This document shows positions 1 to 64,000 of a stretch of 64,000 nt of DNA, one piece after another. Position numbers and translations under genes: made by a program. Below the pieces are notes generated by a model. It saw only the letters and a list, made by a program, of their open reading frames with translations, had not been told where the DNA came from and made no database searches. The number at the start of each line of letters is the position of its first letter. Within the stretch, counting starts at the first letter, position 1. The stretch lies in the NCBI RefSeq assembly GCF_011682145.1, contig NZ_WHJH01000006.1, positions 62,001 to 126,000 of the forward strand. Direction: 5' to 3'. This DNA comes from Massilia mucilaginosa (lineage in GTDB: Bacteria; Pseudomonadota; Gammaproteobacteria; Burkholderiales; Burkholderiaceae_D).

Positions 1-1
1 A

Positions 2-910
2 CGCCTGATCGTGCCGCTGCACGACGCGACCGGCGCGGTGGCCGCGTGGTGCATCGCCGTTCCCTTCCTGCGCCCGGGCGACGTGCCGCGCCTGCCCGCG
101 CTTGACGCGGCCGCGCAAGGACCGGAAGCACCGCCGCCGGACCCCTACCTGAACGGCATCGCCCTGCTCTACCAGCAGGTGTTCGCGCTGGCCAAAGCGC
201 GCTGCGAAAACGGCCAGGTGGTGGTCGCCATGGGCCACTGCCACATGGTCGACGGCCAGGCCTCGCTCGACTCCGAGCGCCGCATCGTCATCGGCGGCAC
301 CGAGGCGCTGCCGGCGGCGATCTTCGACCCGGCCATCGCCTACGCCGCGCTGGGCCACCTGCACCTGGCGCAGCGCGTCGGCCAGAAGGAGCAGGTGCGC
401 TACAGCGGCAGTCCGCTGCCGCTGTCGTTTTCCGAGGTCGCCTACCGGCACCAGATCCTGCGCATCGACCTGGCTGACGGCGCGCTCGACGTCGAAGCGC
501 TGCCGGTGCCGCGCGCGGTCGACCTGCTGCGCGTGCCGTCGCAACCGGCGCCGCTGGAAGAAGCCCTGGCCGCACTCGCGGCGCTCGACCTGGAAGACTT
601 GCCGCTGCCGGCCCAGCCCTTCCTGGAAGTGCGGGTGCTGCTGGACGCGCCCGAACCGGGCCTGCGCGGCCGGGTCGAAGCGGCCATCGCCGGTAAACCG
701 GTGCGCCTGGCGAAGATCGAACCGACCCGCAAGCACACTGGCGCGGGCGAAGCGGGCACGGTGCTCTCGCTCGAACAACTGGCGCAAATCCAGCCGGACG
801 ATATTTTCCGCCGCCTGTACCGCCAGAAGTTCGGCGACGAGGCGCCGCCCGACCAGCTCAGCGCCTTTGCGGAACTGATGCTGCCCGGCGCGCTCGGGGA
901 CGACGCATGA
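2..910 (+). CDS. sbcD: Exonuclease subunit SbcD, 5' end outside window
   Basis: Nuclease subunit of the SbcCD (Mre11-Rad50 type) complex, which opens hairpins and trims DNA ends in the cytoplasm. The reading frame is already open at base 2, so the N-terminal metallophosphoesterase motifs lie before the window. The visible part keeps histidine motifs of the phosphoesterase core (MGHCHMVDG, YAALGHLHLAQ) and then the C-terminal capping region. Its stop overlaps the sbcC start as ATGA, the usual sbcDC coupling. Identity rests on the fold motifs plus the sbcC neighbour; the full protein is normally around 400 residues. Confidence 0.93.
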   Translation, partial: RLIVPLHDATGAVAAWCIAVPFLRPGDVPRLPALDAAAQGPEAPPPDPYLNGIALLYQQVFALAKARCENGQVVVAMGHCHMVDGQASLDSERRIVIGGTEALPAAIFDPAIAYAALGHLHLAQRVGQKEQVRYSGSPLPLSFSEVAYRHQILRIDLADGALDVEALPVPRAVDLLRVPSQPAPLEEALAALAALDLEDLPLPAQPFLEVRVLLDAPEPGLRGRVEAAIAGKPVRLAKIEPTRKHTGAGEAGTVLSLEQLAQIQPDDIFRRLYRQKFGDEAPPDQLSAFAELMLPGALGDDA

Positions 911-3900
911 AGATCCTCAAGATCAGCGGCAGGAACCTCGCTTCGCTGGCCGGCGAATTTTGCGTCGACTTCGAACAGGAGCCGCTCGCCGCGGCCGGCC
1001 TGTTCGCCATCAGCGGCCCCACCGGCGCCGGCAAGAGCACCCTGCTCGACGCCCTGTGCCTGGCCTTGTACAACGCCACGCCACGGCTGCTCAAGATCGT
1101 CCGCAACGGCAGCGTGCTCCCCGATGTGGGCCAGGACACCGTGTCGGCCCACGATCCGCGCACCTTGCTCCGGCGTGGCGCGGGCGAGGCGAATGCCGAA
1201 GTCGACTTCGTCGGCAACGACCAACTGCGCTACCGCGCGCGCTGGAGCGTGCGGCGCTCGCGCGGCAAGGCTGGCGGCGCCCTGCAACCGTCCTCAATGA
1301 GCTTGCACAAGCTGCCGGACCTGATTCCACTCGGTGGCACCAAAACCGAGGTCCTCGACGAGATCGTGAAGTGCATCGGGCTCTCGTTCGACCAGTTCAC
1401 GCGCGCCGTGCTGCTGGCGCAGAACGAGTTTTCAGCCTTCCTGAAAACCGAAGACAACGACCGTGGCGAACTGCTTGAAACGCTCACCGGAAGCGCCATC
1501 TACACCGCCATTTCGAAGCGCGCCTTCGAGCGTTTCAGAAAAGAGCAAGACGAATTGAAACGCCTGTGCGCGCGCCTTGCCGACCAGGCCCCGCTGCCGG
1601 CCGAGGCCCGCGCCGAGATCGACGAACGCAGCGGCGCCGCCGACACCGCCCTGGCGGCGCTGGACCAGCGCAAGGCCCTGCTCGAGCATCAGCTGCGCTG
1701 GCACCAGGAGCGCGCGCGCCTGCGCCGCAACGAACTGCTGGCCGAGGAAACCCTGGCCAGCGCGCGCGCCGAGTCGCAGCAAGCCGAAGCGCGCCGCCGC
1801 CACCTCGCCACCCTGGACGCGCTGCAACCGGCGCGCGCGCTGCTGGCCGAACAGGCCCGGCTCGACGCCGACATCGCCGCCCTCGATCAAGCGCTGGCCG
1901 CCAGCGGCGACGAACTGCAGCGCGCCCAGGACATGCGGCAAAGCGCAACCCTCGCCCTGGCCGACGCCAGCGCCGCCTTGCACGACAAGGAACAGGCCCT
2001 GCGCGCGGCCGCGCCGCAGCTGGACCAGGCCAAGGCGTTCGACGCCAGCATCGAGGCCCTCAAACCGTCGCACGCCAAGGCAGCGCAGGTGCGCGAGCAC
2101 GCCACGCGCGACGCCGCCGCCGCCGGCGCCGCACTGCAAGCGAAAACCGCCGAACTGGCGGCGCTGCGCAGCGCACACCAGCAAGGCGCCGACTGGCTGG
2201 TGCGCCAACGCGACTGGGAAGTGCTGGCCGCCGAGTGGCCGCGCTGGGACACGCTGTTCGCGCAAGCCGCGCAGGCGGCGTCGCACGACCGCGCCGGCGC
2301 CGCCGGCCTGGAAGCGGCGCAGCAGGCCATGCTGGCCGCCGCCGTCAACGAAGCGCGCGCCGCCGAGGCGCTTGCGCAATCGACCCAGCAGCTGCAAGCG
2401 CTGGAGACCACGCGCCAGCAAGCCATTAGCGCGCTCGACGCCTTCGACGCCGACCAACTGCGCGCCGAACGCACAGCGCTCGACCGGCACCGCGACAGCC
2501 TGGTCGAGGCCGAGAAGATCTGGGCCGGTCTGAATTCGACGCGCGAGCGCCTGCGCCAGTGCGCCGCCAATGCGGCGCGTTCGCGCGGCGCGATCGACGC
2601 CGCCGGCAACGCGCTGGCCGCGCACGTGGCCGCCGCCGCCGCGCTGGAAGCGGCACTGGCCCAGGCCGAGCGCTCGCTCAAGATCGCCGAACTGGCATGC
2701 GCCGACAGCATCGTCGACCTGCGCGCCAATCTCGATGACGGCCAGCCCTGCCCCGTGTGCGGCAGCGCCGAGCACCCGTACCAGCATCAGGATGCGGGCC
2801 TGCGCGCCATGCTGGGCAGCCTGCGCGCCGAAGTGGCCGCCTGCCGCGCAGCGCTGCAAGAGAACCTGTCGGCCCAGGCCACCGAACGCGCGGTCGGCGC
2901 GGCGGCCGGCGCGCAGCTCGACGCCAGCGTGCGCGAACACGACATGCTGGAGGCCACCCTGGCCGACGCGCAGGCGGCATGGAGCGAGCACGCCCTGGCC
3001 GGCCTCGCGCCGGCAGAAATGGGACGCAGCGCCTGGTTCGTCAGCGAAGCGGCCACGCTCAAGGCGCGCTCGCAGCAGCTCGACGAACGCGAACACGCCG
3101 CGCGCAGCGCCGCCAGCGCGCGCGATGCCGCGCAGCGCGCCTGCGATAGCGCCAACAGCGCCCACGCGCGCCTGCAAGACGCCGCCAGCGCCGGCCGCAC
3201 CGCCCTGGCCGAAGCCAACGCCCGGCATGCGGCGCTGTCGGACAAGCACGCCCGCGCCGCCAGCACCCTGGCGCAGTTGCTGGAAGAACTCGACCCCGCC
3301 TTCGGTGGCGACTGGCGCGGCGCATGGCAGCGCGATGCGCAGGCCTTTCGCGACGCGCGCGCCGCCGAGGCGCAGCAATGGCGCACGCAATCGGCGCTGC
3401 ACGCCAGCCGCGCCGGTGCGATCATGGCCCTGGAAACGGCTCACCTGGCAGCGGCCGGCGAGCTGGAACGCGCGCGCCAGGCCGACGCGGCGGCCGGCGC
3501 CGACTTTGCGCGGATCGACGCCGAGGTCCGGGCCATGCAGGCGCAGCGCGCCGCCCTGTGGGGCGGGCAGCCGGTGCGCGAGATCGAAGCGCAGCTGACC
3601 GGCGCGGTCGACGCGGCCCGCGCCGCACTGGAGCGGCAGCAAATCGCCGCCAGCCAGGCCGCCCAGGCCGAGACGCGCGCGCGCGAAGCGCTGCTGCACC
3701 TCGGTACCCGCCTCACGGCCTCGCAGACCGGCAAGCAGCAGGTCGGCCAGCGGCTGGCGCACTGGCTGGCCACCTACGCCGAACGCCATCCGGCGCTCGA
3801 TCCCGTGGCCGATGGCGCGCGTCTGGCCGAACTGCTGGCGCAGGACGCCGGCGTCATCATGCAGGAGCGCGCCCGCTTGCAGGCGATCGACGAGCGCAGC

Positions 3901-4665
3901 GCCAACGCCGCGGCGGTGCTGGCGGAACGGCGCGCCCAGCGCGAACTGCACGAACAGCACCAGCAGCAGGTGGAGGGCGACGATCCGGCCGCCAGCGAAG
4001 CCTTGCTGGTGCAAGCGCTGGAAGAACTGCTGGCGGAACGCACCACCGCCGCCGGCGCAGCCGCCGCGCTGCGCCTGCAGATCGCGCAGGACGACGTGCG
4101 GCGCACGCAGGCGCAATCGGTCATGGCGCAGATCGAGGAGCAGCAGTTGAGCGAGCGGCGCTGGGGCAAGATGAACGAGTTGATCGGCTCGGCCGACGGC
4201 AAGAAGTTCCGCAACTACGCGCAGCAGTTCACGCTCGATGTGCTGCTCGGGTATGCCAACAGCCACCTGCATCACCTGGCCAGGCGCTATCGTCTCGAAC
4301 GGGTGGTCAACGCAGCCGGGCCGTCGCTCGGGCTGATGGTGCGCGACCAGGACATGGGCGGCGAGGTTCGCTCGGTCAATTCGCTCTCGGGCGGCGAATC
4401 GTTCCTGGTGTCGCTGGCGCTGGCGCTGGGACTGGCGTCGCTATCGTCGAACCGGGTGCGGGTCGAGTCGCTGTTCATCGACGAGGGCTTCGGCAGCCTC
4501 GATAGCGAAACGCTGCGGGTGGCGATGGATGCGCTGGACGGCCTGCAGTCGATGGGCCGCAAGGTCGGCGTGATCTCGCACGTACAGGAGATGACGGAGC
4601 GCATTGCAACGCGCATCCTGGTGCAGCCGGGCGGCGGCGGCACCAGTACCGTGACGGTCCAGTAA
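907..4665 (+). CDS. sbcC: Exonuclease subunit SbcC (Rad50-like SMC ATPase)
   Basis: ATPase subunit of SbcCD. The 1252-residue protein has the SMC/Rad50 plan: an N-terminal Walker A (GPTGAGKST, residues 37-45), long Ala/Arg/Glu/Gln-rich coiled-coil arms, a zinc hook CPVC at residues 615-618 near the middle, and a C-terminal ATPase lobe with the ABC signature (SLSGGES) and Walker B (LFIDEGFGSLD). The length is somewhat above the E. coli protein (about 1050), the extra residues being in the coiled coils. It overlaps sbcD by 4 bp, so translation is probably coupled. The Ala-rich coiled coil explains the very long open antisense frame across this gene, which I treat as a shadow. Confidence 0.97.
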   Translation: MKILKISGRNLASLAGEFCVDFEQEPLAAAGLFAISGPTGAGKSTLLDALCLALYNATPRLLKIVRNGSVLPDVGQDTVSAHDPRTLLRRGAGEANAEVDFVGNDQLRYRARWSVRRSRGKAGGALQPSSMSLHKLPDLIPLGGTKTEVLDEIVKCIGLSFDQFTRAVLLAQNEFSAFLKTEDNDRGELLETLTGSAIYTAISKRAFERFRKEQDELKRLCARLADQAPLPAEARAEIDERSGAADTALAALDQRKALLEHQLRWHQERARLRRNELLAEETLASARAESQQAEARRRHLATLDALQPARALLAEQARLDADIAALDQALAASGDELQRAQDMRQSATLALADASAALHDKEQALRAAAPQLDQAKAFDASIEALKPSHAKAAQVREHATRDAAAAGAALQAKTAELAALRSAHQQGADWLVRQRDWEVLAAEWPRWDTLFAQAAQAASHDRAGAAGLEAAQQAMLAAAVNEARAAEALAQSTQQLQALETTRQQAISALDAFDADQLRAERTALDRHRDSLVEAEKIWAGLNSTRERLRQCAANAARSRGAIDAAGNALAAHVAAAAALEAALAQAERSLKIAELACADSIVDLRANLDDGQPCPVCGSAEHPYQHQDAGLRAMLGSLRAEVAACRAALQENLSAQATERAVGAAAGAQLDASVREHDMLEATLADAQAAWSEHALAGLAPAEMGRSAWFVSEAATLKARSQQLDEREHAARSAASARDAAQRACDSANSAHARLQDAASAGRTALAEANARHAALSDKHARAASTLAQLLEELDPAFGGDWRGAWQRDAQAFRDARAAEAQQWRTQSALHASRAGAIMALETAHLAAAGELERARQADAAAGADFARIDAEVRAMQAQRAALWGGQPVREIEAQLTGAVDAARAALERQQIAASQAAQAETRAREALLHLGTRLTASQTGKQQVGQRLAHWLATYAERHPALDPVADGARLAELLAQDAGVIMQERARLQAIDERSANAAAVLAERRAQRELHEQHQQQVEGDDPAASEALLVQALEELLAERTTAAGAAAALRLQIAQDDVRRTQAQSVMAQIEEQQLSERRWGKMNELIGSADGKKFRNYAQQFTLDVLLGYANSHLHHLARRYRLERVVNAAGPSLGLMVRDQDMGGEVRSVNSLSGGESFLVSLALALGLASLSSNRVRVESLFIDEGFGSLDSETLRVAMDALDGLQSMGRKVGVISHVQEMTERIATRILVQPGGGGTSTVTVQ

Positions 4666-4677
4666 TCCGCCGCTGGT

Positions 4678-4830
4678 CTAGCGTTTTACTTTCGCCAACT
4701 GCACCTTGGTGCGCTCCCACCCCAGCTCACGCCGGATTTCCTGCGGGTCGGGCGGCGGGCGGCGCTGGGCGATTTGCATGCGCAGCCACTGGCGCACGCT
4801 TTCCTTGCTTGGTTGCTTGTCGGTGTTCAT
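4678..4830 (-). CDS. Small conserved-type hypothetical protein (50 aa)
   Basis: A 50-residue, Arg/Lys/Pro-rich soluble protein beginning MNTDKQPSKESVRQWLRMQI. An AGGAAG ribosome site sits 5 bases before the ATG, which supports it as a real gene. There is no signal peptide, membrane segment or motif I recognise. It is convergent with sbcC, with only 12 bp between the two stops. Function unknown. Confidence 0.6.
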   Translation of the reverse strand: MNTDKQPSKESVRQWLRMQIAQRRPPPDPQEIRRELGWERTKVQLAKVKR

Positions 4831-4895
4831 GTTGCTTCCTGTCTCGATCAGTTCGCCCGGGGGCCTGCTCGGTTAACGCTGCGCCAGGCCAGCAG

Positions 4896-4925
4896 TTGAC
4901 GGCGACCGCGCACCCCGATGATAAA
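4896..4925 (+). promoter_or_regulatory. Candidate sigma-70 promoter for the 70-aa Cys-rich protein
   Basis: TTGACG at 4896-4901 and GATAAA at 4920-4925 with an 18-base spacer, about 30 bp before the ATG at 4956. Assigned by eye only. Confidence 0.4.
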
Positions 4926-4955
4926 ATGCGCGTTTTTTACGTCCGGATCTTTCCA

Positions 4956-5168
4956 ATGTCAAAACCCGCCCGCGTGCTGACCTTCAAATGCGTCAAGTGC
5001 GAGAAACCTGTCAAAGTCTTCCTGCAGAAAGTTTCCGCCTGCTCCCATATCCAGCCCTACCAGGGCGTGTGCGCCTGCGGTGAACTCAGGCGCCACGCGA
5101 CAGGAAGCAAGGACGCAGTTGAATCCTATCTCGCTTCGCCAGAAGGGCAATGGTCCCATCACCATTGA
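4956..5168 (+). CDS. Small zinc-ribbon-like hypothetical protein (70 aa)
   Basis: A 70-residue protein with a CVKC pair near residue 12, a single Cys in SACSH, and a CACG pair near residue 41. This pattern suggests a small metal-binding ribbon. The start is placed at the ATG of MSKPARVLTFK because the upstream in-frame ATG at about 4926 overlaps a likely -10 element. No partner domain is present and I do not recognise the family. It stands alone between sbcC and a flagellar-type promoter. Function unknown. Confidence 0.65.
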   Translation: MSKPARVLTFKCVKCEKPVKVFLQKVSACSHIQPYQGVCACGELRRHATGSKDAVESYLASPEGQWSHHH

Positions 5169-5210
5169 TTGAGATGCCTCAAGGCAACAAAAAAATAATA
5201 GAAAAATAAC

Positions 5211-5237
5211 TAAAGTAATCGGCATGGCTGCCGTTAT
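5211..5237 (+). promoter_or_regulatory. Predicted sigma-28 (FliA) flagellar promoter
   Basis: TAAAGTAA at 5211-5218, exactly 11 bases, then GCCGTTAT at 5230-5237. The known FliA pattern is TAAAGTTT-N11-GCCGATAA, so the core TAAAGT and GCCG and the spacing all match. It lies 35 bp before the start of the 279-residue unknown gene, on the same strand. Confidence 0.7.
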
Positions 5238-5272
5238 GGTCAGTAACGCAACGTTTTTATTGTCTGATCGCC

Positions 5273-6112
5273 ATGTCTTTTTTGTCCGCCCTGAGCGCCC
5301 GTCCGCCGGCTTCCACCCTCCTTCCCGCCGTCGCGCAGGGTGGCGGCCGGTCGGTGGGCGCGCAGCTCACGCCGGCGAGCGGCAATATCGCCCCGCGTTT
5401 GCCGGTGGTCGATCCGGTCTCGCTGTACAACGATAACGTCAGCTTGTCGCCACAGAGCATGATGAACCGGGTCGGCGGGCTGGCCAGCTCCACTGTCGAT
5501 GTCGCCCAGAAGTTTCTCGATACCTTCGTGGGCAAGCTGTTCGGCGACGCCGCCAAGGGCGCCACAGTCAGTTTCGACGCCGTGGCGGTGCAAGCGCAAT
5601 CGGCGTTGTCAAGCTCCGCCATGCAAAACGGCAGCGTGCGCAGCAGCGCCTTTTCCCTGAACGAGTCCGCCAGCTTCATCGGCACCGGCCAGTTGCTCAC
5701 GGCCGACGGCCAGACCTTCGATTTCGAGCTGGAAGTCAATTACCAGGCCAGCGCCAGCGTGATCCGCGAATCGGTGGCCGAGAATGCCCCGGCCAGCCGC
5801 CCGGCCCTACTCGACTCGCCCGATGTGCTGGTACTGACCGGCAAGCCGCTGCCGCCCGTGAAGTTTCCCGGCAGCCTGGACGACCTGTTCAAGCTGCTTG
5901 GACGCGAGCTGCAGGCCAACGTCAACGGCAACGCCGGCGAAAACGGCGGCGATCTCGGCCTGCGCCTGTTGCGCCTGGTCGACCGCGCCGCCCTGCTGGC
6001 GCCGCGTCCGCGCGCCGACCAGCCGGATCTGCCGGTACCGGACCGCAGCAAGGCCCTGGCCAGTTCCTACGGCAGCGCGCCGGCGGGCGCAAGCATGCTG
6101 GCGACCGCCTGA
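5273..6112 (+). CDS. Unknown protein, probable FliA (motility) regulon member
   Basis: A 279-residue protein of unknown family. There is no signal peptide or membrane helix. The N-terminal 60 residues are low complexity. A helical part (DVAQKFLDTFVGKLFG) is followed by a short beta-rich stretch with a GTGQLLTADGQTFDFELEV motif. The C-terminal third is helical (LDDLFKLLGREL, LGLRLLRLVDRAALL). The ATG is the first start after the sigma-28 promoter at 5211-5237; I see no strong ribosome site. The promoter implies expression with late flagellar genes, although the flagellar genes of this window are 37 kb away. Role unknown; a flagellar or chemotaxis accessory is the inference. Confidence 0.75.
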   Translation: MSFLSALSARPPASTLLPAVAQGGGRSVGAQLTPASGNIAPRLPVVDPVSLYNDNVSLSPQSMMNRVGGLASSTVDVAQKFLDTFVGKLFGDAAKGATVSFDAVAVQAQSALSSSAMQNGSVRSSAFSLNESASFIGTGQLLTADGQTFDFELEVNYQASASVIRESVAENAPASRPALLDSPDVLVLTGKPLPPVKFPGSLDDLFKLLGRELQANVNGNAGENGGDLGLRLLRLVDRAALLAPRPRADQPDLPVPDRSKALASSYGSAPAGASMLATA

Positions 6113-6210
6113 CGGCGCCAGAGACCCACGTATAATAGTCATATTGACGCCCCGTGCCTGCACGGGGCGCTTGCCGTTTTCCGTTTTTGCACCACTGACC
6201 GATCGCCCCC

Positions 6211-7368
6211 ATGCCACCTGAACACACTGCCGACGCACCGGCGCGCATCCACTGGACCGAAGAGGGCCAGCCGCGCAGCGCGCGCTGGCGCTCCGAGAGC
6301 GGCATGCCGCCGCCAAAAAAGGTCGTCATCGCCGACGACAAGACCCCGGCCGACGTGGCCTACCGCCTCGCCTGCGAAGGCACCGCCCTGCTCTGGCGCG
6401 GCGACTTCCACAATGCGCGCCAGCTGCTGCAGGCGCTGGCGCGGCGCGCCGACCATAAAGGCGGGCGCGCCAAGGCGCCCAAGGCGCCCGCCTCGCCGGC
6501 CGACGCCTTCCACCTGCACCGCCAGGCCCAGTCGCAGCGCGCGCGCACCCTGGCCATGCTGCTGCTGCCGTTCGAGGCCGACTACACGGTGCCGCTGCGG
6601 CGCGCACCGGACGTCAAGCAAGCCTGCAACGAAGCCTACGGGCGCGGCGACGAAGCGTTTGTGGCATCGATGCGCGAACTGCTTGGCCTGATCGGCGCCC
6701 ACGAGTGGCGCAAGAACGGGGTCGAGATTGCCGCGCTGGAGGCGCGCATCCACCCGCACTACGGCGTGTTTTCGCCGATTCGCGGCGAGTACGTGGCGCT
6801 GGTGGCCGACGCGCCGCTGCCGCCCGCGTGCGCGCTGGCGTTCGACATCGGCACCGGCACCGGCGTGCTGGCGGCCTTGCTGGCGCAGCGCGGCGTGGGG
6901 CGCGTGGTGGCGACCGACATGGATGCGCGCGCGCTGTCCTGCGCGCGCGAAAACCTGCAGCGCCTGGGCCTGGCCGGTACGGTCGACGTGGTGCAGGCCG
7001 ACCTGTTCCCGGAAGGCCGCGCCAACCTGGTGGTGTGCAATCCGCCATGGCTGCCGGGGCGCCCGAGCTCCTCGATCGAATACGCGGTGTATGACCCCGA
7101 CAGCCGCATGCTCAAGGGCTTCATCAATGGCCTGGCGGCGCACCTGGCGCCCGGTGGCGAGGGCTGGCTGATCCTGTCGGACCTGGCCGAGCACCTCGGC
7201 CTGCGTCCGCGCGAGCAGCTGCTGGCGCTGATCGCGGCCGGCGGCCTTGCGGTGATCGAACGCCACGACGTGCGTCCCACCCATCCGCGCGCCAGCGATG
7301 CGGCCGACCCGCTGCACGCCGCGCGCGCCGCCGAACTGACATCGCTATGGCGCCTGCGCGCACTGTAA
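6211..7368 (+). CDS. Class I SAM-dependent methyltransferase (N5-Gln/RsmC-like)
   Basis: A 385-residue predicted cytoplasmic methyltransferase. The C-terminal half has the SAM-binding motif I (FDIGTGTGVLAALL), the acidic loop (ATDMDARALSCARENL) and the NPPW motif (VVCNPPWLPG). NPPW is typical of enzymes that methylate planar amide or amino nitrogens, such as PrmC/HemK and RsmC. The N-terminal about 180 residues are a family-specific helical domain. The substrate cannot be told from sequence; rRNA, a protein glutamine or DNA are all possible. Its 3' end overlaps the next gene by 22 bp. Confidence 0.85.
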   Translation: MPPEHTADAPARIHWTEEGQPRSARWRSESGMPPPKKVVIADDKTPADVAYRLACEGTALLWRGDFHNARQLLQALARRADHKGGRAKAPKAPASPADAFHLHRQAQSQRARTLAMLLLPFEADYTVPLRRAPDVKQACNEAYGRGDEAFVASMRELLGLIGAHEWRKNGVEIAALEARIHPHYGVFSPIRGEYVALVADAPLPPACALAFDIGTGTGVLAALLAQRGVGRVVATDMDARALSCARENLQRLGLAGTVDVVQADLFPEGRANLVVCNPPWLPGRPSSSIEYAVYDPDSRMLKGFINGLAAHLAPGGEGWLILSDLAEHLGLRPREQLLALIAAGGLAVIERHDVRPTHPRASDAADPLHAARAAELTSLWRLRAL

Positions 7369-8135
7369 GCGCCCTGCTGGCCGCCGCGATCGGGCTGGCA
7401 TCGCTGCTCGCCTGCGCGCAGGCGGGCGCGTGCAGCCGCCCGCTGAACATGGTCAGCGAAGAGTGGCCGCCCTACTCGTTTACCAACGAAGAGAATCTCC
7501 AGACCGGCCTCGATATGGACATGGCCAAGGCCATCCTCAAGGAAGCCGGCTGCACCCTGGTCACCGCGCCGCCGCTGCCGACCGTGCGGCGCATGCTGCT
7601 GTTCGAGCGCGGCGACTTCGACCTGATGCTGGCCGCCACCGACACGCCGGAGCGGCGCCGGTTCGCGCGCTTTTCCGACGCCTACCGCCACGAGACGGTG
7701 GCGCTGTTCGCGCTGGAGCGCGACCATGCGCGCTACGCCGGCATCAACAGCATGCCGGCCGTGCTGCGCGGCCAGGCGGCCGTACTGGCGCCGCGCGTCG
7801 GCTGGTACGGCGCCGATTTTGCGAAGGCCGTGCCAAGCCTGCGCGCCGGCGGGCGCCTGTTCGAGTTCGGCACCTTCGAGCAGGGCATGCGCATGCTCGG
7901 CGCCGGCCGCGCGCAGCTGATCATGGGCGACCGCGCCGCCGTGCTGTACGAAGCGCAGCGCCAGAAGCTGGTGCTGCGCCAGCTTCCGTTCGTGCTGCAG
8001 CAGGCCCCTGTGCACTTGATGCTCAGCCGCGCCAGCACCACCGTCGACGACCTGGCGCGCATCAACGCGGCCATCGCGCGGCTTGAGAAAAACGGCAGCC
8101 TGCAAGCGCTGCGCGCACGCTACGGCGTGCGCTGA
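7347..8135 (+). CDS. Periplasmic substrate-binding protein, SBP_bac_3 type
   Basis: A 262-residue exported protein. A signal peptide covers about residues 1-27 (hydrophobic core SALLAAAIGLASLLACAQAGA). The mature part is like amino-acid ABC-type binding proteins: an N-terminal WPPYSFTNEENLQTGLDMDMAKAI motif, then the DLMLAATDTPERR hinge region. No permease or ATPase gene is adjacent, so it may be an orphan solute sensor rather than part of a transporter. It overlaps the methyltransferase gene by 22 bp, so co-transcription is likely. The ligand is unknown. Confidence 0.85.
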   Translation: MAPARTVSALLAAAIGLASLLACAQAGACSRPLNMVSEEWPPYSFTNEENLQTGLDMDMAKAILKEAGCTLVTAPPLPTVRRMLLFERGDFDLMLAATDTPERRRFARFSDAYRHETVALFALERDHARYAGINSMPAVLRGQAAVLAPRVGWYGADFAKAVPSLRAGGRLFEFGTFEQGMRMLGAGRAQLIMGDRAAVLYEAQRQKLVLRQLPFVLQQAPVHLMLSRASTTVDDLARINAAIARLEKNGSLQALRARYGVR

Positions 8136-8254
8136 GGCGCCGAGCCGTACAAAAAGAAACTTGCAGAACCGTATTGAATGCGCAACATATTGAATGACAT
8201 AACTACAAGATTGACGTACGCTGGTTGACAAGCGATCAACCACCGGAGACGGAT

Positions 8255-10378
8255 ATGCGAGGACATCATGCAGGGTTCATCGGTCTGGTTTGCTGTCTTC
8301 TCGCTGGTTGCTCCACGCTGAGCAAATCGATTGAACAGCGGGTGGAGGTAAGCGAGCAATGCCGACTTGCCACCTCGCAGTTGCCGGGCGGGCTGAAACC
8401 GCCCGATGCCATCGCAAGCGTTACGCTGGGTAACCTCGGGAGTTGCCGCATTGGTCAACAAGACCAGCCGCTGGCAGTGTGCTCGCTCAAGCAGATTGTT
8501 GCGCGCTCTGGATTCAAGCACAATCCCACATTGAAAGCCAGCGCGGCATCCGTTGAAGAATTCGATAAAGCCGAAATGGCTTTCCGCGAGCAGCTTGCAA
8601 AGATGGTGGGTCAGGCAAACGAGCTTGACCTCATCTATCAGAAGCACTTCGTCAACGCGACGCGATCCACTTACAGCGGCAATACCGCGTTGCTGAATGA
8701 AATTCGCAATGTGGCACTGAACGGCGACACGGACCGGCAAGCGCTGCGCGAGGCGCTCGACCGGCTTAGCAGAGCAACGTCCAGCCTGGGAACGGCGCTG
8801 GAACTCGATGCGAGAGCCGAATTGGCAGCGTGGGACCACAATGTGCGCGCCCAGCTTGATCAGATGGAGCGCTTGTTTTCAGGCGATCTTCGCCTTGTCC
8901 TGCACGACAGTTTGCGCGACCAGGTAGTGACCCATGTCGCGCGCCGCAGCCTGGAGTTGCTGCACGGATCGCTGAAAGCGGCGGATGCGGTACTCAACCG
9001 CCTCGACGACAAGGCCTACGGCGCCGTCAGCATTGGCTATCTGGCCTTTGGGCCGAACATTCAAAGCGCGGTCAACGATGCGTACGGCAAGCTGGAAGAA
9101 GTGTATGCGAAGCGCCAGAAGGACGCGGGCGCGTCCCCGAAGGACTCCATCAGCAACACCCAGATCTTCATGGAGGAACTGCGGCGGGCGGCGTGCGACA
9201 GGCTGGTCAAGGGCACCCAGTTTTCCATGCTGTCGGAACTGGTCGATACCATGCTGATTTTGAAAGTCACCGACAAATATCCACTGCTTCCCCCCGTCAA
9301 TTCCCCCTGGCGGGCGGGCAATGGCGCCGAAACGCCCAAGCAGGCAGGAAGTCTGGATGTGGATGGGGAAGAAGGCTATCTGATGTTTGCCAACGCGCCG
9401 GCGTCGGCGAGTTTCGGCGAGACGCCTCGCACCACGCCTTTCTCAGTGTATGTGGTCAGCGAATGGACGGCGCGGCAACACCTGCTCAAGCAAAAGATGA
9501 CTGCCAGGCTGATGGCCCAGGCCGACAAAGGCGTGGTGGGCAATTTCCCGGGAATCGAGACCCTGGACGAGAGTGCAGTCGAACGCCTGGCCGATGCGGT
9601 GACGGCAAAAACCGTCGACGACGCCGTGCGCCTGGAACCGGGCATGCTGACCGCCACGAACGTGTCGGGCTCGCCCTATCTGACGAGCGCACTGAACGTC
9701 ACCAACGCCTCGCATGCGGTCAGCATGGCCTCGATCGCCCTCAACCTGAATATCAGCATCAGCAATACGAATACATTCGCGGCAACCAATCAGAATATTG
9801 TCGCGCCCATGATTTACCTTCCTTCGGCGGGTGCGAGTGAATCCGTACCGGCGCTCTGCGATGCGGTTCAAGCGCTGTCGGCCGGAACGACATGCATCCG
9901 CGACGGGGCGGGCTACTCGGTCATCTTCGATGGCCCGTTCGGCAGCGATTCTTGCCAGGCCGGTGATCTTGAACCGGCCCTGAGCGCGATCGGCCAGCGC
10001 CTGGCCACCTATCGCGATCTGCACGGCGTCCGGTTCGACGCCACGGTCGATGGCTTCTCGTCACTCCCCAAAGCCAAGCTGGCCTACTGCCCGGTGGTGA
10101 AACGCGCGCCGGTCAATTGCCGCTTTCCGAACAAACTGCTTGAATCGATTGCCATCAAAGGATGTTCCCCCGCCATGCGCGACCGCAACGGCATTTTGTC
10201 GGCCGCACGCGCCAGGAACGCTGCCGCATTGATCGAAGCGTCGGGCAAGGGCGCGGTCATCGTCAAGGCGCTGAGCGCGCGCGGCATCGAAATTGCATCC
10301 CTGCGCGGCGAAAACGCCCGGCCCGCCGCCGACCAGACGATCATTCTTCGCTTGCAGCCGATTCCCGCGCCCCGCTAG
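8255..10378 (+). CDS. Large unknown lipoprotein with possible divergent OmpA-like C terminus
   Basis: A 707-residue predicted outer-membrane lipoprotein. Residues 1-19 form a lipoprotein signal with lipobox LLAGC. The start is the ATG after GGAGACGG; an upstream TTG would add ten residues before the signal. The N-terminal half is helical. The middle holds an Asn/Ser/Thr-rich stretch (NLNISISNTNTF). The C terminus has ATVDGFSS, then a Cys-containing insert, then RNGILSAARARNAAALIEAS and a last strand QTIILRLQP, an order reminiscent of a divergent OmpA-like peptidoglycan-binding domain. That reading is inference. By eye its GC and third-position GC look lower than in its neighbours, which may indicate transfer. 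GGTTGA/TCAACC inverted repeats lie at about 8223-8241. Function unknown. Confidence 0.8.
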   Translation: MRGHHAGFIGLVCCLLAGCSTLSKSIEQRVEVSEQCRLATSQLPGGLKPPDAIASVTLGNLGSCRIGQQDQPLAVCSLKQIVARSGFKHNPTLKASAASVEEFDKAEMAFREQLAKMVGQANELDLIYQKHFVNATRSTYSGNTALLNEIRNVALNGDTDRQALREALDRLSRATSSLGTALELDARAELAAWDHNVRAQLDQMERLFSGDLRLVLHDSLRDQVVTHVARRSLELLHGSLKAADAVLNRLDDKAYGAVSIGYLAFGPNIQSAVNDAYGKLEEVYAKRQKDAGASPKDSISNTQIFMEELRRAACDRLVKGTQFSMLSELVDTMLILKVTDKYPLLPPVNSPWRAGNGAETPKQAGSLDVDGEEGYLMFANAPASASFGETPRTTPFSVYVVSEWTARQHLLKQKMTARLMAQADKGVVGNFPGIETLDESAVERLADAVTAKTVDDAVRLEPGMLTATNVSGSPYLTSALNVTNASHAVSMASIALNLNISISNTNTFAATNQNIVAPMIYLPSAGASESVPALCDAVQALSAGTTCIRDGAGYSVIFDGPFGSDSCQAGDLEPALSAIGQRLATYRDLHGVRFDATVDGFSSLPKAKLAYCPVVKRAPVNCRFPNKLLESIAIKGCSPAMRDRNGILSAARARNAAALIEASGKGAVIVKALSARGIEIASLRGENARPAADQTIILRLQPIPAPR

Positions 10379-10398
10379 CGGCGGGAATGGCAAAGGAT

Positions 10399-10427
10399 TT
10401 GCACTTCTGCAAAAACCTCTATATAAT
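10399..10427 (+). promoter_or_regulatory. Strong sigma-70 promoter of tRNA-fMet
   Basis: TTGCAC at 10399-10404, a 17-base spacer, and a perfect TATAAT at 10422-10427, ending 12 bp before the tRNA. Confidence 0.85.
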
Positions 10428-10439
10428 TCGCCGCTCAGA

Positions 10440-10516
10440 CGCGGGGTGGAGCAGTCTGGCAGCTCGTCGGGCTCATAACCCGAAGGTCACAGGTTCAAAT
10501 CCTGTCCCCGCAACCA
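10440..10516 (+). tRNA. Initiator tRNA-fMet (CAT)
   Basis: A 77-base cloverleaf with the initiator hallmarks: an unpaired first base C1 opposite A72, three G-C pairs at the anticodon stem (GGGCTCATAACCC), anticodon CAT and an encoded CCA. The sequence is close to E. coli fMet tRNA. Confidence 0.97.
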
Positions 10517-10532
10517 AACACATTTTGAACTG

Positions 10533-10567
10533 AGCCCGACTCTTCACACAGCCGGGCTTTTGTTTTT
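10533..10567 (+). terminator. Rho-independent terminator after tRNA-fMet
   Basis: Stem AGCCCG (10533-10538) and CGGGCT (10553-10558) followed by TTTTGTTTTT. Confidence 0.8.
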
Positions 10568-10610
10568 AGAAAGGGACTAGCTGCCTCCAAGCCAGTCCAC
10601 CGCACCTCCC

Positions 10611-10844
10611 ATGAGAGACAAAAAAGATAACGCGACCTTCGATTTGCCGGGGTTCGGCGCGGCTGCGCCGCTCGTTCATCCCCCTGCCGAAGCGCGCCGC
10701 ACCAGCGTGCCGCGCCAGCGCAAAGCCGCCCTCCGCCAGGAACAACTCGAACTGCTCGACGAAACCGACGCCAGCGGCCTGCCGGTGTGGCGGCGCGAAG
10801 ACAATACCGACCTGACCGGCCTGCCCAACTGGGCTGCCGCCTAA
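10611..10844 (+). CDS. Small hypothetical protein (77 aa)
   Basis: A 77-residue soluble, charged protein starting MRDKKDNATFDLPGFGAAAP and ending with a distinctive GLPVWRREDNTDLTGLPNW segment. No transmembrane region and no metal ligands. Its codon use matches the neighbours, which supports it being real. It sits between the fMet terminator and dbpA, on the same strand as dbpA. Function unknown. Confidence 0.6.
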   Translation: MRDKKDNATFDLPGFGAAAPLVHPPAEARRTSVPRQRKAALRQEQLELLDETDASGLPVWRREDNTDLTGLPNWAAA

Positions 10845-10940
10845 TTCCCCGGCGCGCACAAGTACACAGTGGCGCGCCATCCGCCCTCTCGCAGCTTGCC
10901 TGCTAGACTGGGTCCGTTCCCTTTTTTGCCAGAGCACGCC

Positions 10941-12350
10941 ATGAATCCAAACGCCTTCGCCACCCTGCCCCTGACCGCCACCTTCCTGGCCAACCTGGAC
11001 TCGCTCGGCTATCGCGAGATGACCGACATCCAGACCAAGAGCCTGCCGCACGTGCTCGACGGACGCGATCTGATCGCCCAGGCCAAGACCGGCAGCGGCA
11101 AGACCGCGGCTTTCGGCATCGGCATTTTGCATAAACTCAATCCAGCCTGGTTCGCGGTGCAGGGCCTGGTGCTGTGCCCGACGCGCGAACTGGCCGACCA
11201 GGTCGCCAACGAACTGCGCCGCCTGGCGCGCGGCGAAGGCAACATCAAGGTGCTGACCCTGACCGGCGGCGCGCCGATGCGCCCGCAGATCGCCTCGCTC
11301 GAACACGGCGCCCACATCGTGGTCGGCACCCCGGGCCGCATCCGCGACCACCTGGGACGCGGCAGCATCGACCTGTCCAAGGTGCAGACCCTGGTGCTGG
11401 ACGAAGCCGACCGCATGACCGACATGGGTTTCTACGACGAGATCGCCGGCATCGTCAGCGCCTGCCCGTCGCGCCGCCAGACCTTGTTGTTTTCGGCGAC
11501 CTACCCGGACGATATCCGGCGCGCCACCGAATTGTTCCTGCGCAACCCGGTCGAAGTCGTGGTCGAAGCCCAGCACAGCGGCGAGCAGATCGAGCAGCGC
11601 TTCTATGAAGTCGGCTTCGACAACCGCGACCAGGCCGTCGGCCGCCTCTTGAAGCACTTCAAACCCGTTTCGGCGCTGGCCTTTTGCAACACCAAGGTGC
11701 ATTGCCGCGAACTGGCCGACGAACTGCGCGCGCAGGGCTTTTCGGCGCTGGCGCTGTACGGCGAACTGGAACAGCGCGAGCGCGACGAGATCCTGGTGTT
11801 GTTTTCCAACCGCAGCTGCTCGGTGCTGGTGGCGACCGACGTGGCCGCGCGCGGCCTCGACATCGCCAACCTGGGCGCGGTGATCAATGCCGACGTCTCG
11901 AAAGATACCGAAGTGCACATCCACCGCGTGGGCCGCACCGGCCGCGCCGGCGAATCGGGCCTGGCGCTGACTCTGTGCGCACCGAACGAAAAGAAATGGG
12001 TCAAGCTGATCGAGCAATACCAGCACGCGCCGGTCAGCTGGCATCCGCTGTCGGAACTGGCCGACGATGGCGAGCCGGCCGCGCCGGCACCGATGCTGAC
12101 CCTGGTCATCATGGGCGGCAAGAAAGACAAGCTGCGCCCGGGCGACCTGCTGGGCGCGCTGACCGGCGACGCCGGCCTGACCAAGGAACAGGTCGGCAAG
12201 ATCAATGTGTTCGAATTCATGACCTACGTCGCGCTCGACCGCCATGTGGCCGAGCAAGCGTTCCAGCGCCTCAATGCGGGCAATAAACTGGGCCGCGATT
12301 TCGGCAATATCAAGGGCCGCAGCTTCAAGATGCGCTTTATCGACGCCTGA
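10941..12350 (+). CDS. dbpA: ATP-dependent RNA helicase DbpA
   Basis: A DEAD-box helicase of 469 residues that remodels 23S rRNA during 50S ribosome assembly. It shows the Q motif region (FLANLDSLGYREMTDIQ), motif I AKTGSGKT, PTREL, TPGR, motif II DEAD (VLDEADRMTDMGF), SAT, and the HRVGRTGR motif VI. The C-terminal part (KDKLRPGDLLGALTG through GRSFKMRFIDA) is the DbpA RNA-binding domain specific for hairpin 92 of 23S rRNA. The start is the ATG at 10941; a GTG 24 codons upstream would add a segment that does not fit the family. Confidence 0.95.
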   Translation: MNPNAFATLPLTATFLANLDSLGYREMTDIQTKSLPHVLDGRDLIAQAKTGSGKTAAFGIGILHKLNPAWFAVQGLVLCPTRELADQVANELRRLARGEGNIKVLTLTGGAPMRPQIASLEHGAHIVVGTPGRIRDHLGRGSIDLSKVQTLVLDEADRMTDMGFYDEIAGIVSACPSRRQTLLFSATYPDDIRRATELFLRNPVEVVVEAQHSGEQIEQRFYEVGFDNRDQAVGRLLKHFKPVSALAFCNTKVHCRELADELRAQGFSALALYGELEQRERDEILVLFSNRSCSVLVATDVAARGLDIANLGAVINADVSKDTEVHIHRVGRTGRAGESGLALTLCAPNEKKWVKLIEQYQHAPVSWHPLSELADDGEPAAPAPMLTLVIMGGKKDKLRPGDLLGALTGDAGLTKEQVGKINVFEFMTYVALDRHVAEQAFQRLNAGNKLGRDFGNIKGRSFKMRFIDA

Positions 12351-12645
12351 GGAAACATCTGGTAACGATTTCGCAAGGCATTGTGTTGCGCATCCGACAA
12401 GCCGGGCTATGCGGCGGGGCACTTATGCAGCTACACTAAACGTGTCACGCTTCCTGCCGCTCAGAAATGCAGCGGAAGGACGCGCGCATGACGCCAATGA
12501 TGGCGCTCATGCCGGAAGATGCGGCAAATTGCGTTGTCATGAGGCAAAATGCATAAATTAGGTTCATCCGGGTGATGCGCTTAATCGTTAAATCTGGCAT
12601 GATTGCTTGAGATAAACATCGACGCTTCCCTGCGGCCCCGCACTC
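12351..12645. other. Intergenic region before the type VI accessory operon
   Basis: About 295 bp without a convincing gene. It is AT-richer near its right end and presumably carries the promoter for the following operon. I found no clear -35/-10 pair, and no sigma-54 site with correct spacing. No tRNA or hairpin terminator was recognised after dbpA. Confidence 0.5.
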
Positions 12646-13275
12646 ATGAATAATAACGTCGTGCTTGATGACATTGAAACACTGAAGCAGGCTTTCCTGC
12701 GCGGCGCCGGCATTCCTGCCGATGCGCTCGGTTCCGGCCTGACGCCGGAGTTAATGGAGCTGATGGGCAAGCTGATGGCCAGCTCGCTGCAGGGGACGAT
12801 CGACTTGCTGGCGCTGCGTTCGCTGGTCAAGCAAGAGGTCAAGGCCGATGTCACGATGGTGGTGATGCGCAACAACAACCCACTCAAATTCTTCCCCGAC
12901 AGCCAGACCGTGCTGACCCAGATGCTGCGCAAGAAAATGCCCGGCTTCATGGAGCCGCTCGAGTCGCTCGACGACGCCTACAACGACCTGCGCAGCCACC
13001 AGAAAGGCATGGTCGCCGGCACCCGCGCCAGCATGGGCGCCATGATGGCGCGCCTGAAACCGGAGCTGTTCGAAACCGAGGTGTCGGGCGGCGGCATGAT
13101 GGGCACCCTGATTCCTTCGCGCCGCCAGGCCGAGAGCTGGAAGACCTACAAACAGGCCTACCACACCGCCGAGGTGGAAGCGAAAGACCAGTTCAAGACC
13201 ATTTTCGGCCCGGCCTTCCTGGCCGCCTATGAAAAGGAAGTCGAGCGCGCGAATGCCGGCACCAGCAATGGTTGA
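12646..13275 (+). CDS. tagH: T6SS TagH/ImpI C-terminal domain protein lacking FHA domain
   Basis: A 209-residue cytoplasmic protein that matches only the conserved C-terminal domain of type VI secretion FHA proteins (TagH/ImpI). The landmarks are FLRGAGIPADALGSGLTPE at the front, RNNNPLKFFPD, the PGFMEPLESLDDAYNDLRSHQ helix, and TRASMGAMMARLKPE. Full-length TagH proteins carry an N-terminal phosphothreonine-reading FHA domain; none is encoded upstream here. It heads an overlapping operon with a PP2C phosphatase and a Ser/Thr kinase, the classic threonine-phosphorylation switch of type VI secretion. Family assignment is good; its job without an FHA domain is not clear. Confidence 0.8.
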   Translation: MNNNVVLDDIETLKQAFLRGAGIPADALGSGLTPELMELMGKLMASSLQGTIDLLALRSLVKQEVKADVTMVVMRNNNPLKFFPDSQTVLTQMLRKKMPGFMEPLESLDDAYNDLRSHQKGMVAGTRASMGAMMARLKPELFETEVSGGGMMGTLIPSRRQAESWKTYKQAYHTAEVEAKDQFKTIFGPAFLAAYEKEVERANAGTSNG

Positions 13276-14041
13276 GCGCAATCCGATCCGGCTGGCCTGG
13301 ACCCGCATCAGCGAAATCGGCATGCGCGCCAGTAACCAGGACGCTGTCGGCGAAGCCCAGCATGGCGATATTTCCTGCTTCATCATCGCCGACGGCGCCG
13401 GTGGGCACGAGGGCGGCGAAGTGGCCGCCAATATCGTGGTCGAAGCCATGCTCGACAAATTTGCCAGCGCGCCCGCCTTCGGCGCGCATGCCTTGCTCTC
13501 GTACACAGCCAACGCCATCGCAAGTGTTGCGAAAAACAAACAAACTCAGCCGCAAAACCACGACATGAGCGCCACCGTGGCCGCCCTGCTGGTCGACCAG
13601 GCCAATGCCCACGCCTTATGGGCGCATCTGGGCGACACCCGGGTCTACCTGTTCCGGGCAGCGAAGCTGGTCAGCGTCACGCGCGACCACAGCCTGACCC
13701 AGCAACTGATCGACGCCGGCTATGCGCGCGCCGAGCACCTGCGCAGCCATCCGCAACGCAACATCCTGTTCGCGGCCATCGGCGCCGAAGGCGAAACCCC
13801 GGTCGCGCTCGGCGACGGCCCGGTCCAGTTGCTCGACGGCGACGCCTTGCTGGTCTGCAGCGATGGTCTGTGGGAATGGGTACACGAAGACGAGATGGAG
13901 CGCACCCTGGCCGAATCGGGCAACAGCGAGCAATGGCTGACCGCCATGTGCGCGCTGGCCGACGCGGCCCTGGAAGGCACCGACAAGGTACGCGACAATT
14001 TTTCCGCGTACGCCATCCGGGTCGAGAGAGAGATCGTATGA
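13268..14041 (+). CDS. PP2C-family Ser/Thr phosphatase (PppA/Stp type)
   Basis: A 257-residue cytoplasmic Mn/Mg-dependent protein phosphatase. PP2C motifs are visible in order: SNQDAVG, IADGAGGHEGGE (metal-binding Asp-Gly), a central HLGDTRVYLFR, TRDHSLTQQL, and VCSDGLWEWV near the C terminus. The start is set at MVERNPIRLAW, overlapping the TagH-like gene by 8 bp; an ATG five codons earlier (13253) is equally possible. Its stop overlaps the kinase start as ATGA. It should reverse the kinase's threonine phosphorylation, as PppA reverses PpkA in type VI secretion. The target is not visible here. Confidence 0.9.
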   Translation: MVERNPIRLAWTRISEIGMRASNQDAVGEAQHGDISCFIIADGAGGHEGGEVAANIVVEAMLDKFASAPAFGAHALLSYTANAIASVAKNKQTQPQNHDMSATVAALLVDQANAHALWAHLGDTRVYLFRAAKLVSVTRDHSLTQQLIDAGYARAEHLRSHPQRNILFAAIGAEGETPVALGDGPVQLLDGDALLVCSDGLWEWVHEDEMERTLAESGNSEQWLTAMCALADAALEGTDKVRDNFSAYAIRVEREIV

Positions 14042-15708
14042 ACGCCCTCGCCCCCGGCTCCGAAAACTGCCTGCCGATCGGCACCCGGCTGGCCGACTTC
14101 GAAATCACCGGCGTGCTCGGTGAAGGCGGCTTCGGCATCGTCTACATGGCGTTCGACCATTCGCTGCAGCGCAGCGTGGCCCTGAAAGAATACATGCCGG
14201 GCGTGCTGGCCGCGCGCGCCAGCGACAACAGCATCATGGTGCGTGCCGAACGGCACCAGGAAACCTTCAATGTGGGGCTGAAAAGCTTCATCAACGAAGC
14301 GCGTTTCCTGGCCCAGTTCGACCACCCGTCGCTGGTCAAGGTGCACCGTTTCTGGGAACAGAACCGCACCGCCTACACGGCGATGCAGTATTACGATGGC
14401 CGCACGATCAAGGATATTGTCACGCAAAGCCCGGAACTGGTGACCGAAGCGTGGTGCAAGAAGGTGATGAAGCAGATTCTCGACGCCCTCGAGATGCTGT
14501 ACACCATGAAAATCCTGCACCGCGACGTTTCGCCGGACAACATCATCGTGCAGGAAAGCGGCGACGCCGTGCTGCTCGACTTCGGTTCGGCGCGCCAGAT
14601 CATCGGCGACCGCACGCGCGGCCTGACCGTGATCCTGAAACCGGGCTACGCGCCAGTGGAACAGTACGCCGGCGACGCCTCGCTCGACCAGGGACCGTAC
14701 ACCGACATCTATGCGCTGGCCGCGGTGATGTTTTTTGCCATCATCAAGGAACCGCCGGCGACCTCGATCGCGCGCATGGTGCGCGATCCGGTCAAGCCGC
14801 TGGCCGAACGCGGCCTGCCCGGCTACAGCCAGGCCTTCCTGGCGGCGATCGACAAGGGCCTGGCGGTGCTGGCGCAAGACCGTCCGCAAACCATCGACGC
14901 CTTCCGTGCCCTGCTCGGCATCGAAACCAGCGGCGAAGCACCGCGCGCCCGGCCCACCGGCCCGGCCCAGCGCTTCGCCACGCTCGACCGCCTGCCGGAC
15001 GCTGCCGCCAGCGCATGCACCGGCCCGCTGCCTGCGAATGGCGCCGATGCCACGCCAGCCAAGGCGAACCTGTCGAAGTCGCCCGGGGCGTCGTCGAAAC
15101 AGGATCCGCTGGCCAAATCCTCGCGCCGTCCAAAGCCGGACGTGGCCGACAAGCCGTCCAAACCGGTCAAGCCAGCCAAAAAGGGCTTGCCGCCCTGGAC
15201 CGGCATTGCCGCCTCCGGCGTGGTGATGGTCGCAGCGATTGCCGTGGGCCTGTATTCGCTGCTGTCCAAGCCGTCCGACACGATCATGGTGGCACCGGCC
15301 CAGCCCGTCATACCCGACGCCTCCGCCCTGCCGCCGCCAGCCGCCGTGACGCCGCCCGTGGTCGCGGCCACGCCGCCGGTCGAACCGGCTGGGCGGGCCG
15401 AGACCGTGGAAGCGGCCACGACTGTGCCGGCCGAGGGTGTCGCCGCCGCCGATGTGCTGGCCGAGCCGGTGCCGGAAGCGGCGCCGGAATCGTTCAACTA
15501 CAAGCTGGCGATCAAGCCGTGGGGCACCATCTATGTCGACGGCAAGGAAGCCGGTGTGACGCCGCCGCTGAAAAAACTGACCCTGGCGGCCGGCAAGCAC
15601 AAGATCCGGATCGCCAATCCCGGTTTCCAGGATTTTACGGTCAATCTCGATACCAGCAAAAACAAGTCACGCACGATTGAACATGATTTCACAGCGCAGC
15701 CTAAATAA
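14038..15708 (+). CDS. Membrane Ser/Thr protein kinase with PEGA domain (PpkA-like)
   Basis: A 556-residue eukaryotic-type kinase. The N-terminal domain has the Gly loop LGEGGFGIVY (28-37), the catalytic lysine in VALKEY (K50), HRDVSPDN (161-168), DFGSA (181-185) and an activation segment with KPGYAPVEQY. A Pro/Ala/Lys-rich linker leads to one membrane helix (about 386-408). A periplasmic, Pro-rich segment follows, and a C-terminal PEGA-like beta domain (WGTIYVDGKEAGVTPP, GKHKIRIANPGF). It would carry a periplasmic or cell-wall signal to a cytoplasmic kinase. The operon order of TagH domain, phosphatase, kinase and TssQ ties it to type VI secretion. Confidence 0.92.
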   Translation: MNALAPGSENCLPIGTRLADFEITGVLGEGGFGIVYMAFDHSLQRSVALKEYMPGVLAARASDNSIMVRAERHQETFNVGLKSFINEARFLAQFDHPSLVKVHRFWEQNRTAYTAMQYYDGRTIKDIVTQSPELVTEAWCKKVMKQILDALEMLYTMKILHRDVSPDNIIVQESGDAVLLDFGSARQIIGDRTRGLTVILKPGYAPVEQYAGDASLDQGPYTDIYALAAVMFFAIIKEPPATSIARMVRDPVKPLAERGLPGYSQAFLAAIDKGLAVLAQDRPQTIDAFRALLGIETSGEAPRARPTGPAQRFATLDRLPDAAASACTGPLPANGADATPAKANLSKSPGASSKQDPLAKSSRRPKPDVADKPSKPVKPAKKGLPPWTGIAASGVVMVAAIAVGLYSLLSKPSDTIMVAPAQPVIPDASALPPPAAVTPPVVAATPPVEPAGRAETVEAATTVPAEGVAAADVLAEPVPEAAPESFNYKLAIKPWGTIYVDGKEAGVTPPLKKLTLAAGKHKIRIANPGFQDFTVNLDTSKNKSRTIEHDFTAQPK

Positions 15709-15726
15709 ACGCATTAAGATCGAGGC

Positions 15727-16191
15727 ATGAACCGATCCCAACACTTTCTGATGTATGCCGCACTGACCGGCAGCCTCGCGCTGTCCGGCTGCGTCACTCC
15801 CGAAGCGCCGTCCAAGCCGAGCGCGGCCGTCAAGCCGACGACGCCGCGCACGCCCACGCCCCGACCTCCAGCGCCGGTCGTTCCCACCACCCAGGCGCCC
15901 AGCGCCGACCAGCTGGCACTGAACGAAGGCATCGAGCTGTACAACCAGGGTTCCTACAACGACGCCATCAAGCGCCTCGGCGCGGCCGATGTGACGGGCG
16001 GCTCGAAGGCCAACCAGGTCATGGCGCACAAGTACATCGCCTTCAGCTACTGCGTGACGTCGCGTCCGGTGCCGTGCCGCCAGCATTTCGACAAAGCCTT
16101 CAAGCTCGATCCGGCCTTTGCGCTGGCGCCCGGCGAAAGCGGGCATCCGCTGTGGGGCCCGGTTTTCGCCAAGGCCAAAAAAGCCAAGTAA
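15727..16191 (+). CDS. TssQ-family T6SS-associated lipoprotein
   Basis: A 154-residue exported lipoprotein with signal and lipobox ALSGC (Cys about residue 22). A Pro/Thr/Lys-rich spacer (about 30-58) follows, then a small TPR-like domain (ALNEGIELYNQGSYNDAIKRL, then a helix pair with C-x6-C, ending DPAFALAPGESGHPLWGPVF). This matches TssQ-type lipoproteins found in type VI clusters. It is the last gene of the operon, 18 bp after the kinase gene, and is followed by a strong bidirectional terminator. Likely anchored in the outer membrane; exact role unknown. Confidence 0.8.
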   Translation: MNRSQHFLMYAALTGSLALSGCVTPEAPSKPSAAVKPTTPRTPTPRPPAPVVPTTQAPSADQLALNEGIELYNQGSYNDAIKRLGAADVTGGSKANQVMAHKYIAFSYCVTSRPVPCRQHFDKAFKLDPAFALAPGESGHPLWGPVFAKAKKAK

Positions 16192-16217
16192 TCCAACGCA
16201 CACGATCGATACCGACG

Positions 16218-16253
16218 AAAAAAAACGCTGCCCATGAGGCAGCGTTTCTTTTT
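16218..16253. terminator. Bidirectional terminator between tssQ-like gene and efp
   Basis: Stem AACGCTGCC (16224-16232), loop CATGA, and GGCAGCGTT (16238-16246). It is flanked by an A run on the left and a T run on the right, so it can stop transcripts from both convergent genes. Confidence 0.9.
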
Positions 16254-16267
16254 GAGCAGCGGCGTGA

Positions 16268-16843
16268 TCAGTTACGGACGACGCGCTTGTACTCATTGGT
16301 GCGGGTGTCGATCTCGATGACGTCGTCGGTGCTGACGAACAGTGGCACCTGGACCGAGTGGCTGTGCGCTTCGATGGCGTTTTCCAGTTTGGCTTCTTTC
16401 AGGACGTTGCCCGACGTGTTGCCTTTGACTGCTGGCTCGGAGTAAGCCACTTTGCGTGCGATCGTGGTTGGCAGCTCGACCGAGATGGCCTTGCCGTCGT
16501 AGAACACGGCTTCGCATTCCATGCCGTCTTTCAGGTAATGCAGCGCATCGCCCAGGTTTTCTTCTTCGATTTCATACTGGTTGTATTCAGTATCCATGAA
16601 GACGAACAGCGGATCGGCGAAGTACGAGTACGTTACTGGCTTTTTGTCCAGCACCACGACGTCGAACTTGTCGTCGCCACGGAAAACGTTTTCCATTGGG
16701 CTGTTGTTCAGAAGATTCTTCATCTTCCATTTGTAGGTGAAGCCCGTGCGGCTCGAGCCGTTGACATCGGAACGCAACACGATCATAGGCTTGCTGTCGA
16801 CCATAATAATGTTGCCAACACGAATTTCTTTTGCAGGTTTCAT
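16268..16843 (-). CDS. efp: Elongation factor P (Arg32 type)
   Basis: A 191-residue EF-P, which helps ribosomes through polyproline stretches. All three beta-barrel domains are present, with full family length. The tip of domain I reads [13 protein letters not shown], so residue 32 is arginine rather than the lysine modified by EpmA in E. coli. Arg32 EF-Ps are activated by rhamnosylation, and the enzyme for this (EarP) is the next gene upstream on the same strand, about 118 bp away. Proline-rich proteins in this window (the type VI kinase, TssQ, haloperoxidase) are plausible clients. Confidence 0.97.
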
Positions 16844-16961
16844 AAAGAGTGTACGTAAAAAGTGGGTTGCATAAAAATCATCTGTCGCCTGCTGGCATGA
16901 CGCCGGAAGCTCACGTTTGATCGAGGTAAAAATACGTTAGAAATTAACCGAATATTGTACC

Positions 16962-18134
16962 TTATCCGGGCCTGCATGACCTAAGCGAAGAGGCAAAGAT
17001 CAGCATATTACTGGTCAGGTCGCCGTTTGCCAACATCCGGCGCTGCCATTCGTCGGCATGGGCATGCATTTCAGGCAAAGCGGCCTGGAATGCCGGCCAC
17101 AGCGGCGCCGGATCGGGATTGCCGGGCATGGCGCCGTTCCAGCACAGCGACAGCGCGCACAGGCGGTCGAGACCGGTAGCGTAGCGGTCCAGGAAGGCGC
17201 GCAGCTTTTTGTGGTGCAGGTTTTCATCTTGCGGATAGATATGCCAGACGAAAGGGCGCCCGGCCCACTGCGCCCGCACGAAGGAATCTTCGCCGCGCAC
17301 GAAGTTCAGCTCGCACGCCCACAGCAAGCGGTCGTAATCGGGCTGGGCGACGAACGGCAGCACGCGCACGGTCAGCGCGCCGCGGGTGCGGGCGGCGCCG
17401 GGGTCGGCAGGCGCTTCCAGAAAACTTTCGACTGCGTCTTTTGCGACGCCGTCGGGCACCAGGCAGGTGATGGCGTGCGAACCGCCCTGCCAGGCCGCGA
17501 ACAGCTGCGCCACCGGCGCGTGCGGGTAGCAGAACAGAGAGACTTTGGTGGAGGCCATCTCGCTCGCGGTGACGCCGAACTGCCCGAGAAAATCGGCCAT
17601 CGTGACCGGATCGGCCTGGAACTGGCGGCGTTCGTCGTCGAGCCTCGCTTCGCGCATCAGGCCGCCGGTTTTGGCGGTGAAGCCGGGGAAGAAGAAATGT
17701 TTCGTCAGCGGCAGGCGCGGATGGGACGATGGCAGGGTGTGGCAGCCTTCGACCCACTCTTCGGCGCTCAAGCCTTCCAGGTTGAACCAGACCGGACGCG
17801 GCTCGCACTGGGCCATGGCGGTGATATAGCCGGGCGGAATGTCGCAGGCGAAAAATTCGATGACCATGTCGGCGATGTCGCCAGGGGCGAAGACACCATC
17901 CTGGCTGGCCCAGTGGCGCACCAGCACGCCGTCGACCTCCTGGCGCGCGGCGGCGGGGTCGATCGCGGGGCAAATGCGGCGAAAACTTGGCAGGTCGTCG
18001 ACCCACAGGGTGACGGCAATGCCGTGCTCGCGCTGGAGTTGGCGCGCGAGGCGCCAGCAGATGCCGATATCGCCGTAGTTGTCGACAACACGGCAGAACA
18101 GGGCGAGGGTGAGTGCTGGATCGTTAAATGACAT
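16962..18134 (-). CDS. earP: EF-P arginine rhamnosyltransferase EarP
   Basis: A 390-residue GT-B type enzyme that transfers rhamnose from dTDP-rhamnose to Arg32 of EF-P. The N-terminal motif CRVVDNYGDIGICWRLA contains the two conserved aspartates (D18, D22). The C-terminal nucleotide-sugar site is seen as FVRGEDSFVRAQWAGRPFVWHIYPQ. The start is the ATG of MSFNDPALTL, the natural family N terminus; a longer open frame upstream runs back over the palindromic repeat and a tRNA and is not used. It is encoded directly upstream of efp. Confidence 0.95.
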   Translation of the reverse strand: MSFNDPALTLALFCRVVDNYGDIGICWRLARQLQREHGIAVTLWVDDLPSFRRICPAIDPAAARQEVDGVLVRHWASQDGVFAPGDIADMVIEFFACDIPPGYITAMAQCEPRPVWFNLEGLSAEEWVEGCHTLPSSHPRLPLTKHFFFPGFTAKTGGLMREARLDDERRQFQADPVTMADFLGQFGVTASEMASTKVSLFCYPHAPVAQLFAAWQGGSHAITCLVPDGVAKDAVESFLEAPADPGAARTRGALTVRVLPFVAQPDYDRLLWACELNFVRGEDSFVRAQWAGRPFVWHIYPQDENLHHKKLRAFLDRYATGLDRLCALSLCWNGAMPGNPDPAPLWPAFQAALPEMHAHADEWQRRMLANGDLTSNMLIFASSLRSCRPG

Positions 18135-18176
18135 GAGGGAAGATCGCTCTGAGCGTAAAACCGCTGACTTACAAAC

Positions 18177-18204
18177 CGTCGTCCCCGCGCAGGCGGGGAC
18201 GACG
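18177..18204. repeat. 28-bp perfect palindromic repeat
   Basis: Arms CGTCGTCCCCGC and GCGGGGACGACG around a 4-base loop GCAG. The form resembles dispersed intergenic palindromes of the GTC-N-TCCCGC..GCGGGA-N-GAC type. A relaxed relative is at 30096-30138. Confidence 0.75.
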
Positions 18205-18239
18205 TCCCAAGGGCGGCACGAGCGTATCGGGCCGCGCAA

Positions 18240-18270
18240 TGCAAAAAGCCGCACAAGGCGGCTTTTTGCA
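18240..18270 (-). terminator. Terminator of the tRNA Ala/Glu operon
   Basis: Perfect inverted repeat TGCAAAAAGCCGC / GCGGCTTTTTGCA with loop ACAAG, just beyond the last tRNA-Glu. Read on the minus strand the stem runs into a T-rich tail. Confidence 0.8.
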
Positions 18271-18275
18271 CTGAC

Positions 18276-18351
18276 TGGCGTCCCCAAGGGGATTCGAACC
18301 CCTGTACTCACCGTGAAAGGGTGATGTCCTAGGCCTCTAGACGATGGGGAC
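18276..18351 (-). tRNA. tRNA-Glu (TTC), copy 3
   Basis: A 76-base cloverleaf starting GTCCCCATCG, anticodon loop CTTTCAC (anticodon TTC), encoded CCA. Identical by eye to the two other Glu copies. Confidence 0.97.
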
Positions 18352-18406
18352 CTGAACTGTTGTCAGGTAGCGGCAACTACCTGCAATGTACGACTACATC
18401 AAAACT

Positions 18407-18482
<76 letters not shown>

Positions 18483-18547
18483 CATGTAACGCGAACTACT
18501 CTGCGCTGGAACAACAAAGAACCGTTTTCACGACCCTCTGGTAAAAC

Positions 18548-18623
18548 TGGCGTCCCCAAGGGGATTCGAACCCCTGTACTCACCGTGAAAGGGTGATGTC
18601 CTAGGCCTCTAGACGATGGGGAC
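18548..18623 (-). tRNA. tRNA-Glu (TTC), copy 2
   Basis: Same 76-base sequence as the other Glu tRNAs, anticodon TTC, CCA encoded. It lies after an internal terminator-like hairpin at 18674-18697. Confidence 0.97.
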
Positions 18624-18673
18624 AGAAATCTGTCCTGGACGTATTCTACATCCTGACCTGCCTTACTGCACCA

Positions 18674-18697
18674 ATAAAAAACCCTGACGTATCAGGG
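18674..18697 (-). terminator. Terminator-like hairpin inside the tRNA cluster
   Basis: On the minus strand CCCTGA, loop TACG, TCAGGG, then TTTTTTATT. It would end a transcript carrying only the first Ala-Glu pair, or act as a partial attenuator. Confidence 0.6.
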
Positions 18698-18720
18698 CGT
18701 TTAGTGGTACTAAACTGCGG

Positions 18721-18750
18721 CTGCATTATACTGCATCTTACTGCATTTTA
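18721..18750. repeat. Three 10-bp tandem repeats between tRNA-Glu genes
   Basis: CTGCATTATA, CTGCATCTTA, CTGCATTTTA in direct succession: a degenerate 10-bp tandem repeat in non-coding DNA. Confidence 0.7.
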
Positions 18751-18762
18751 CTACTCGAATCC

Positions 18763-18838
18763 TGGCGTCCCCAAGGGGATTCGAACCCCTGTACTCACCG
18801 TGAAAGGGTGATGTCCTAGGCCTCTAGACGATGGGGAC
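18763..18838 (-). tRNA. tRNA-Glu (TTC), copy 1
   Basis: A 76-base cloverleaf identical by eye to copies 2 and 3, anticodon TTC, CCA encoded. Confidence 0.97.
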
Positions 18839-18906
18839 CCGGTACTGCTTCAGATAGTGGCATCTATCTGCAATCTACTACAACTGCGTACAACTACTTC
18901 GATTAG

Positions 18907-18982
<76 letters not shown>

Positions 18983-19000
18983 GTCCGTCGAAGAAGCAGA

Positions 19001-19028
19001 ATTATATACTAGGGCTTGCAATATGCAA
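19001..19028 (-). promoter_or_regulatory. Promoter of the tRNA Ala/Glu cluster
   Basis: Minus strand: TTGCAT (19028-19023), 16-base spacer, perfect TATAAT (19006-19001). It lies between the end of gltX and the first tRNA. Confidence 0.75.
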
Positions 19029-19046
19029 AGCCCCGGGAAAAACAAT

Positions 19047-20441
19047 TTATACAGCCGCTTTCAGGCGCGACAGAACCAGCTCGCGGCCCAGCAGCACCAG
19101 CACGGCGTCGATGGCCGGCGTCTGCAACTGCCCGGTCAGCAAGAGGCGCAGCGGCATCGCCAGTACCGGCATCTTGATCGTGTGAGCAGCAAGCACTTCC
19201 TTGATCATCGCGGCCAGCGCGTCGCGCGTCCACTCGACCGTGGCGCAACGCTCGGCGAACTGGGCCAGCGCCGGCTTGACGGCGTCGCTCAGGTGCTGGG
19301 TCATCAGCGCCGCATCCGGCTGTGGCGTGCGGTAGAACAGCATGGCCGCGTCGGCCAGTTCGTTGATCGTGTTGGTGCGGTCCTTCATCAGCGCCAGTGC
19401 GGCCGCCAGGTCGGGGGCGCCGTCGAACCGGGCGCCCTGCGCTTCCATCATCGGACGCGCCAGGTCGGCCAGGCGGGTGTTGTCGGCCTGCTTGATATAG
19501 TGGTTGTTCAGCCAGGCCAGCTTTTCCAGGTCGAACTGTGCAGCCGAGCTGGTCAGGTGATCGGTATTGAACCAGGCGCAGAACTGCTCCATCGAAAAGA
19601 TTTCATCATCGCCGTGACTCCAGCCCAGGCGCGCCAGGTAGTTCAACATCGCTTCCGGCAAGATGCCTTTGGCGGGGTAATCCATGACGCTGACGGCGGA
19701 GGTGCGCTTCGACAGTTTCTTGCCCTCATGGTCGAGGATCATCGGCAGGTGACCGTACTGTGGCAGCGGAGCACCGATCGCGCGCAGGATATTGATCTGG
19801 CGCGGGGTGTTATTGACGTGATCGTCGCCACGCAGCACGTGGGTGATCTGCATGTCCCAGTCGTCGACCGCGACGCAGAAGTTATAGGTCGGCACGCCGC
19901 CCGGACGGGCGATGACGAGGTCGTCCAGTTCCTTGTTGGAAATCGTGATCGTGCCCTTGACCACATCGTCCCAGCTGACGGCGCCGTCGAGCGGATTCTT
20001 GAAACGCACCACAGGCTCGCGGTCGGCGGGGACCGCAGGCAGGGTCTTGCCCGGCTCCGGGCGCCAGGTGCCGTCGTAGCGCGGTTTTTCGCCGGCGGCC
20101 GTGAAGCGCTCGCGCATGGCGTCGACTTCTTCCTTCGAGGAATAGCAGTGGTAGGCGGTACCGGCTTCCAGCATCTGGGCCAGCACCTCGCGGTAGCGCT
20201 CCATGCGCTGCATCTGATAGAACGGGCCTTCGTCATGCGTCAGGCCGAGCCACTGCATGCCCTCGATGATGGCCTGCACCGCTTCCGGCGTGGAGCGCTC
20301 GACGTCGGTGTCTTCGATACGCAGTACGAAGGTGCCGCCGAAATGGCGGGCATACGCCCAGCTGTAGAGTGCGGTGCGGGCGCCGCCAAGGTGGAGGTAG
20401 CCGGTTGGGCTGGGGGCAAAACGGGTGCGGACGACGGTCAT
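19047..20441 (-). CDS. gltX: Glutamate-tRNA ligase
   Basis: A class I aminoacyl-tRNA synthetase of 464 residues that charges tRNA-Glu. It has the HIGH-like motif [18 protein letters not shown], the IEDTD motif, the KMSKS-like KKLSKR, and the C-terminal anticodon-binding helical domain. The start is the ATG of [12 protein letters not shown]; upstream in-frame codons are not needed. The gene is co-oriented with, and about 65 bp upstream of, the tRNA cluster holding three tRNA-Glu genes, its own substrates. Confidence 0.97.
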
Positions 20442-20749
20442 GGGAATAGTATGCGTAGGTAAAGAGAAGTATTTTACAGCGTCGCATTGCACGCTCAATC
20501 AAACCGTACCGGATTTCATCATGCCCGCACCCTATTTTTACACTGCGGCCAACTTCTCCGGGACCGACGCCTGCGGCCTGTCCCGGGCAGCGCGTCAACA
20601 CTGACACGACTGCCGGTCCCCGCCTGAGTCACCGCAACACCCATCCGGCGCAGGCGGGCTATCGTCCGCACGTATGCCCCCGACCGTGGACCACCCCTGC
20701 GGGCATCCCCGCGCTTCCCGGCCGGAAGCCATCTCACAGGGAACACACC
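20442..20749. other. Divergent intergenic region gltX / haloperoxidase
   Basis: About 308 bp with no gene. The left end carries the gltX promoter. The right end carries an AGGGAAC ribosome site for the haloperoxidase-like gene. The middle is GC-rich and I see no other structure in it. Confidence 0.5.
20471..20498 (-). promoter_or_regulatory. Candidate gltX promoter
   Basis: Minus strand: TTGAGC (20498-20493), 16-base spacer, TAAAAT (20476-20471), 30 bp upstream of the ATG. Confidence 0.5.
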
Positions 20750-22255
20750 ATGAAACGACGCACCTTTCTGGCGGCTGGCGGCGCTGCCGCCATCGGCAAT
20801 GCGCTGACGGCCTGCGGCGGCTCGCGCAATCGACCTCCTCCGCCACCGGAACCGGAACCGGAACCGACCCAAGCGGGCACGGTCACCGGCTGGAACAACC
20901 AGGCGCTCGAGGCCGTGCGCGCCACGCGCATGGCGCCTACCATGGCCGCGCGCGCGGTCGCGATTGTCCACAGTGCCATGTACGAAGCCTGGGCCGCCTA
21001 CGACAATGCCGCACTCGGACAGTACCTGGGCGCGCAGTTGCGCAGGCCGGCCGTGGAGCGCACCGCGGCCAACAAAGCGAAGGCCATGAGCTTTGCCGCG
21101 TATGCCGCCCTGCTCGATCAGTTTCCCGGCCAGCAAGCCGCCCTCACCGCCTACCTCATCACGCTCGGCAGCCGCCCGATCGATGCCTACAACAACACGG
21201 CCACCGCCCCCCGCCTGGGCACCATCGCCGCCCAGGCGGTACTCGACAAGCGCCGCGACGATGGCGCCAACCAGGCAGGCACGATGGCGCCGGGCGGCAC
21301 CCCGTTCGCCGATTACAGCGGCTACCTGGCGCGCAATCCCCCTCTGCTGGTCATCCAGCCCACGCCGCGCAGCAACATCGTCTTCCCCGACCGCTGGCAA
21401 CCGCTCTCGCTCAACGACGCCGCCGGCGTGCGCCGCACCCAGAGCTTTCTCACCCCGTTCTGGGGCACGGTGCGGCCGTTCGCGCTGACCTCGGGCAGCC
21501 AGTTCCGCCCGCCCCCGCCTGCCACCTTCGGCACCCAGGAATTTGTCGATCAGGCAGCCGAGATCGTTCAGATCCAGGCCACCTTGAGCGAGCGCCAGAA
21601 GGTCATCGGCGACTTCTGGGCCGGCGGCGCCGGCGGCGAATTGCCCGGTTCGTACTGGTGCCGCTTTGCCCAATTGATGTCGGCGCGCAAGGGCTACACC
21701 GACGATGACGACGTGAAACTGTTTTTCGCGCTCACCAACGCCGTACTCGATGCCAGCATTGCCGCCTGGGACGCCAAGCGCGCCTACGATTCAGCGCGCC
21801 CGATCAGCGCGATCCGCTACCTGTTCAACGGGCGCATCGTTCAAAGCTTCGGCCCGGAAGGCCCGGCCGGCGGACTGCGTCCGGTCCCCGGCGAGGCCTG
21901 GATGCCCTTCCAGCTGCCGAGCGCGCCCACACCGGCCTTCCCCGACCATGTTTCCGGACACAGCACCTTCAGCGCGGCCTCGGCCGAAGTGCTGCGGCGC
22001 TTTACCGGCAGCGATTTGTTCAGGCATGCGGTCACCATCCAGGCGCGCTCGCTCCTGATCGATCCTGGCCTGCCCACGGCGCCCGTCACCCTTGCCTGGG
22101 AAACCTTCACCGACGCCGTCATCGAGGCCAGCGCGTCGCGCACGTATACGGGCATCCACTTCGAGCGCGCCAGCGATGCCGGCCGCTCGCTCGGCAACCA
22201 GGTGGGCGCCACCGCGTTCGCACGCGCACGCGCGCTCTGGAGCGGCAACGCCTGA
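20750..22255 (+). CDS. Vanadium-dependent haloperoxidase-like PAP2 protein, Tat-exported
   Basis: A 501-residue exported protein of the vanadium haloperoxidase / PAP2 acid phosphatase superfamily. The N terminus MKRRTFLAAGGAAAIG is a twin-arginine signal ending in LTACGG, which could be a lipobox. A Pro/Glu spacer follows. The C-terminal half has the phosphate/vanadate-binding motifs: KRAYDSARPISAIRY, PDHVSGHSTFSAAS, and a last motif RTYTGIHFERASDAG, each with its expected basic or His residues. It would act in the periplasm or on the surface. Halide oxidation versus phosphatase activity cannot be told from sequence. It is monocistronic. Confidence 0.85.
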   Translation: MKRRTFLAAGGAAAIGNALTACGGSRNRPPPPPEPEPEPTQAGTVTGWNNQALEAVRATRMAPTMAARAVAIVHSAMYEAWAAYDNAALGQYLGAQLRRPAVERTAANKAKAMSFAAYAALLDQFPGQQAALTAYLITLGSRPIDAYNNTATAPRLGTIAAQAVLDKRRDDGANQAGTMAPGGTPFADYSGYLARNPPLLVIQPTPRSNIVFPDRWQPLSLNDAAGVRRTQSFLTPFWGTVRPFALTSGSQFRPPPPATFGTQEFVDQAAEIVQIQATLSERQKVIGDFWAGGAGGELPGSYWCRFAQLMSARKGYTDDDDVKLFFALTNAVLDASIAAWDAKRAYDSARPISAIRYLFNGRIVQSFGPEGPAGGLRPVPGEAWMPFQLPSAPTPAFPDHVSGHSTFSAASAEVLRRFTGSDLFRHAVTIQARSLLIDPGLPTAPVTLAWETFTDAVIEASASRTYTGIHFERASDAGRSLGNQVGATAFARARALWSGNA

Positions 22256-22578
22256 CCACACGCCGCCCCGCCACGCGCTGCCAGGCCGGCATCGGCCGGA
22301 CTGGCAGCCGCCAGCCCTGCGCGGCCAGATCAATGCCTGCCGCTTGCCCCCAGATCCGATCCCTCCTCGTCAAAGCCGCCGCGTGTAACACCCCCCGGCC
22401 GCCTGGCGCGGATCGACACTGCGCAACCGGCCACCAGCGCTACGCCCACCGCATCCGGCGCTGGCATGGCTGAGGGGCCGGTTCGGCAAAAAAGGACTTC
22501 CCAAAATGGCTACCAACGGTTAACTTACTAACTTTAATCATTTGCCAACGGTCTTTAGCCGTGGGCATTGTCCCCTCC
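22256..22578. other. Intergenic region before the SWIM-MoxR-VWA operon
   Basis: About 323 bp without a supported gene. The left two thirds are GC-rich. The last 80 bp are clearly AT-richer (around 22495-22560, with TTAACTTACTAACTTTAATC) and are the likely promoter zone of the following operon. No hairpin terminator was recognised. Confidence 0.5.
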
Positions 22579-23931
22579 ATGACTTTGAACGCCGATCAAA
22601 TCCTCGCACTGGCGCCCGATGCGAGTTCCGCCAAAGCCGGCAGCCAGCTCGCCGGACCCGCCAAATGGGGCAACCTGGGCCGGACCGACAGCGCCGTGTG
22701 GGGCGAATGCCAGGGCAGCGGCAAAGTTCCCTACCGTACCCAGATCGACCTCGGCGAACCTGCTTTCAAGTGCTCCTGCCCCAGCCGCAAGTTTCCGTGC
22801 AAGCACGGCATCGGCCTGTATCTGCTACTCGCTGCCAACGGCCCGCTGTTCGCCGCCTCCGAAGCGCCGCAGTGGGTCGGCGACTGGCTCGACAGCCGCC
22901 AGCAGCGCAGCGAAAAGAAGCAGCAAAGCGCCGCCGACAAAGCCGCCGCCACCACGCCCGAGCAAGCCGCGGCGCAAGCGGCGGCCGCGCAAAAACGCGA
23001 GGAAAAGCGCGACAACAAAGTCGCAGCCGGCATCGTCGAGCTGCAAACCTGGCTGGAAGACCTGGCGCGCGAGGGCTTGTCGACCCTGCGCGCACGCGGC
23101 CCCGCGTTCTGGACCGACATTGCCGCCCGCATGGTCGACGCCCAGGCCGGCGGCCTGGCTGCGCGCCTGCGCCGCGCCAGCGGCATGTGCTTCGACACCA
23201 AGCTGCCCGACTGGGAAACCCGGCTGGCGCGCGAACTGGCCGCGATCTACCTGCTCGGCACCGCCTGCCGCCGCCTGCCTGACCTTGCGCCGGAACTGCA
23301 AAGCGACGTACGCTCCCTGGTCGGCTGGAGCGTCAGCCAGGAGGACGTGCTGGCCCAGACCGGCGTGCAGGACCGCTGGCAGGTGCTGGCCCAGCACACC
23401 AGCGACAACGAACGCGTGCGTGCACGTACGACCTGGCTGCGCGGGCAGGCGAGCGGGCGCTGGGCCATGATCTTGCAGTACGCCGCCGGCACGCAGGGCT
23501 ACGACAAGGTGCTGGCACCCGGCACCCAGTTCGATGGCGAACTGTGCTTCTACCACAGCGCTTACCCGCTGCGCGCCCTGATCAAACAGCAGGAAGCCTT
23601 CGGCACGCTCGACGCCCTGGCGCCCGCCCCCACCCTGGACACCGCGCTGGCCGCCTACGCCGAGGCGCTGGCGCGCAACCCCTTCCTCGACCGCTTTCCG
23701 TTGCTGCTGGACGCCATGGTGCCGCACGCAGGCACGGCGCCCCACCTTGCCGGCGCCGATGGACGGATACTGCCGCTGCACGCAGGCTTTCGCCACCTGT
23801 GGCCGCTGCTCGCGCTCAGCGGCGGCCACCCGGTCACGGTGATGGGCGAGTGGGACGGCTACGCCATCGTCCCGCTCGGCGTGTTCGCCGAAGGCCGCTT
23901 GCATCATTTTGACAATGAGACCGTCGCATGA
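22579..23931 (+). CDS. SWIM zinc-finger protein (YehQ-like)
   Basis: A 450-residue cytoplasmic protein. A SWIM zinc finger sits near the N terminus (CSC at 65-67, CKH at 74-76; pattern CxC-x6-CxH), followed by a charged Ala/Lys/Gln-rich helical linker (about 105-145) and an uncharacterised C-terminal region. SWIM fingers bind DNA or protein partners. The start is the ATG of MTLNADQILAL; a GTG six codons earlier is possible. It is the first gene of a five-gene operon, overlapping the next gene as ATGA. E. coli yehQ, in the yehLMPQ locus, also encodes a SWIM protein, so this is probably a functional counterpart. Confidence 0.85.
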   Translation: MTLNADQILALAPDASSAKAGSQLAGPAKWGNLGRTDSAVWGECQGSGKVPYRTQIDLGEPAFKCSCPSRKFPCKHGIGLYLLLAANGPLFAASEAPQWVGDWLDSRQQRSEKKQQSAADKAAATTPEQAAAQAAAAQKREEKRDNKVAAGIVELQTWLEDLAREGLSTLRARGPAFWTDIAARMVDAQAGGLAARLRRASGMCFDTKLPDWETRLARELAAIYLLGTACRRLPDLAPELQSDVRSLVGWSVSQEDVLAQTGVQDRWQVLAQHTSDNERVRARTTWLRGQASGRWAMILQYAAGTQGYDKVLAPGTQFDGELCFYHSAYPLRALIKQQEAFGTLDALAPAPTLDTALAAYAEALARNPFLDRFPLLLDAMVPHAGTAPHLAGADGRILPLHAGFRHLWPLLALSGGHPVTVMGEWDGYAIVPLGVFAEGRLHHFDNETVA

Positions 23932-25523
23932 GTTCCCCGCTCCCGATAAAAATCCATCAAACCCTGCAGATCGGCACCTCGCGCGCCGCGCCCGGTTTCG
24001 ACGACGACCTGCCGCTGGACCTGCGCGACAGCGTGCGCAGCCGTCCCGGCGCGAACGCCGCCCCGCCAGAGGAAAACCTGTGGCTCTCGCTGGCCGCGCA
24101 CGCCCTGTGGCAGCGCGCCGGCCACCAGCCCGCCAGCGCCGCGGAAGGTGCGCCGGCAACGCCGCCCTGCGACAGCGATGCCTTGCGCCCCTGCCCGGCG
24201 CAGGCCGAAAAAGCGCTGGCGCTGCTGCTCGATGACTATCCGCAAGTGCGCCCCGAATGGCTGCGCCTGGCGAATGCCCATCAATGCCGCCTGCCGCCGC
24301 GCCTGCTACCGGGCGTGCTGGACCTGGGCACCGCGCAGCGTCCCCTGCGCGCCCTGATCGAAGGCGTGCTGGGCGCGCGCGGCCACTGGCTGGCGAAGCA
24401 GAATCCCGACTGGAACTGGGTTGGCGCCGACACCGATGACGTCAACGCCTTGTGGGAAGACGGCAATATCGAACAGCGTGCCAACGCGCTGCGCGACATG
24501 CGTGCAGGCGACACGGGCGCCGCCGTGCAGGCCCTGCAAGCGACCTGGGCCAGCGAAACGCCGGATCACCGCGCCACCCTGCTCGGCTGCCTGTCGGTCG
24601 GCCTGAGCCTGGCCGACGAAGCCTTTCTGGAAAGCGCGCTCGACGACAAGCGCAAGGAAGTGCGCAGCGTGGCCCAGCGCCTGCTGGCCGGCCTGCCCGG
24701 CTCGCAACTGGCGCAGCGCATGCTGGAACGCGCCTTGCCGCTGCTGCGCGTCGAACGCAACGGCGCCTCGAGCCACCTGCTGGTCGAGGTACCGCAAGAG
24801 CGCGACAAAAGCATGCAGCGCGACGGTGTCGGCGCCGGCCTGTACCCCGCCATGGGCGAAAAGTCGAGCTGGGTGGTCGATATTCTGGCCGCCGTGCCGC
24901 CGACCCACTGGTCGACCAGCTTCGACGCCTCCCCGCGCACCTGTTTGACACTGGCCATGGGCAGCGAGTTCAAACATACTTTGCTGCTGGGCTGGTCGAG
25001 CGCGCTGCAACGCAGCCTGCAAGCCGGCTACGATGCCGGCCTGCATGCGTGGTTCACCGCCTTCCTCGACCTGTACCTGAAATCGACCGGCATCCACACC
25101 CACATGCCGCGCGACTTCTTCAGCCTGTTCGGCACCCTGCCGCCGGATGCCGCCGACGCCTTGCTCGGCACCCTGGTCGAAGCCACCCCGGCCGCCTGGA
25201 TGCGCGCCCATTCGAGCCTGATCGACCTGCTCGACGATGCCGCCAAGAACGCGAAGCGCAACTGGCCGCTGGCCTTGTCCAAGGCCGTGGTCAGCCGCAT
25301 CCAGGCCGGCTGCGCGGCCAACACGCTGCAAAGCTGGTCGCTCAGCTACACCATGGCCACCTTGGCGCTGGTGCTCGACCCGCGCGCCATCGAAGCCTAC
25401 GAAAACGGCTGGCCGAAAGACATCCCCGAGTTCGCGCAGTGGGAAGACACGGTCGGCAAATTCCTGCGCACCCTGCGTTTCCGACACGATATGTACTTAC
25501 CTTTTCAGGAGCACTCTGCATGA
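23928..25523 (+). CDS. DUF5691-family protein
   Basis: A 531-residue cytoplasmic protein of the uncharacterised DUF5691 type. It is helical and Ala/Leu-rich, with repeat-like helix pairs in the centre (RVLLAGLPGSQLAQRML-type turns) suggesting a HEAT-like scaffold. No catalytic motif was recognised and there is no signal or membrane segment. It is translationally coupled on both sides: ATGA with the SWIM gene and ATGA with the AAA gene. Position between a zinc-finger protein and a MoxR-type ATPase suggests an adaptor role; that is inference. Confidence 0.75.
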   Translation: MSSPLPIKIHQTLQIGTSRAAPGFDDDLPLDLRDSVRSRPGANAAPPEENLWLSLAAHALWQRAGHQPASAAEGAPATPPCDSDALRPCPAQAEKALALLLDDYPQVRPEWLRLANAHQCRLPPRLLPGVLDLGTAQRPLRALIEGVLGARGHWLAKQNPDWNWVGADTDDVNALWEDGNIEQRANALRDMRAGDTGAAVQALQATWASETPDHRATLLGCLSVGLSLADEAFLESALDDKRKEVRSVAQRLLAGLPGSQLAQRMLERALPLLRVERNGASSHLLVEVPQERDKSMQRDGVGAGLYPAMGEKSSWVVDILAAVPPTHWSTSFDASPRTCLTLAMGSEFKHTLLLGWSSALQRSLQAGYDAGLHAWFTAFLDLYLKSTGIHTHMPRDFFSLFGTLPPDAADALLGTLVEATPAAWMRAHSSLIDLLDDAAKNAKRNWPLALSKAVVSRIQAGCAANTLQSWSLSYTMATLALVLDPRAIEAYENGWPKDIPEFAQWEDTVGKFLRTLRFRHDMYLPFQEHSA

Positions 25524-26611
25524 CCGCCATTTCTACCATCCTGCGCCAGCACGCCGAAACGCAGTACGCCGAGGAACTCGCAGCGCTGGCCGCGGTCGAC
25601 ACGCGCCAGCGCCCGCCGCGCTGGAAGCTGTCGCCATGGGCCGTGTCCAAATACCTGCTGGGCGGCACGCTGGACAATGGCGTGGAAATCAGCGCCAAGT
25701 ACATCGGCAATGCGCGCATCATCGAAATCGCCGTCGCCACCCTGGCCACCGACCGCGCCCTGCTGCTGCTGGGCGTACCCGGGACCGCCAAGTCGTGGGT
25801 ATCGGAACACCTGGCTGCCGCCATCAGCGGCGATTCGACCATGATCGTGCAGGGAACCGCCGGCACCAGCGAGGAAGCGGTGCGCTTCGGCTGGAACTAC
25901 GCGCAGCTGCTGGCCAAAGGGCCGTCGATGGAAGCGGTGGTGCCGAGCCCGATCATGCGCGCCATGCGCGACGGCAAAATCGCCCGCGTCGAAGAATTGA
26001 CCCGCATCCCGAGCGAAGTGCAGGACAGCCTGATCACCATCCTGTCGGAAAAAATGCTGCCGATCGCCGAGCTCGACGATGAAGTGCTGGCGCAAAAGGG
26101 CTTTAACATCATCGCCACCGCCAACGACCGCGACCGTGGCGTGAATGAACTGTCGAGCGCGCTCAAACGCCGCTTCAACACCGTGGTGCTGCCGCCGCCG
26201 GCCACCGCCGACGAGGAAGTGCGCATCGTCGAAACCCGCGTGGCCAGCCTCGGCCGCGCGCTGGAGTTGCCGGGCGAAGTGCCGGCGCTGGAAGAAATCC
26301 GCCGCGTCGTCACCGTGTTCCGCGAGCTGCGCGCCGGCGTCACCAGCGACAGCAAGCGCAAGATCAAGGCCCCCAGCGCCAGCATGAGCACGGCCGAAGC
26401 GATTTCGGTCATCACCAACGGCATGTCGCTGGCGGCCCACTTCGGCGACGGCACCATGCGCGGCGCCGACGTGGCCGCCGGCATGATCGGCGCCATCGTC
26501 AAGGACCCGGTCCAGGACCGCGTGGTCATGCTGGAATATCTGGAAACCGTGGTCAAGGAACGCGAAGGCTGGAAAGACCTGTACCGGGCCTGCCGCGACG
26601 TGATGAACTGA
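25520..26611 (+). CDS. MoxR-type AAA+ ATPase (YehL-like)
   Basis: A 363-residue AAA+ ATPase of the MoxR group. Walker A is GVPGTAKS (85-92), followed by the MoxR-type insert QGTAGTSEEAVRFGWNY. The Walker B position reads RVEELTRIPSEVQ, so the usual DE pair appears as EE. Sensor 1 is FNIIATAND and the arginine finger SALKRRF. MoxR ATPases usually work with VWA proteins as chaperone-like remodelling machines, and a VWA protein is encoded two genes downstream. The ATG overlaps the DUF5691 stop (ATGA). E. coli YehL is the closest named relative I can suggest from layout. Confidence 0.9.
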   Translation: MTAISTILRQHAETQYAEELAALAAVDTRQRPPRWKLSPWAVSKYLLGGTLDNGVEISAKYIGNARIIEIAVATLATDRALLLLGVPGTAKSWVSEHLAAAISGDSTMIVQGTAGTSEEAVRFGWNYAQLLAKGPSMEAVVPSPIMRAMRDGKIARVEELTRIPSEVQDSLITILSEKMLPIAELDDEVLAQKGFNIIATANDRDRGVNELSSALKRRFNTVVLPPPATADEEVRIVETRVASLGRALELPGEVPALEEIRRVVTVFRELRAGVTSDSKRKIKAPSASMSTAEAISVITNGMSLAAHFGDGTMRGADVAAGMIGAIVKDPVQDRVVMLEYLETVVKEREGWKDLYRACRDVMN

Positions 26612-26615
26612 GCCG

Positions 26616-28916
26616 ATGAGCGTTCATTTATTCGGCATCCGCCACCACGGTCCGGGCTGCGCGCGCAGCCTGGCGCACGCCTTGCAGGCGCTGGCCCCGG
26701 ACTGCATCCTGATCGAAGGTCCGCCCGAGGCCGACGAGCTGATCGCCTTTGCCGCCGACCCGGCCATCAAGCCGCCGGTCGCGCTGCTGGTCTACGTGCC
26801 GGCCACGCCGCAGCGCGCCGTGTTCTACCCGTTCGCCGCGTTCTCGCCGGAATGGCAAGCCATGCGCTACGCCACCGCCAACGGCGTGCCGGTGCGCTTT
26901 TGCGACTTGCCGCAGGCGCATCGCCTGGCCGGGCCGGAGGTTGTCGAGGCCGGTCCGGCCGAGGCTGAAGATGCGGATAGGGACGAGCAAGCGGACGAGG
27001 ACGGCGCCGCGCAGGCATCGCCCGGCAGCGACAGCGACGAGCTGCACGAAGACCCGCTGCACTGGCTCGCCAACGCCGCCGGCTTTTCGGACACCGACAC
27101 CTGGTGGGAGCACCTGGTCGAGCAGCGCGCCGACAGCCTCGACCTGTTCGCCGCCATCGCCGAAATGATGAGCACGGTGCGCACCGACATCGCCGCCCCG
27201 CCCAATCTGCACGAGCAGCAGCGCGAAGCGTGGATGCGCAACGCCATCCGCCTGGCCGAAAAACAGGGCCACCAGCGCATCGCCGTGGTCTGCGGCGCCT
27301 ACCACGTGCCGGCGCTGGCAAGCATGCCGTCCGCCAAGAGCGACAACGACTTGCTCAAGGGCTTGCCGAAGGTCAAACTGGCGGCGACCTGGACCCCGTG
27401 GAGCTACGGCCGCCTGGCCTTTCGCAGCGGCTACGGAGCGGGGGTCAGCGCGCCCGGCTGGTACCATCACCTGTGGAACCACCCGGCCCAGGCCAGCCTG
27501 TACTGGCTGACCGACGTCGCCATCTTGCTGCGCAAGCACGACCTGGATGCCTCCTCGGCCAGCATCATCGAAGCGGTGCGCCTGGCCGATACGCTGGCGG
27601 CGATGCGCGAACGGCCCCGTCCGGGCCTGGGCGAGTTGCAGGAAGCGGTGCGCGCGGTGTTTTGCTACGACAACGACAGCCCGCTGCGCCTGATCCACGA
27701 CGCCCTGCTGATCAACGACCGCCTGGGCGAGGTGCCCGACAGCGTGCCGACCCTGCCGCTGCCGCAGGATGTGCAGGCCCAGCAAAAACGCCTGCGCCTG
27801 CCGGTCAAGGCCGACCACAGCCAGCTCGAACTCGACCTGCGCCAGCCGGCGCACCTGGAAAAAAGCGTGCTGCTGCACCGCCTGGCGCTGCTCGGCGTCG
27901 AGTGGGGCCGCTCCGAACGCGTGAGCGGCAAGTCCGGCACCTTCCACGAATGGTGGCGCCTGGCATGGGAGCCGGAGTTTGCGATCCGCCTGATCGAAGC
28001 GAACGTGTGGGGCGGCACCGTGCAAGCGGCCGCCACCGGCAAGGCGGTCAGCCAGGCCAACGAGGCCACGACCCTGCCCGACCTGACCGCCCTGATCGAA
28101 CAGGTCTTGCTGGCCGACCTGCCGCAAGCGGTCGACTTGCTGATGCGGCGCATCCAGGAAGTCGGCGCCTTGACGCCCGACGTCGGCTTCATGCTGGCGG
28201 CCCTGCCGCCGCTGGCCGGCGTGCTGCGCTACGGCAGCGTGCGCGCCACCGATACCAGCGCCATCGGCCAGGTGGTCGACGGCCTCGTCACGCGCGCCTG
28301 CATCGCCCTGCCCTACGGCGTGCTGGGCATGGCCGACGAACCGGCGGGGGTGCTGGTCAAGCAGCTCATCGCCGCCGACCGCGCGATCCGCCTGATTCAG
28401 GAAGAAGCGCTGCTGGACGCCTGGTTCGACGCGCTCGACCAGGTGGCGGGCAATGAACAGTCGCATCCGCTGATCAGCGGGCGCTGCGCCCGTATTCTGT
28501 CGGAGCAAGGACACTGGGACCAGGAACGCACCGCGCGCGCACTGGCGCAGCGCTGCTCGCACGCCAGCGCGCCTTTGGCCAGCGGCAACTGGCTCGAAGG
28601 TTTTCTACAGGGCAGCGCGGCCCTGCTGCTGCACAACGACAGCTTGTGGACCCTGGTCAATTCCTGGATCAACAGCCTCGATGCGGACAGCTTCGTCGAA
28701 CTGCTGCCGCTGCTGCGCCGCACCTTCGGCGCCTTTGAAGCACCCGAGCGGCGCCAGCTGAGCGAACGCGCCGGCAGCGCCGGAGGCACGGTAAGCATCG
28801 CCGCATCGGGCGGCAACCTCGATGAAGCGCGCGCCAGGCTGGTGCTGCCGGTGCTGGGCATGATTCTCGGCGGCAGCGCAGTGACATCGACAACGGAGGC
28901 CGCTCATGGCGCATGA
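26616..28916 (+). CDS. DUF5682-family protein (YehM-like)
   Basis: A 766-residue cytoplasmic protein of the uncharacterised DUF5682 type. It starts with the family hallmark HLFGIRHHGPGCARSL, followed by LIEGPPEADELI. An acidic low-complexity insert (about residues 110-145) separates the N-terminal alpha/beta part, with a second conserved block (VVCGAYHVPAL, TWTPWSYGRLAFRSGYGAG), from a long helical C-terminal half. The histidines and acidic residues of the first part could be catalytic, but this is not established. It starts 4 bp after the AAA gene and overlaps the VWA gene by 11 bp. Length is close to E. coli YehM (about 760). Confidence 0.8.
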   Translation: MSVHLFGIRHHGPGCARSLAHALQALAPDCILIEGPPEADELIAFAADPAIKPPVALLVYVPATPQRAVFYPFAAFSPEWQAMRYATANGVPVRFCDLPQAHRLAGPEVVEAGPAEAEDADRDEQADEDGAAQASPGSDSDELHEDPLHWLANAAGFSDTDTWWEHLVEQRADSLDLFAAIAEMMSTVRTDIAAPPNLHEQQREAWMRNAIRLAEKQGHQRIAVVCGAYHVPALASMPSAKSDNDLLKGLPKVKLAATWTPWSYGRLAFRSGYGAGVSAPGWYHHLWNHPAQASLYWLTDVAILLRKHDLDASSASIIEAVRLADTLAAMRERPRPGLGELQEAVRAVFCYDNDSPLRLIHDALLINDRLGEVPDSVPTLPLPQDVQAQQKRLRLPVKADHSQLELDLRQPAHLEKSVLLHRLALLGVEWGRSERVSGKSGTFHEWWRLAWEPEFAIRLIEANVWGGTVQAAATGKAVSQANEATTLPDLTALIEQVLLADLPQAVDLLMRRIQEVGALTPDVGFMLAALPPLAGVLRYGSVRATDTSAIGQVVDGLVTRACIALPYGVLGMADEPAGVLVKQLIAADRAIRLIQEEALLDAWFDALDQVAGNEQSHPLISGRCARILSEQGHWDQERTARALAQRCSHASAPLASGNWLEGFLQGSAALLLHNDSLWTLVNSWINSLDADSFVELLPLLRRTFGAFEAPERRQLSERAGSAGGTVSIAASGGNLDEARARLVLPVLGMILGGSAVTSTTEAAHGA

Positions 28917-30063
28917 CATTACCCCGCAGGAACAAACGCGCCGCTGGCGCATGGTATTGGGCAGCGAGCCTGGCCAGCCGGAAGTCGCGCTCGGCGTCGA
29001 CGACCTGGCCATGGACCGGGCGCTGTCGGCCCTGTACAACCCGCCATCGGGACGCGGCGCCGGGCTCGGCGCGTCGGCGCCGAACGTGTCGCGCTGGCTG
29101 GGCGACATCCGCCAGTATTTTCCGTCGAGCGTGGTGCAGGTGATGCAGAAAGATGCGCTGGAGCGGCTGGGCCTGGAGCAAATGCTGCTGGAACCCGAAA
29201 TGCTCAAGTCGGTCGAGCCGGATGTGCATCTGGTCGCCACCCTGCTCAGCTTGAACAAGGTGATGCCGAACAAGACCAAGGAAACCGCGCGCATCGTGGT
29301 GCGCCAAGTGGTGGACGAGCTCGAACGCCGGCTGGCCAGTCCGTTCCGGCAGGCGGTGACGGGCAGCCTGAACCGGGCGGTGCGCAACCGCCGTCCGCGC
29401 CATCACGAAATCGACTGGCTGCGCACGATCCGCGCCAATCTGCGGCATTACCAGCCGGAGTACCGGACGATCATCCCGGAAACGCGCATCGGCTTCGGGC
29501 GCAAGGGGCAATCGCTGCGCGATATCGTGCTGTGCATCGACCAGAGCGGCTCGATGGCGCCGTCGGTGGTGTACGCCAGCGTGTTCGCGGCGGTGCTGGC
29601 GACCATCAAGGCGGTCAGTACCCAGGTGGTGGTGTTCGATACGGCGGTGATCGACCTGACGCCGATGCTGGCCGATCCGGTCGATGTGCTGTTCGGTACG
29701 CAATTGGGCGGCGGGACGGATATCAACCGGGCGCTGAGGTATAGCCAGGGCTTGATCACGCGGCCGACCGAGACCATTTTCGTGCTGATCAGCGATTTGT
29801 ACGAAGGTGGGAATAATGACGAGATGCGCAAGCGGGCGGCGGCGCTGGTGGCGGCGGGCGTGCAGGTGATCGTGCTGCTGGCGCTCGACGATCACGGGGC
29901 GCCGAGTTACGACCATGCGAATGCGGCGTATTTTGCCGCGCTGGGGGCGCCGTGCTTTGCGTGTACGCCGGATCTGTTCCCGGAGTTGATGGCTGCGGCG
30001 ATCAAGCGTAGCGATCTAAGCCAGTGGGCGGCGGAAGTGGGGATTGTGGGGGTGAAGGCGTAA
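28906..30063 (+). CDS. VWA-domain protein (YehP-like)
   Basis: A 385-residue cytoplasmic protein. The N-terminal helical half ends in a basic stretch, and the C-terminal von Willebrand A domain carries the metal site DQSGSM (D212) with T and D residues in LGGGTDINRAL and LISDLYEGG, so the MIDAS looks intact. VWA proteins pair with MoxR ATPases to present substrates or cofactors. It is the last gene of the operon and is followed by an inverted repeat. Length and partners match E. coli YehP. Substrate unknown. Confidence 0.88.
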   Translation: MAHDITPQEQTRRWRMVLGSEPGQPEVALGVDDLAMDRALSALYNPPSGRGAGLGASAPNVSRWLGDIRQYFPSSVVQVMQKDALERLGLEQMLLEPEMLKSVEPDVHLVATLLSLNKVMPNKTKETARIVVRQVVDELERRLASPFRQAVTGSLNRAVRNRRPRHHEIDWLRTIRANLRHYQPEYRTIIPETRIGFGRKGQSLRDIVLCIDQSGSMAPSVVYASVFAAVLATIKAVSTQVVVFDTAVIDLTPMLADPVDVLFGTQLGGGTDINRALRYSQGLITRPTETIFVLISDLYEGGNNDEMRKRAAALVAAGVQVIVLLALDDHGAPSYDHANAAYFAALGAPCFACTPDLFPELMAAAIKRSDLSQWAAEVGIVGVKA

Positions 30064-30095
30064 GGTAGCCTAAATTTTGACAAATAAACGATGAG

Positions 30096-30138
30096 CCGTC
30101 ATTCCCGCCAAGGGGGCCGCCGAGGCCGGGAAAGACGG
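30096..30138. repeat. Inverted repeat after the VWA gene
   Basis: Arms CCGTCATTCCCG and CGGGAAAGACGG (one mismatch) with a 19-base GC-rich loop. Same general type as the palindrome at 18177-18204. It lies between convergent genes and may help end transcription. Confidence 0.6.
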
Positions 30139-30185
30139 TTTTGCATTTAACATTCAATTTGACGGTAGCGATTTTCCAATTACGG

Positions 30186-31385
30186 CTACGGCGCGATCGA
30201 ATTCGCCTCGTACGCCCCGATATCGAGCGCGCCGGTCACCGGGCGGCCGACCCAGAAAGCCACATGCTTGTACTGCGCCACCGGCTTGAGCACATAGCCA
30301 CTGGCCGACACGCCCGGATCGGTCGCCGCATTGACCACCAGCGGCGATGGCGTCGGCCGCAAATCGTAGGTCGCGCGGTTGACAAACCCCGGCGCCACCG
30401 AGCGGTAATTGGTCTTGGCCACCGTCGTGGCCTGCGTACTCAAGGTCCCGATCCCCGAAAAGATATTATTCTGCAGCAGAACCGGCTTGGTCACGCCCGA
30501 ACCGACCATCACAAATACCCCGCGCGCGGTATCGTCGTTGAGGAAGGTATTATTGACCACATACAGATCATGCCCGGCATTCGACGCCCCCTCTTCCCCA
30601 TACGCCAGCATGGCGCCGTTTTGATTCGCCGCCGGCTGCTGGATCACATTCCCGATCACATACGAGGTACCGGCATTCGGCAGATCGATCTCGTAACTCG
30701 GCTGACCGGCGGCGGTCGAACCGGTTTCGCCCGGCCGCAGGCTGGAAAAGCGGTTATACAGAATATAGTTGGTCTGCGCGCGCGACTTGAGGTTGTGCCC
30801 CACATGCGCATCATGCGAAAAATTGCGGCGGAATGTCAGGCTGCGCACCGTGCCGATATACAGATTGTGCGTCTGCCCGGTGCCATACCCGTTGCGTCCG
30901 AATTCGGTGCCTTCGATAACGACATCGCTGGCTGCATTCGCGCCGCTGAGAATGCCGTTCTCGTTATCGTGCAGGAAGCTGTTGAGCAAGGTAAAGCCGG
31001 CGCCCTCCAGGCGCAAGGCCGCACCATTGCGGTCGGGAACCTTGGCGCCATACATTTCCACGTTGGCGATCAACACATTGTTGCCGACCACCACCCAGAT
31101 CGCTTTCCCCATCGCATTCTTGCCTGCGGCATCGATTTTCGGACGTCCATTGACGCCCCGGATGGTGAAATTGCTGGCATAAATGCCGCACACGTCGCCG
31201 CTGTAGACCACGCCACCTTGGATCTCGACGGTGTCGCCATTCTTCGCCGCTGCGATCGCCGCGCATGGTTTGGCATAGGTCTTGCCCGGTCCGACGGACA
31301 GAATCGCCGCCGAGGCGGATGCCTGCACGCCGAATAGCGCCACCGCCGACACGCAAGCGGCGCGCAGAATATTTTTATCAATCAT
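30186..31385 (-). CDS. Secreted right-handed beta-helix protein
   Basis: A 399-residue exported protein. A signal peptide spans about residues 1-26 (AACVSAVALFGVQASASAA). The mature part opens with ILSVGPGKTYAKPCAAIAAAKNGDTVEI, the usual entry to a parallel beta-helix, followed by many short turns with Asn/Gly (NNVLIANVEMYGA, SDVVIEGTEFGRNGYG, HDLYVVNNTFLND). This is the pectate-lyase-like fold, seen in polysaccharide lyases and surface proteins. No clear catalytic triad was recognised. The ATG is chosen after AGGAGACAAAC; an earlier in-frame start lacks this site. Likely monocistronic. Confidence 0.8.
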   Translation of the reverse strand: MIDKNILRAACVSAVALFGVQASASAAILSVGPGKTYAKPCAAIAAAKNGDTVEIQGGVVYSGDVCGIYASNFTIRGVNGRPKIDAAGKNAMGKAIWVVVGNNVLIANVEMYGAKVPDRNGAALRLEGAGFTLLNSFLHDNENGILSGANAASDVVIEGTEFGRNGYGTGQTHNLYIGTVRSLTFRRNFSHDAHVGHNLKSRAQTNYILYNRFSSLRPGETGSTAAGQPSYEIDLPNAGTSYVIGNVIQQPAANQNGAMLAYGEEGASNAGHDLYVVNNTFLNDDTARGVFVMVGSGVTKPVLLQNNIFSGIGTLSTQATTVAKTNYRSVAPGFVNRATYDLRPTPSPLVVNAATDPGVSASGYVLKPVAQYKHVAFWVGRPVTGALDIGAYEANSIAP

Positions 31386-31540
31386 TGTTTGTCTCCTGGG
31401 AGCAGGTGGACGCAGCAAGGCATCTCCTGCGAAAAATCAACTGGGAATATGACCGTTGTCAAAGCGTCATGCGGCGTATGGTAACCGCAAGTTGTCGATT
31501 CTACGAGGATATATGCAAGCTCGGCGCGCCCCAGCGCCGT

Positions 31541-32326
31541 TCAGGGTACCTGGACGTTGAGCCGCTTGCCGAGTTTGCGCAGTTCGCCGCTGTCGACCCA
31601 GGCATTGAACGCCCGGTCGAAACGGGCACGCATGACGTCGTATTCGGGACGTTTGGGAAAGGCGAAAAAGCCGCGTTGCAGGGAAATGGTGCGCCCGACC
31701 GGCATCACTTTGCCCTCCAGCGCCAGCAGGGGAATGACCGGCTCGGTATTGCGCACATTACTGGCAAACAAGTCGACGCGCCCGTGCGAGAGCATGGTCA
31801 GCGCCGACTCGACCGAATTGGTCACGCTGACCGTCAATTGATCGCGCGCGGCATTGAATTCGTCGCCGTAAGCCCAGCCGTTGATGATCACGATGCGCTT
31901 GTCGCGCAAGGACGCGTAGGTGCCGTCCCAGGCAAACGGCGCATTGCTGCGCGAGAAGAACACCATCTGGTCCTGGTAGAACGGGCGCTCGGAAAACGCA
32001 AACGACGCCAGCCGTTCAGGCGATTTGTACGGGCCGACCAGGATGTCGGCCTGGCCCTGCGCCACCATCGACTGCGCGCGCGCCCACGGATACAGCTCGA
32101 AATGCACGGGCTGGCCGAGGTCGCCGGCAATGGCGCGGATGATCTCGACCGCCATGCCCGAGAATTCGCCGTTGGCGCGCTCGTACACGCGCGCGAAATG
32201 GGCGCCGACGACGAGCAGCTCGCGTGGCCCGGAACGGGCGGTGGCGGCAGGTCCCGCGAGCGCCGCCGCCGCACTCAGCAACAGGGCGCGTCTGGCAACA
32301 TTAACAGGGGAATCGGAGCGCTTCAT
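31541..32326 (-). CDS. Periplasmic substrate-binding protein, SBP_bac_3 type
   Basis: A 261-residue exported protein with an N-terminal signal (ARRALLLSAAAALAGPAATA, possibly Tat because of the RR). The mature domain resembles amino-acid-type binding proteins (FSGMAVEIIRAIAGDLG, then GQADILVGPYKSPERLASFAFSERPFYQD). No permease or ATPase gene is nearby, so it is an orphan. The start is given at MKRSD; another ATG three codons earlier lies inside a 22-bp palindrome. It follows the DUF4399 gene on the same strand. Confidence 0.8.
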   Translation of the reverse strand: MKRSDSPVNVARRALLLSAAAALAGPAATARSGPRELLVVGAHFARVYERANGEFSGMAVEIIRAIAGDLGQPVHFELYPWARAQSMVAQGQADILVGPYKSPERLASFAFSERPFYQDQMVFFSRSNAPFAWDGTYASLRDKRIVIINGWAYGDEFNAARDQLTVSVTNSVESALTMLSHGRVDLFASNVRNTEPVIPLLALEGKVMPVGRTISLQRGFFAFPKRPEYDVMRARFDRAFNAWVDSGELRKLGKRLNVQVP

Positions 32327-32333
32327 GGCAGGC

Positions 32334-32355
32334 ATTGTTTTATCGATAAAACAAT
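32334..32355. promoter_or_regulatory. 22-bp perfect AT-rich palindrome at a gene start
   Basis: The half-site ATTGTTTTATC is followed directly by its exact reverse complement GATAAAACAAT, with no central spacer. It sits directly at the 5' end of the binding-protein gene and 29 bp after the DUF4399 stop. It has no T run, so an operator is likelier than a terminator. Confidence 0.55.
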
Positions 32356-32383
32356 TGTACTGCCGCCAGCGCTCGCGGGGGAA

Positions 32384-32779
32384 TTACTTGACGGTCACTT
32401 TAATCGACTTGCTCATCGGCGTGCCGTAGGACTGGTGCGCGCCGTTGGCGAACTGCATGGTCAGGGTGTACTCGCCGGGCGGCAGCTTGACGTCGGTTTC
32501 GGTCTGGCCTTTGCCGAAGTGCAAGTGCTTGTCATCGAAGGGAATCGACTCGCCTTCCTTGATGGCGCCGCCGTTGATCACCAGGTGATGGTGGCCGGAA
32601 TTGGCGACCAGCGCGCCGGCCGGCTTGATCTCCATGCCCTCGACGGCGAATTTGACCTTGAACGGGCTCTTGACGGTCGCGCCGTCGGCCGGCTCGACGA
32701 AGGAGACCGATTGCGCCGACGCGGCGGCCGCTGCCAGCAGGGAGGCGGAGAAGACGATGTGCTTGATGAACGATTTCAA
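32384..32779 (-). CDS. Exported DUF4399 protein
   Basis: A 131-residue exported protein. A signal peptide covers residues 1-23 (HIVFSASLLAAAAASAQ). The mature part is an immunoglobulin-like beta domain typical of DUF4399: VSFVEPADGATVKSPFKVKF, NSGHHHLVING, PFDDKHLHFGKGQTE and LPPGEYTLTMQFANG. The His-rich segments could bind metal. A TTG start after AAAGGAATCCAC is preferred because it leads directly into the signal peptide; longer versions add a non-signal-like segment. Function unknown. Confidence 0.8.
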   Translation of the reverse strand: MKSFIKHIVFSASLLAAAAASAQSVSFVEPADGATVKSPFKVKFAVEGMEIKPAGALVANSGHHHLVINGGAIKEGESIPFDDKHLHFGKGQTETDVKLPPGEYTLTMQFANGAHQSYGTPMSKSIKVTVK

Positions 32780-32909
32780 GTGGATTCCTTTGCAGTTGGT
32801 AAAAGACTGGCCGGCGTGGTCCACGCCAACCCTTGCCTATTTTGCACGTGGGCGCCGCGAAAGCGCCACACCCCAGAACCTATCTCAACGGACAGGCTCT
32901 CAGCCTGGC

Positions 32910-33998
32910 TTAGTCGTTTTTAATGACAATGCTGGGGAACTTGCTGGTCATGTCTTTCGCCTTCTCGGCGATCTTGATGGCAACCTTGCGCGCGATCTCC
33001 TTGTAAATCTGCGCCACCGGGCCGTTCGGCTCGGCCACCACAGTCGGGCGTCCCGAATCGGTCTGCTCGCGGATCGACATGGTCAGCGGCAAGGCGCCGA
33101 GGAACTCCACGCCGAAGTCGGCGCACATCCTGGCGCCGCCGCCATGGCCGAAAATCGCTTCCGTGTGGCCGCAGTTCGAGCAGATGTGGGTACTCATGTT
33201 TTCCACCACGCCGAGGATCGGAATGCCAACTTTCTCGAACATTTTCAAACCCTTGCGCGCGTCGAGCAGGGCGATATCCTGCGGCGTGGTGACGATCACC
33301 GCGCCCGTGACCGGGACTTTTTGCGACAGGGTCAGCTGGATGTCGCCCGTGCCTGGCGGCATGTCGACGATCAGGTAATCGAGGTCGCGCCAGTTGGTTT
33401 GCTCAAGCAACTGCTGCAGCGCCTGCGTGACCATCGGGCCGCGCCACACCATCGGCTCGTCCGGATCGATCATGAAACCGATCGACGACACCTGCAAGCC
33501 GTGGTTCTCCAGCGGTTCCATGGTCTTGCCGTCCGACGTTTCCGGACGGCCATTAATGCCGAGCATCATCGGCTGCGACGGACCATAAATATCGGCATCG
33601 AGCACGCCCACGCTGGCGCCCTCGGCCGCCAGGGCCAGCGCCAGGTTGACCGCCGTGGTCGACTTGCCCACGCCGCCCTTGCCCGAGGCCACCGCGATGA
33701 TGTTCTTCACGTTCGGCATGATTTTCAGGCCGCGCTGCACCGTGTGCGAAATAATCCTGGAATACACGTTCGGATTGATCCGGCCCGCGCCCGGCAGCGC
33801 CTGCAAGGCGGCCACCACCGCGCTGCGGATGGCGTCGATCTGGCTCTTGGCCGGATAGCCGAGTTCGACGTCGAGGGCGATGTCGTTGCCGTCGAGCTTG
33901 ATATTCTTGATCGCCTTGGAAGAAACGAAATCTTTCTGCGTGTTCGGATCGATAACCGCCGTCAGTGCATTCTTGACGTCTTCTACTGTGATGTTCAT
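32910..33998 (-). CDS. apbC: Iron-sulfur carrier ATPase Mrp/ApbC
   Basis: A 362-residue cytoplasmic P-loop ATPase that carries Fe-S clusters to target proteins. The N-terminal MIP18-like domain (residues 1-90, MNITVEDVKNALTAVIDP) is followed by the deviant Walker A GKGGVGKST, switch motifs DADIYGPSQP and VDMPPGTGD, and the cluster-binding CSNCG. The start at 33998 (MNITVEDV) is after an ACATGAAC-type leader, with an earlier frame ignored. It is divergent from metG, a pairing common in proteobacteria. Confidence 0.95.
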   Translation of the reverse strand: MNITVEDVKNALTAVIDPNTQKDFVSSKAIKNIKLDGNDIALDVELGYPAKSQIDAIRSAVVAALQALPGAGRINPNVYSRIISHTVQRGLKIMPNVKNIIAVASGKGGVGKSTTAVNLALALAAEGASVGVLDADIYGPSQPMMLGINGRPETSDGKTMEPLENHGLQVSSIGFMIDPDEPMVWRGPMVTQALQQLLEQTNWRDLDYLIVDMPPGTGDIQLTLSQKVPVTGAVIVTTPQDIALLDARKGLKMFEKVGIPILGVVENMSTHICSNCGHTEAIFGHGGGARMCADFGVEFLGALPLTMSIREQTDSGRPTVVAEPNGPVAQIYKEIARKVAIKIAEKAKDMTSKFPSIVIKND

Positions 33999-34171
33999 GT
34001 AAATCTCCAGGGAATATGATGCCGAAACATGCCGAAGTTTAGCGCAAATTGCCCTGCGCGGCCTTGCCTGAATGGCAAATCCGGGCAATCCCCCGTGCGC
34101 AGTCGGGTCATCCGCTGGTAAAATGCTCCTCTGTATTTCCTAATAAACTTATTAAAAAGCGCATCTTAACC

Positions 34172-36307
34172 ATGACTCGCAAGCTGTTCGTCACCACCGC
34201 CCTGCCTTACGCCAACGGAGCTTTTCATATCGGCCACATGATGGAATACATCCAGGCCGATATCTGGGTACGCTTCCAGCGAATGCAACGCGACGGCGAC
34301 GCAGCCCGTGAAGTCCACTTCGTCTGCGCCGACGACACCCACGGCACGCCGATCATGATCGCGGCCGAGAAAAAGAACATGACGCCCCAGGAATTCGTGG
34401 CCGAGATCGCCGCCGACCGCCCGCAGTACCTGGACGGCTTCCACATCGCCTTCGATAACTGGTACTCGACCGATTCCCCTGAGAACGTGGAGCTGTCGCA
34501 AGGCATCTACCGCAAGCTGCGCGAGACCGGCCTGATCGTCACCAAGACGGTCGACCGCTTCTTCGACCCGGTCAAGGGCATGTTCCTGGCCGACCGCAAC
34601 ATCAAGGGCGAGTGCCCGAAATGCGGCGCCAAGGACCAGTACGGCGACAATTGCGAAGTCTGCGGCGCGGCCTACCAGCCGACCGAACTGGTGAACCCGT
34701 TCTCGGTCTTCACCGGCTCGACCCCGATCCTGAAACCATCGGAACAGTATTTCTTCGCCCTGTCGGACCCGCGCTGCTACACCTTCCTCAAGGAATGGCT
34801 GAACACGCCTGGCCGCTTGCAGCCGGAAATGGTCAATAAGGTGTCGGAATGGCTCGGCGACGCCGGCGAAAAACTGGCCGACTGGGATATTTCGCGCGAT
34901 GCGCCCTACTTCGGCATCCCGATTCCCGATGCGCCGGGCAAGTTTTTCTATGTCTGGCTGGACGCGCCGGTCGGCTACCTGGCCAGCCTGAAAAATTATT
35001 GCAGCAAAAAAGGCATCGACTTCGATGCCCTGCTGAACGACCCGGACACCGAGCAAGTCCACTTCATCGGCAAGGATATCGTCTCCTTCCACCTGCTGTT
35101 CTGGCCGGCGATGCTCAACTTCGCCGGGCACCCGGTGATCGACAAGCTCAAGGTCAACGTGCACGGCCACCTGACCCTGAACGGCGAAAAGATGGCCAAG
35201 TCGCGCGGCACCGGCATTTCGCCGCTGCGCTACCTCGACCTGAAAATGAATCCGGAATGGCTACGCTACTACATCGCCTTCAAGCTCAACTCGAAGGTGG
35301 AAGACCTCGACTTCAACGGCGACGACTTCATTGCGCGCGTGAATAGCGACCTGATCGGCAAATACGTCAACATCGCCAGCCGCTGCGCCGGGTTCATCGC
35401 CAAGCATTTCGAAGGCAAGCTCACCGCGACCCTGTCGCCTGACGCCCAGCAGGTCATCGGCCGCGCGCTGATGGTCGACGGCCAGGAACGCCAGGCCGGC
35501 ATCGCCGCCAGCTACGAAAACCGCGAATTCGGCAAGGCGCTGCGCGAAATCATGGAAATTGTTGCCGTCACCAATCAGTACATCGACGACAACAAGCCAT
35601 GGCTGCTGGCCAAGGATCCGGAAAAAATGGCGCAGCTGCATGATGTGTGCAGCACCTCATTGATCCTGTTCCGCCAAATCACCATCATGCTCGCGCCGGT
35701 GCTGCCGGATGTGGCGGCCAAGGTTGCCGTGTATCTGCGCGACGATCAACTGAGCTGGAGCGATACGAGCGGCGCCGCCGTGTACGAAACCATGCTCGGC
35801 CGCGAGATCGGCGTGTACGACCATCTGATGACCCGGATCGACCCGAAAATGGTCGAGGCACTGATCGACAAGCCGCCTGTGGTGGCGGCGCCCGCACCGG
35901 TGCCCGTCGCCGTGGCGCCGGTGCTGGAAGCGCCGGTCGCCGGCGACATCGAAGCCATCGCACCGACGATCGAGTTCGCCGACTTCCAAAAGATCGACAT
36001 GCGCATCGCCAGGATCGTCCACTGCGAAGCGGTGGACGGCTCCGAGCGGCTGCTGCGCCTGACCCTGGACGTCGGCGAAGGCCGCCATCGCAACGTACTG
36101 TCCGGCATCAAGTCGGCCTACACGCCCGAGCAACTGATCGGCAAGCTGACGGTCATGGTGGCCAACCTGGCGCCGCGCAAGATCGGCAAGTTCGGCAGCT
36201 CCGAAGGCATGGTCCTGTGCGCCTCCGCCGCCGACGAGAAAGCCAACCCTGGCCTGTACGTGCTCGAACCATTCCCGGGCGCGCAGCCTGGCATGCGCAT
36301 CGGCTAA
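34172..36307 (+). CDS. metG: Methionine-tRNA ligase
   Basis: A class I synthetase of 711 residues that charges initiator and elongator tRNA-Met. It shows the HIGH motif ([13 protein letters not shown]), a zinc knuckle with [18 protein letters not shown], the KMSKS motif as KMAKSRGTG, the anticodon-binding helices, an Ala/Pro/Val linker (about 575-610) and a C-terminal EMAP-type tRNA-binding domain ([25 protein letters not shown]). It is full length. The initiator tRNA-fMet is at 10440 in this window. Confidence 0.97.
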
Positions 36308-36315
36308 GGACGCGC

Positions 36316-36795
36316 ATGAACCTCGTGGTGCGCGCTGCAAGCGACGACGACGCCCAGCTGATTGCCAACCTGACCCGCGCTTGCTGGGCAGGCACGGTGA
36401 CGGTGACGTCGAGCGGCCACCGCGAGACCGCCCAGCGCGTGGCCGAACAGCTGCGCAGCGGCGGCGCTTTCATCCTGCTGCTGGACGATGCGCCGGTCGG
36501 CTCGGTACGCTGGGCACCGCACGAGTTCGAACCGGACGTGTGGGAAATTCGCCGCATGGGCGTGCTGCCGCGTTGCCGTGGCGGCAACCTGTCGCAGCAC
36601 CTGCTCGAAGCGGTGATCCACCACAGCCAGGCCAGCAGCGTGCAGGAACTGCGGCTGGCCGTGCGCGACGACCAGCCCAGGCTGCTCGACCTGTACGCCG
36701 CCTATGAATTCGAACTGGCCGACGAACTCGAATATTCCTATGCCAATCCAGCCGAACCGCCGCCGCGCGTGATGCGGCGCGTGCTGCGCCATTAA
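36316..36795 (+). CDS. GNAT-family N-acetyltransferase
   Basis: A 159-residue cytoplasmic acetyltransferase. The GNAT core is seen as a beta-hairpin ending in WEIRRMGVLPRCRGGNLSQHLLEAVI, where R-C-R-G-G-N replaces the usual Q/R-x-x-G-x-G/A acetyl-CoA loop, followed by the LAVRDDQPRLLDLYAAYEF strand-helix. The substrate is unknown. It starts 8 bp after metG and is probably co-transcribed with it. Confidence 0.85.
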   Translation: MNLVVRAASDDDAQLIANLTRACWAGTVTVTSSGHRETAQRVAEQLRSGGAFILLLDDAPVGSVRWAPHEFEPDVWEIRRMGVLPRCRGGNLSQHLLEAVIHHSQASSVQELRLAVRDDQPRLLDLYAAYEFELADELEYSYANPAEPPPRVMRRVLRH

Positions 36796-36986
36796 CAGCA
36801 ACACCATCCTTGCAATGAATCAGCGCGTCAATACCGTCACGCCGACATCGGGGGCCGCAAGCGGGCGCTATAATGTCGCGCTTGACGAGAAAAACAACAT
36901 GCCCCGCATGCCAGCCGCCAGCAGCACGGCGCCTCTTCGGGGTGGTGGGCCCGGCGCCCGAACCTTCTTACTTTTGAGTGGTATCT

Positions 36987-38303
36987 ATGACCGAATTGAC
37001 TTCCTTGAGGCACATCCCGCAGGCCAAGCTGTTTCGCAAAGGCGACGTATTCGTACTGTTCGGCGAGCTGTTCGGCCGCGGCTATGCTAACGGCCTGATC
37101 GACGAGGCACGCAAGGCCGGCATGACCATCGTCGGCATCACCGTCGGCCGGCGCGACGACAACAACGCGCTGCGCGCACTCAACGAAGAAGAACTGGCCG
37201 AAGCCGAAGCCAAGCTCGGCGGGCGCATCATCAACGTGCCGCTGATGGCCGGCTTCGACCTCGACGCGCCCGAAGGCGAACAGAACCCGACCGAGATGCT
37301 GGCCGGCGTCACCCTCAAGGGCTGGCAGGAAGAAAAACTGGACTGGGCCGCGGTCGAGCGCTGCCGCGACGTCGGCGTGCGCCGCTTCGCCGGCTCCGCC
37401 GCGCAAGCCATGGCCGAGATCGACAAGCTGATCCCGGACGGCAGCAATGTCTTCTTCGCCCACACCATGGCCGGCGGCATTCCGAAGATCAAGGCTTTCC
37501 TGGCGATCGCGAACCGCATCTACAAGGGCCGCGGCGAACGATTCATGTCATCGCGGGAACTGCTCGACAGTGACCTCGGCAAGCTGATTTTGATGAACTT
37601 CGACGAAGTCACCGCCAACACCCTGCAACACCTGATTACCGCCAGCGCCGCGATCCGCGAGCGCGTCACCGCACAAGGCGGCGAAGTGCGCTACACGGCG
37701 TACGGCTACCACGGCAGCGAAATCCTGATCGACGGCAAGTACCAGTGGCAGACCTACACCAACTACACCCAGGGCTATGCCAAGATGCGGCTCGAAAGCG
37801 TGGCGCAGGCTGCCTGGGCGCAAGGGATTGCTGCAACAGTGTTCAACTGCCCTGAAATCCGTACCAACTCCTCGGATATTTTTGCCGGCGTCGAACTGTC
37901 CCTGTTCCCCCTGCTGAGCGCGCTCAAACGCGAAGGCGGCGCTGCCTGGGTCGAACAGCAATGGGCAGCCTGCCAGGAATTGCTCAACGACGGCGTCTCG
38001 CTGGAAAGCCTGATCGACCGGATCGAGGCCTACAACAACGACCCGGTCAGCGCCAGCTTCCGCAACTTCGACGCCTGGCCGATGGACAACACCCCGGCGC
38101 TGGCGGAAGTGATGATCGGCACCTCGGACGACATGACCAAGCTGCACAAGGACCGCAAGGCCCTGATCACCGACCACCTCAGCGCACTGGTGCTGGAAAG
38201 CGCCGGCCCGCTCATGTTTTACGGCGCCGCCGAGAAAATCGCCCCGGTGGTGTGGCTCAATCACGACATCATCGCCAAGCAACTGAACGCACTGCACCCG
38301 TAA
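36987..38303 (+). CDS. FabMG-family enoyl-ACP reductase-like protein
   Basis: A 438-residue cytoplasmic protein. I recognise it, with moderate certainty, as the FabMG-like family annotated as enoyl-ACP reductase (N-terminal KLFRKGDVFVLFGELFGRGYANGLIDEA and VGITVGRRDDNNALRAL, then FFAHTMAGGIPKIKAFL and SAAIRERVTAQGG). No classical Rossmann GxGxxG was seen at the N terminus, so a role in fatty-acid synthesis rests on the family name only. The start is the ATG of MTELTSLRH; a GTG three codons earlier is less likely. It stands alone between the acetyltransferase and the DUF3460 gene. Confidence 0.6.
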   Translation: MTELTSLRHIPQAKLFRKGDVFVLFGELFGRGYANGLIDEARKAGMTIVGITVGRRDDNNALRALNEEELAEAEAKLGGRIINVPLMAGFDLDAPEGEQNPTEMLAGVTLKGWQEEKLDWAAVERCRDVGVRRFAGSAAQAMAEIDKLIPDGSNVFFAHTMAGGIPKIKAFLAIANRIYKGRGERFMSSRELLDSDLGKLILMNFDEVTANTLQHLITASAAIRERVTAQGGEVRYTAYGYHGSEILIDGKYQWQTYTNYTQGYAKMRLESVAQAAWAQGIAATVFNCPEIRTNSSDIFAGVELSLFPLLSALKREGGAAWVEQQWAACQELLNDGVSLESLIDRIEAYNNDPVSASFRNFDAWPMDNTPALAEVMIGTSDDMTKLHKDRKALITDHLSALVLESAGPLMFYGAAEKIAPVVWLNHDIIAKQLNALHP

Positions 38304-38430
38304 GCGTCCGTCAAGCGCCCGCACTGCGCTGTCGTCGGGCTACCCTGGGGGCGCCCGACGAATCCCCCCTGCCGCCTTGCTCGCGGTAAAATAGCGTTGT
38401 CGCTACCCTCGTTGCTACCCACTGCCTATT

Positions 38431-38640
38431 ATGAAACTGACCAAACAATTCCAGCTCTACGAATCCGACCACACCAAGTTCATCCGCGAGCTCAAGGCCA
38501 AGAATCCCGAGATGGAAGCTGGCCAGATCGCCGGCCGCGCGCTGCTGTGGGACAAGGCGCCGATCACCCTGGCCGACCAGGATAAAACCAAGGAATCGCG
38601 CGTCCAGCAGCAAGCGTACGTGTACCAGAACAAGCTCTGA
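38431..38640 (+). CDS. DUF3460 family protein (69 aa)
   Basis: A 69-residue cytoplasmic protein with the DUF3460 pattern: YESDHTKFIRELKAKNPEME, QIAGRALLWDKAP, and a basic tail ending SRVQQQAYVYQNKL. This small family is largely betaproteobacterial. It precedes scpA by 17 bp on the same strand and is probably co-transcribed. Function unknown. Confidence 0.88.
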   Translation: MKLTKQFQLYESDHTKFIRELKAKNPEMEAGQIAGRALLWDKAPITLADQDKTKESRVQQQAYVYQNKL

Positions 38641-38657
38641 CGGTTCAGGGCGAGACC

Positions 38658-39602
38658 ATGTTGCCAGAAGAGGCGGCGACGGAAGAACTCGCCACCGAGC
38701 CGGATGGCTCGCTACGCGACGCGCCCAGCGACGCGCCAGGCGACCTGCCAGGCGACGCCCTACGGGACGCCCCCGCTGCCCCGCTCGAACTGCCGGCGGA
38801 ACTTGAAACGCCGCCCGAGGTGCCCGCGTTTGCCCGTTTGTACGGCGAACCGCTGCTGCGCATGCCGACCGACCTGTTCATCCCGCCCGACGCGCTCGAG
38901 ATCTTCCTGGACGCCTTCGAAGGTCCGCTCGACCTGCTGCTCTACCTGATCCGCAAGCAAAACTTCAATATCCTCGATATTCCGATGGCGCAGGTCACCC
39001 TGCAATATCTGAAATATGTCGACCAGATCCGCCTGCACAACCTGGAACTGGCCGCCGAATATCTGCTGATGGCCGCCATGCTGATCGAAATCAAGTCGCG
39101 CATGCTGCTGCCGCAGCGCCTGCCCGACGACGACCTGCTCGACACCTACGACCCGCGCGCCGACCTGGTGCGGCGCCTGCTCGACTACGAGCAGATCAAG
39201 CTGGCCGCCTACGAAATCAACGCCATTCCCCAGCTCGACCGCGACTTCACCCGGCCGTCCCTGTTCGTCGAGCAGAGCAACATTCCGACCTGGCCGGATG
39301 TGGATCCGCTCGACCTGCAGCGCGCCTGGCTGGACGTGCTCAAGCGCGCCAAGCTGACCCAGCACCACCGCATCAGCCGCCAGGAACTGTCGGTGCGCGA
39401 GCACATGACCTCGATTTTGCGGCAACTGCAAAGCGCCCGCTTCGTCGAATTCGCCGACTTGTTCCAGGGCCAGGGCGGCGTGCCGATTGTCGTCGTGCAC
39501 TTCGTGGCCATGCTGGAGCTGGCCAAGGAAACCCTGATCGAAATTACCCAGGCCGAGCCGTTCGCGCCGATTTACGTGCGCCTCGCCTACTCCCCGGCAT
39601 AA
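38658..39602 (+). CDS. scpA: Segregation and condensation protein A
   Basis: The kleisin subunit of the SMC-ScpAB condensin, needed for chromosome compaction and segregation. The conserved core begins around residue 85 with FEGPLDLLLYLIRKQNFNILDIP, then helices with EIKSRMLLP and a C-terminal winged helix. The protein has 314 residues. The first about 60 residues are a Pro/Ala/Asp/Glu-rich low-complexity extension (repeated DAP/GD units), so the true start could be further in. No scpB gene follows; panC is next, 35 bp downstream. Confidence 0.9.
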   Translation: MLPEEAATEELATEPDGSLRDAPSDAPGDLPGDALRDAPAAPLELPAELETPPEVPAFARLYGEPLLRMPTDLFIPPDALEIFLDAFEGPLDLLLYLIRKQNFNILDIPMAQVTLQYLKYVDQIRLHNLELAAEYLLMAAMLIEIKSRMLLPQRLPDDDLLDTYDPRADLVRRLLDYEQIKLAAYEINAIPQLDRDFTRPSLFVEQSNIPTWPDVDPLDLQRAWLDVLKRAKLTQHHRISRQELSVREHMTSILRQLQSARFVEFADLFQGQGGVPIVVVHFVAMLELAKETLIEITQAEPFAPIYVRLAYSPA

Positions 39603-39616
39603 GCCGATCCATTTGA

Positions 39617-40477
<861 letters not shown>

Positions 40478-40485
40478 CCCACCAC

Positions 40486-40670
40486 CGGGGTCAGAGCTCT
40501 GACTCGCAATTTTGTTAAGTTTCTGCCACACTTGGCCGACGCCGACACTTGTTTGTCGGCATTGGCGAGTTCAGCCCACGATATCGTCGCGACCTCGCAA
40601 CACCCGCCAACCGGGGTCAGAGCTCTGATTAGAAAGATTTCTAATCAGAGCTCTGACCCCGGTTGGCGGG
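40486..40670. repeat. Palindromic intergenic element, copy 1 (about 185 bp)
   Basis: The left end starts GGGGTCAGAGCTCTGACTCG (40487-40506). Exactly 126 bp later the same GGGGTCAGAGCTCTGA block starts again and forms a large palindrome. Copy 2 (41450-41625) has both blocks with the same 126-bp spacing. Short conserved islands in the middle (GTTAA-TT, GCCA-ACTT, TGTTTGTC) line up, so the two copies are diverged versions of one element. No open frame was recognised inside it. Confidence 0.75.
40603..40670. repeat. 68-bp perfect palindrome of repeat copy 1
   Basis: Two 33-bp arms, perfectly complementary, around the 2 bases GA. The arms start CCCGCCAACCGGGGTCAGAG and end at GATTAGAAA. It lies 5 bp from the stop codon of the YwqG-type gene and could also end transcription. 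Confidence 0.85.
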
Positions 40671-40675
40671 AATTG

Positions 40676-41422
40676 CTACCCGGCATCGCAGCGCAGTTCA
40701 CTGAAGTCGGCTTCCTTGAGCTTGTCTTTGTGAATGAACACCATCAGCTTGGCGCCGTCCTGCCAGCACCATTGCAGCGTCTCATGCGAGACGAGCGTCA
40801 ACAGGCTTACCCAGTCCTGCTCCGGTGTCGGATCGTACGCCAGGGAATCGAACGACGGATATCCTAGCAAGTAATCATCGACTGTTAATGGCCCTAAAGC
40901 ACTGAGAACGCGGTCCGCCTCCTCGCTGTACTGGTCGAACGGCCAGTCATTGCGCAGCTCGTAATGCCGGGGAATGCTGATCCCCGCTGTGAAATCGAGT
41001 GCGACGCTGTGCTGGACCGGTTCCCCGTCGGCACCGGTGAACTGTGCTAATTGCTCAGGATCGTCCCAATAATAGGCGAGGACATAATCGGGGTCTCCCC
41101 AAAAACATTCGCCGCGCTCGTCCTGTGCGTAAAACAAGCTCAACATGCCAGTGCCCGGCAATGCCGACGGCGAGGCAATCTCACTGAAGTTGACCTGCCC
41201 GAGGAACCGGTACTGGCCGACGGCGTGCGTCGGCCACGCGAAGCCGGCCGGCACCATCGGGACGCCACCGAACCTGCTCGCCGCCGGTGCTGGAGCGACG
41301 CTTTCGAGCAAGCTAATCTCGATGCAGGGTTGCGCAATGTCACCCAGGTACTCCAGGTGCGCCGTCAAGGGCGCCAGATCCCCGGATGCCGGGTTCATGG
41401 TGGCAAGGGCGTCGATATTCAT
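40676..41422 (-). CDS. YwqG / DUF1963 family protein
   Basis: A 248-residue cytoplasmic protein of the YwqG (DUF1963) type: SRFGGVPMVPAGFAWPTH, a YRFLGQVNFSEI core strand, GMLSLFYAQDERGECFWGDPD, HYELRNDWPFD and a C-terminal GAKLMVFIHKDKL. The family is common, often near immunity-like genes, and has no known biochemical role. The start is MNIDALATM; an ATG three codons earlier (41431) is also possible. It is boxed in on both sides by copies of one repeat element, so it may be an inserted accessory gene. Confidence 0.85.
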   Translation of the reverse strand: MNIDALATMNPASGDLAPLTAHLEYLGDIAQPCIEISLLESVAPAPAASRFGGVPMVPAGFAWPTHAVGQYRFLGQVNFSEIASPSALPGTGMLSLFYAQDERGECFWGDPDYVLAYYWDDPEQLAQFTGADGEPVQHSVALDFTAGISIPRHYELRNDWPFDQYSEEADRVLSALGPLTVDDYLLGYPSFDSLAYDPTPEQDWVSLLTLVSHETLQWCWQDGAKLMVFIHKDKLKEADFSELRCDAG

Positions 41423-41449
41423 CGCAATCATCTTTCTTTAAACCCAAAC

Positions 41450-41625
41450 CGGGGTCAGAGCTCTGACTCGAAACATCGTTAAATTCCCGCCATACTTACA
41501 CATAGGTGGGCAATGTTTGTCTGTTCAGTTAATGGAATCCGACGGTTTCGTCAGTTTGCTGCTACATATACCCATCGGGGTCAGAGCTCTGATTAGAAAT
41601 CTTTCTAATCAGAGCTCTGACCCCG
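41450..41625. repeat. Palindromic intergenic element, copy 2 (about 176 bp)
   Basis: The left end is GGGGTCAGAGCTCTGACTCG at 41451-41470; the right palindrome begins at 41576. Same orientation and same 126-bp internal spacing as copy 1 at 40486-40670. Confidence 0.75.
41576..41625. repeat. 50-bp perfect palindrome of repeat copy 2
   Basis: 24-bp perfect arms (CGGGGTCAGAGCTCTGATTA then GAAA) around the central TC. Copy 1 has GA at the centre, so the element keeps a two-base, non-complementary centre. Confidence 0.85.
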
Positions 41626-41662
41626 GTTGGGAGACTGGTTCACGCCGGAACGCCGAGCGTAC

Positions 41663-42013
41663 TCAGAATCTGCCCTTGAACTTGCAGTTGCCGGCGCCCC
41701 GTTTGCGCGACTTGCAACGCATGACACGCGCGCTGCCGTCGGCGTCGGTGGCGATCTCTACCGCAAACAGGCGTCCATCGGCGCAACGCGCACTCCACAG
41801 CGCCGTGCCGCCCTCGTCGCTGCCCTGGTAGATCGCGCGCTTGATGCCGATGCACTTGATGCCGGCCTGCTGCACCATCTCTCCCAAGGCCGCCTGGCGC
41901 TTGGTTTGCGTCATCTTGGCGATGCGCAGGTGGACCGGATTGGCACACGCGGACCCAGCGAACGCAGCGATCAGGGCGCCCGCGACCAGGCGTGATATCA
42001 ATTGTTTCCCCAC
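41663..42013 (-). CDS. Small secreted protein, paralogue A (116 aa)
   Basis: A 116-residue exported protein. The signal peptide (LVAGALIAAFAGSACA) is followed by NPVHLRIAKMTQTKRQA, a helical part, and a small beta domain with IYQGSDEGGTALWSARCADG and a C-terminal Lys/Arg tail. Four Cys in the mature region (Cys in IKCIG, ARCADG, MRCK, NCKF) could form two disulfides. The GTG start follows AAGGAAG and leads straight into the signal; a longer ATG version is less likely. It is a paralogue of the gene at 42373-42726. Function unknown. Confidence 0.75.
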   Translation of the reverse strand: MGKQLISRLVAGALIAAFAGSACANPVHLRIAKMTQTKRQAALGEMVQQAGIKCIGIKRAIYQGSDEGGTALWSARCADGRLFAVEIATDADGSARVMRCKSRKRGAGNCKFKGRF

Positions 42014-42023
42014 ATAACTTCCT

Positions 42024-42329
42024 TCATGCAGCGCCGGCGCGGCCGGCATAGCGTTCGATTGTTCGGATTCCCGCTTCCATTTTTTCGCGCGCCGAGGCAT
42101 TGGCCGAATGCACCCGCATCGCCGGCGCCCGAAAGCCGGCCGTCATGACCTGTTCCTCGATCCACAGCACCACGTCATACCCCGTGCCGCGCACGTCGTC
42201 GCCCAGGTCGTGATCGAGGCTGATCTCGCTCACCTCGCCCGTGCGCAGCAAGGCGATCGCTTGCTCCGGCCAATACACGCGTACCCAGCCGTCCGGGGTG
42301 CGGCGTTCGTCGTCCAGGTACACTTTCAT
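42024..42329 (-). CDS. Cyclic-phosphate processing receiver (cREC) domain protein
   Basis: A 101-residue receiver-like protein. The start MKVYLDDERRTPDGW has the acidic pair, ISLDHDLGDD holds the second acidic cluster, and GTGYDVVLWIEEQV and MRVHSANASAREKM follow. These are the marks of the receiver-derived domain annotated as cyclic-phosphate processing (cREC-REC), proposed from comparative genomics to act on 2',3'-cyclic phosphates; this activity is not proven. It lies between the two secreted paralogues on the same strand, 10 bp from the downstream one. Confidence 0.75.
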   Translation of the reverse strand: MKVYLDDERRTPDGWVRVYWPEQAIALLRTGEVSEISLDHDLGDDVRGTGYDVVLWIEEQVMTAGFRAPAMRVHSANASAREKMEAGIRTIERYAGRAGAA

Positions 42330-42372
42330 GCACCCCTCCGGCGCGCCGGCTTGCGCAGCGCCGCCGTCGCGC

Positions 42373-42726
42373 CTATTTTTTGAACTTGGTAAAGCATTTT
42401 TGGCCAGAAACGGACTTGAGCACCGCGCAGCTGATGATGCGGGTCGAGCCGCCTGCGTCGTTGTTGACCTGGATTGCGAAGGTCGAGCCATCCGCGCATT
42501 TGGCGTTCCAGATGGCATTGTCGTTCTGATCGCTGCCCTGATAGAAGGTCTGCGTGACTGCGGTACATTGCTTGTTGGATTTGGCCATGAACTTGGTCAA
42601 CAGCGCCTGCCGCTTCGCTTCTGTCATCGACTTGAGTTGATCGTGCGCCGGATTGGCGCTGGCGCCCAGCGGGATTGCCAACAACATCGCACCGGCGACC
42701 ATGAACGAAGCAAACTTGTGTGTCAT
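42373..42726 (-). CDS. Small secreted protein, paralogue B (117 aa)
   Basis: A 117-residue exported protein with a signal (FMVAGAMLLAIPLGASA) and a mature part starting NPAHDQLKSMTEAKRQALL. The C-terminal module FYQGSDQNDNAIWNAKCADGSTFAIQV and four Cys match the protein at 41663-42013, so the two arose by duplication. No domain recognised. The gene is followed (in its direction) by the cREC gene. Confidence 0.75.
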   Translation of the reverse strand: MTHKFASFMVAGAMLLAIPLGASANPAHDQLKSMTEAKRQALLTKFMAKSNKQCTAVTQTFYQGSDQNDNAIWNAKCADGSTFAIQVNNDAGGSTRIISCAVLKSVSGQKCFTKFKK

Positions 42727-42780
42727 AAGTATCCTATAGGGTAGAAGTGGCATGCCGTCGACCAGGCGTCATACGGGAGC

Positions 42781-42828
42781 GGGGCCTGCGCCCTGATTCG
42801 AAAGATTTCCAATCAGAGCGCAGACCCC
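42781..42828. repeat. Third, imperfect copy of the palindrome
   Basis: Arms of 23 bases around central GA; GGGGCCTGCGCCCTGATTCG then AAA pairs with its partner at three mismatches. It shares the GATT-GAAA-GA-TTTC-AATC core with the palindromes at 40603 and 41576 but has TGCGC in place of AGAGC. The 126-bp left partner block is absent. Confidence 0.7.
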
Positions 42829-42857
42829 GGCAGGGCAATGCATATTGCTGCGGATGG

Positions 42858-44066
42858 TCAAGTGGTCAGGTTCTGCGCCCAGGCCAGGGCCGACAGGTGG
42901 GCCTTGTTGACGTCCACCGGCGTAATGTTGATCGACTTGGCCAGCGAGGCCACCAGCTGCGAGTTGAGCTCGCACGCTTCGGCCAGCGCCAGGTACGGTC
43001 CGTACGCGCCGCCGCGCGTCAGCAGCGCGCGCACCACTTCGTCGGGCAGCTGGATGGTGTCGAGCACTTCTTTCATCGACAGGCCGAGCAGGCGGTCGAG
43101 CAGGGAGAACATGCCGGTCATGAACAGGTTTTCGCTCTCGCTGCGTGGCAAGCCCTTGTTGCCGAGCAGTTCGGTCAGGCGCCCGCGCACCACGGCCGTT
43201 TCCATCAGTACCGGCGAGTAGCCGCTGGTGCTGGCCGTGGCCAGCAACAGGGTCAGCCAGCGGTACATCGGCGAATAGCCGAGCATGGTGATGGCCTGGC
43301 GCAAGGATTGAATCTCGCGCCCGACCCCGAAACCGGCCGAGTTGATGAAACGCAGGAGCTTGTAGGAGAGCGCCGGATCGCGCTTGAGCACGCTTTCGAT
43401 CTTGGGAATGTCTTCGTTCTTTTGCACCATCTGCATCAGTTGCAGGATGATGGTCTGGGCCGGGTTCATGCCCTTGACCGGAATGCCGGGCCGCGGAGTG
43501 AGGTGCAGCTTGCCGACGAAGGCGTCCAGGCCGAGCGCGGCGCAGGCGTCGAAGTCGGCCCAGGTGGTGACCGGACGGCCGACCATGCGCACCGACGATT
43601 GCTTGGCGGCGGCGTAGGTGCGGGCCTGGGCCGCCACGTCGGCGCCCGAGAAGCGTACTTCGATGTAGGAGGCGCTCATGCCGAGGTTCTTGCCCAGGTG
43701 GGCCAGGTCGCCGTCGCGCACCGAAATGCCGACGCCGCCGGCGCGCAAGCCCTGTACCGCCGCCAGGGTGTCGGGGTCGGCCAGGTCGGATGCCTTCATG
43801 GTCAGCACGGTGCGCTCGGGCGGCATGGCGAACAACGCATCGGTCGAGAGCATGTTCGGGACCGCGTCCAGGAACAGGATTTTGTCTTTCAGCAGCCAGC
43901 CGTGCTCTTCGTCGTTGACGTTTTCGGCGACGAAGCCGATCAGGGCTTCGAGCTCCTCGTCGGTGACGGGCTGGCCTTCATGGTGCTGCCAGGATAATTC
44001 ATAACCGATCACGCGCTGCTTGGGATCGAGCAGGGGTTCGCGGACGATAAAGTTTGATTCGTGCAT
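42858..44066 (-). CDS. EAL/HDOD domain signalling protein
   Basis: A 402-residue cytoplasmic protein of the EAL-HDOD (YuxH) type. The N-terminal about 200 residues are a degenerate EAL domain (VREPLLDPKQRVIGYELSW; no complete catalytic EAL-DDFG set is seen, so c-di-GMP cleavage is doubtful). The C-terminal HDOD domain (ILQLMQMVQKNEDIPKIESVLKRDPALSYKLLRFINSAGF) is intact. Such proteins tie c-di-GMP or stress signals to motility. It lies at the downstream end of the motility block, 75 bp after cheZ on the same strand, so it may be expressed with it. Confidence 0.85.
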   Translation of the reverse strand: MHESNFIVREPLLDPKQRVIGYELSWQHHEGQPVTDEELEALIGFVAENVNDEEHGWLLKDKILFLDAVPNMLSTDALFAMPPERTVLTMKASDLADPDTLAAVQGLRAGGVGISVRDGDLAHLGKNLGMSASYIEVRFSGADVAAQARTYAAAKQSSVRMVGRPVTTWADFDACAALGLDAFVGKLHLTPRPGIPVKGMNPAQTIILQLMQMVQKNEDIPKIESVLKRDPALSYKLLRFINSAGFGVGREIQSLRQAITMLGYSPMYRWLTLLLATASTSGYSPVLMETAVVRGRLTELLGNKGLPRSESENLFMTGMFSLLDRLLGLSMKEVLDTIQLPDEVVRALLTRGGAYGPYLALAEACELNSQLVASLAKSINITPVDVNKAHLSALAWAQNLTT

Positions 44067-44141
44067 TGTATGGGTCGTTTAGGTGATGCCATGCGAAAGC
44101 GGGGCAATGCGCCCCGCCGCCGGCAGAAACTCTCGGCCGGC

Positions 44142-44807
44142 TTAAAAGCCCAGACTGTCCAGCAGATCGTCGACCTGGCCCTGGTTCGAAACCACGTCGT
44201 GCCGGGTGGGGTCGATCTGCGGGCCATTGAGCAGCCCGTTGTCGTATTCACGCTTGACCTCGGCCGGCGCAAAATCGACCAGCATTTGCACCAGTTGCTG
44301 TTCCAGGTTGCGGGTAATGGTGGTCACCTTGGTGATCACCTGCCCGGTCAGGTCCTGGAAATCCTGGGCCATCATGATGTCCATCAGGTAGCCTTTGGTG
44401 GCGCTGCTGGCCGTGCGGGCCTGGGCCATGGCCGCCACGCTGCGCTCGGCCAGCGCGCGCCATTCGGCGTCGCTGGTGGCGGGCGCATCGAGCAGCGCTT
44501 GCCACGAAGCGGCCAGGCCGGTCGCGCCGCTGTCGATCTGGTCTTGCAGCGGGCCGGCCGCTTCGGTTGCGGTGAGCACCTTTTGCGCAGCCTGTTCCGA
44601 CAGCCGCGCGACATAGTCGAGGCGGTCGCGCGCGTCCGGAATGTCGCTGGCGGCTTTTTCGATCAGCTTGTCCAGGCCCAGGCCGCGCAGGCTGTCGTGC
44701 AGCGCGCGCGTCATGTGTCCGATCCGGCTGAGGAACTCGTCGTGCACGCCCGGCTCGTCCGACCCTGCGGCCGACTGGCCTGCGCCTGCGCTGAGGTGCT
44801 CGCTCAT
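44142..44807 (-). CDS. cheZ: Chemotaxis protein phosphatase CheZ
   Basis: A 221-residue phosphatase that removes the phosphate from CheY-P. The long four-helix region ends in the catalytic helix MMAQDFQDLTGQVITK with D152 and Q156, the Asp-x3-Gln pair of CheZ. The C-terminal tail VDDLLDSLGF is the CheY-tethering peptide. The ATG sits 2 bp after the cheY stop, with a GGAG ribosome site inside cheY, so the two are co-translated. Confidence 0.95.
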   Translation of the reverse strand: MSEHLSAGAGQSAAGSDEPGVHDEFLSRIGHMTRALHDSLRGLGLDKLIEKAASDIPDARDRLDYVARLSEQAAQKVLTATEAAGPLQDQIDSGATGLAASWQALLDAPATSDAEWRALAERSVAAMAQARTASSATKGYLMDIMMAQDFQDLTGQVITKVTTITRNLEQQLVQMLVDFAPAEVKREYDNGLLNGPQIDPTRHDVVSNQGQVDDLLDSLGF

Positions 44808-44809
44808 GG

Positions 44810-45208
44810 TCACGCTCCGCTTTTTTCGAGCTTCTCGAAAATCTTGTTCAGCTTTTCATCGAGCGTGGCCGCCGTGAACGGCTTGACCACGTAGCCGTTC
44901 GCGCCCGCCTGGGCGGCGGCGATGATGTTCTCTTTCTTGGCCTCGGCCGTGACCATCAGCACCGGCAGCTTGGCCAGCGCGGGGTCGGCGCGGATGTTCT
45001 GCAGCATGGTCAGGCCATCCATATTCGGCATGTTCCAGTCCGAGACCACGAAGTCGAATGTTTCGCTACGCAGCTTGGCGAGCGCCATGACGCCGTCTTC
45101 CGCCTCGTCGACGTTGGCATAACCCAGTTCTTTCAACAGATTACGCACGATGCGGCGCATCGTGGAGAAATCGTCAACAACTAAAAAACGCATCTTTGGA
45201 TCAGCCAT
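44810..45208 (-). CDS. cheY: Chemotaxis response regulator CheY
   Basis: A 132-residue single-domain receiver that binds the flagellar switch when phosphorylated. It has the acidic pair D12-D13, phospho-acceptor D57 ([12 protein letters not shown]), conserved Thr in MVTAEA and Lys in VVKPFTA. The sequence is close to enterobacterial CheY. It is directly coupled with cheZ. A good CGGAG ribosome site precedes it. A 140-bp gap separates it from cheB. Confidence 0.97.
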
Positions 45209-45348
45209 TAAATTACTCCGTTGATTCTCTTACTCTGGTTATTGACAGACTTCCCCTACGGGGCGGAAGCAGACTAAAGGATAGCAGTTTTGTTGCTGTG
45301 AAGCGAATAAACGAGCAGCAAAAAGACAGTAATTCGGCTCAAATCGGA

Positions 45349-46413
45349 TCAAACGCGCAACGCACGGCTGCCATGCGTTGCCAGATAGCCAAGGACCATG
45401 CCCGGCAGCGCGTTCAAGGCCCCCACTTCGTGGGTCCCGCCCATCGCGATCGCTTCGCGCGGCATGCCGAAAACCACGCACGATGCCTCGTCCTGGGCGA
45501 AGTTGTAGGCGCCGGCGGTTTTCATGTCGAGCATGCCGGCCGCGCCGTCTTTTCCCATGCCGGTCAGAATCACGCCGACCGCGTTTTTACCGGCCGCCTG
45601 GGCCGCCGAGCGAAACAGCACGTCGACCGAGGGCCGGTGCCGGTTGACCGGGTCGGTCTGCTCGATGCGGGTGACATAGTTGGCGCCCGAACGCGCCAGC
45701 AGCAGGTGCGAGTGGCCCGGGGCGATGTAGGCGTGCCCCGGCAGCACGCGCTCGTCGCCGGCCGCTTCGCGCACGCTGATCTTGCACAGGGTATCGAGGC
45801 GGCGCGCGAACGAGGTGGTGAACCCTTCCGGCATATGCTGGGCGATCAGGATGCCGGGGCAGTCGGAAGGCATCTGCATCAGGAATTCGCGGATCGCCTC
45901 GGTGCCGCCGGTCGAGGCGCCGATGATGATCAGCTTTTCCGACGAGGTGAGCGGGTTGCGCAGGGCCGGCAGCGCGCCGCTCGGCTTGTCGGCGGTGACG
46001 GTGCGCGGCTTGATGCGCGCCTTCGACGCCGCCCGGATCTTGTCCGAGATCAGCTCCGTGTACTCGCGCATGCCGCTCTGGATCGAGATCTTCGGCTTGG
46101 TCACGAAATCGACCGCGCCCAGTTCCAGCGCGCGCATCGTGATTTCGGAACCGCGCTCGGTCAGCGAGGACACCATCACCACCGGCATCGGGCGCAGGCG
46201 CATGAGCTTTTCGAGGAAGTCGAGGCCGTCCATCTTGGGCATCTCGACGTCGAGCGTGAGCACGTCCGGGTTGGTCTGCTTGATCAGTTCACGCGCCACC
46301 AGCGGATCGGGCGCCACGCCCACCACTTCCATGTCGGGCTGGCTCGAGATGATCTCGCTCATGACGCTGCGGATCAGCGCCGAGTCGTCCACGATCAGTA
46401 CTTTGATCTTCAT
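45349..46413 (-). CDS. cheB: Protein-glutamate methylesterase CheB
   Basis: A 354-residue adaptation enzyme that removes methyl groups from chemoreceptors. An N-terminal receiver ([11 protein letters not shown], phospho-Asp in [11 protein letters not shown]) is followed by a linker and the C-terminal esterase with catalytic Ser in GASTGGTEA, His in AQHMPEGFT and Asp in GMGKDGAAG. It lies 30 bp after cheD. Confidence 0.97.
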
Positions 46414-46443
46414 ATTGTGCTTTCAGTATGTCGGTCGGGACGG

Positions 46444-47052
46444 TCAGAACAGGTCGATCGCGCCGCCGACCGGCTCCACCTTGAGCCGGCTGGCGTAATC
46501 GAGTTCACGCCGCGCCAGGGTGTCGTTATGGGTTTGCATCAGCTTCTTGACCAGCACCTTGCCGGTGCGCGGAAAAAAATACACCTTGCGCGGCCAGATG
46601 TCGTTCAGGTCTTCGGCCACCACCCGCATTTTTTCGGTCTTGAGAAAGTTCATCACGAACGCCGCATTGCGCTCGCCCACGTTAATCGCCGTGAACCCGC
46701 GCAGCACCGCGCCGCCGCCGAACACTTTCGCTTCCATGTTCTCGCGCCGCGCTCCGGCCTTGAGCAGGTCGTTGATCAGCACTTCCATCGCGTACGTCCC
46801 GTAGCGCATCGAGGCCGAGATCGGGCTGTTCGGGTCGCTGCCGCCGTCCGGCAGCATGAAGTGGTTCATCCCGCCCAGGCCGGTGACCTTGTCGCGGATG
46901 CAGGCCGACACGCAGGAACCGAGCACCGTCACGATCAGCATGTCCTTGGGGGTGTAGTAGTACTCGCCCGGCAGGATCTTGGCCGCGTCGCAGTCGAAGG
47001 TACGGTCGTAATACACGTTGGTCGCGAATTGTTCTTTGATTTCGATAGCCAT
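46444..47052 (-). CDS. cheD: Chemoreceptor glutamine deamidase CheD
   Basis: A 202-residue deamidase that converts receptor glutamines to glutamates. The catalytic Cys is in VTVLGSCVSACIRD, the His in GGMNHFMLPDGG and the Thr/Ser region in NVGERNAAFV. It starts 29 bp after cheR. The ATG is favoured over a TTG two codons upstream. Confidence 0.96.
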   Translation of the reverse strand: MAIEIKEQFATNVYYDRTFDCDAAKILPGEYYYTPKDMLIVTVLGSCVSACIRDKVTGLGGMNHFMLPDGGSDPNSPISASMRYGTYAMEVLINDLLKAGARRENMEAKVFGGGAVLRGFTAINVGERNAAFVMNFLKTEKMRVVAEDLNDIWPRKVYFFPRTGKVLVKKLMQTHNDTLARRELDYASRLKVEPVGGAIDLF

Positions 47053-47081
47053 GTTCAATTCTCAGTTCGGTGCGGGTCGCG

Positions 47082-47927
47082 TCAAGGTCGGCGACCATCG
47101 AGTTCGTACACGGTTTTCCCACGCAGTTTGAGCGACTCCGACACATACAGAAAATTTTCGGAATGGCCGGCAAACAGCAGTCCATCGGGCTTCATCAGCG
47201 GCACGAAGCGCGATAGAATCTTGCGCTGGGTCGCTTTGTCGAAATAGATCATCACGTTACGGCAGAAAATGACGTCGAACGGTCCCTTGAGCGGCCAGCC
47301 GTCGCCCAGCAGATTGAGCTGCTTGAAGGTGACCAGCTGGCGCAGTTCGGGACGCACGCGCACCATGCCGTCCTGGTCGCCCTTGCCGCGCAAGAAAAAG
47401 CGCTTGGCGCGCTCGGGCTCCATCTTCTCGATGCGGTCGATCGCGTACACCCCGTTGGCGCCCGTGGCCAGCACATTGGTGTCGATGTCGGTGGCGATGA
47501 TCTGCACCGGCGGCGTGAGCGTGTTGAAGGCTTCGCACACGGTCATGGCGATCGAATACGGCTCTTCGCCGGTGGAGGCGGCCGAGCACCAGATCTGGAT
47601 CGGATGGTCGCGCAGCTTCTTCACATGCTCGGCCAGCAGCGGGAAGTGGTGCGCTTCGCGGAAGAACGAGGTCAGGTTGGTGGTGAGCGCGTTGGTGAAC
47701 GACTCCCACTCCTCGCCCAGGCGCCCCGCTTCCAGGTCGTCCAGGTAGCGCCCGAACGAAACGATGCCGGTGGCGCGCAGGCGCCGCGCCAGGCGGCTGT
47801 AGACCATCTCCTGCTTGCTGTCGGCCAGCGAAATGCCGGCGCGCTGGTAAATCAGCGCGCGCACGCGCTCAAAATCACTCTTGGTGAAGTTGAATTCCTT
47901 GACGGTGTCGGTTTTCGTTTGCGTCAC
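47082..47927 (-). CDS. cheR: Chemotaxis methyltransferase CheR
   Basis: A 281-residue SAM-dependent enzyme that methylates chemoreceptor glutamates. The N-terminal helical domain (residues 10-85) is followed by the SAM domain: WCSAASTGEEPYSIAM, ATDIDTNVLA, IFCRNVMIYFD. Full length. It comes directly after the receptor gene, whose C-terminal DWEEF motif is its likely docking peptide. Confidence 0.97.
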   Translation of the reverse strand: MTQTKTDTVKEFNFTKSDFERVRALIYQRAGISLADSKQEMVYSRLARRLRATGIVSFGRYLDDLEAGRLGEEWESFTNALTTNLTSFFREAHHFPLLAEHVKKLRDHPIQIWCSAASTGEEPYSIAMTVCEAFNTLTPPVQIIATDIDTNVLATGANGVYAIDRIEKMEPERAKRFFLRGKGDQDGMVRVRPELRQLVTFKQLNLLGDGWPLKGPFDVIFCRNVMIYFDKATQRKILSRFVPLMKPDGLLFAGHSENFLYVSESLKLRGKTVYELDGRRP

Positions 47928-47980
47928 TGCTTCACCCTGTTTTCATTTTGACTGCGCGTGGTGCCAAGTGGCCGCAACGT

Positions 47981-49696
47981 TTAAAACTCTTCCCAGTCGT
48001 CGCCAGGCGCCGATACGGCCACCTTTTTCGGCTTGGCTGGCGCAGCGGGCGCCGGCTTGGCCACGGTTGCCACCGCGCGCGAGGCGCTCTTCGGCGCGGC
48101 TGCACGCACCGCCGCCCGTACTGGCGCCGCCATCTGGGCCTTGCGCTCGTCGCCACTGAGCTTGAAGATGCTCACGGCGGCGGCCAGCAACTGGGCCTGT
48201 TCCTGCATGCTCTCGGCGGCGGCCGCGGCTTCCTCGACCAGGGCCGCGTTCTGCTGCGTCATTTCGTCCATCTGGGTGATGGCCTGGTTGACTTCCTCGA
48301 TGCCGTTGCTCTGTTCCTGGGTCGCCGCGGTGATCTCGCCCATGATGTCGGCCACCTGCTTGATCGAGGTCACGATCAGGTCCATGGTCTGCCCCGCTTC
48401 GTCCACCAGCTTGCTGCCGGCATCGACCTTGTCGACCGAGTCGCCGATCAGCGACTTGATTTCCTTGGCCGCACCGGCCGAGCGCTGCGCCAGGTTGCGC
48501 ACTTCGGACGCCACGACCGCGAAACCGCGACCCTGTTCGCCGGCGCGCGCCGCTTCCACCGCGGCGTTCAGCGCCAGGATATTGGTCTGGAACGCGATGC
48601 CGTCGATGACGCCGATGATGTCGACGATCTTGCGCGAGCTTTCCTTGATCGAGCCCATGGTATCAACAACCTGCGACACCACGGCGCCACCCTTGACCGC
48701 GACCGACGACGCCGACACGGCCAGCTGGTTGGCCTGGCGCGCATTGTCGGCATTTTGCTTGACGGTGGAGGTGAGTTCTTCCATCGAGCTGGCGGTTTCT
48801 TCGAGCGAACTGGCTTGCGACTCGGTGCGCGAAGACAGGTCGGCGTTGCCGGAGGCGATTTCCTGCGACGCCACGGTGATCATCTCGGTCCCGGAGCGCA
48901 CGTCGCCCACGGTTTTCGACAGGCTGTCGTTCATGTCCTTGAGCGCTTGCAGCAGTTCGCTGGTTTCATCCTGGCCCTCGACCCGGATTTCGGAAGTCAG
49001 TTCGCCGGCGGCGACCTTCTTGGCCACCGCGACGGCGCCCAGCAGCGGCAGCGCGATCGAGCGCGTGATCACCAGTGCGCACACCACGCCCAGCGCCACG
49101 GCCAGTGCGCACACCACGAACATGATCATGCCCACGCGCTGGTCGGCTTCGACCGATTTTTTCAGGAATTCGTCGGATTCGACCTGCTGCTTGTCGACCA
49201 GTTTATTGAGCACTTCCAGGGTTTTCTGGTTGAGCGGGTCGATGCGCGTGGCGATCACCTTGGCCGCGCCTTCGCTGTTAAACGCCAGCACCTGGCCGAT
49301 GGCTTCCTTGAACGCGGCGTCGACTTCCTTGTCGAGCGCGGCGATGTCGGCCAGCAGCTTGGTTTCGGCTTCGTCCAGGCCCGTCGCTTGCAGGCGGGTG
49401 CGCGCCTCTTCATAGCGCTTGCTTTGGACCTTGACCTTGTCCTGTTCCTTCTGCATCAGCGCGACGTCGGACTGCAGGCCGATATTGCGCATCGCGATGC
49501 CGGTCTCGAGCATCGCGCTCTTCATGCTGGCCGCATGCAGGTTCTGGGCGCTGGAACTGGCCAGGCCCGTCATCAGGCTGTTCTTGTTGCGCGAGTTGAG
49601 CACACTCGCCATCAACGCCATCGCGACCAGGATCAGCAAAATACTGCCGAATCCGAACGCCAGGCGCGTACCAATCTTAAAATCGCGCAGATTCAT
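47981..49696 (-). CDS. Methyl-accepting chemotaxis protein with CheR/CheB tether
   Basis: A 571-residue inner-membrane chemoreceptor. TM1 is at about 10-30, then a four-helix-bundle-type periplasmic ligand domain (about 32-188), TM2 (about 190-210), a HAMP domain, and the cytoplasmic signalling helix pair with the conserved hairpin [24 protein letters not shown]. An Ala/Pro/Lys-rich linker follows, and the protein ends in DWEEF, of the xWxxF type that tethers CheR and CheB. The ligand is unknown. It lies between cheW and cheR. Confidence 0.95.
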
Positions 49697-49791
49697 GTTT
49701 TCTCTCCTCGATACTTCGTATGGATAGGGACGGCGGCTTCTGGCGAGCCGCTCGCTCCGGCGTTGCTGTCAATGCGTGAACGGCCGCGAAT

Positions 49792-50292
49792 TTAGGCGGC
49801 CAGTTTTTCGATCAGGCCCATCTCGCCCGACGACATCAGCTTGTCGATGTCGATCAGGATCAGCATGCGCTGGTCCACGGTGCCCAGGCCGACCAGGTAG
49901 TCGGAACCGAAGGCGGTGCCCATTTCCGGGGCCGGCTTGATCTGCTCGGGGGTGAGGGTGGTCACGTCGGAGACGCTGTCGACCACCACGCCCATGATGC
50001 GGCCACCGATGTTGAGGATGATGACGACCGTGAACTGGTCGTACACCGGGGTGCCGAGGTTGAACTTGATGCGCATGTCGACCACCGGAATGATGATGCC
50101 GCGCAGGTTGATCACGCCCTTGATGAATTCGGGCGCGTTGGCGATGCGGGTGACCGCTTCGTAGCCGCGGATTTCCTGCACTTTCAGGATGTCGATCCCG
50201 TATTCTTCGGAGCCGAGCGTGAAGGCCAAAAATTCGCTGCCCGCGCCATCCTTGACGTCGCCGTTCTTGGAGGAGGTTGAAGTCATTGACAT
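49792..50292 (-). CDS. cheW: Chemotaxis adaptor CheW
   Basis: A 166-residue adaptor that links receptors to the kinase CheA. The CheW fold is seen in EFLAFTLGSEEYGIDILKVQEIRGY, FIKGVINLRGIIIPVVDMRIKF and GVVVDSVSDV. The start at 50292 has AAGGA 7 bases upstream. It sits 56 bp after cheA. Confidence 0.96.
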   Translation of the reverse strand: MSMTSTSSKNGDVKDGAGSEFLAFTLGSEEYGIDILKVQEIRGYEAVTRIANAPEFIKGVINLRGIIIPVVDMRIKFNLGTPVYDQFTVVIILNIGGRIMGVVVDSVSDVTTLTPEQIKPAPEMGTAFGSDYLVGLGTVDQRMLILIDIDKLMSSGEMGLIEKLAA

Positions 50293-50348
50293 GATAAATC
50301 CTTTTGGTTGCTGTATTGGATGAAAATCCGGTTATGAGAAGATGGCGC

Positions 50349-52511
50349 CTAGGAGAAGATGGCGTCGTCGGCCAGCTGGCGCGAAGAGCGCATCAGGGCC
50401 GTGACGTCGAGGATCAGCGACACGCCGCCATCGCCCAGGATCGTGGCACCGGAAATCCCGGTCACCTTGCGGTAATTCGATTCGAGGTTCTTGACCACGA
50501 CCTGCTGCTGGCCGACCAGGTCGTCCACGAACAGCCCGGCCTTGCGCCCGTCCGACTCCAGGATCACCACGATCCCTTCGCACGGGTTGGTAAAACGCGG
50601 CGTAATGTCGAACATCTGGTACAGCGGGATCAGGGGCAGGTATTCGCCGCGCACCTTGATCACCGGGCCGCGGCCCGAAATTTCCTTGATGTCCTCAAGC
50701 GCCGGCTGCAAGGACTCGACCACGAAGCCGAGCGGCAGGATATACACTTCTTCGCCGCAGCGGATCGACATGCCGTCCAGGATGGCCAGGGTAAGCGGCA
50801 GCGAAATCGAGATCGTGGTGCCGAAGCCCTTGGCCGAGCGGATCTCGACCGAGCCGCCCATGGCCATGATGTTGCGCTTGACGACATCCATGCCCACCCC
50901 GCGCCCGGACACGTCGGTCACGGTTTCGGCGGTCGAAAAACCCGGCGCGAAGATCAGCTGCCAGACATCGGCGTCGCTCATGTTGTCGCTCACCGGCAGG
51001 CCGTTCTGGGCCGCCTTGGCCAGAATGCGTTCGCGGTTCAGGCCAGCGCCGTCGTCCGAGACTTCGATCACAATATTGCCGCCCTGGTGGCCGGCCGAGA
51101 GGAACAGGCGCCCCGCTTCGGTCTTGCCGGCGGCGGCGCGCGCTTCCGGCATTTCGATGCCGTGGTCGATACTGTTGCGTACCAGGTGAGTGAGCGGATC
51201 GACAATGCGTTCGATCAGGCCCTTGTCCAATTCGGTGGCGGCGCCGTTGGTGATGAAGTCGACCTTCTTGCCCAGTTTCGCGGCCAGGTCGCGCACCATG
51301 CGCGGAAAGCGCGAGAACACGAAGTCCATCGGCATCATGCGGATCGACATGACCGCTTCCTGCAGGTCGCGCGTGTTGCGCGTGAGCTGGCTGACGCTGT
51401 TTAACAGGCGTTCGTGCAGCATCGGGTCGAGCGCGTCGCTGCGCTGCTCGATCATGGCCTGGGTGATCACCAGTTCGCCGATCAGGTTGATCAACTGGTC
51501 GACCTTTTCGATCGAGACGCGGATCGACGACGATTCGGCGGCGGCGTGCTTGTCGTCTTTCTTGGCGACGGCTTTTTTCTCGGCCGGCTCGCCGGTCTCG
51601 AGCGGCTCGGCGCGCACCGCCTGCGGCGGCGCGGCACTGGCCGCGCTGGCCTGCGGCGGCGCCACGATGCCGGCCGTGGCGCGGATATGTTCGATCGGCT
51701 GGAAGAAGCCGTAACCGCGCTCCTCGTCGCTCTGCTCCTGGCTTGGGGCGTCGATCGGGTCGAAGAAGCCGTAGCCCATGTCGTCTTCGACCTTGGCCCG
51801 TTCGCGGTCTTCGATGATCTGCTGCTCGGGCGTGAGCGCCGGCGCCTCGAAGATTTTCAGGTCGTCGGGGTTGAGCACGAACGAGCAGATCGCAATGATG
51901 TCGTCCAGCGACTCGTGGGTGGTGACGGTGATCGCATGGCGCTCGCCCGGCAGCGGCATGACCGACACGCGCCCGAGCAGGCCCAGTTCGGCCGTCAGCG
52001 CATTCACATCGCGCTGCTCCACGTGCGGCATCTCGATGCGGTAGCGCCGCCCGCCGGTGCTCACGTTGGCCTTGATCGCGCTTTGCACGAACGACGGCGC
52101 CGGCGGCGCGGCCACCGGCACCACGTCCTGCGAGAGCTCCTGCAGCATCATGCGCACATTGGCCACGGCATCCTGGTCGACGTGGGCGCCGTTGCGATGG
52201 CCGTCGAGCTGCATCTTGAGGATGTCCTTGGCGGCCAGGAAGGCGTCGACGTGTTCGGCGGTGAGCGCCATTTCGCCCTTGCGGATGCGGTCGAGCAGCG
52301 ACTCCAGGAAATGGGTCACTTCGGTCATGTCGTTCAGGCCGAACGTCGACGAACCGCCCTTGATCGAGTGGGCGGTGCGGAAAATGGCGTTCAGGTCTTC
52401 CGGATCCGGCGACGCGATGTCGACGGCCAGCAGCAGACGCTCTTTTTCGGCCAGCAGTTCTTCGGCTTCATCGAAGAAGACCTGGAAAAACTGGCTTATG
52501 TCGATGGTCAT
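50349..52511 (-). CDS. cheA: Chemotaxis sensor kinase CheA
   Basis: A 720-residue histidine kinase that phosphorylates CheY and CheB. The P1 Hpt domain has phospho-His in FRTAHSIKGGSS (about residue 48). A central variable part contains two similar YGFF-(D/Q)PI motifs that may be regulatory. Dimerisation, HATPase (N box HLVRNSIDHGIE, G boxes DDGAGLN and GRGVGMDVV) and a C-terminal CheW-like domain follow. Full length. It is in the middle of the che operon. Confidence 0.97.
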   Translation of the reverse strand: MTIDISQFFQVFFDEAEELLAEKERLLLAVDIASPDPEDLNAIFRTAHSIKGGSSTFGLNDMTEVTHFLESLLDRIRKGEMALTAEHVDAFLAAKDILKMQLDGHRNGAHVDQDAVANVRMMLQELSQDVVPVAAPPAPSFVQSAIKANVSTGGRRYRIEMPHVEQRDVNALTAELGLLGRVSVMPLPGERHAITVTTHESLDDIIAICSFVLNPDDLKIFEAPALTPEQQIIEDRERAKVEDDMGYGFFDPIDAPSQEQSDEERGYGFFQPIEHIRATAGIVAPPQASAASAAPPQAVRAEPLETGEPAEKKAVAKKDDKHAAAESSSIRVSIEKVDQLINLIGELVITQAMIEQRSDALDPMLHERLLNSVSQLTRNTRDLQEAVMSIRMMPMDFVFSRFPRMVRDLAAKLGKKVDFITNGAATELDKGLIERIVDPLTHLVRNSIDHGIEMPEARAAAGKTEAGRLFLSAGHQGGNIVIEVSDDGAGLNRERILAKAAQNGLPVSDNMSDADVWQLIFAPGFSTAETVTDVSGRGVGMDVVKRNIMAMGGSVEIRSAKGFGTTISISLPLTLAILDGMSIRCGEEVYILPLGFVVESLQPALEDIKEISGRGPVIKVRGEYLPLIPLYQMFDITPRFTNPCEGIVVILESDGRKAGLFVDDLVGQQQVVVKNLESNYRKVTGISGATILGDGGVSLILDVTALMRSSRQLADDAIFS

Positions 52512-52566
52512 GGTCGGACTCCGTGAATTTCGCGATGCATCATTGCGCGTGCTCCCACCCGGTTCA

Positions 52567-52932
52567 TCAGCCGATGACTTTTTTGACGACTTCGATCAGG
52601 CGCTGCGGGTCGAACGGCTTGACCAGCCAGCCATTGGCGCCGGCGGCACGTCCCTTGGTCTTCATTTCGTCGGACGATTCGGTGGTCAGCATCAGGATCG
52701 GCACCTTCTGGTACGCGGGCAGGCCGCGCAGCAGTTTGATCAAGGACAGGCCGTCCATGCGCGGCATGTTCTGGTCGGTCAGCACCAGGTCGACCGTTTG
52801 CTGCTTGGCTTTTTCGAGCCCGTCCTGGCCGTCGACCGCTTCCACCACGAGGTAGCCCGCGGCCTTGAGACTGAATGCCACCATCTGGCGCAGCGAACTG
52901 GAATCGTCGACTGCGAGTATTGTTTTAGCCAT
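52567..52932 (-). CDS. Second CheY-type response regulator
   Basis: A 121-residue single-domain receiver: acidic D9-D10, phospho-acceptor D53 (LTDQNMPRMDG), Thr in MLTTESS and Lys in LVKPFDPQ. It is related to, but distinct from, CheY at 44810; the two differ in surface residues such as Asn-Gly-Trp before the conserved Lys. It is encoded directly upstream of cheA, so it may be a phosphate sink or a CheY for a separate output. Placed next to the CheZ-like gene. Confidence 0.93.
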   Translation of the reverse strand: MAKTILAVDDSSSLRQMVAFSLKAAGYLVVEAVDGQDGLEKAKQQTVDLVLTDQNMPRMDGLSLIKLLRGLPAYQKVPILMLTTESSDEMKTKGRAAGANGWLVKPFDPQRLIEVVKKVIG

Positions 52933-52993
52933 TTTTGCTCCTGCTATTTTTAAATCGGGGGGGCACCGCGCCCATAATCATCGAGAGTGAACC

Positions 52994-53542
52994 TTAGAAC
53001 AGTTCTATGTCGCCACTTTCCAGATGCTGCTGATTGACTGCTTTTCTTAGTACACTGCGTAATTCGAGCGACTGGATCGCCAGCGCCATGCTGACTTTGC
53101 CGAGCAAGTCGACGATTTCCTCGCTGTTCGTCTCGGGCACGATGTCGGCGCTGTGCGCGCCCAGGGTGCCCAGAAATTCGCGTAAGCCCGTCACGCGCTT
53201 GAGCGTGCGGTCGATCAGCTGGCTCGTCATGTCCTGGAACTGCATGCTGGTGATCGCCGTGTTGACATGCGCGCCGATCTCGCCCGACATCGCGCCCAGG
53301 CGCGCGCTGTCCTCCGCGCTCGGCGTGCCGCCGGCCAACAGCAGGTTGATGGTGTCCTGCTGCGCCCCGACGGCGGTGTGGATCGCCATGAAACTGCTGG
53401 TCAGCTTGTCGATGGCTTCTTCCAGTAGCAGATGGGTCTGGAGCAGATCGGTCTCGACTTCCGTCAAATGCTTCTTGCCGTGATCCGACACGCCCGACAG
53501 CAAGCGCTTCACGTGCGAGCCCAGTATTTTCTTTCTTGTCAT
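52994..53542 (-). CDS. CheZ-like putative phosphatase
   Basis: A 182-residue helical cytoplasmic protein. The helix TSMQFQDMTSQLIDRTLKRV contains D104 and Q108 at the same Asp-x3-Gln spacing as the CheZ catalytic pair (QDLTGQ in the cheZ gene of this window). It ends in ESGDIELF, a short acidic tail like a docking peptide. It lies between motB and the second cheY in the same operon, so a phosphatase for that CheY is a natural guess; this is inference from motif and position. Confidence 0.7.
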   Translation of the reverse strand: MTRKKILGSHVKRLLSGVSDHGKKHLTEVETDLLQTHLLLEEAIDKLTSSFMAIHTAVGAQQDTINLLLAGGTPSAEDSARLGAMSGEIGAHVNTAITSMQFQDMTSQLIDRTLKRVTGLREFLGTLGAHSADIVPETNSEEIVDLLGKVSMALAIQSLELRSVLRKAVNQQHLESGDIELF

Positions 53543-53570
53543 TCGCCCTCTCCCGTATCTTCCCTGGCCA

Positions 53571-54548
53571 TCATGGCGCCGCCTTGGGTACCGCTGGTGC
53601 TGCTGTATCCGCCGGCGCCGGCGTAGCGACGCCCGGCGTGGCGACGCCCGGCGTGGCGACGCCCGACTGTTCCGGCACCTCCATCGAGGCGCCGTCGCGC
53701 ATGACCGCGTCTTCCGTGCGCTTGTTCATGACGATGATGCTGATGCGCCGGTTGGCCGCGCTGAACGGATCCTGGCGGTCCAGCGGCGCCGCCGAGGCCA
53801 GTCCCACCACGCGCAGGATCTTGGCATCGCTCATGCCGCCGATGACCAGTTCGCGCCGCGATGCGTTGGCGCGGTCGGCCGACAATTCCCAGTTGCTGTA
53901 ACCGGTGTCGCTCATGTACGGCGTCGAATCGGTGTGGCCCGACAGGCCGATCCGGTTCGGTACTTCATTGAGGACGATCCCGATCACGTGCAGGATGTCG
54001 CGCGTGTACGGCTGCAGTTCGGCCTTGGCCAGGTTGAACATCGGCCGGTTCAATTCGTCCACGATCTGGATCCGCAAACCTTCGCTGGTGATATCGAGCA
54101 GCAGCTGGTTCTTGTACTTCTTCAGCAACGGATTGGCCTCGATGGTCGCTTCCAGCTTGGCCTTGAGTGTCTTGAGGCGGTCCGCCTCGGCCGCTTCCAG
54201 CGCCGCCTTGGCCGCCTTCAGATCGAACGTCCTCTTGTCCGGGTTCTCGCCGCGCTTGACCTGGCCGGTGCGGCGCGACAGGTCCTGGCCGCCGCCCTGC
54301 AGGATCGACGAACTGTCGCCGCTGCCCGAGCCGCCCGCCAGCGCCACCTTCAGCGGGGTCTGGAAAAATTCGGAAATGCCGTTCAAGTCACCCTTGCTGG
54401 TCGACCCCAGCAGCCACATCAGGAGGAAGAAGGCCATCATCGCCGTCACGAAGTCGGCGTAGGCGATCTTCCAGGCGCCGCCGTGGTGGCCGCCCGCGGT
54501 CTTCTTGATGCGCTTGACGATAATCGGCCGCAGGCCTTCATCGGACAT
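53571..54548 (-). CDS. motB: Flagellar motor stator protein MotB
   Basis: A 325-residue stator subunit anchoring the motor to peptidoglycan. The N-terminal membrane helix carries the proton-binding Asp in WKIAYADFVTAMMAFFLLMWLLG. A periplasmic linker leads to the OmpA-like peptidoglycan-binding domain (IGLSGHTDSTPY, NWELSADRANASRRELV). The C terminus holds three GVATP repeats and Ala/Pro-rich tail. It starts 56 bp after motA. Confidence 0.96.
   Translation of the reverse strand: MSDEGLRPIIVKRIKKTAGGHHGGAWKIAYADFVTAMMAFFLLMWLLGSTSKGDLNGISEFFQTPLKVALAGGSGSGDSSSILQGGGQDLSRRTGQVKRGENPDKRTFDLKAAKAALEAAEADRLKTLKAKLEATIEANPLLKKYKNQLLLDITSEGLRIQIVDELNRPMFNLAKAELQPYTRDILHVIGIVLNEVPNRIGLSGHTDSTPYMSDTGYSNWELSADRANASRRELVIGGMSDAKILRVVGLASAAPLDRQDPFSAANRRISIIVMNKRTEDAVMRDGASMEVPEQSGVATPGVATPGVATPAPADTAAPAVPKAAP
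53620..53664. repeat. 15-bp tandem repeats in the motB 3' end
   Basis: Three units of the form GGCGTGGCGACGCCC (the first has A for G), encoding GVATP three times in the MotB tail. Copy number may vary between strains. Confidence 0.85.
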
Positions 54549-54604
54549 ACGCGCTCCGTCTGGTCGGCATCATGCAAAGGGCAAGGTGGCTGGGCATGAT
54601 GGGC

Positions 54605-55465
54605 TTATTTGGTCTTCGATTTCTTGATGTGTTCTTCCAGCTCGGCGAAGGTGGGCCGCTCGGTCGAGTACAGCACCTTGCGCCCGAATTCGACCGCCAG
54701 CGCCGGCGCGTAGCCGTTCAGGCTCGCCAGCAGGGTCACTTTCACGCACTGGAACATCTTGGTCGACTCTTCCAGCTTCTGTTCGAGCAGGCTGGCCAGC
54801 GGGCCGACGAAGCCGTAGGCCAGCAAAATGCCGAGGAAGGTGCCGACCAGCGCCTTGGCGATCAGGATCCCCAGTTCGGCCGGCGGAATACCGACCGACT
54901 CCATCGTGTGCACCACGCCCATCACCGCGGCCACGATGCCGAAGGCCGGCAAGCCGTCGCCCAGCTTGGCGATGCAATGGGCCGGAACCGCGCCCTCGTG
55001 GTGGTGCGTTTCAATTTCGTTATCCATCAGATTTTCAATCTGAAAGGCGTCCATATTTCCCGATACCATCAAGCGCAGATAATCTGTCATGAATTCGACA
55101 ATATGGTGATCCGCCAGCACGCCGGGATATTTGGAAAACACCGGGCTCTGCTCCGGATTTTCGATATCGCCTTCAATCGACATCAGGCCTTCCTTGCGCA
55201 CTTTGGAAAGGACGTCGAACAGCAGCGACATCATTTCCATGTACAGGTCCTTGGTATAACGCGAACCTTTGAACAGGCCGGGAACGGCCTTGAGCGTGGC
55301 CTTGATCGATTTGCTGTTATTGCCCACGAAGAAAGCGCCGAAAGCCGCACCGCCGATCATCACCAGTTCGAGCGGCTGGAACAGCGACGCGAGGTGGCCG
55401 CCACTGGCGGCAAAGCCGCCGAAGACCGAACCGCAAACGATGATGTATCCGAGTATGACTAACAA
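54605..55465 (-). CDS. motA: Flagellar motor stator protein MotA
   Basis: A 286-residue inner-membrane stator subunit that conducts protons with MotB. There are four membrane segments, starting LLVILGYIIVCGSVFGG and including the FGIVAAVMGVVHTM and FLGILLAYGFVGPLASLL pairs, with the conserved cytoplasmic loop of charged residues between the second and third. I place the start at a TTG (55465) after GGGAGTC because it gives the family N terminus; upstream in-frame starts add about 20 atypical residues. No convincing sigma-28 site was found upstream. Confidence 0.95.
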   Translation of the reverse strand: MLVILGYIIVCGSVFGGFAASGGHLASLFQPLELVMIGGAAFGAFFVGNNSKSIKATLKAVPGLFKGSRYTKDLYMEMMSLLFDVLSKVRKEGLMSIEGDIENPEQSPVFSKYPGVLADHHIVEFMTDYLRLMVSGNMDAFQIENLMDNEIETHHHEGAVPAHCIAKLGDGLPAFGIVAAVMGVVHTMESVGIPPAELGILIAKALVGTFLGILLAYGFVGPLASLLEQKLEESTKMFQCVKVTLLASLNGYAPALAVEFGRKVLYSTERPTFAELEEHIKKSKTK

Positions 55466-55650
55466 GTGCGCTGACTCCCAAGTTGGAAAGAGCTCGGGCA
55501 GCGCCCGACGTGTTAAAGATAACAACGCCAATATATGAATGGCAATGAATGCTGTCGTTTCTTTAAATGGCTCGATTCATTTAATTTACATACGGAACTA
55601 CAATAGCGTGAGACGGCCCGAGCGGCAAGGAAAACCCTGCCGTCTGTCTC

Positions 55651-56496
55651 CTAAAAGTGCCATCCGTAGAGAGGCGCGCCACGCCCTGTAGGCATAAGAA
55701 TAATATCCGGCGTTTTTTCCGTTATCAGAAACTCATAACTGAGCAAAATGCTACCGGGGCGCATCTCTTTTGATGCCTTGCTCCATAAGCCGCTCATTGC
55801 CGCCGGCGACAGATACGCGAACACCGCGTCGTAGTTACTTAAATCAAGATTGTCGTAATCGCCACGCACAAAACGCGCGCGACTTGCGCTCAGCCGGGCG
55901 CGCAAAAAGCTCAGCAGCCAGGGCAGCGGCGCCAGTTCGATGCCCACAAAAACCGACTCCGGGCGACGGCGCGCCATGTCCAGCGTAAAACCGCCCAGGC
56001 CGCTGCCGATATCGATCACCAGCAAGGGCTTGTCTTTCGGCAGCAGCTGGTCGACTTCATTCCAGACCCATTTGCCGGACGGGTAGTACGGCACCTGGGT
56101 GCGGAAGGTGGACCAGTACAGCGCCAGCAGGAACAGGAACAGGCCCAGGAACAGCAGGGGAGGAATGTCAAGCTTGAGCGCGCCCGTCAGCGCCAGCGGA
56201 AACACCAGCTGGATCCCGAGCCACCACACGGCCAGGCCGCGCAGGCGCGTCATGGCGCAGGCGACGATGCCCTGCACCAGGGCAAAATCGGCATAGGACA
56301 AGCTGGCGCCGTTGCGCGCCAGCAGGAACACGATGAGCAGGGTCAGCGGGAAGGAGAGGCATTGCAGCAGCAGCGCCTGCACCGCGGGGGCGCGCCAGAT
56401 GCGGCGAAGGGCAAGGCTTGCGCCCTGCCCTTCGGAGGATGTGCGGGAAGAAGATGCAGGCGGCACGCGGGTGCCGGGCACGCGGGGATGGCTCAC
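55651..56496 (-). CDS. Membrane-anchored class I methyltransferase
   Basis: A 281-residue protein with a hydrophobic N-terminal half (about three to four membrane segments, including QALLLQCLSFPLTLLIVFLL and LLFLGLFLFLLALYW) and a C-terminal SAM-binding Rossmann domain (LLVIDIGSGLGGFTLDMARR, VGIELAPLPWL). The GTG start overlaps the flhC stop by 4 bp (GTGA), so it is probably coupled to the flagellar master regulator. The substrate is unknown; a motility role is suggested only by position. A downstream in-frame start would shorten the Ser/Pro-rich N terminus. Confidence 0.75.
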   Translation of the reverse strand: MSHPRVPGTRVPPASSSRTSSEGQGASLALRRIWRAPAVQALLLQCLSFPLTLLIVFLLARNGASLSYADFALVQGIVACAMTRLRGLAVWWLGIQLVFPLALTGALKLDIPPLLFLGLFLFLLALYWSTFRTQVPYYPSGKWVWNEVDQLLPKDKPLLVIDIGSGLGGFTLDMARRRPESVFVGIELAPLPWLLSFLRARLSASRARFVRGDYDNLDLSNYDAVFAYLSPAAMSGLWSKASKEMRPGSILLSYEFLITEKTPDIILMPTGRGAPLYGWHF

Positions 56497-57107
56497 ACGC
56501 CTTGCAGCGCGGTCGCGGCGGCGTGCGCATCTTTAGCGTCCCTGGCCTCGCTCGCGTCCTTGGCATCCTTGGCATCCTTGGCGTCCTTGACCTTCCTGGT
56601 CTTGCCGGCGCGCGAAGGCATGTTGCACAGGCCGCACTGATAAGCGTGGTTCAGGTCGAGGCAATCGACCACGAACTTGCCCTGGCACTTGTCGCACGGG
56701 GCCATGGCCAGCATTTTGCTCTGGAAAAAGCGCACCAGGGTCCACGCGCGCGTCAGCGACAGCAGCGGTTCGACCCCGGGCTCGGGCGGCATTTGTTCGA
56801 GATACAGCTTGTAGGCCTTCATGACCGCTTCGATGCCGGTGGCGCCAGCATGCTCGACCAGGAATTTGTGGATATTGATGAACAGCGAGGCGTGGATATT
56901 CGGCTGCCAGGTGAGGAACCAGTCGGTCGAGAAAGGCAGCATGCCCTTCGGCGGCGAGACGCCCTTGAGTTCCTTGTACAGCTTGAGCAAGCGTTCGCGC
57001 GAGAGCGAGACTTCGGTCTCGAGCAACTGCAATCGGGCGCCCAGGTTGATCAGCTCCATGGCCAGACCGATTTCCTGGGCTTCCGATACGACGCTTTTCT
57101 TGGACAT
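56493..57107 (-). CDS. flhC: Flagellar master regulator subunit FlhC
   Basis: A 204-residue partner of FlhD; FlhD4C2 activates early flagellar genes. The helical N-terminal half is followed by the zinc site CDKC...C...CGLC (four Cys), typical of FlhC. The C terminus carries an unusual Lys-Asp-Ala repeat tail (four to five KDA/ARDA units) absent in E. coli FlhC. The start is the ATG of MSKKSVVSEAQ. It overlaps the methyltransferase gene (GTGA) and lies 53 bp after flhD. Confidence 0.96.
   Translation of the reverse strand: MSKKSVVSEAQEIGLAMELINLGARLQLLETEVSLSRERLLKLYKELKGVSPPKGMLPFSTDWFLTWQPNIHASLFINIHKFLVEHAGATGIEAVMKAYKLYLEQMPPEPGVEPLLSLTRAWTLVRFFQSKMLAMAPCDKCQGKFVVDCLDLNHAYQCGLCNMPSRAGKTRKVKDAKDAKDAKDASEARDAKDAHAAATALQGV
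56554..56589. repeat. 9-bp tandem repeats in the flhC 3' end
   Basis: Four units GCGTCCTTG / GCATCCTTG in direct succession, encoding KDA repeats in the FlhC tail. This is a possible length-variable tract. Confidence 0.85.
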
Positions 57108-57160
57108 GACGGCTCCCGGTGCTGTTTTTGGCTGCGACTGCTGCAACAAAGACAAGGCGC

Positions 57161-57478
57161 TTACACGATTTCTTCGACTGCCTGGCCGGCCATCAGGATG
57201 GCGGCGTGGGACTGGGCGAGGACGCGGTCTTTGCTGTTGCTGGTCAACATCGACAGAATAGCACTATCGTCGAAGCGGAAGCGCGCCAGCATCATGTTGC
57301 CGCCCGCCAGCTTCAGGATCTGGGAATTGCTCATGTTTTCGATCAGTTCAGCGATGTCCGCCGAAATCCCGAGACGGAAGATCGCGGTCACTTTGTCGGC
57401 GCGAATCATCTGCTGGGCGAGCATCAGGTAGCTCAGGTTCGCATCACGAATTTCAGCCATCATGTCGTTCGCAGTCAT
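57161..57478 (-). CDS. flhD: Flagellar master regulator subunit FlhD
   Basis: A 105-residue helical partner of FlhC. It has the FlhD pattern: LSYLMLAQQMIRADKVTAIFRLGIS and IAELIENMSNSQILKLAGGNMMLARFRFDD. A good AAGGAGAC ribosome site lies 5 bases before the ATG. It heads the flhDC operon and is preceded by a long leader. Confidence 0.96.
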   Translation of the reverse strand: MTANDMMAEIRDANLSYLMLAQQMIRADKVTAIFRLGISADIAELIENMSNSQILKLAGGNMMLARFRFDDSAILSMLTSNSKDRVLAQSHAAILMAGQAVEEIV

Positions 57479-57864
57479 TTTCCGTCTCCTTCAATCCGTT
57501 GAAATCTGGCGCTGTGTTCGTATTGCCAGTGAGATAGATTCTGACTGTACAGCAACAATACGAGAATAGGCGCGCGCCTGTATTTTGGGTGAGGTACAGA
57601 TGAGGCAAGTCCGTAGGTGTTCGTCCTACGAACCCTGCCGGATCATGGTCGCGCCCCTATGAGAACGGGGCGGAAAAGCTGATTGTGGGGCGCTGTGTCA
57701 CTGACCCGTCGACGCGGTTTTTCTGTCGTCTTGTACCGGTTACGTCAAACTTTTGGAGAACTTGAGGGTTTTTTGAAAATACATTCAAAAAAACTGAAAA
57801 TAGTTTGGAGTCCCGCGTGTCTGACTCTGTAACGGCAGCTGGCGGCAGGACTTTAGGCTTCTTT
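57479..57864 (-). promoter_or_regulatory. Long upstream region of flhDC
   Basis: About 385 bp without a supported gene, upstream of flhD. It contains an inverted repeat CGTAGG-N7-CCTACG at 57612-57630, a second GC-rich inverted repeat (CGCCCC/GGGGCG) around 57645-57670, and an AT-rich stretch near 57765-57805. As flhDC is a major regulatory hub in other bacteria, several transcription factor sites are expected here; none is identified with confidence. Confidence 0.5.
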
Positions 57865-57923
57865 GAAAAAAATTTTCACGCAACAAGGGCCGGGACGCCG
57901 TGGCGCGCCCCGGCCGCATTGTT
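57865..57923 (-). terminator. Terminator of the S8 protease gene
   Basis: On the minus strand AACAA-TGC-GGCCGGG pairs with CCCGGCC-C-TTGTT (57923-57882), then AAAATTTTTTT. It overlaps the stop codon of the protease gene. Confidence 0.7.
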
Positions 57924-59880
57924 AGCGATTCAGCATGTTTGCGATTGTGCTCTGGATAACCGCATCCATCTGTTCGACGTAGGTCAGCGAATTGACGGTC
58001 CTCAACATGGCGCGCGCTTCGGCGGTGGAGCGCTGGTAGCTGGCCACTTCGGCCGGCTGGTCGAGCGCATTCGTGAAGTTGGTCGCCACTGCCGCTTTTT
58101 TATACAAGGTGGCGCCGTCGTTGTACTGCTCCAGGAAAGACCCGATCGCCAGCGCGAGCCTGCCGCGCGTCATGGCGCCGCTGTCGAGTTGGCCTTTCCA
58201 GTAGGCCAGGGTGCCCGCGTCGGGAGTGCGGTTGACAATGTTCTGGTACATCGCCGTCACGAAGGCGGCGTTGTCGCCAGGATAAAGGGCGGTCGCTTCG
58301 GCACTGGCTCCGACCGAGTCGACCAGTGAGCGAATCTGCGTACTGTAGTCATACAACCGGTTGAGCTCCCTGAGCGTCGATGGTGCGCCGGTGTCGCGCA
58401 AGCCATGGGAGAACCCGAGCAAGCCGCTTGGGTCAGCGGGACGGCCCAACAGGCTGATATAGAACTGCTGCGTCACGGTGACGTAAAACACGCTGTTGAG
58501 CGACGCCATCAAGTCCAGGCGCGGAATGCGCGGGGTCGGTTTCTGGCGCAGGGTATGGGGAACAATTTCGAGCCCGGTATTTCTCAGCCGTCCCCAGGTC
58601 TGCTCCACAGTGTCCAAAGGCGCCGCGTCCGGTGCCCGCAATACGGCGACGGCACCGGCGACATGGGGCGCCGCATACGATGTGCCGGATTGGCTGCCGG
58701 GGAGGTGGCTGCCGGTGTAGATGATAGCGCCCGGTGCGGCAATATTCACCCACGGATCACGGGCTGAAAAGCAGGTCATCTGATTTGTTCGGGCATTTTT
58801 ATCGGCGCATCCGTGTCCGCCCGCATAGCTCATGTCCTGGTCGTAGACGGCCCCGACGACCGCCGCCGCTGTCCCCTCGGCGGCGCACGCAGGAAAATTA
58901 GGCCTCTCGTTCAATTCGAAGTTATTGCCGGCAGCGATGACGGGAAAGATCCTGAGCTTCCTTAGCCTGTCGAGAGTATCGATCATGATCGCGAGGTCGC
59001 CATTACCCGGAGTGCACAAGCCGCCACCACTATCCTCATAGGCCGCGTTCACATTCAGGGCCACGATATTATATTTCGCCTGGTTCTCGATGGCCCAGTC
59101 GATACCGGCAAAAATGAGCTTGGGACTGGACGCTTTACCTACGAAAATGTCGACAACGGCGATCTTCGCCCCTGGCGCCGTCTGGGCCACGACAGCTGCC
59201 GCCGTGGTGCCATGATCGGCATCGTCACCGGTCGTGAATCCCGCTCCCGACTTATCGACGATCTCGACTATCCGGCAGGACGGCGGCGGAACCGGGACAC
59301 CGCAAAAGCCAAGCGAGGGATGTGCGGTTTCGACACCGACGTCAAGCATGGCAACCGTGCTGCCTGTGCCGCGGCGGCCGGTTGCGATGACCTGTGGCTG
59401 ATGAATCAGGGGCAAGCTCTCGCTGGTCTGCGGCTGCATGGGGACATTTTCCCCGACATGGACGACCAGGGGATGATTCAGCAAGCTCATCAGCCCGGCG
59501 TTGTTCTCTACCCGTACCACGGCAAGTGGAAGATGCATATATTCACGCAGAAACACGACATTGGCGGCGCCGAGCGTCGCCTGGACATTGCGGCGCGTCG
59601 CGCCGAACGCATTTTTCTCGATCGCCAGACGCTGCGCCTGTTGCTTGACTGCCGCCGCGCCCGACTGGTCCTGGAACATCACGATCACCTCGCGCTGCTC
59701 GCCTCTCGACACCGCGTCGAGCAGTTGGGGACGAATCTTTTTCGCTGCGGCGGGCGTCAGCGCCGCTTTCACCTGAGCCAGGCTAAGCGATGGCACGGCT
59801 GCGCCGGGGCCGGCCTGGGCATGCGCCAAGGGCATCCAAAGCGCCAAGGCAAGAACTGGCAAGTGTTTGATTAGTTTCAT
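57922..59880 (-). CDS. Secreted subtilisin-like (S8) protease with DUF4214
   Basis: A 652-residue exported serine protease. A signal peptide (about 1-22) is followed by an inhibitor-I9-like propeptide (residues 60-145, EVIVMFQDQSG through HPLVVHVGE) and the S8 catalytic domain. The triad candidates are D180 (AMLDVGVETAHP), H223 (DHGTTAAA) and S401 (SGTSYAAPHVAG), with oxyanion N319 (AAGNN). Asp followed by Val instead of Thr/Ser is slightly unusual. The C-terminal about 170 residues are a DUF4214-type region (TVTQQFYISLLGRPADPSGLLGFS, YQNIVNRTPDAGTLAYWKGQLDSG). The start is the ATG of MKLIKHLPV, after GAGAAAAG. It is divergent from kynU. Confidence 0.92.
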   Translation of the reverse strand: MKLIKHLPVLALALWMPLAHAQAGPGAAVPSLSLAQVKAALTPAAAKKIRPQLLDAVSRGEQREVIVMFQDQSGAAAVKQQAQRLAIEKNAFGATRRNVQATLGAANVVFLREYMHLPLAVVRVENNAGLMSLLNHPLVVHVGENVPMQPQTSESLPLIHQPQVIATGRRGTGSTVAMLDVGVETAHPSLGFCGVPVPPPSCRIVEIVDKSGAGFTTGDDADHGTTAAAVVAQTAPGAKIAVVDIFVGKASSPKLIFAGIDWAIENQAKYNIVALNVNAAYEDSGGGLCTPGNGDLAIMIDTLDRLRKLRIFPVIAAGNNFELNERPNFPACAAEGTAAAVVGAVYDQDMSYAGGHGCADKNARTNQMTCFSARDPWVNIAAPGAIIYTGSHLPGSQSGTSYAAPHVAGAVAVLRAPDAAPLDTVEQTWGRLRNTGLEIVPHTLRQKPTPRIPRLDLMASLNSVFYVTVTQQFYISLLGRPADPSGLLGFSHGLRDTGAPSTLRELNRLYDYSTQIRSLVDSVGASAEATALYPGDNAAFVTAMYQNIVNRTPDAGTLAYWKGQLDSGAMTRGRLALAIGSFLEQYNDGATLYKKAAVATNFTNALDQPAEVASYQRSTAEARAMLRTVNSLTYVEQMDAVIQSTIANMLNR

Positions 59881-60154
59881 ATTCACTTTTCTCAAGTAGT
59901 AAAACAGGCTGGAAATCTAGCGCAGACAGAAATGCCCACGCATCGACCGGCGTCCGACGCTCTGGCGGCATGCCGTTGCGACCGAAGACGAATCCATGAT
60001 AGATGACTTTTTACTTAATGATTCTTACTTTTCAACCTTTCATTTCTTGCAATTTTTTAGATCCACGAACACGCTTTCCGAAGAAGCCCGAATTCTTGTT
60101 ACACTCCCGCATTGGCTAAAATAGATGAAGCCTAAAGTATTTTTAAGGTGAACG

Positions 60155-61393
60155 ATGAACCGTAACGACTGCCTTGCCCTCGACGCCAACGATGCCCTCG
60201 CCCCCCTGCGCCAGCAATTCGACCTGCCCGAGGGCCTGATCTACCTCGACGGCAACTCGCTGGGCGCCCGTCCGCGCGCCGCCCTCGCCCGCGCCCAGGA
60301 CGTCATCGCGCGCGAATGGGGCACGGATCTGATCACCAGCTGGAACACGGCCGGCTGGTTCGACCTGCCCAGGCGCCTCGGCGACCGCCTGGCGCCGCTG
60401 ATCGGCGCGCAAGCCGGCGAAGTCGTGGTCAACGACACCACCTCGCTCAACCTGTTCAAGGCGCTGGCGGCGGCCCTGCACATGCAAGCGGCCTCCCCCG
60501 GGCGCAAGGTCATCGTCACCGAGCGCAGCAACTTCCCCACCGACCTGTACATGGCCCAGGGCCTGACCAGCTGGCTCGACCGGGGCTACGAAGTGCGCCT
60601 GGTCGACTCGGTCGAGGAGCTTGAGGGCGCGATCGGCCAGGACTGCGCCGCGGTCATGCTCACCCATGTGAACTACCGCACCGGCTACCAGCACGACATG
60701 GCCGCCATGAGCCGCCACGCGCACCAACAGGGCGCGCTGATTTTGTGGGACCTGGCCCACTCGGCCGGCGCCGTGCCGCTCGACCTGCGGCGCGACGGCG
60801 CCGACCTGGCGGTCGGCTGTACCTACAAATACCTCAACGGCGGCCCCGGCGCGCCGGCCTTTATCTGGGTGCCGGAACGCCACCAGCAAGCCTTCACCCA
60901 GCCGCTGTCCGGCTGGTGGGGCCACGCCAGGCCGTTCGCCATGGCGCCCGAATTCGAACCGGCCGCCGGCATCGGGCGCGCGCTGTGCGGCACCCAGCCG
61001 ATCGTCTCGCTCACCCTGGTCGAATGCGGGCTCGAGATCTTCGAACAGACCAGCATGCAAGCCATCCGCGCCAAGTCGCTGGCCCTGACCGACCTGTTCA
61101 TCGCACTGGTGGAAGAACGCTGCGCCAGCCATCCGCTCGGCCTTGCCACCCCGCGCGAGCACGCGCGGCGCGGCAGCCAGGTGAGTTTTACCCACCCGCA
61201 CGGCTACGCGGTGATGCAGGCCCTGATCGCGCGCGGCGTGATCGGCGACTACCGCGAGCCGGCCATCATGCGCTTCGGCTTCACGCCGCTGTACACCGGC
61301 TTTGCCGAGGTCTGGGACGCGGTCGAGATCCTGCGCCACATTCTGGACGACCGAGCCTACGATATTGCCGCCAGCCGCGGCGCCGTTACCTGA
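60155..61393 (+). CDS. kynU: Kynureninase
   Basis: A PLP-dependent enzyme of 412 residues that cleaves kynurenine to anthranilate and alanine. It shows [13 protein letters not shown] at the front, the PLP-lysine region [13 protein letters not shown], and the ISWLVGHARPF-type substrate loop seen here as [10 protein letters not shown]. Full length. The ATG at 60155 follows an AAGG tract. kynA follows 22 bp downstream. The kynB gene of the pathway is not in the window. Confidence 0.96.
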
Positions 61394-61415
61394 CGCAGTC
61401 ACCTGAGAGCCAATC

Positions 61416-62258
61416 ATGTCCGAAGAAGCAAAATGCCCGGCCCAATGGCACGGCGCCAAGATGGATTTCAGCGAAGCGATGAGCTACGGCGACTACCTGG
61501 GGCTCGACCAGATCCTCAATGCCCAGCATCCGCGCTCGCCCAACCACAATGAGATGCTGTTCATCGTGCAGCACCAGACCAGCGAATTGTGGCTCAAGCT
61601 GATGCTGCACGAACTGCAGGCGGTGCGCACCAACCTGCGCGCCGGCGAACTGGCGCCGGCCTTCAAGATGCTGGCGCGGGTGGCGCGCATCATGGACCAG
61701 CTGGTGCATGCCTGGGACGTGCTGGCCACCATGACGCCGCCCGAGTACACCGCCATCCGCCCGTTCCTGGGCGCCTCGTCGGGCTTTCAGTCGCACCAGT
61801 ACCGCGAACTCGAATTCCTGCTCGGGAACAAGAACGCGGCGCTGCTGAATGTGCACGAAACCGCGCCGGCCGCGCACGCGGTGCTCGAGCGCGAACTGCG
61901 CGCGCCATCGGTCTACGACGAAGCGGTCATGCTGCTCGCCCGCAGCGGCTTTGCCATCGCGCCCGAACGCCTCGACGCCGACTGGACCCTGCCGACCCGC
62001 GCCGACGACTCGGTCAAGGCGGCCTGGCTGGCCGTGTACCAGGACCCGTCGCGGCACTGGGCCTTGTACGAACTGGCCGAAAAGCTGGTGGACATGGAAA
62101 CCGCCTTCCGCTTCTGGCGCTTCCGCCATGTGACCACGGTCGAACGCATCATCGGGTTCAAGGCCGGCACCGGCGGCACGGCCGGCGTGAGCTATCTGCG
62201 CAAGATGCTCGATGTGGTGCTGTTTCCGGAGCTGTTCGCGCTGCGCACGGCGCTGTAA
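61416..62258 (+). CDS. kynA: Tryptophan 2,3-dioxygenase
   Basis: A heme enzyme of 280 residues that opens the indole ring of tryptophan, the first step of the kynurenine route. Family motifs are present: [68 protein letters not shown] with the heme-ligand His. It is placed in an operon with kynU, so tryptophan is broken to anthranilate (with kynB elsewhere). Confidence 0.97.
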
Positions 62259-62517
62259 ACGTCCGGGGACCCGCGCGCGACTGCACTTGCCGTAAGTCAG
62301 TGTTTCTTCCAAGCCGCACTACGGAAAGGTTTCCATTGACGTGGCCGGGAGCGTGATGTCAAATGCTCCACAGTCAACTGAAAACGATTTCAAACCAAAT
62401 TTCAGGGACTGCCGCAGCGCCATGCGCGCCGCGTAAAACATCGAGATGGCACAAGCCCGATCCCGCCACTGGCCCGTCGCCCCTCGCTCAACGACATCCA
62501 TTCAGGAGACAACAGCG

Positions 62518-64000
62518 ATGAGCATGACCCTCAGCAAAGCAGCACAATTGCGCCCCACCTTGCGTCCGACTTCCCGCTTCGGGTTCACCCGCCTCGCCGG
62601 CGCCCTGGCGCTGTCGCTGTGCGCCGGCGCCGCGCTGGCCGACGTGCCGGCGCTCTCGGTTGCCGGCAACCAGGTGCTGGTCGGCGGCAAACCGGGCAGC
62701 ATCAGCGGCAGCAGCATGTACTGGTCCAACAACGGCTGGCCCGGCGCGCGCTTCTACAACGCCGGCGCGGTCGGCTGGCTCAAGGACGACTGGAAGGCCA
62801 AACTGGTGCGCGCCGCCATGGGCGTGGAAGACGACGGCGGCTACCTCCAGTTCCCGGCCGAGAACAAGGCGCGCGTCAAGGCCGTGGTGGACGCCGCCAT
62901 CGCCAAGGACATGTACGTCATCATCGACTGGCACTCGCACTACGCCTTCCGCCACCAGAACGAAGCGATCGCCTTTTTCCAGGAGATGGCGCGCACCTAC
63001 GGCAACAACAAGCACGTCATCTACGAGATCTACAACGAACCGAAGGACGACGTCACCTGGGACGCCCACGTCAAGCCGTACGCGCAGGCGGTGATCGCGG
63101 CGATCCGCGCGATCGACCCCGATAACCTGATCATCGTCGGCTCGCCGCGCTGGTCGCAGGATGCCGACGTCGCCTCGCGCAACCCGATCACGGGGCACAG
63201 CAACATCGCCTACACCCTGCACTTCTACGCCGGCACCCACACCCAATACCTGCGCGACAAGGCCGCCACCGCCATGAACAACGGCCTGGCCCTGTTCGTC
63301 ACCGAATGGGGTTCGGTCAACGCGGACGGCAACGGCGGCGTGAACTACCCCGAAACCAACGCCTGGATCGACTTCATGCGGAAGCACAATCTGAGCAACG
63401 CCAACTGGGCGCTGGACGATGCCCGCGAGGGTTCGGCCAGCCTGGTACCGGGCGCCAGTTCCACCGGCGGCTGGGCCAACTGGGACCTGACCGAATCGGG
63501 CAGGCAGGCGCGCGAGACGGTGCGCAACTGGCCGGGGGTGCCGGACGCCGGCTGCGCCACGGCCGGCGTGCCATCGACCATCCAGGCCGAAGCCTGGTGC
63601 CAGATGAGCGGCGTGCAGCTTGAAACGACCCTGGATGCCGGCGGCGGCCAGAACGTCGGCTATATCGATAGCGGCGACTGGATGAACTACACTGTCGACG
63701 TGCCGTCCGCCGGCCTGTACACGGTGTCGTACCGCGTGGCCAGCGCCAATGGCGGCGGCAATATCAGCCTGGAACGGGCCGGCGGCAGCCCGGTGTTCGG
63801 CACCATGGCGGTGGGCGCCACCGGCGGCTGGCAAAGCTGGAGCACCATCTCGCACAACGTGCAGCTCCCGGCCGGCAAGCAGTCGATCGGCATCGCGGCC
63901 AAGGCCGGCGGCTTCAACCTGAACTGGATCGGCATCGCCGCCGCCGGAACGGGCGGCCAGATCGCCCTGATCCAGGCCGAAGACCATGCCAGCATGAGCG
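62518..64000 (+). CDS. Secreted GH5 cellulase with CBM6 domains, cut at window end
   Basis: An exported glycoside hydrolase. The signal peptide covers about residues 1-41 (LAGALALSLCAGAALA). The GH5 catalytic domain runs to about residue 325, with acid/base E174 in EIYNEPKDD and nucleophile E263 in VTEWGSVNADG; the WHSHYAF motif fits endoglucanases. A short Pro-rich hinge leads to a CBM6 (about 345-470, STIQAEAWCQMSG, DSGDWMNYTVDVP, FNLNWIGI) and a second CBM6-like module begins at LIQAEDHASMS where the window ends. AGGAGA precedes the ATG. It would degrade cellulose or related glucans outside the cell. The C terminus is missing. Confidence 0.93.
   Translation, partial: MSMTLSKAAQLRPTLRPTSRFGFTRLAGALALSLCAGAALADVPALSVAGNQVLVGGKPGSISGSSMYWSNNGWPGARFYNAGAVGWLKDDWKAKLVRAAMGVEDDGGYLQFPAENKARVKAVVDAAIAKDMYVIIDWHSHYAFRHQNEAIAFFQEMARTYGNNKHVIYEIYNEPKDDVTWDAHVKPYAQAVIAAIRAIDPDNLIIVGSPRWSQDADVASRNPITGHSNIAYTLHFYAGTHTQYLRDKAATAMNNGLALFVTEWGSVNADGNGGVNYPETNAWIDFMRKHNLSNANWALDDAREGSASLVPGASSTGGWANWDLTESGRQARETVRNWPGVPDAGCATAGVPSTIQAEAWCQMSGVQLETTLDAGGGQNVGYIDSGDWMNYTVDVPSAGLYTVSYRVASANGGGNISLERAGGSPVFGTMAVGATGGWQSWSTISHNVQLPAGKQSIGIAAKAGGFNLNWIGIAAAGTGGQIALIQAEDHASMS

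What the first reader, a model, noticed from the sequence alone, without database searches (positions are those of the whole stretch)
22579..30063. Coupled SWIM - DUF5691 - MoxR ATPase - DUF5682 - VWA operon, a yehLMPQ-like system of unknown function
Five genes overlap or nearly overlap end to end, so they are made together. The set pairs a MoxR-type AAA ATPase with a MIDAS-bearing VWA protein (a known chaperone-like pairing), two uncharacterised DUF proteins, and a zinc-finger protein. The set resembles E. coli yehL/yehM/yehP/yehQ, which has no known role; MoxR-VWA systems have been proposed in comparative genomics as conflict or remodelling systems. It is the best candidate here for an undescribed system.
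Basis: partly seen in the sequence, partly recalled or inferred. Interest (0 to 1): 0.72.

Follow-up and report, generated by a model that had tools for sequence, protein, structure and literature searches.

The report
Predicted five-gene ATPase-hydrolase machine
Five overlapping bacterial genes form a conserved set whose make-up suggests a molecular machine in which an ATP-burning ring and its partner work a predicted metal-dependent cutting enzyme, steered by a zinc-finger adaptor; the same set recurs in distant bacterial phyla, and its job is unknown.

Summary
In detail: SWIM, DUF5691, MoxR, DUF5682 and VWA genes overlap or nearly touch at 22579-30063. The same order stands in 26 other distinct loci of several phyla. 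Each DUF5691 carrier over cut-off also had DUF5682: 7 of 7 among 398 Pseudomonadota, 18 of 18 among 296 Actinomycetota; likewise 13 of 13 plasmid records by tblastn.

It is not yehLMPQ itself: the genome carries yehLMPQ orthologues elsewhere, and DUF5691-bearing operons form their own clade in three trees. Yeh-type loci go with DUF4132 giants (19 of 21), window-type loci do not (0 of 42).

New reading: the DUF5682 N-terminus is TraB/TIKI-like, probably a metal-dependent hydrolase; DUF5691 models as a helical solenoid. Natural fusions (SWIM-DUF5691, DUF5682-VWA) suggest an adaptor module and a motor-hydrolase module.

Best model: MoxR-VWA activates or feeds the hydrolase on targets chosen by SWIM-DUF5691. 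The substrate is unknown; a defence role is unsupported. Nearest precedent seen: a predicted MoxR and metallopeptidase-VWA pair of jumbo phages. I found no functional paper in the library searched.

The parts
22486..22578 (+). Conserved upstream block (possible promoter/leader) directly before the SWIM gene
   Evidence: 64 of 97 alignment columns identical in 7 loci of the genus, window included; no sigma-70 consensus found
22579..23931 (+). SWIM zinc-finger protein, 450 aa; predicted adaptor subunit
   Evidence: Pfam PF04434 20.9 bits, cut-off 19.6; motif in 35 of 35 rows
22771..22806 (+). SWIM metal-binding motif (residues 65-76 of the SWIM protein)
23928..25523 (+). DUF5691 protein, 531 aa; models as an alpha-helical solenoid, HEAT/ARM-like
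25520..26611 (+). MoxR AAA+ ATPase of the YehL type, 363 aa
   Evidence: PF07728 E 4.3e-37; phmmer E 1e-73 against E. coli YehL
25772..25795 (+). Walker A motif of the MoxR protein (residues 85-92)
   Evidence: 56 of 56 rows
26616..28916 (+). DUF5682 protein, 766 aa; TraB/TIKI-like N-terminal domain plus C-terminal helical solenoid
   Evidence: PF18934 E 8.1e-269; model pLDDT 80
26616..27335 (+). TraB/TIKI-like putative metallo-hydrolase domain of DUF5682 (about residues 1-240)
27975..28778 (+). C-terminal alpha-solenoid of DUF5682 (about residues 454-721)
28906..30063 (+). VWA (CoxE-like) protein, 385 aa; predicted MoxR co-chaperone
   Evidence: PF05762 E 1.3e-52; phmmer E 3e-66 against E. 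coli YehP
29521..29985 (+). VWA domain with MIDAS residues (DxSxS, T, D)
   Evidence: Pfam ranges 148-360 (VWA_CoxE) and 206-324 (VWA); DQSGSM in 49 of 51 rows

Best explanation
The operon encodes a two-module, ATP-driven machine. Motor-hydrolase module: a MoxR AAA+ ring, its VWA partner, and DUF5682, whose N-terminal domain is a TraB/TIKI-like, probably metal-dependent hydrolase (most likely a peptidase) on a solenoid. Adaptor module: a SWIM zinc-finger protein and the DUF5691 solenoid. The adaptor recognises a target (nucleic acid, protein, or both). The VWA domain bridges ring and DUF5682. ATP hydrolysis then remodels the target or DUF5682, so that the TraB-like site acts only there. SHOWN by computation: the anatomy, conserved active-site-like residues, gene coupling, co-occurrence, adaptor/core split, natural fusions. 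INFERRED: that the site is catalytic, that it is a peptidase, the physical complex, the order of events. UNKNOWN: the substrate.

For: Physical coupling. DUF5682 and VWA are one open frame in 4 of 4 Actinomycetota loci that I fetched because their listed open frames were long (L171, L174-L176), each with MoxR beside it. SWIM and DUF5691 are one 1009-aa protein in a Hymenobacter plasmid.

Two modules. In 3 of 9 stretches fetched the set splits into two divergent units, SWIM-DUF5691 and MoxR-DUF5682-VWA (L165-L167). The core also occurs with another partner set (DUF4132, often YehQ).

Precedents. In NorQD the VWA domain is modelled as plugging the MoxR ring, with its MIDAS on the client (passages seen, PMC9976466). 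In some jumbo phages a MoxR-vWA pair has a metallopeptidase domain fused to the vWA protein (passage seen, PMC7824862). TIKI proteins are described as metalloproteases (passages seen, PMC12329661).
Confidence: 0.42

Rival explanations
1. Maturation chaperone: MoxR-VWA loads a metal or cofactor into DUF5682 itself, or into a client enzyme carried by DUF5682, as NorQD does for nitric oxide reductase and RavA-ViaA is proposed to do for respiratory enzymes. The TraB-like domain is then client or metal carrier, not the executioner.
For: MoxR proteins with studied roles mature or activate enzyme complexes (PMC3893208 passages; PMC9976466 passages). The MoxR here also resembles midasin and NorQ chains in sequence, and the VWA is CoxE-like.
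Against: I saw no client enzyme gene that travels with the type A operon: flanks differ between loci outside the window's clade. The DUF5682-VWA fusions make DUF5682 look like part of the machine rather than its client.
Confidence: 0.25
2. Anti-phage or other conflict system, a relative of the MoxR-vWA ternary systems of Kaur et al. 2020, with DUF5682 as effector and SWIM-DUF5691 as sensor.
For: The MoxR passes the bpMoxR Pfam cut-off narrowly (28.9 against 27 bits, over 52 residues only). Patchy distribution of DUF5682 (13 of 60 relatives, 14 of 398 phylum genomes). Three plasmid copies lie beside suggestive genes: type I restriction and PDDEXK nuclease (L142, yeh type), PDDEXK nuclease and recombinase (L137), recombinase and VapC toxin-antitoxin (L140). 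One acidobacterial copy has a NADAR gene inside the operon.
Against: No PADLOC match for the five proteins. Flanks of 10 loci (107 proteins) gave 7 PADLOC families (mad2, mad3, mad8, two WYL, two Csa3), against 52 families in 94 control proteins from the same genomes; of the 25 control families shown, 23 are GajB (UvrD-type helicase). The gene picks for this test are rough: the same kind of caller missed MoxR in the window. About 86-93% identity within the clade and one conserved site in 7 genomes of the genus. A scan of viral contigs, which finds close relatives only, confirmed none.
Confidence: 0.12
3. DNA-damage or stress response complex: the SWIM-DUF5691 adaptor senses damaged DNA or stalled protein-DNA complexes, and the motor clears them.
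For: SWIM and WGR are DNA-linked domains by general knowledge; WGR is in one DUF4132 partner of the sister type (L088), and E. coli yehF near yehL is of the same Pfam family PF05406. DUF4132 and WGR genes of Deinococcus radiodurans rise strongly on DdrO depletion (passage seen, PMC8533742).
Against: [quoted passage not shown] No LexA-like palindrome stands close to the SWIM start; two loose CTG-CAG matches lie further up in the gap.
Confidence: 0.13
4. The TraB-like resemblance is only a shared Rossmann-like arrangement and DUF5682 is a non-enzymatic scaffold.
For: No direct HMMER match to PF01963; Foldseek E-values of 0.07 and above.
Against: Collinear match of six TraB invariants and control profiles near zero.
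Confidence: 0.08

Closest known systems
E. coli yehL-yehM-yehP-yehQ (YehL subfamily of MoxR)
   Same: MoxR, DUF5682 and VWA in the same order; a SWIM protein in the operon
   Different: SWIM first, not last; DUF5691 present; no DUF4132 neighbours found; separate clade in three trees. I found no known function for the E. coli system either.
MoxR and metallopeptidase-vWA pair of group 2.2 jumbo phages (PMC7824862, passage seen)
   Same: MoxR with a vWA protein physically joined to a predicted peptidase; the DUF5682-VWA fusions parallel this
   Different: Phage-borne and proposed for virion assembly; the peptidase family was not compared here; no SWIM or DUF5691 partner is named in the passage
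NorQ-NorD, CbbQ-CbbO, RavA-ViaA (MoxR-VWA chaperone pairs)
   Same: MoxR AAA+ ring with a VWA partner bearing MIDAS
   Different: Those act on a known enzyme or complex; here the VWA partner is coupled, and sometimes fused, to a TraB-like domain
MoxR-vWA ternary conflict systems (Kaur et al. 2020, PMC7159879; passages seen)
   Same: MoxR plus VWA plus further proteins; narrow bpMoxR match
   Different: No VMAP, STAND, FtsH or beta-propeller domain over its cut-off in the five proteins; the words Yeh and SWIM were not found in that paper's held text
TraB/PrgY/TIKI superfamily
   Same: GxxH, E, R and GxxH residues in collinear order
   Different: Domain joined to a solenoid and to a AAA+/VWA motor operon; below Pfam detection as PF01963

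Membership tests
MoxR AAA+ ATPases, YehL subfamily | AAA_5/MoxR core with Walker A, sensor I and arginine finger; similar to YehL | tested here: met
   PF07728 E 4.3e-37; Walker A 56/56, sensor I 55/56, arginine motif 56/56 rows; YehL E 1e-73
MoxR-VWA pair | VWA protein with MIDAS residues in the same operon | tested here: met
   PF05762 E 1.3e-52; DQSGSM in 49 of 51 rows
yehLMPQ system | Gene order MoxR-DUF5682-VWA-YehQ with SWIM protein last | tested here: not met
   SWIM comes first and DUF5691 is present; no YehQ match by phmmer at 1e-3
yehLMPQ system | DUF4132 genes adjacent | tested here: not met
   19 of 21 yeh-type loci (6 of them supplied the profile's seeds, so 13 of the other 15) against 0 of 42 window-type loci, of which 6 are duplicates and several are short contigs; none in the window
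yehLMPQ system | Groups with YehL, YehM, YehP in trees | tested here: not met
   27 DUF5691-bearing loci form one side of a branch, 100/100 for DUF5682 and MoxR, 100 SH-aLRT for VWA (quick tree)
TraB/PrgY/TIKI superfamily (for the DUF5682 N-terminus) | GxxH, E, R and GxxH residues in collinear order | tested here: met
   six of the ten invariants are matched
TraB/PrgY/TIKI superfamily (for the DUF5682 N-terminus) | Direct match to Pfam PF01963 | tested here: not met
   not reported at E up to 1; therefore called TraB-like, not filed as PF01963
TraB/PrgY/TIKI superfamily (for the DUF5682 N-terminus) | Same fold as a solved member | tested here: inconclusive
TraB/PrgY/TIKI superfamily (for the DUF5682 N-terminus) | Metal-dependent hydrolysis | not testable with these tools
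   needs purified protein
MoxR-vWA ternary conflict systems | Third part: VMAP, inactive STAND, FtsH or VWA-fused beta-propeller | tested here: not met
   No such Pfam domain over its cut-off in the five proteins; nSTAND3 13.9 bits on MoxR is below its cut-off of 27.2. Against this, the bpMoxR model for the MoxR part itself is passed at 28.9 bits (cut-off 27, 52 residues)
Known anti-phage defence systems | Match to PADLOC models | tested here: not met
   0 families for all five at E up to 1
HEAT/ARM solenoids (for DUF5691) | Alpha-alpha repeat superhelix like solved HEAT/ARM proteins | tested here: inconclusive

The most novel reading that the evidence does not exclude
DUF5682 operons define an undescribed cellular class of AAA+-powered proteolytic machine: a MoxR ring working through a VWA bridge on a TraB/TIKI-type metallopeptidase, with interchangeable targeting modules (SWIM-DUF5691 in one ancient lineage, DUF4132/WGR with YehQ in the other). 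It would stand beside, and be unrelated to, Clp, Lon and FtsH. The one precedent seen for a MoxR-VWA-peptidase coupling is a prediction in jumbo phages; I lowered the interest from 0.86 to 0.83 on that account.
Probability: 0.22. Interest if true: 0.83.

Novelty: new variant of a known kind. Interest (0 to 1): 0.6.

Why it matters
The set joins five protein families, two of them DUFs, into one testable machine and gives DUF5682 a predicted active site with named residues. It also bears on what E. coli yehLMPQ does, because the MoxR-DUF5682-VWA core is shared and E. coli K-12 is an easy test bed. If the TraB-like site cuts proteins under MoxR control, cellular MoxR ATPases would gain a proteolytic role; of the passages that I saw, only one on jumbo phages proposes such a coupling.

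Tried and rejected
Defence island: unsupported after PADLOC scans of the five proteins and of flanks with a same-genome control. The sample is small (10 loci) and the gene picks are rough.

Phage carriage: PHROGs matched DUF5682 (one family) and VWA (two; the second weak). The only phage record found (MT835988.1) is an unverified 14-kb faecal scaffold with MoxR-DUF5682-VWA; I take it for bacterial DNA (inference). A scan of viral contigs confirmed no relative.

YehQ as a SWIM plus DUF5691 fusion: no support. DUF5691 against YehQ gives prob 0.3; SWIM against YehQ gives prob 65 over 85 columns only. DUF5691 as a piece of DUF4132: no support (prob 0.5).

One search, a first TraB comparison, used some wrong-strand reading frames; I discarded it and repeated it. 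One search failed (script error). ChaN comparison: prob 0.8, control level. PDB sequence search with the DUF5682 profile: nothing up to E 10. With a TraB profile: ten weak hits, best E 0.033, none a TraB protein by name. VWA against PDB sequences: one hit at E 0.48. Fold searches of full-length models were filled by solenoids; families not listed there are not excluded.

Literature (open-licence library only): no paper held DUF5682, DUF5691, VWA_CoxE, yehLMPQ or yehLMP; none joined MoxR, VWA and 'SWIM zinc finger'. Searches for yeh names gave 650, 41 and 71 papers, of which 40, 25 and 40 rows were listed; by their titles most rows were surnames or unrelated words. Searches on NADAR/WGR/MoxR/SWIM and on DUF4132/WGR/molR were listed to 20 of 93 and 25 of 297. 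yehQ is one of the genes cloned in a butanol-tolerance study; I saw only the strain table (PMC6442406). Papers on copper and microgravity were seen as listings only. Subscription papers are not held, so older SWIM or MoxR reviews could mention these neighbourhoods.

Full report
WHAT IS THERE. The window lies in a 7.7-Mb genome (G000) related to Massilia: the closest named loci are Massilia aquatica, rubra, frigida and atriviolacea. Five + strand genes overlap or nearly touch from 22579 to 30063: SWIM, DUF5691, MoxR, DUF5682 and VWA, with spacings of -4, -4, +4 and -11 nt. Pfam agrees with each label. Metal-binding, Walker A and MIDAS motifs are present and conserved. A block of about 90 bp before the SWIM start is strongly conserved in seven loci of the genus (64 of 97 columns) and holds no sigma-70 consensus.

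IT IS A CONSERVED SYSTEM. The complete order SWIM-DUF5691-MoxR-DUF5682-VWA was found in 32 fetched loci. Named carriers include Oxalobacteraceae, MAGs of Chloroflexi, Acidobacteria, Armatimonadetes and Obscuribacterales, and Microtetraspora. Plasmids add Deinococcus taeanensis (complete, with one small extra gene), Hymenobacter (SWIM and DUF5691 fused), Rhizobium (SWIM in two pieces) and Methylosinus (VWA broken over three reading frames). Six further DUF5691 loci are incomplete. Three end at the contig edge (L059, L064, L071). One has a transposase gene after MoxR (L070). Two Bacteroidota carry DUF5691 without neighbours of the set (L068, L072). DUF5682 was present in 8 of 8 DUF5691 genomes that I chose to check, those of L068, L070 and L072 included (752-850 bits). 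Around the DUF5682 gene of the L068 genome I saw no MoxR or VWA (L170), so there the set seems scattered.

CO-OCCURRENCE. In 398 Pseudomonadota genomes DUF5691 is over its cut-off in 7 and DUF5682 in 14; all 7 have both, 1.2-1.7 kb apart. In 296 genomes of the phylum of the Microtetraspora locus, the counts are 18 and 21; all 18 have both. Sub-cut-off DUF5691 hits (2 and 3 genomes, 19-22 bits) have no DUF5682. All 13 plasmid records with a DUF5691 match are among the 36 with a DUF5682 match (tblastn). Only the best few candidates of each genome were scored, so absences are less sure.

TWO ANCIENT LINEAGES. The window's genome has three DUF5682 operons: the window type (A), a yehLMPQ orthologue (B, C361), and a more distant yeh-like one (C, C155). 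In trees of 45 loci, the 27 DUF5691-bearing loci form one side of a branch with full support for DUF5682 and MoxR (careful trees) and for VWA (quick tree, as the careful one was not finished); the loci that I labelled C are not one group. Partners differ too. DUF4132 giants lie beside 19 of 21 type B/C loci; six of these supplied the profile's seeds, so the independent count is 13 of 15, and the two misses end near a contig edge. They lie beside 0 of 42 type A loci, six of them duplicates and several short. One such giant also has a WGR domain and two have HEAT matches, of seven DUF4132 proteins scanned. A YehQ-profile match was found in 11 loci, and in L142 and L177, not in each B/C locus. 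The window operon is thus a sister of yehLMPQ with its own adaptor.

WHAT DUF5691 AND SWIM DO. DUF5691 models as a helical solenoid whose nearest solved rows are mostly HEAT/ARM type. SWIM and DUF5691 are one protein in a Hymenobacter plasmid. Of nine stretches fetched, three Actinomycetota ones have SWIM-DUF5691 as a unit divergent from MoxR-DUF5682-VWA (L165-L167), two have all five in one direction (L169, L172), and two have SWIM, MoxR, DUF5682 and VWA in one direction with DUF5691 seen only by the Pfam model (L168, L173). SWIM and DUF5691 are best seen as one adaptor module. DUF5682 and VWA are one open frame in four of four Actinomycetota loci fetched because of long open frames, with MoxR adjacent and no DUF5691 in those stretches (L171, L174-L176). 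Three others fetched at the same time (L177-L179) have separate VWA genes.

MECHANISM. MoxR-VWA pairs remodel or activate clients; in NorQD the VWA is modelled as plugging the ring, with its MIDAS on the client. By analogy, the ring here drives a VWA bridge joined to the TraB-like domain, and SWIM-DUF5691 brings the target. A MoxR-vWA pair with a metallopeptidase fused to the vWA protein has been predicted in jumbo phages, and TIKI proteins are described as metalloproteases, so peptide cleavage is the first activity to test. These steps are inferred.

DEFENCE? The five proteins match no PADLOC model. Flanking genes of ten loci are not enriched over a same-genome control (rough gene picks). The window clade keeps the operon at one chromosomal site. 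Against this, three plasmid copies lie near nuclease, recombinase, toxin-antitoxin or restriction genes, and one copy has a NADAR gene inserted. Distribution is patchy: 10 of 17 genomes of the genus, own genome included. I hold defence possible but unlikely.

NOVELTY. The parts are known families, and YehL is a named MoxR subfamily. The five-gene DUF5691 system, its separation from yehLMPQ and the TraB-like reading were not found in the library searched. I rate it a new variant of a known kind.

Noticed in passing
window 25520-26611 and homologues: The Walker B region of these MoxR proteins reads as two glutamates where most AAA+ proteins have aspartate-glutamate (that comparison is recalled); two glutamates were seen in at least 48 of 56 rows, plus L043; the rest were not shown or not resolved.
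   Followed up: partly
G000: C383 (window), C361:178384-180543, C155:44898-46988: One genome carries three paralogous DUF5682 operons of three types; G007, G014 and G016 also have three DUF5682 matches each.
   Followed up: yes
L066:7704-8150: A NADAR gene (148 aa) sits inside an acidobacterial type A operon between DUF5682 and VWA; NUDIX and DUF4406 genes lie just upstream of the Hymenobacter copy (L137), hinting at an ADP-ribose link.
   Followed up: no
L035:6044-6580: A 178-residue VWA fragment lies downstream of a type A operon, apparently a partial duplication.
   Followed up: no
L140 (Methylosinus plasmid pOB3b3), 14220-15388: The VWA gene is split over three reading frames, with insertion sequences nearby; the operon looks decayed there.
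   Followed up: no
L138 (Rhizobium plasmid) 8090-9498 and L060:8564-9877: The SWIM gene is read as two pieces, by a frameshift, a stop or a real split.
   Followed up: no
L141 (MT835988.1): A record filed as a bacteriophage holds MoxR-DUF5682-VWA; it is an unverified faecal scaffold and probably bacterial.
   Followed up: partly
window 20750-22255: The gene upstream encodes a vanadium-chloroperoxidase-like protein (VCPO second domain and DUF6851) and keeps its place beside the operon in other genomes of the genus.
   Followed up: partly
window 18276-18982: Cluster of five tRNA genes (three Glu, two Ala, minus strand) about 3.6 kb upstream.
   Followed up: no
L178, L179: A further Actinomycetota arrangement has the VWA gene first and a low-scoring DUF5682 after MoxR.
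   Followed up: no
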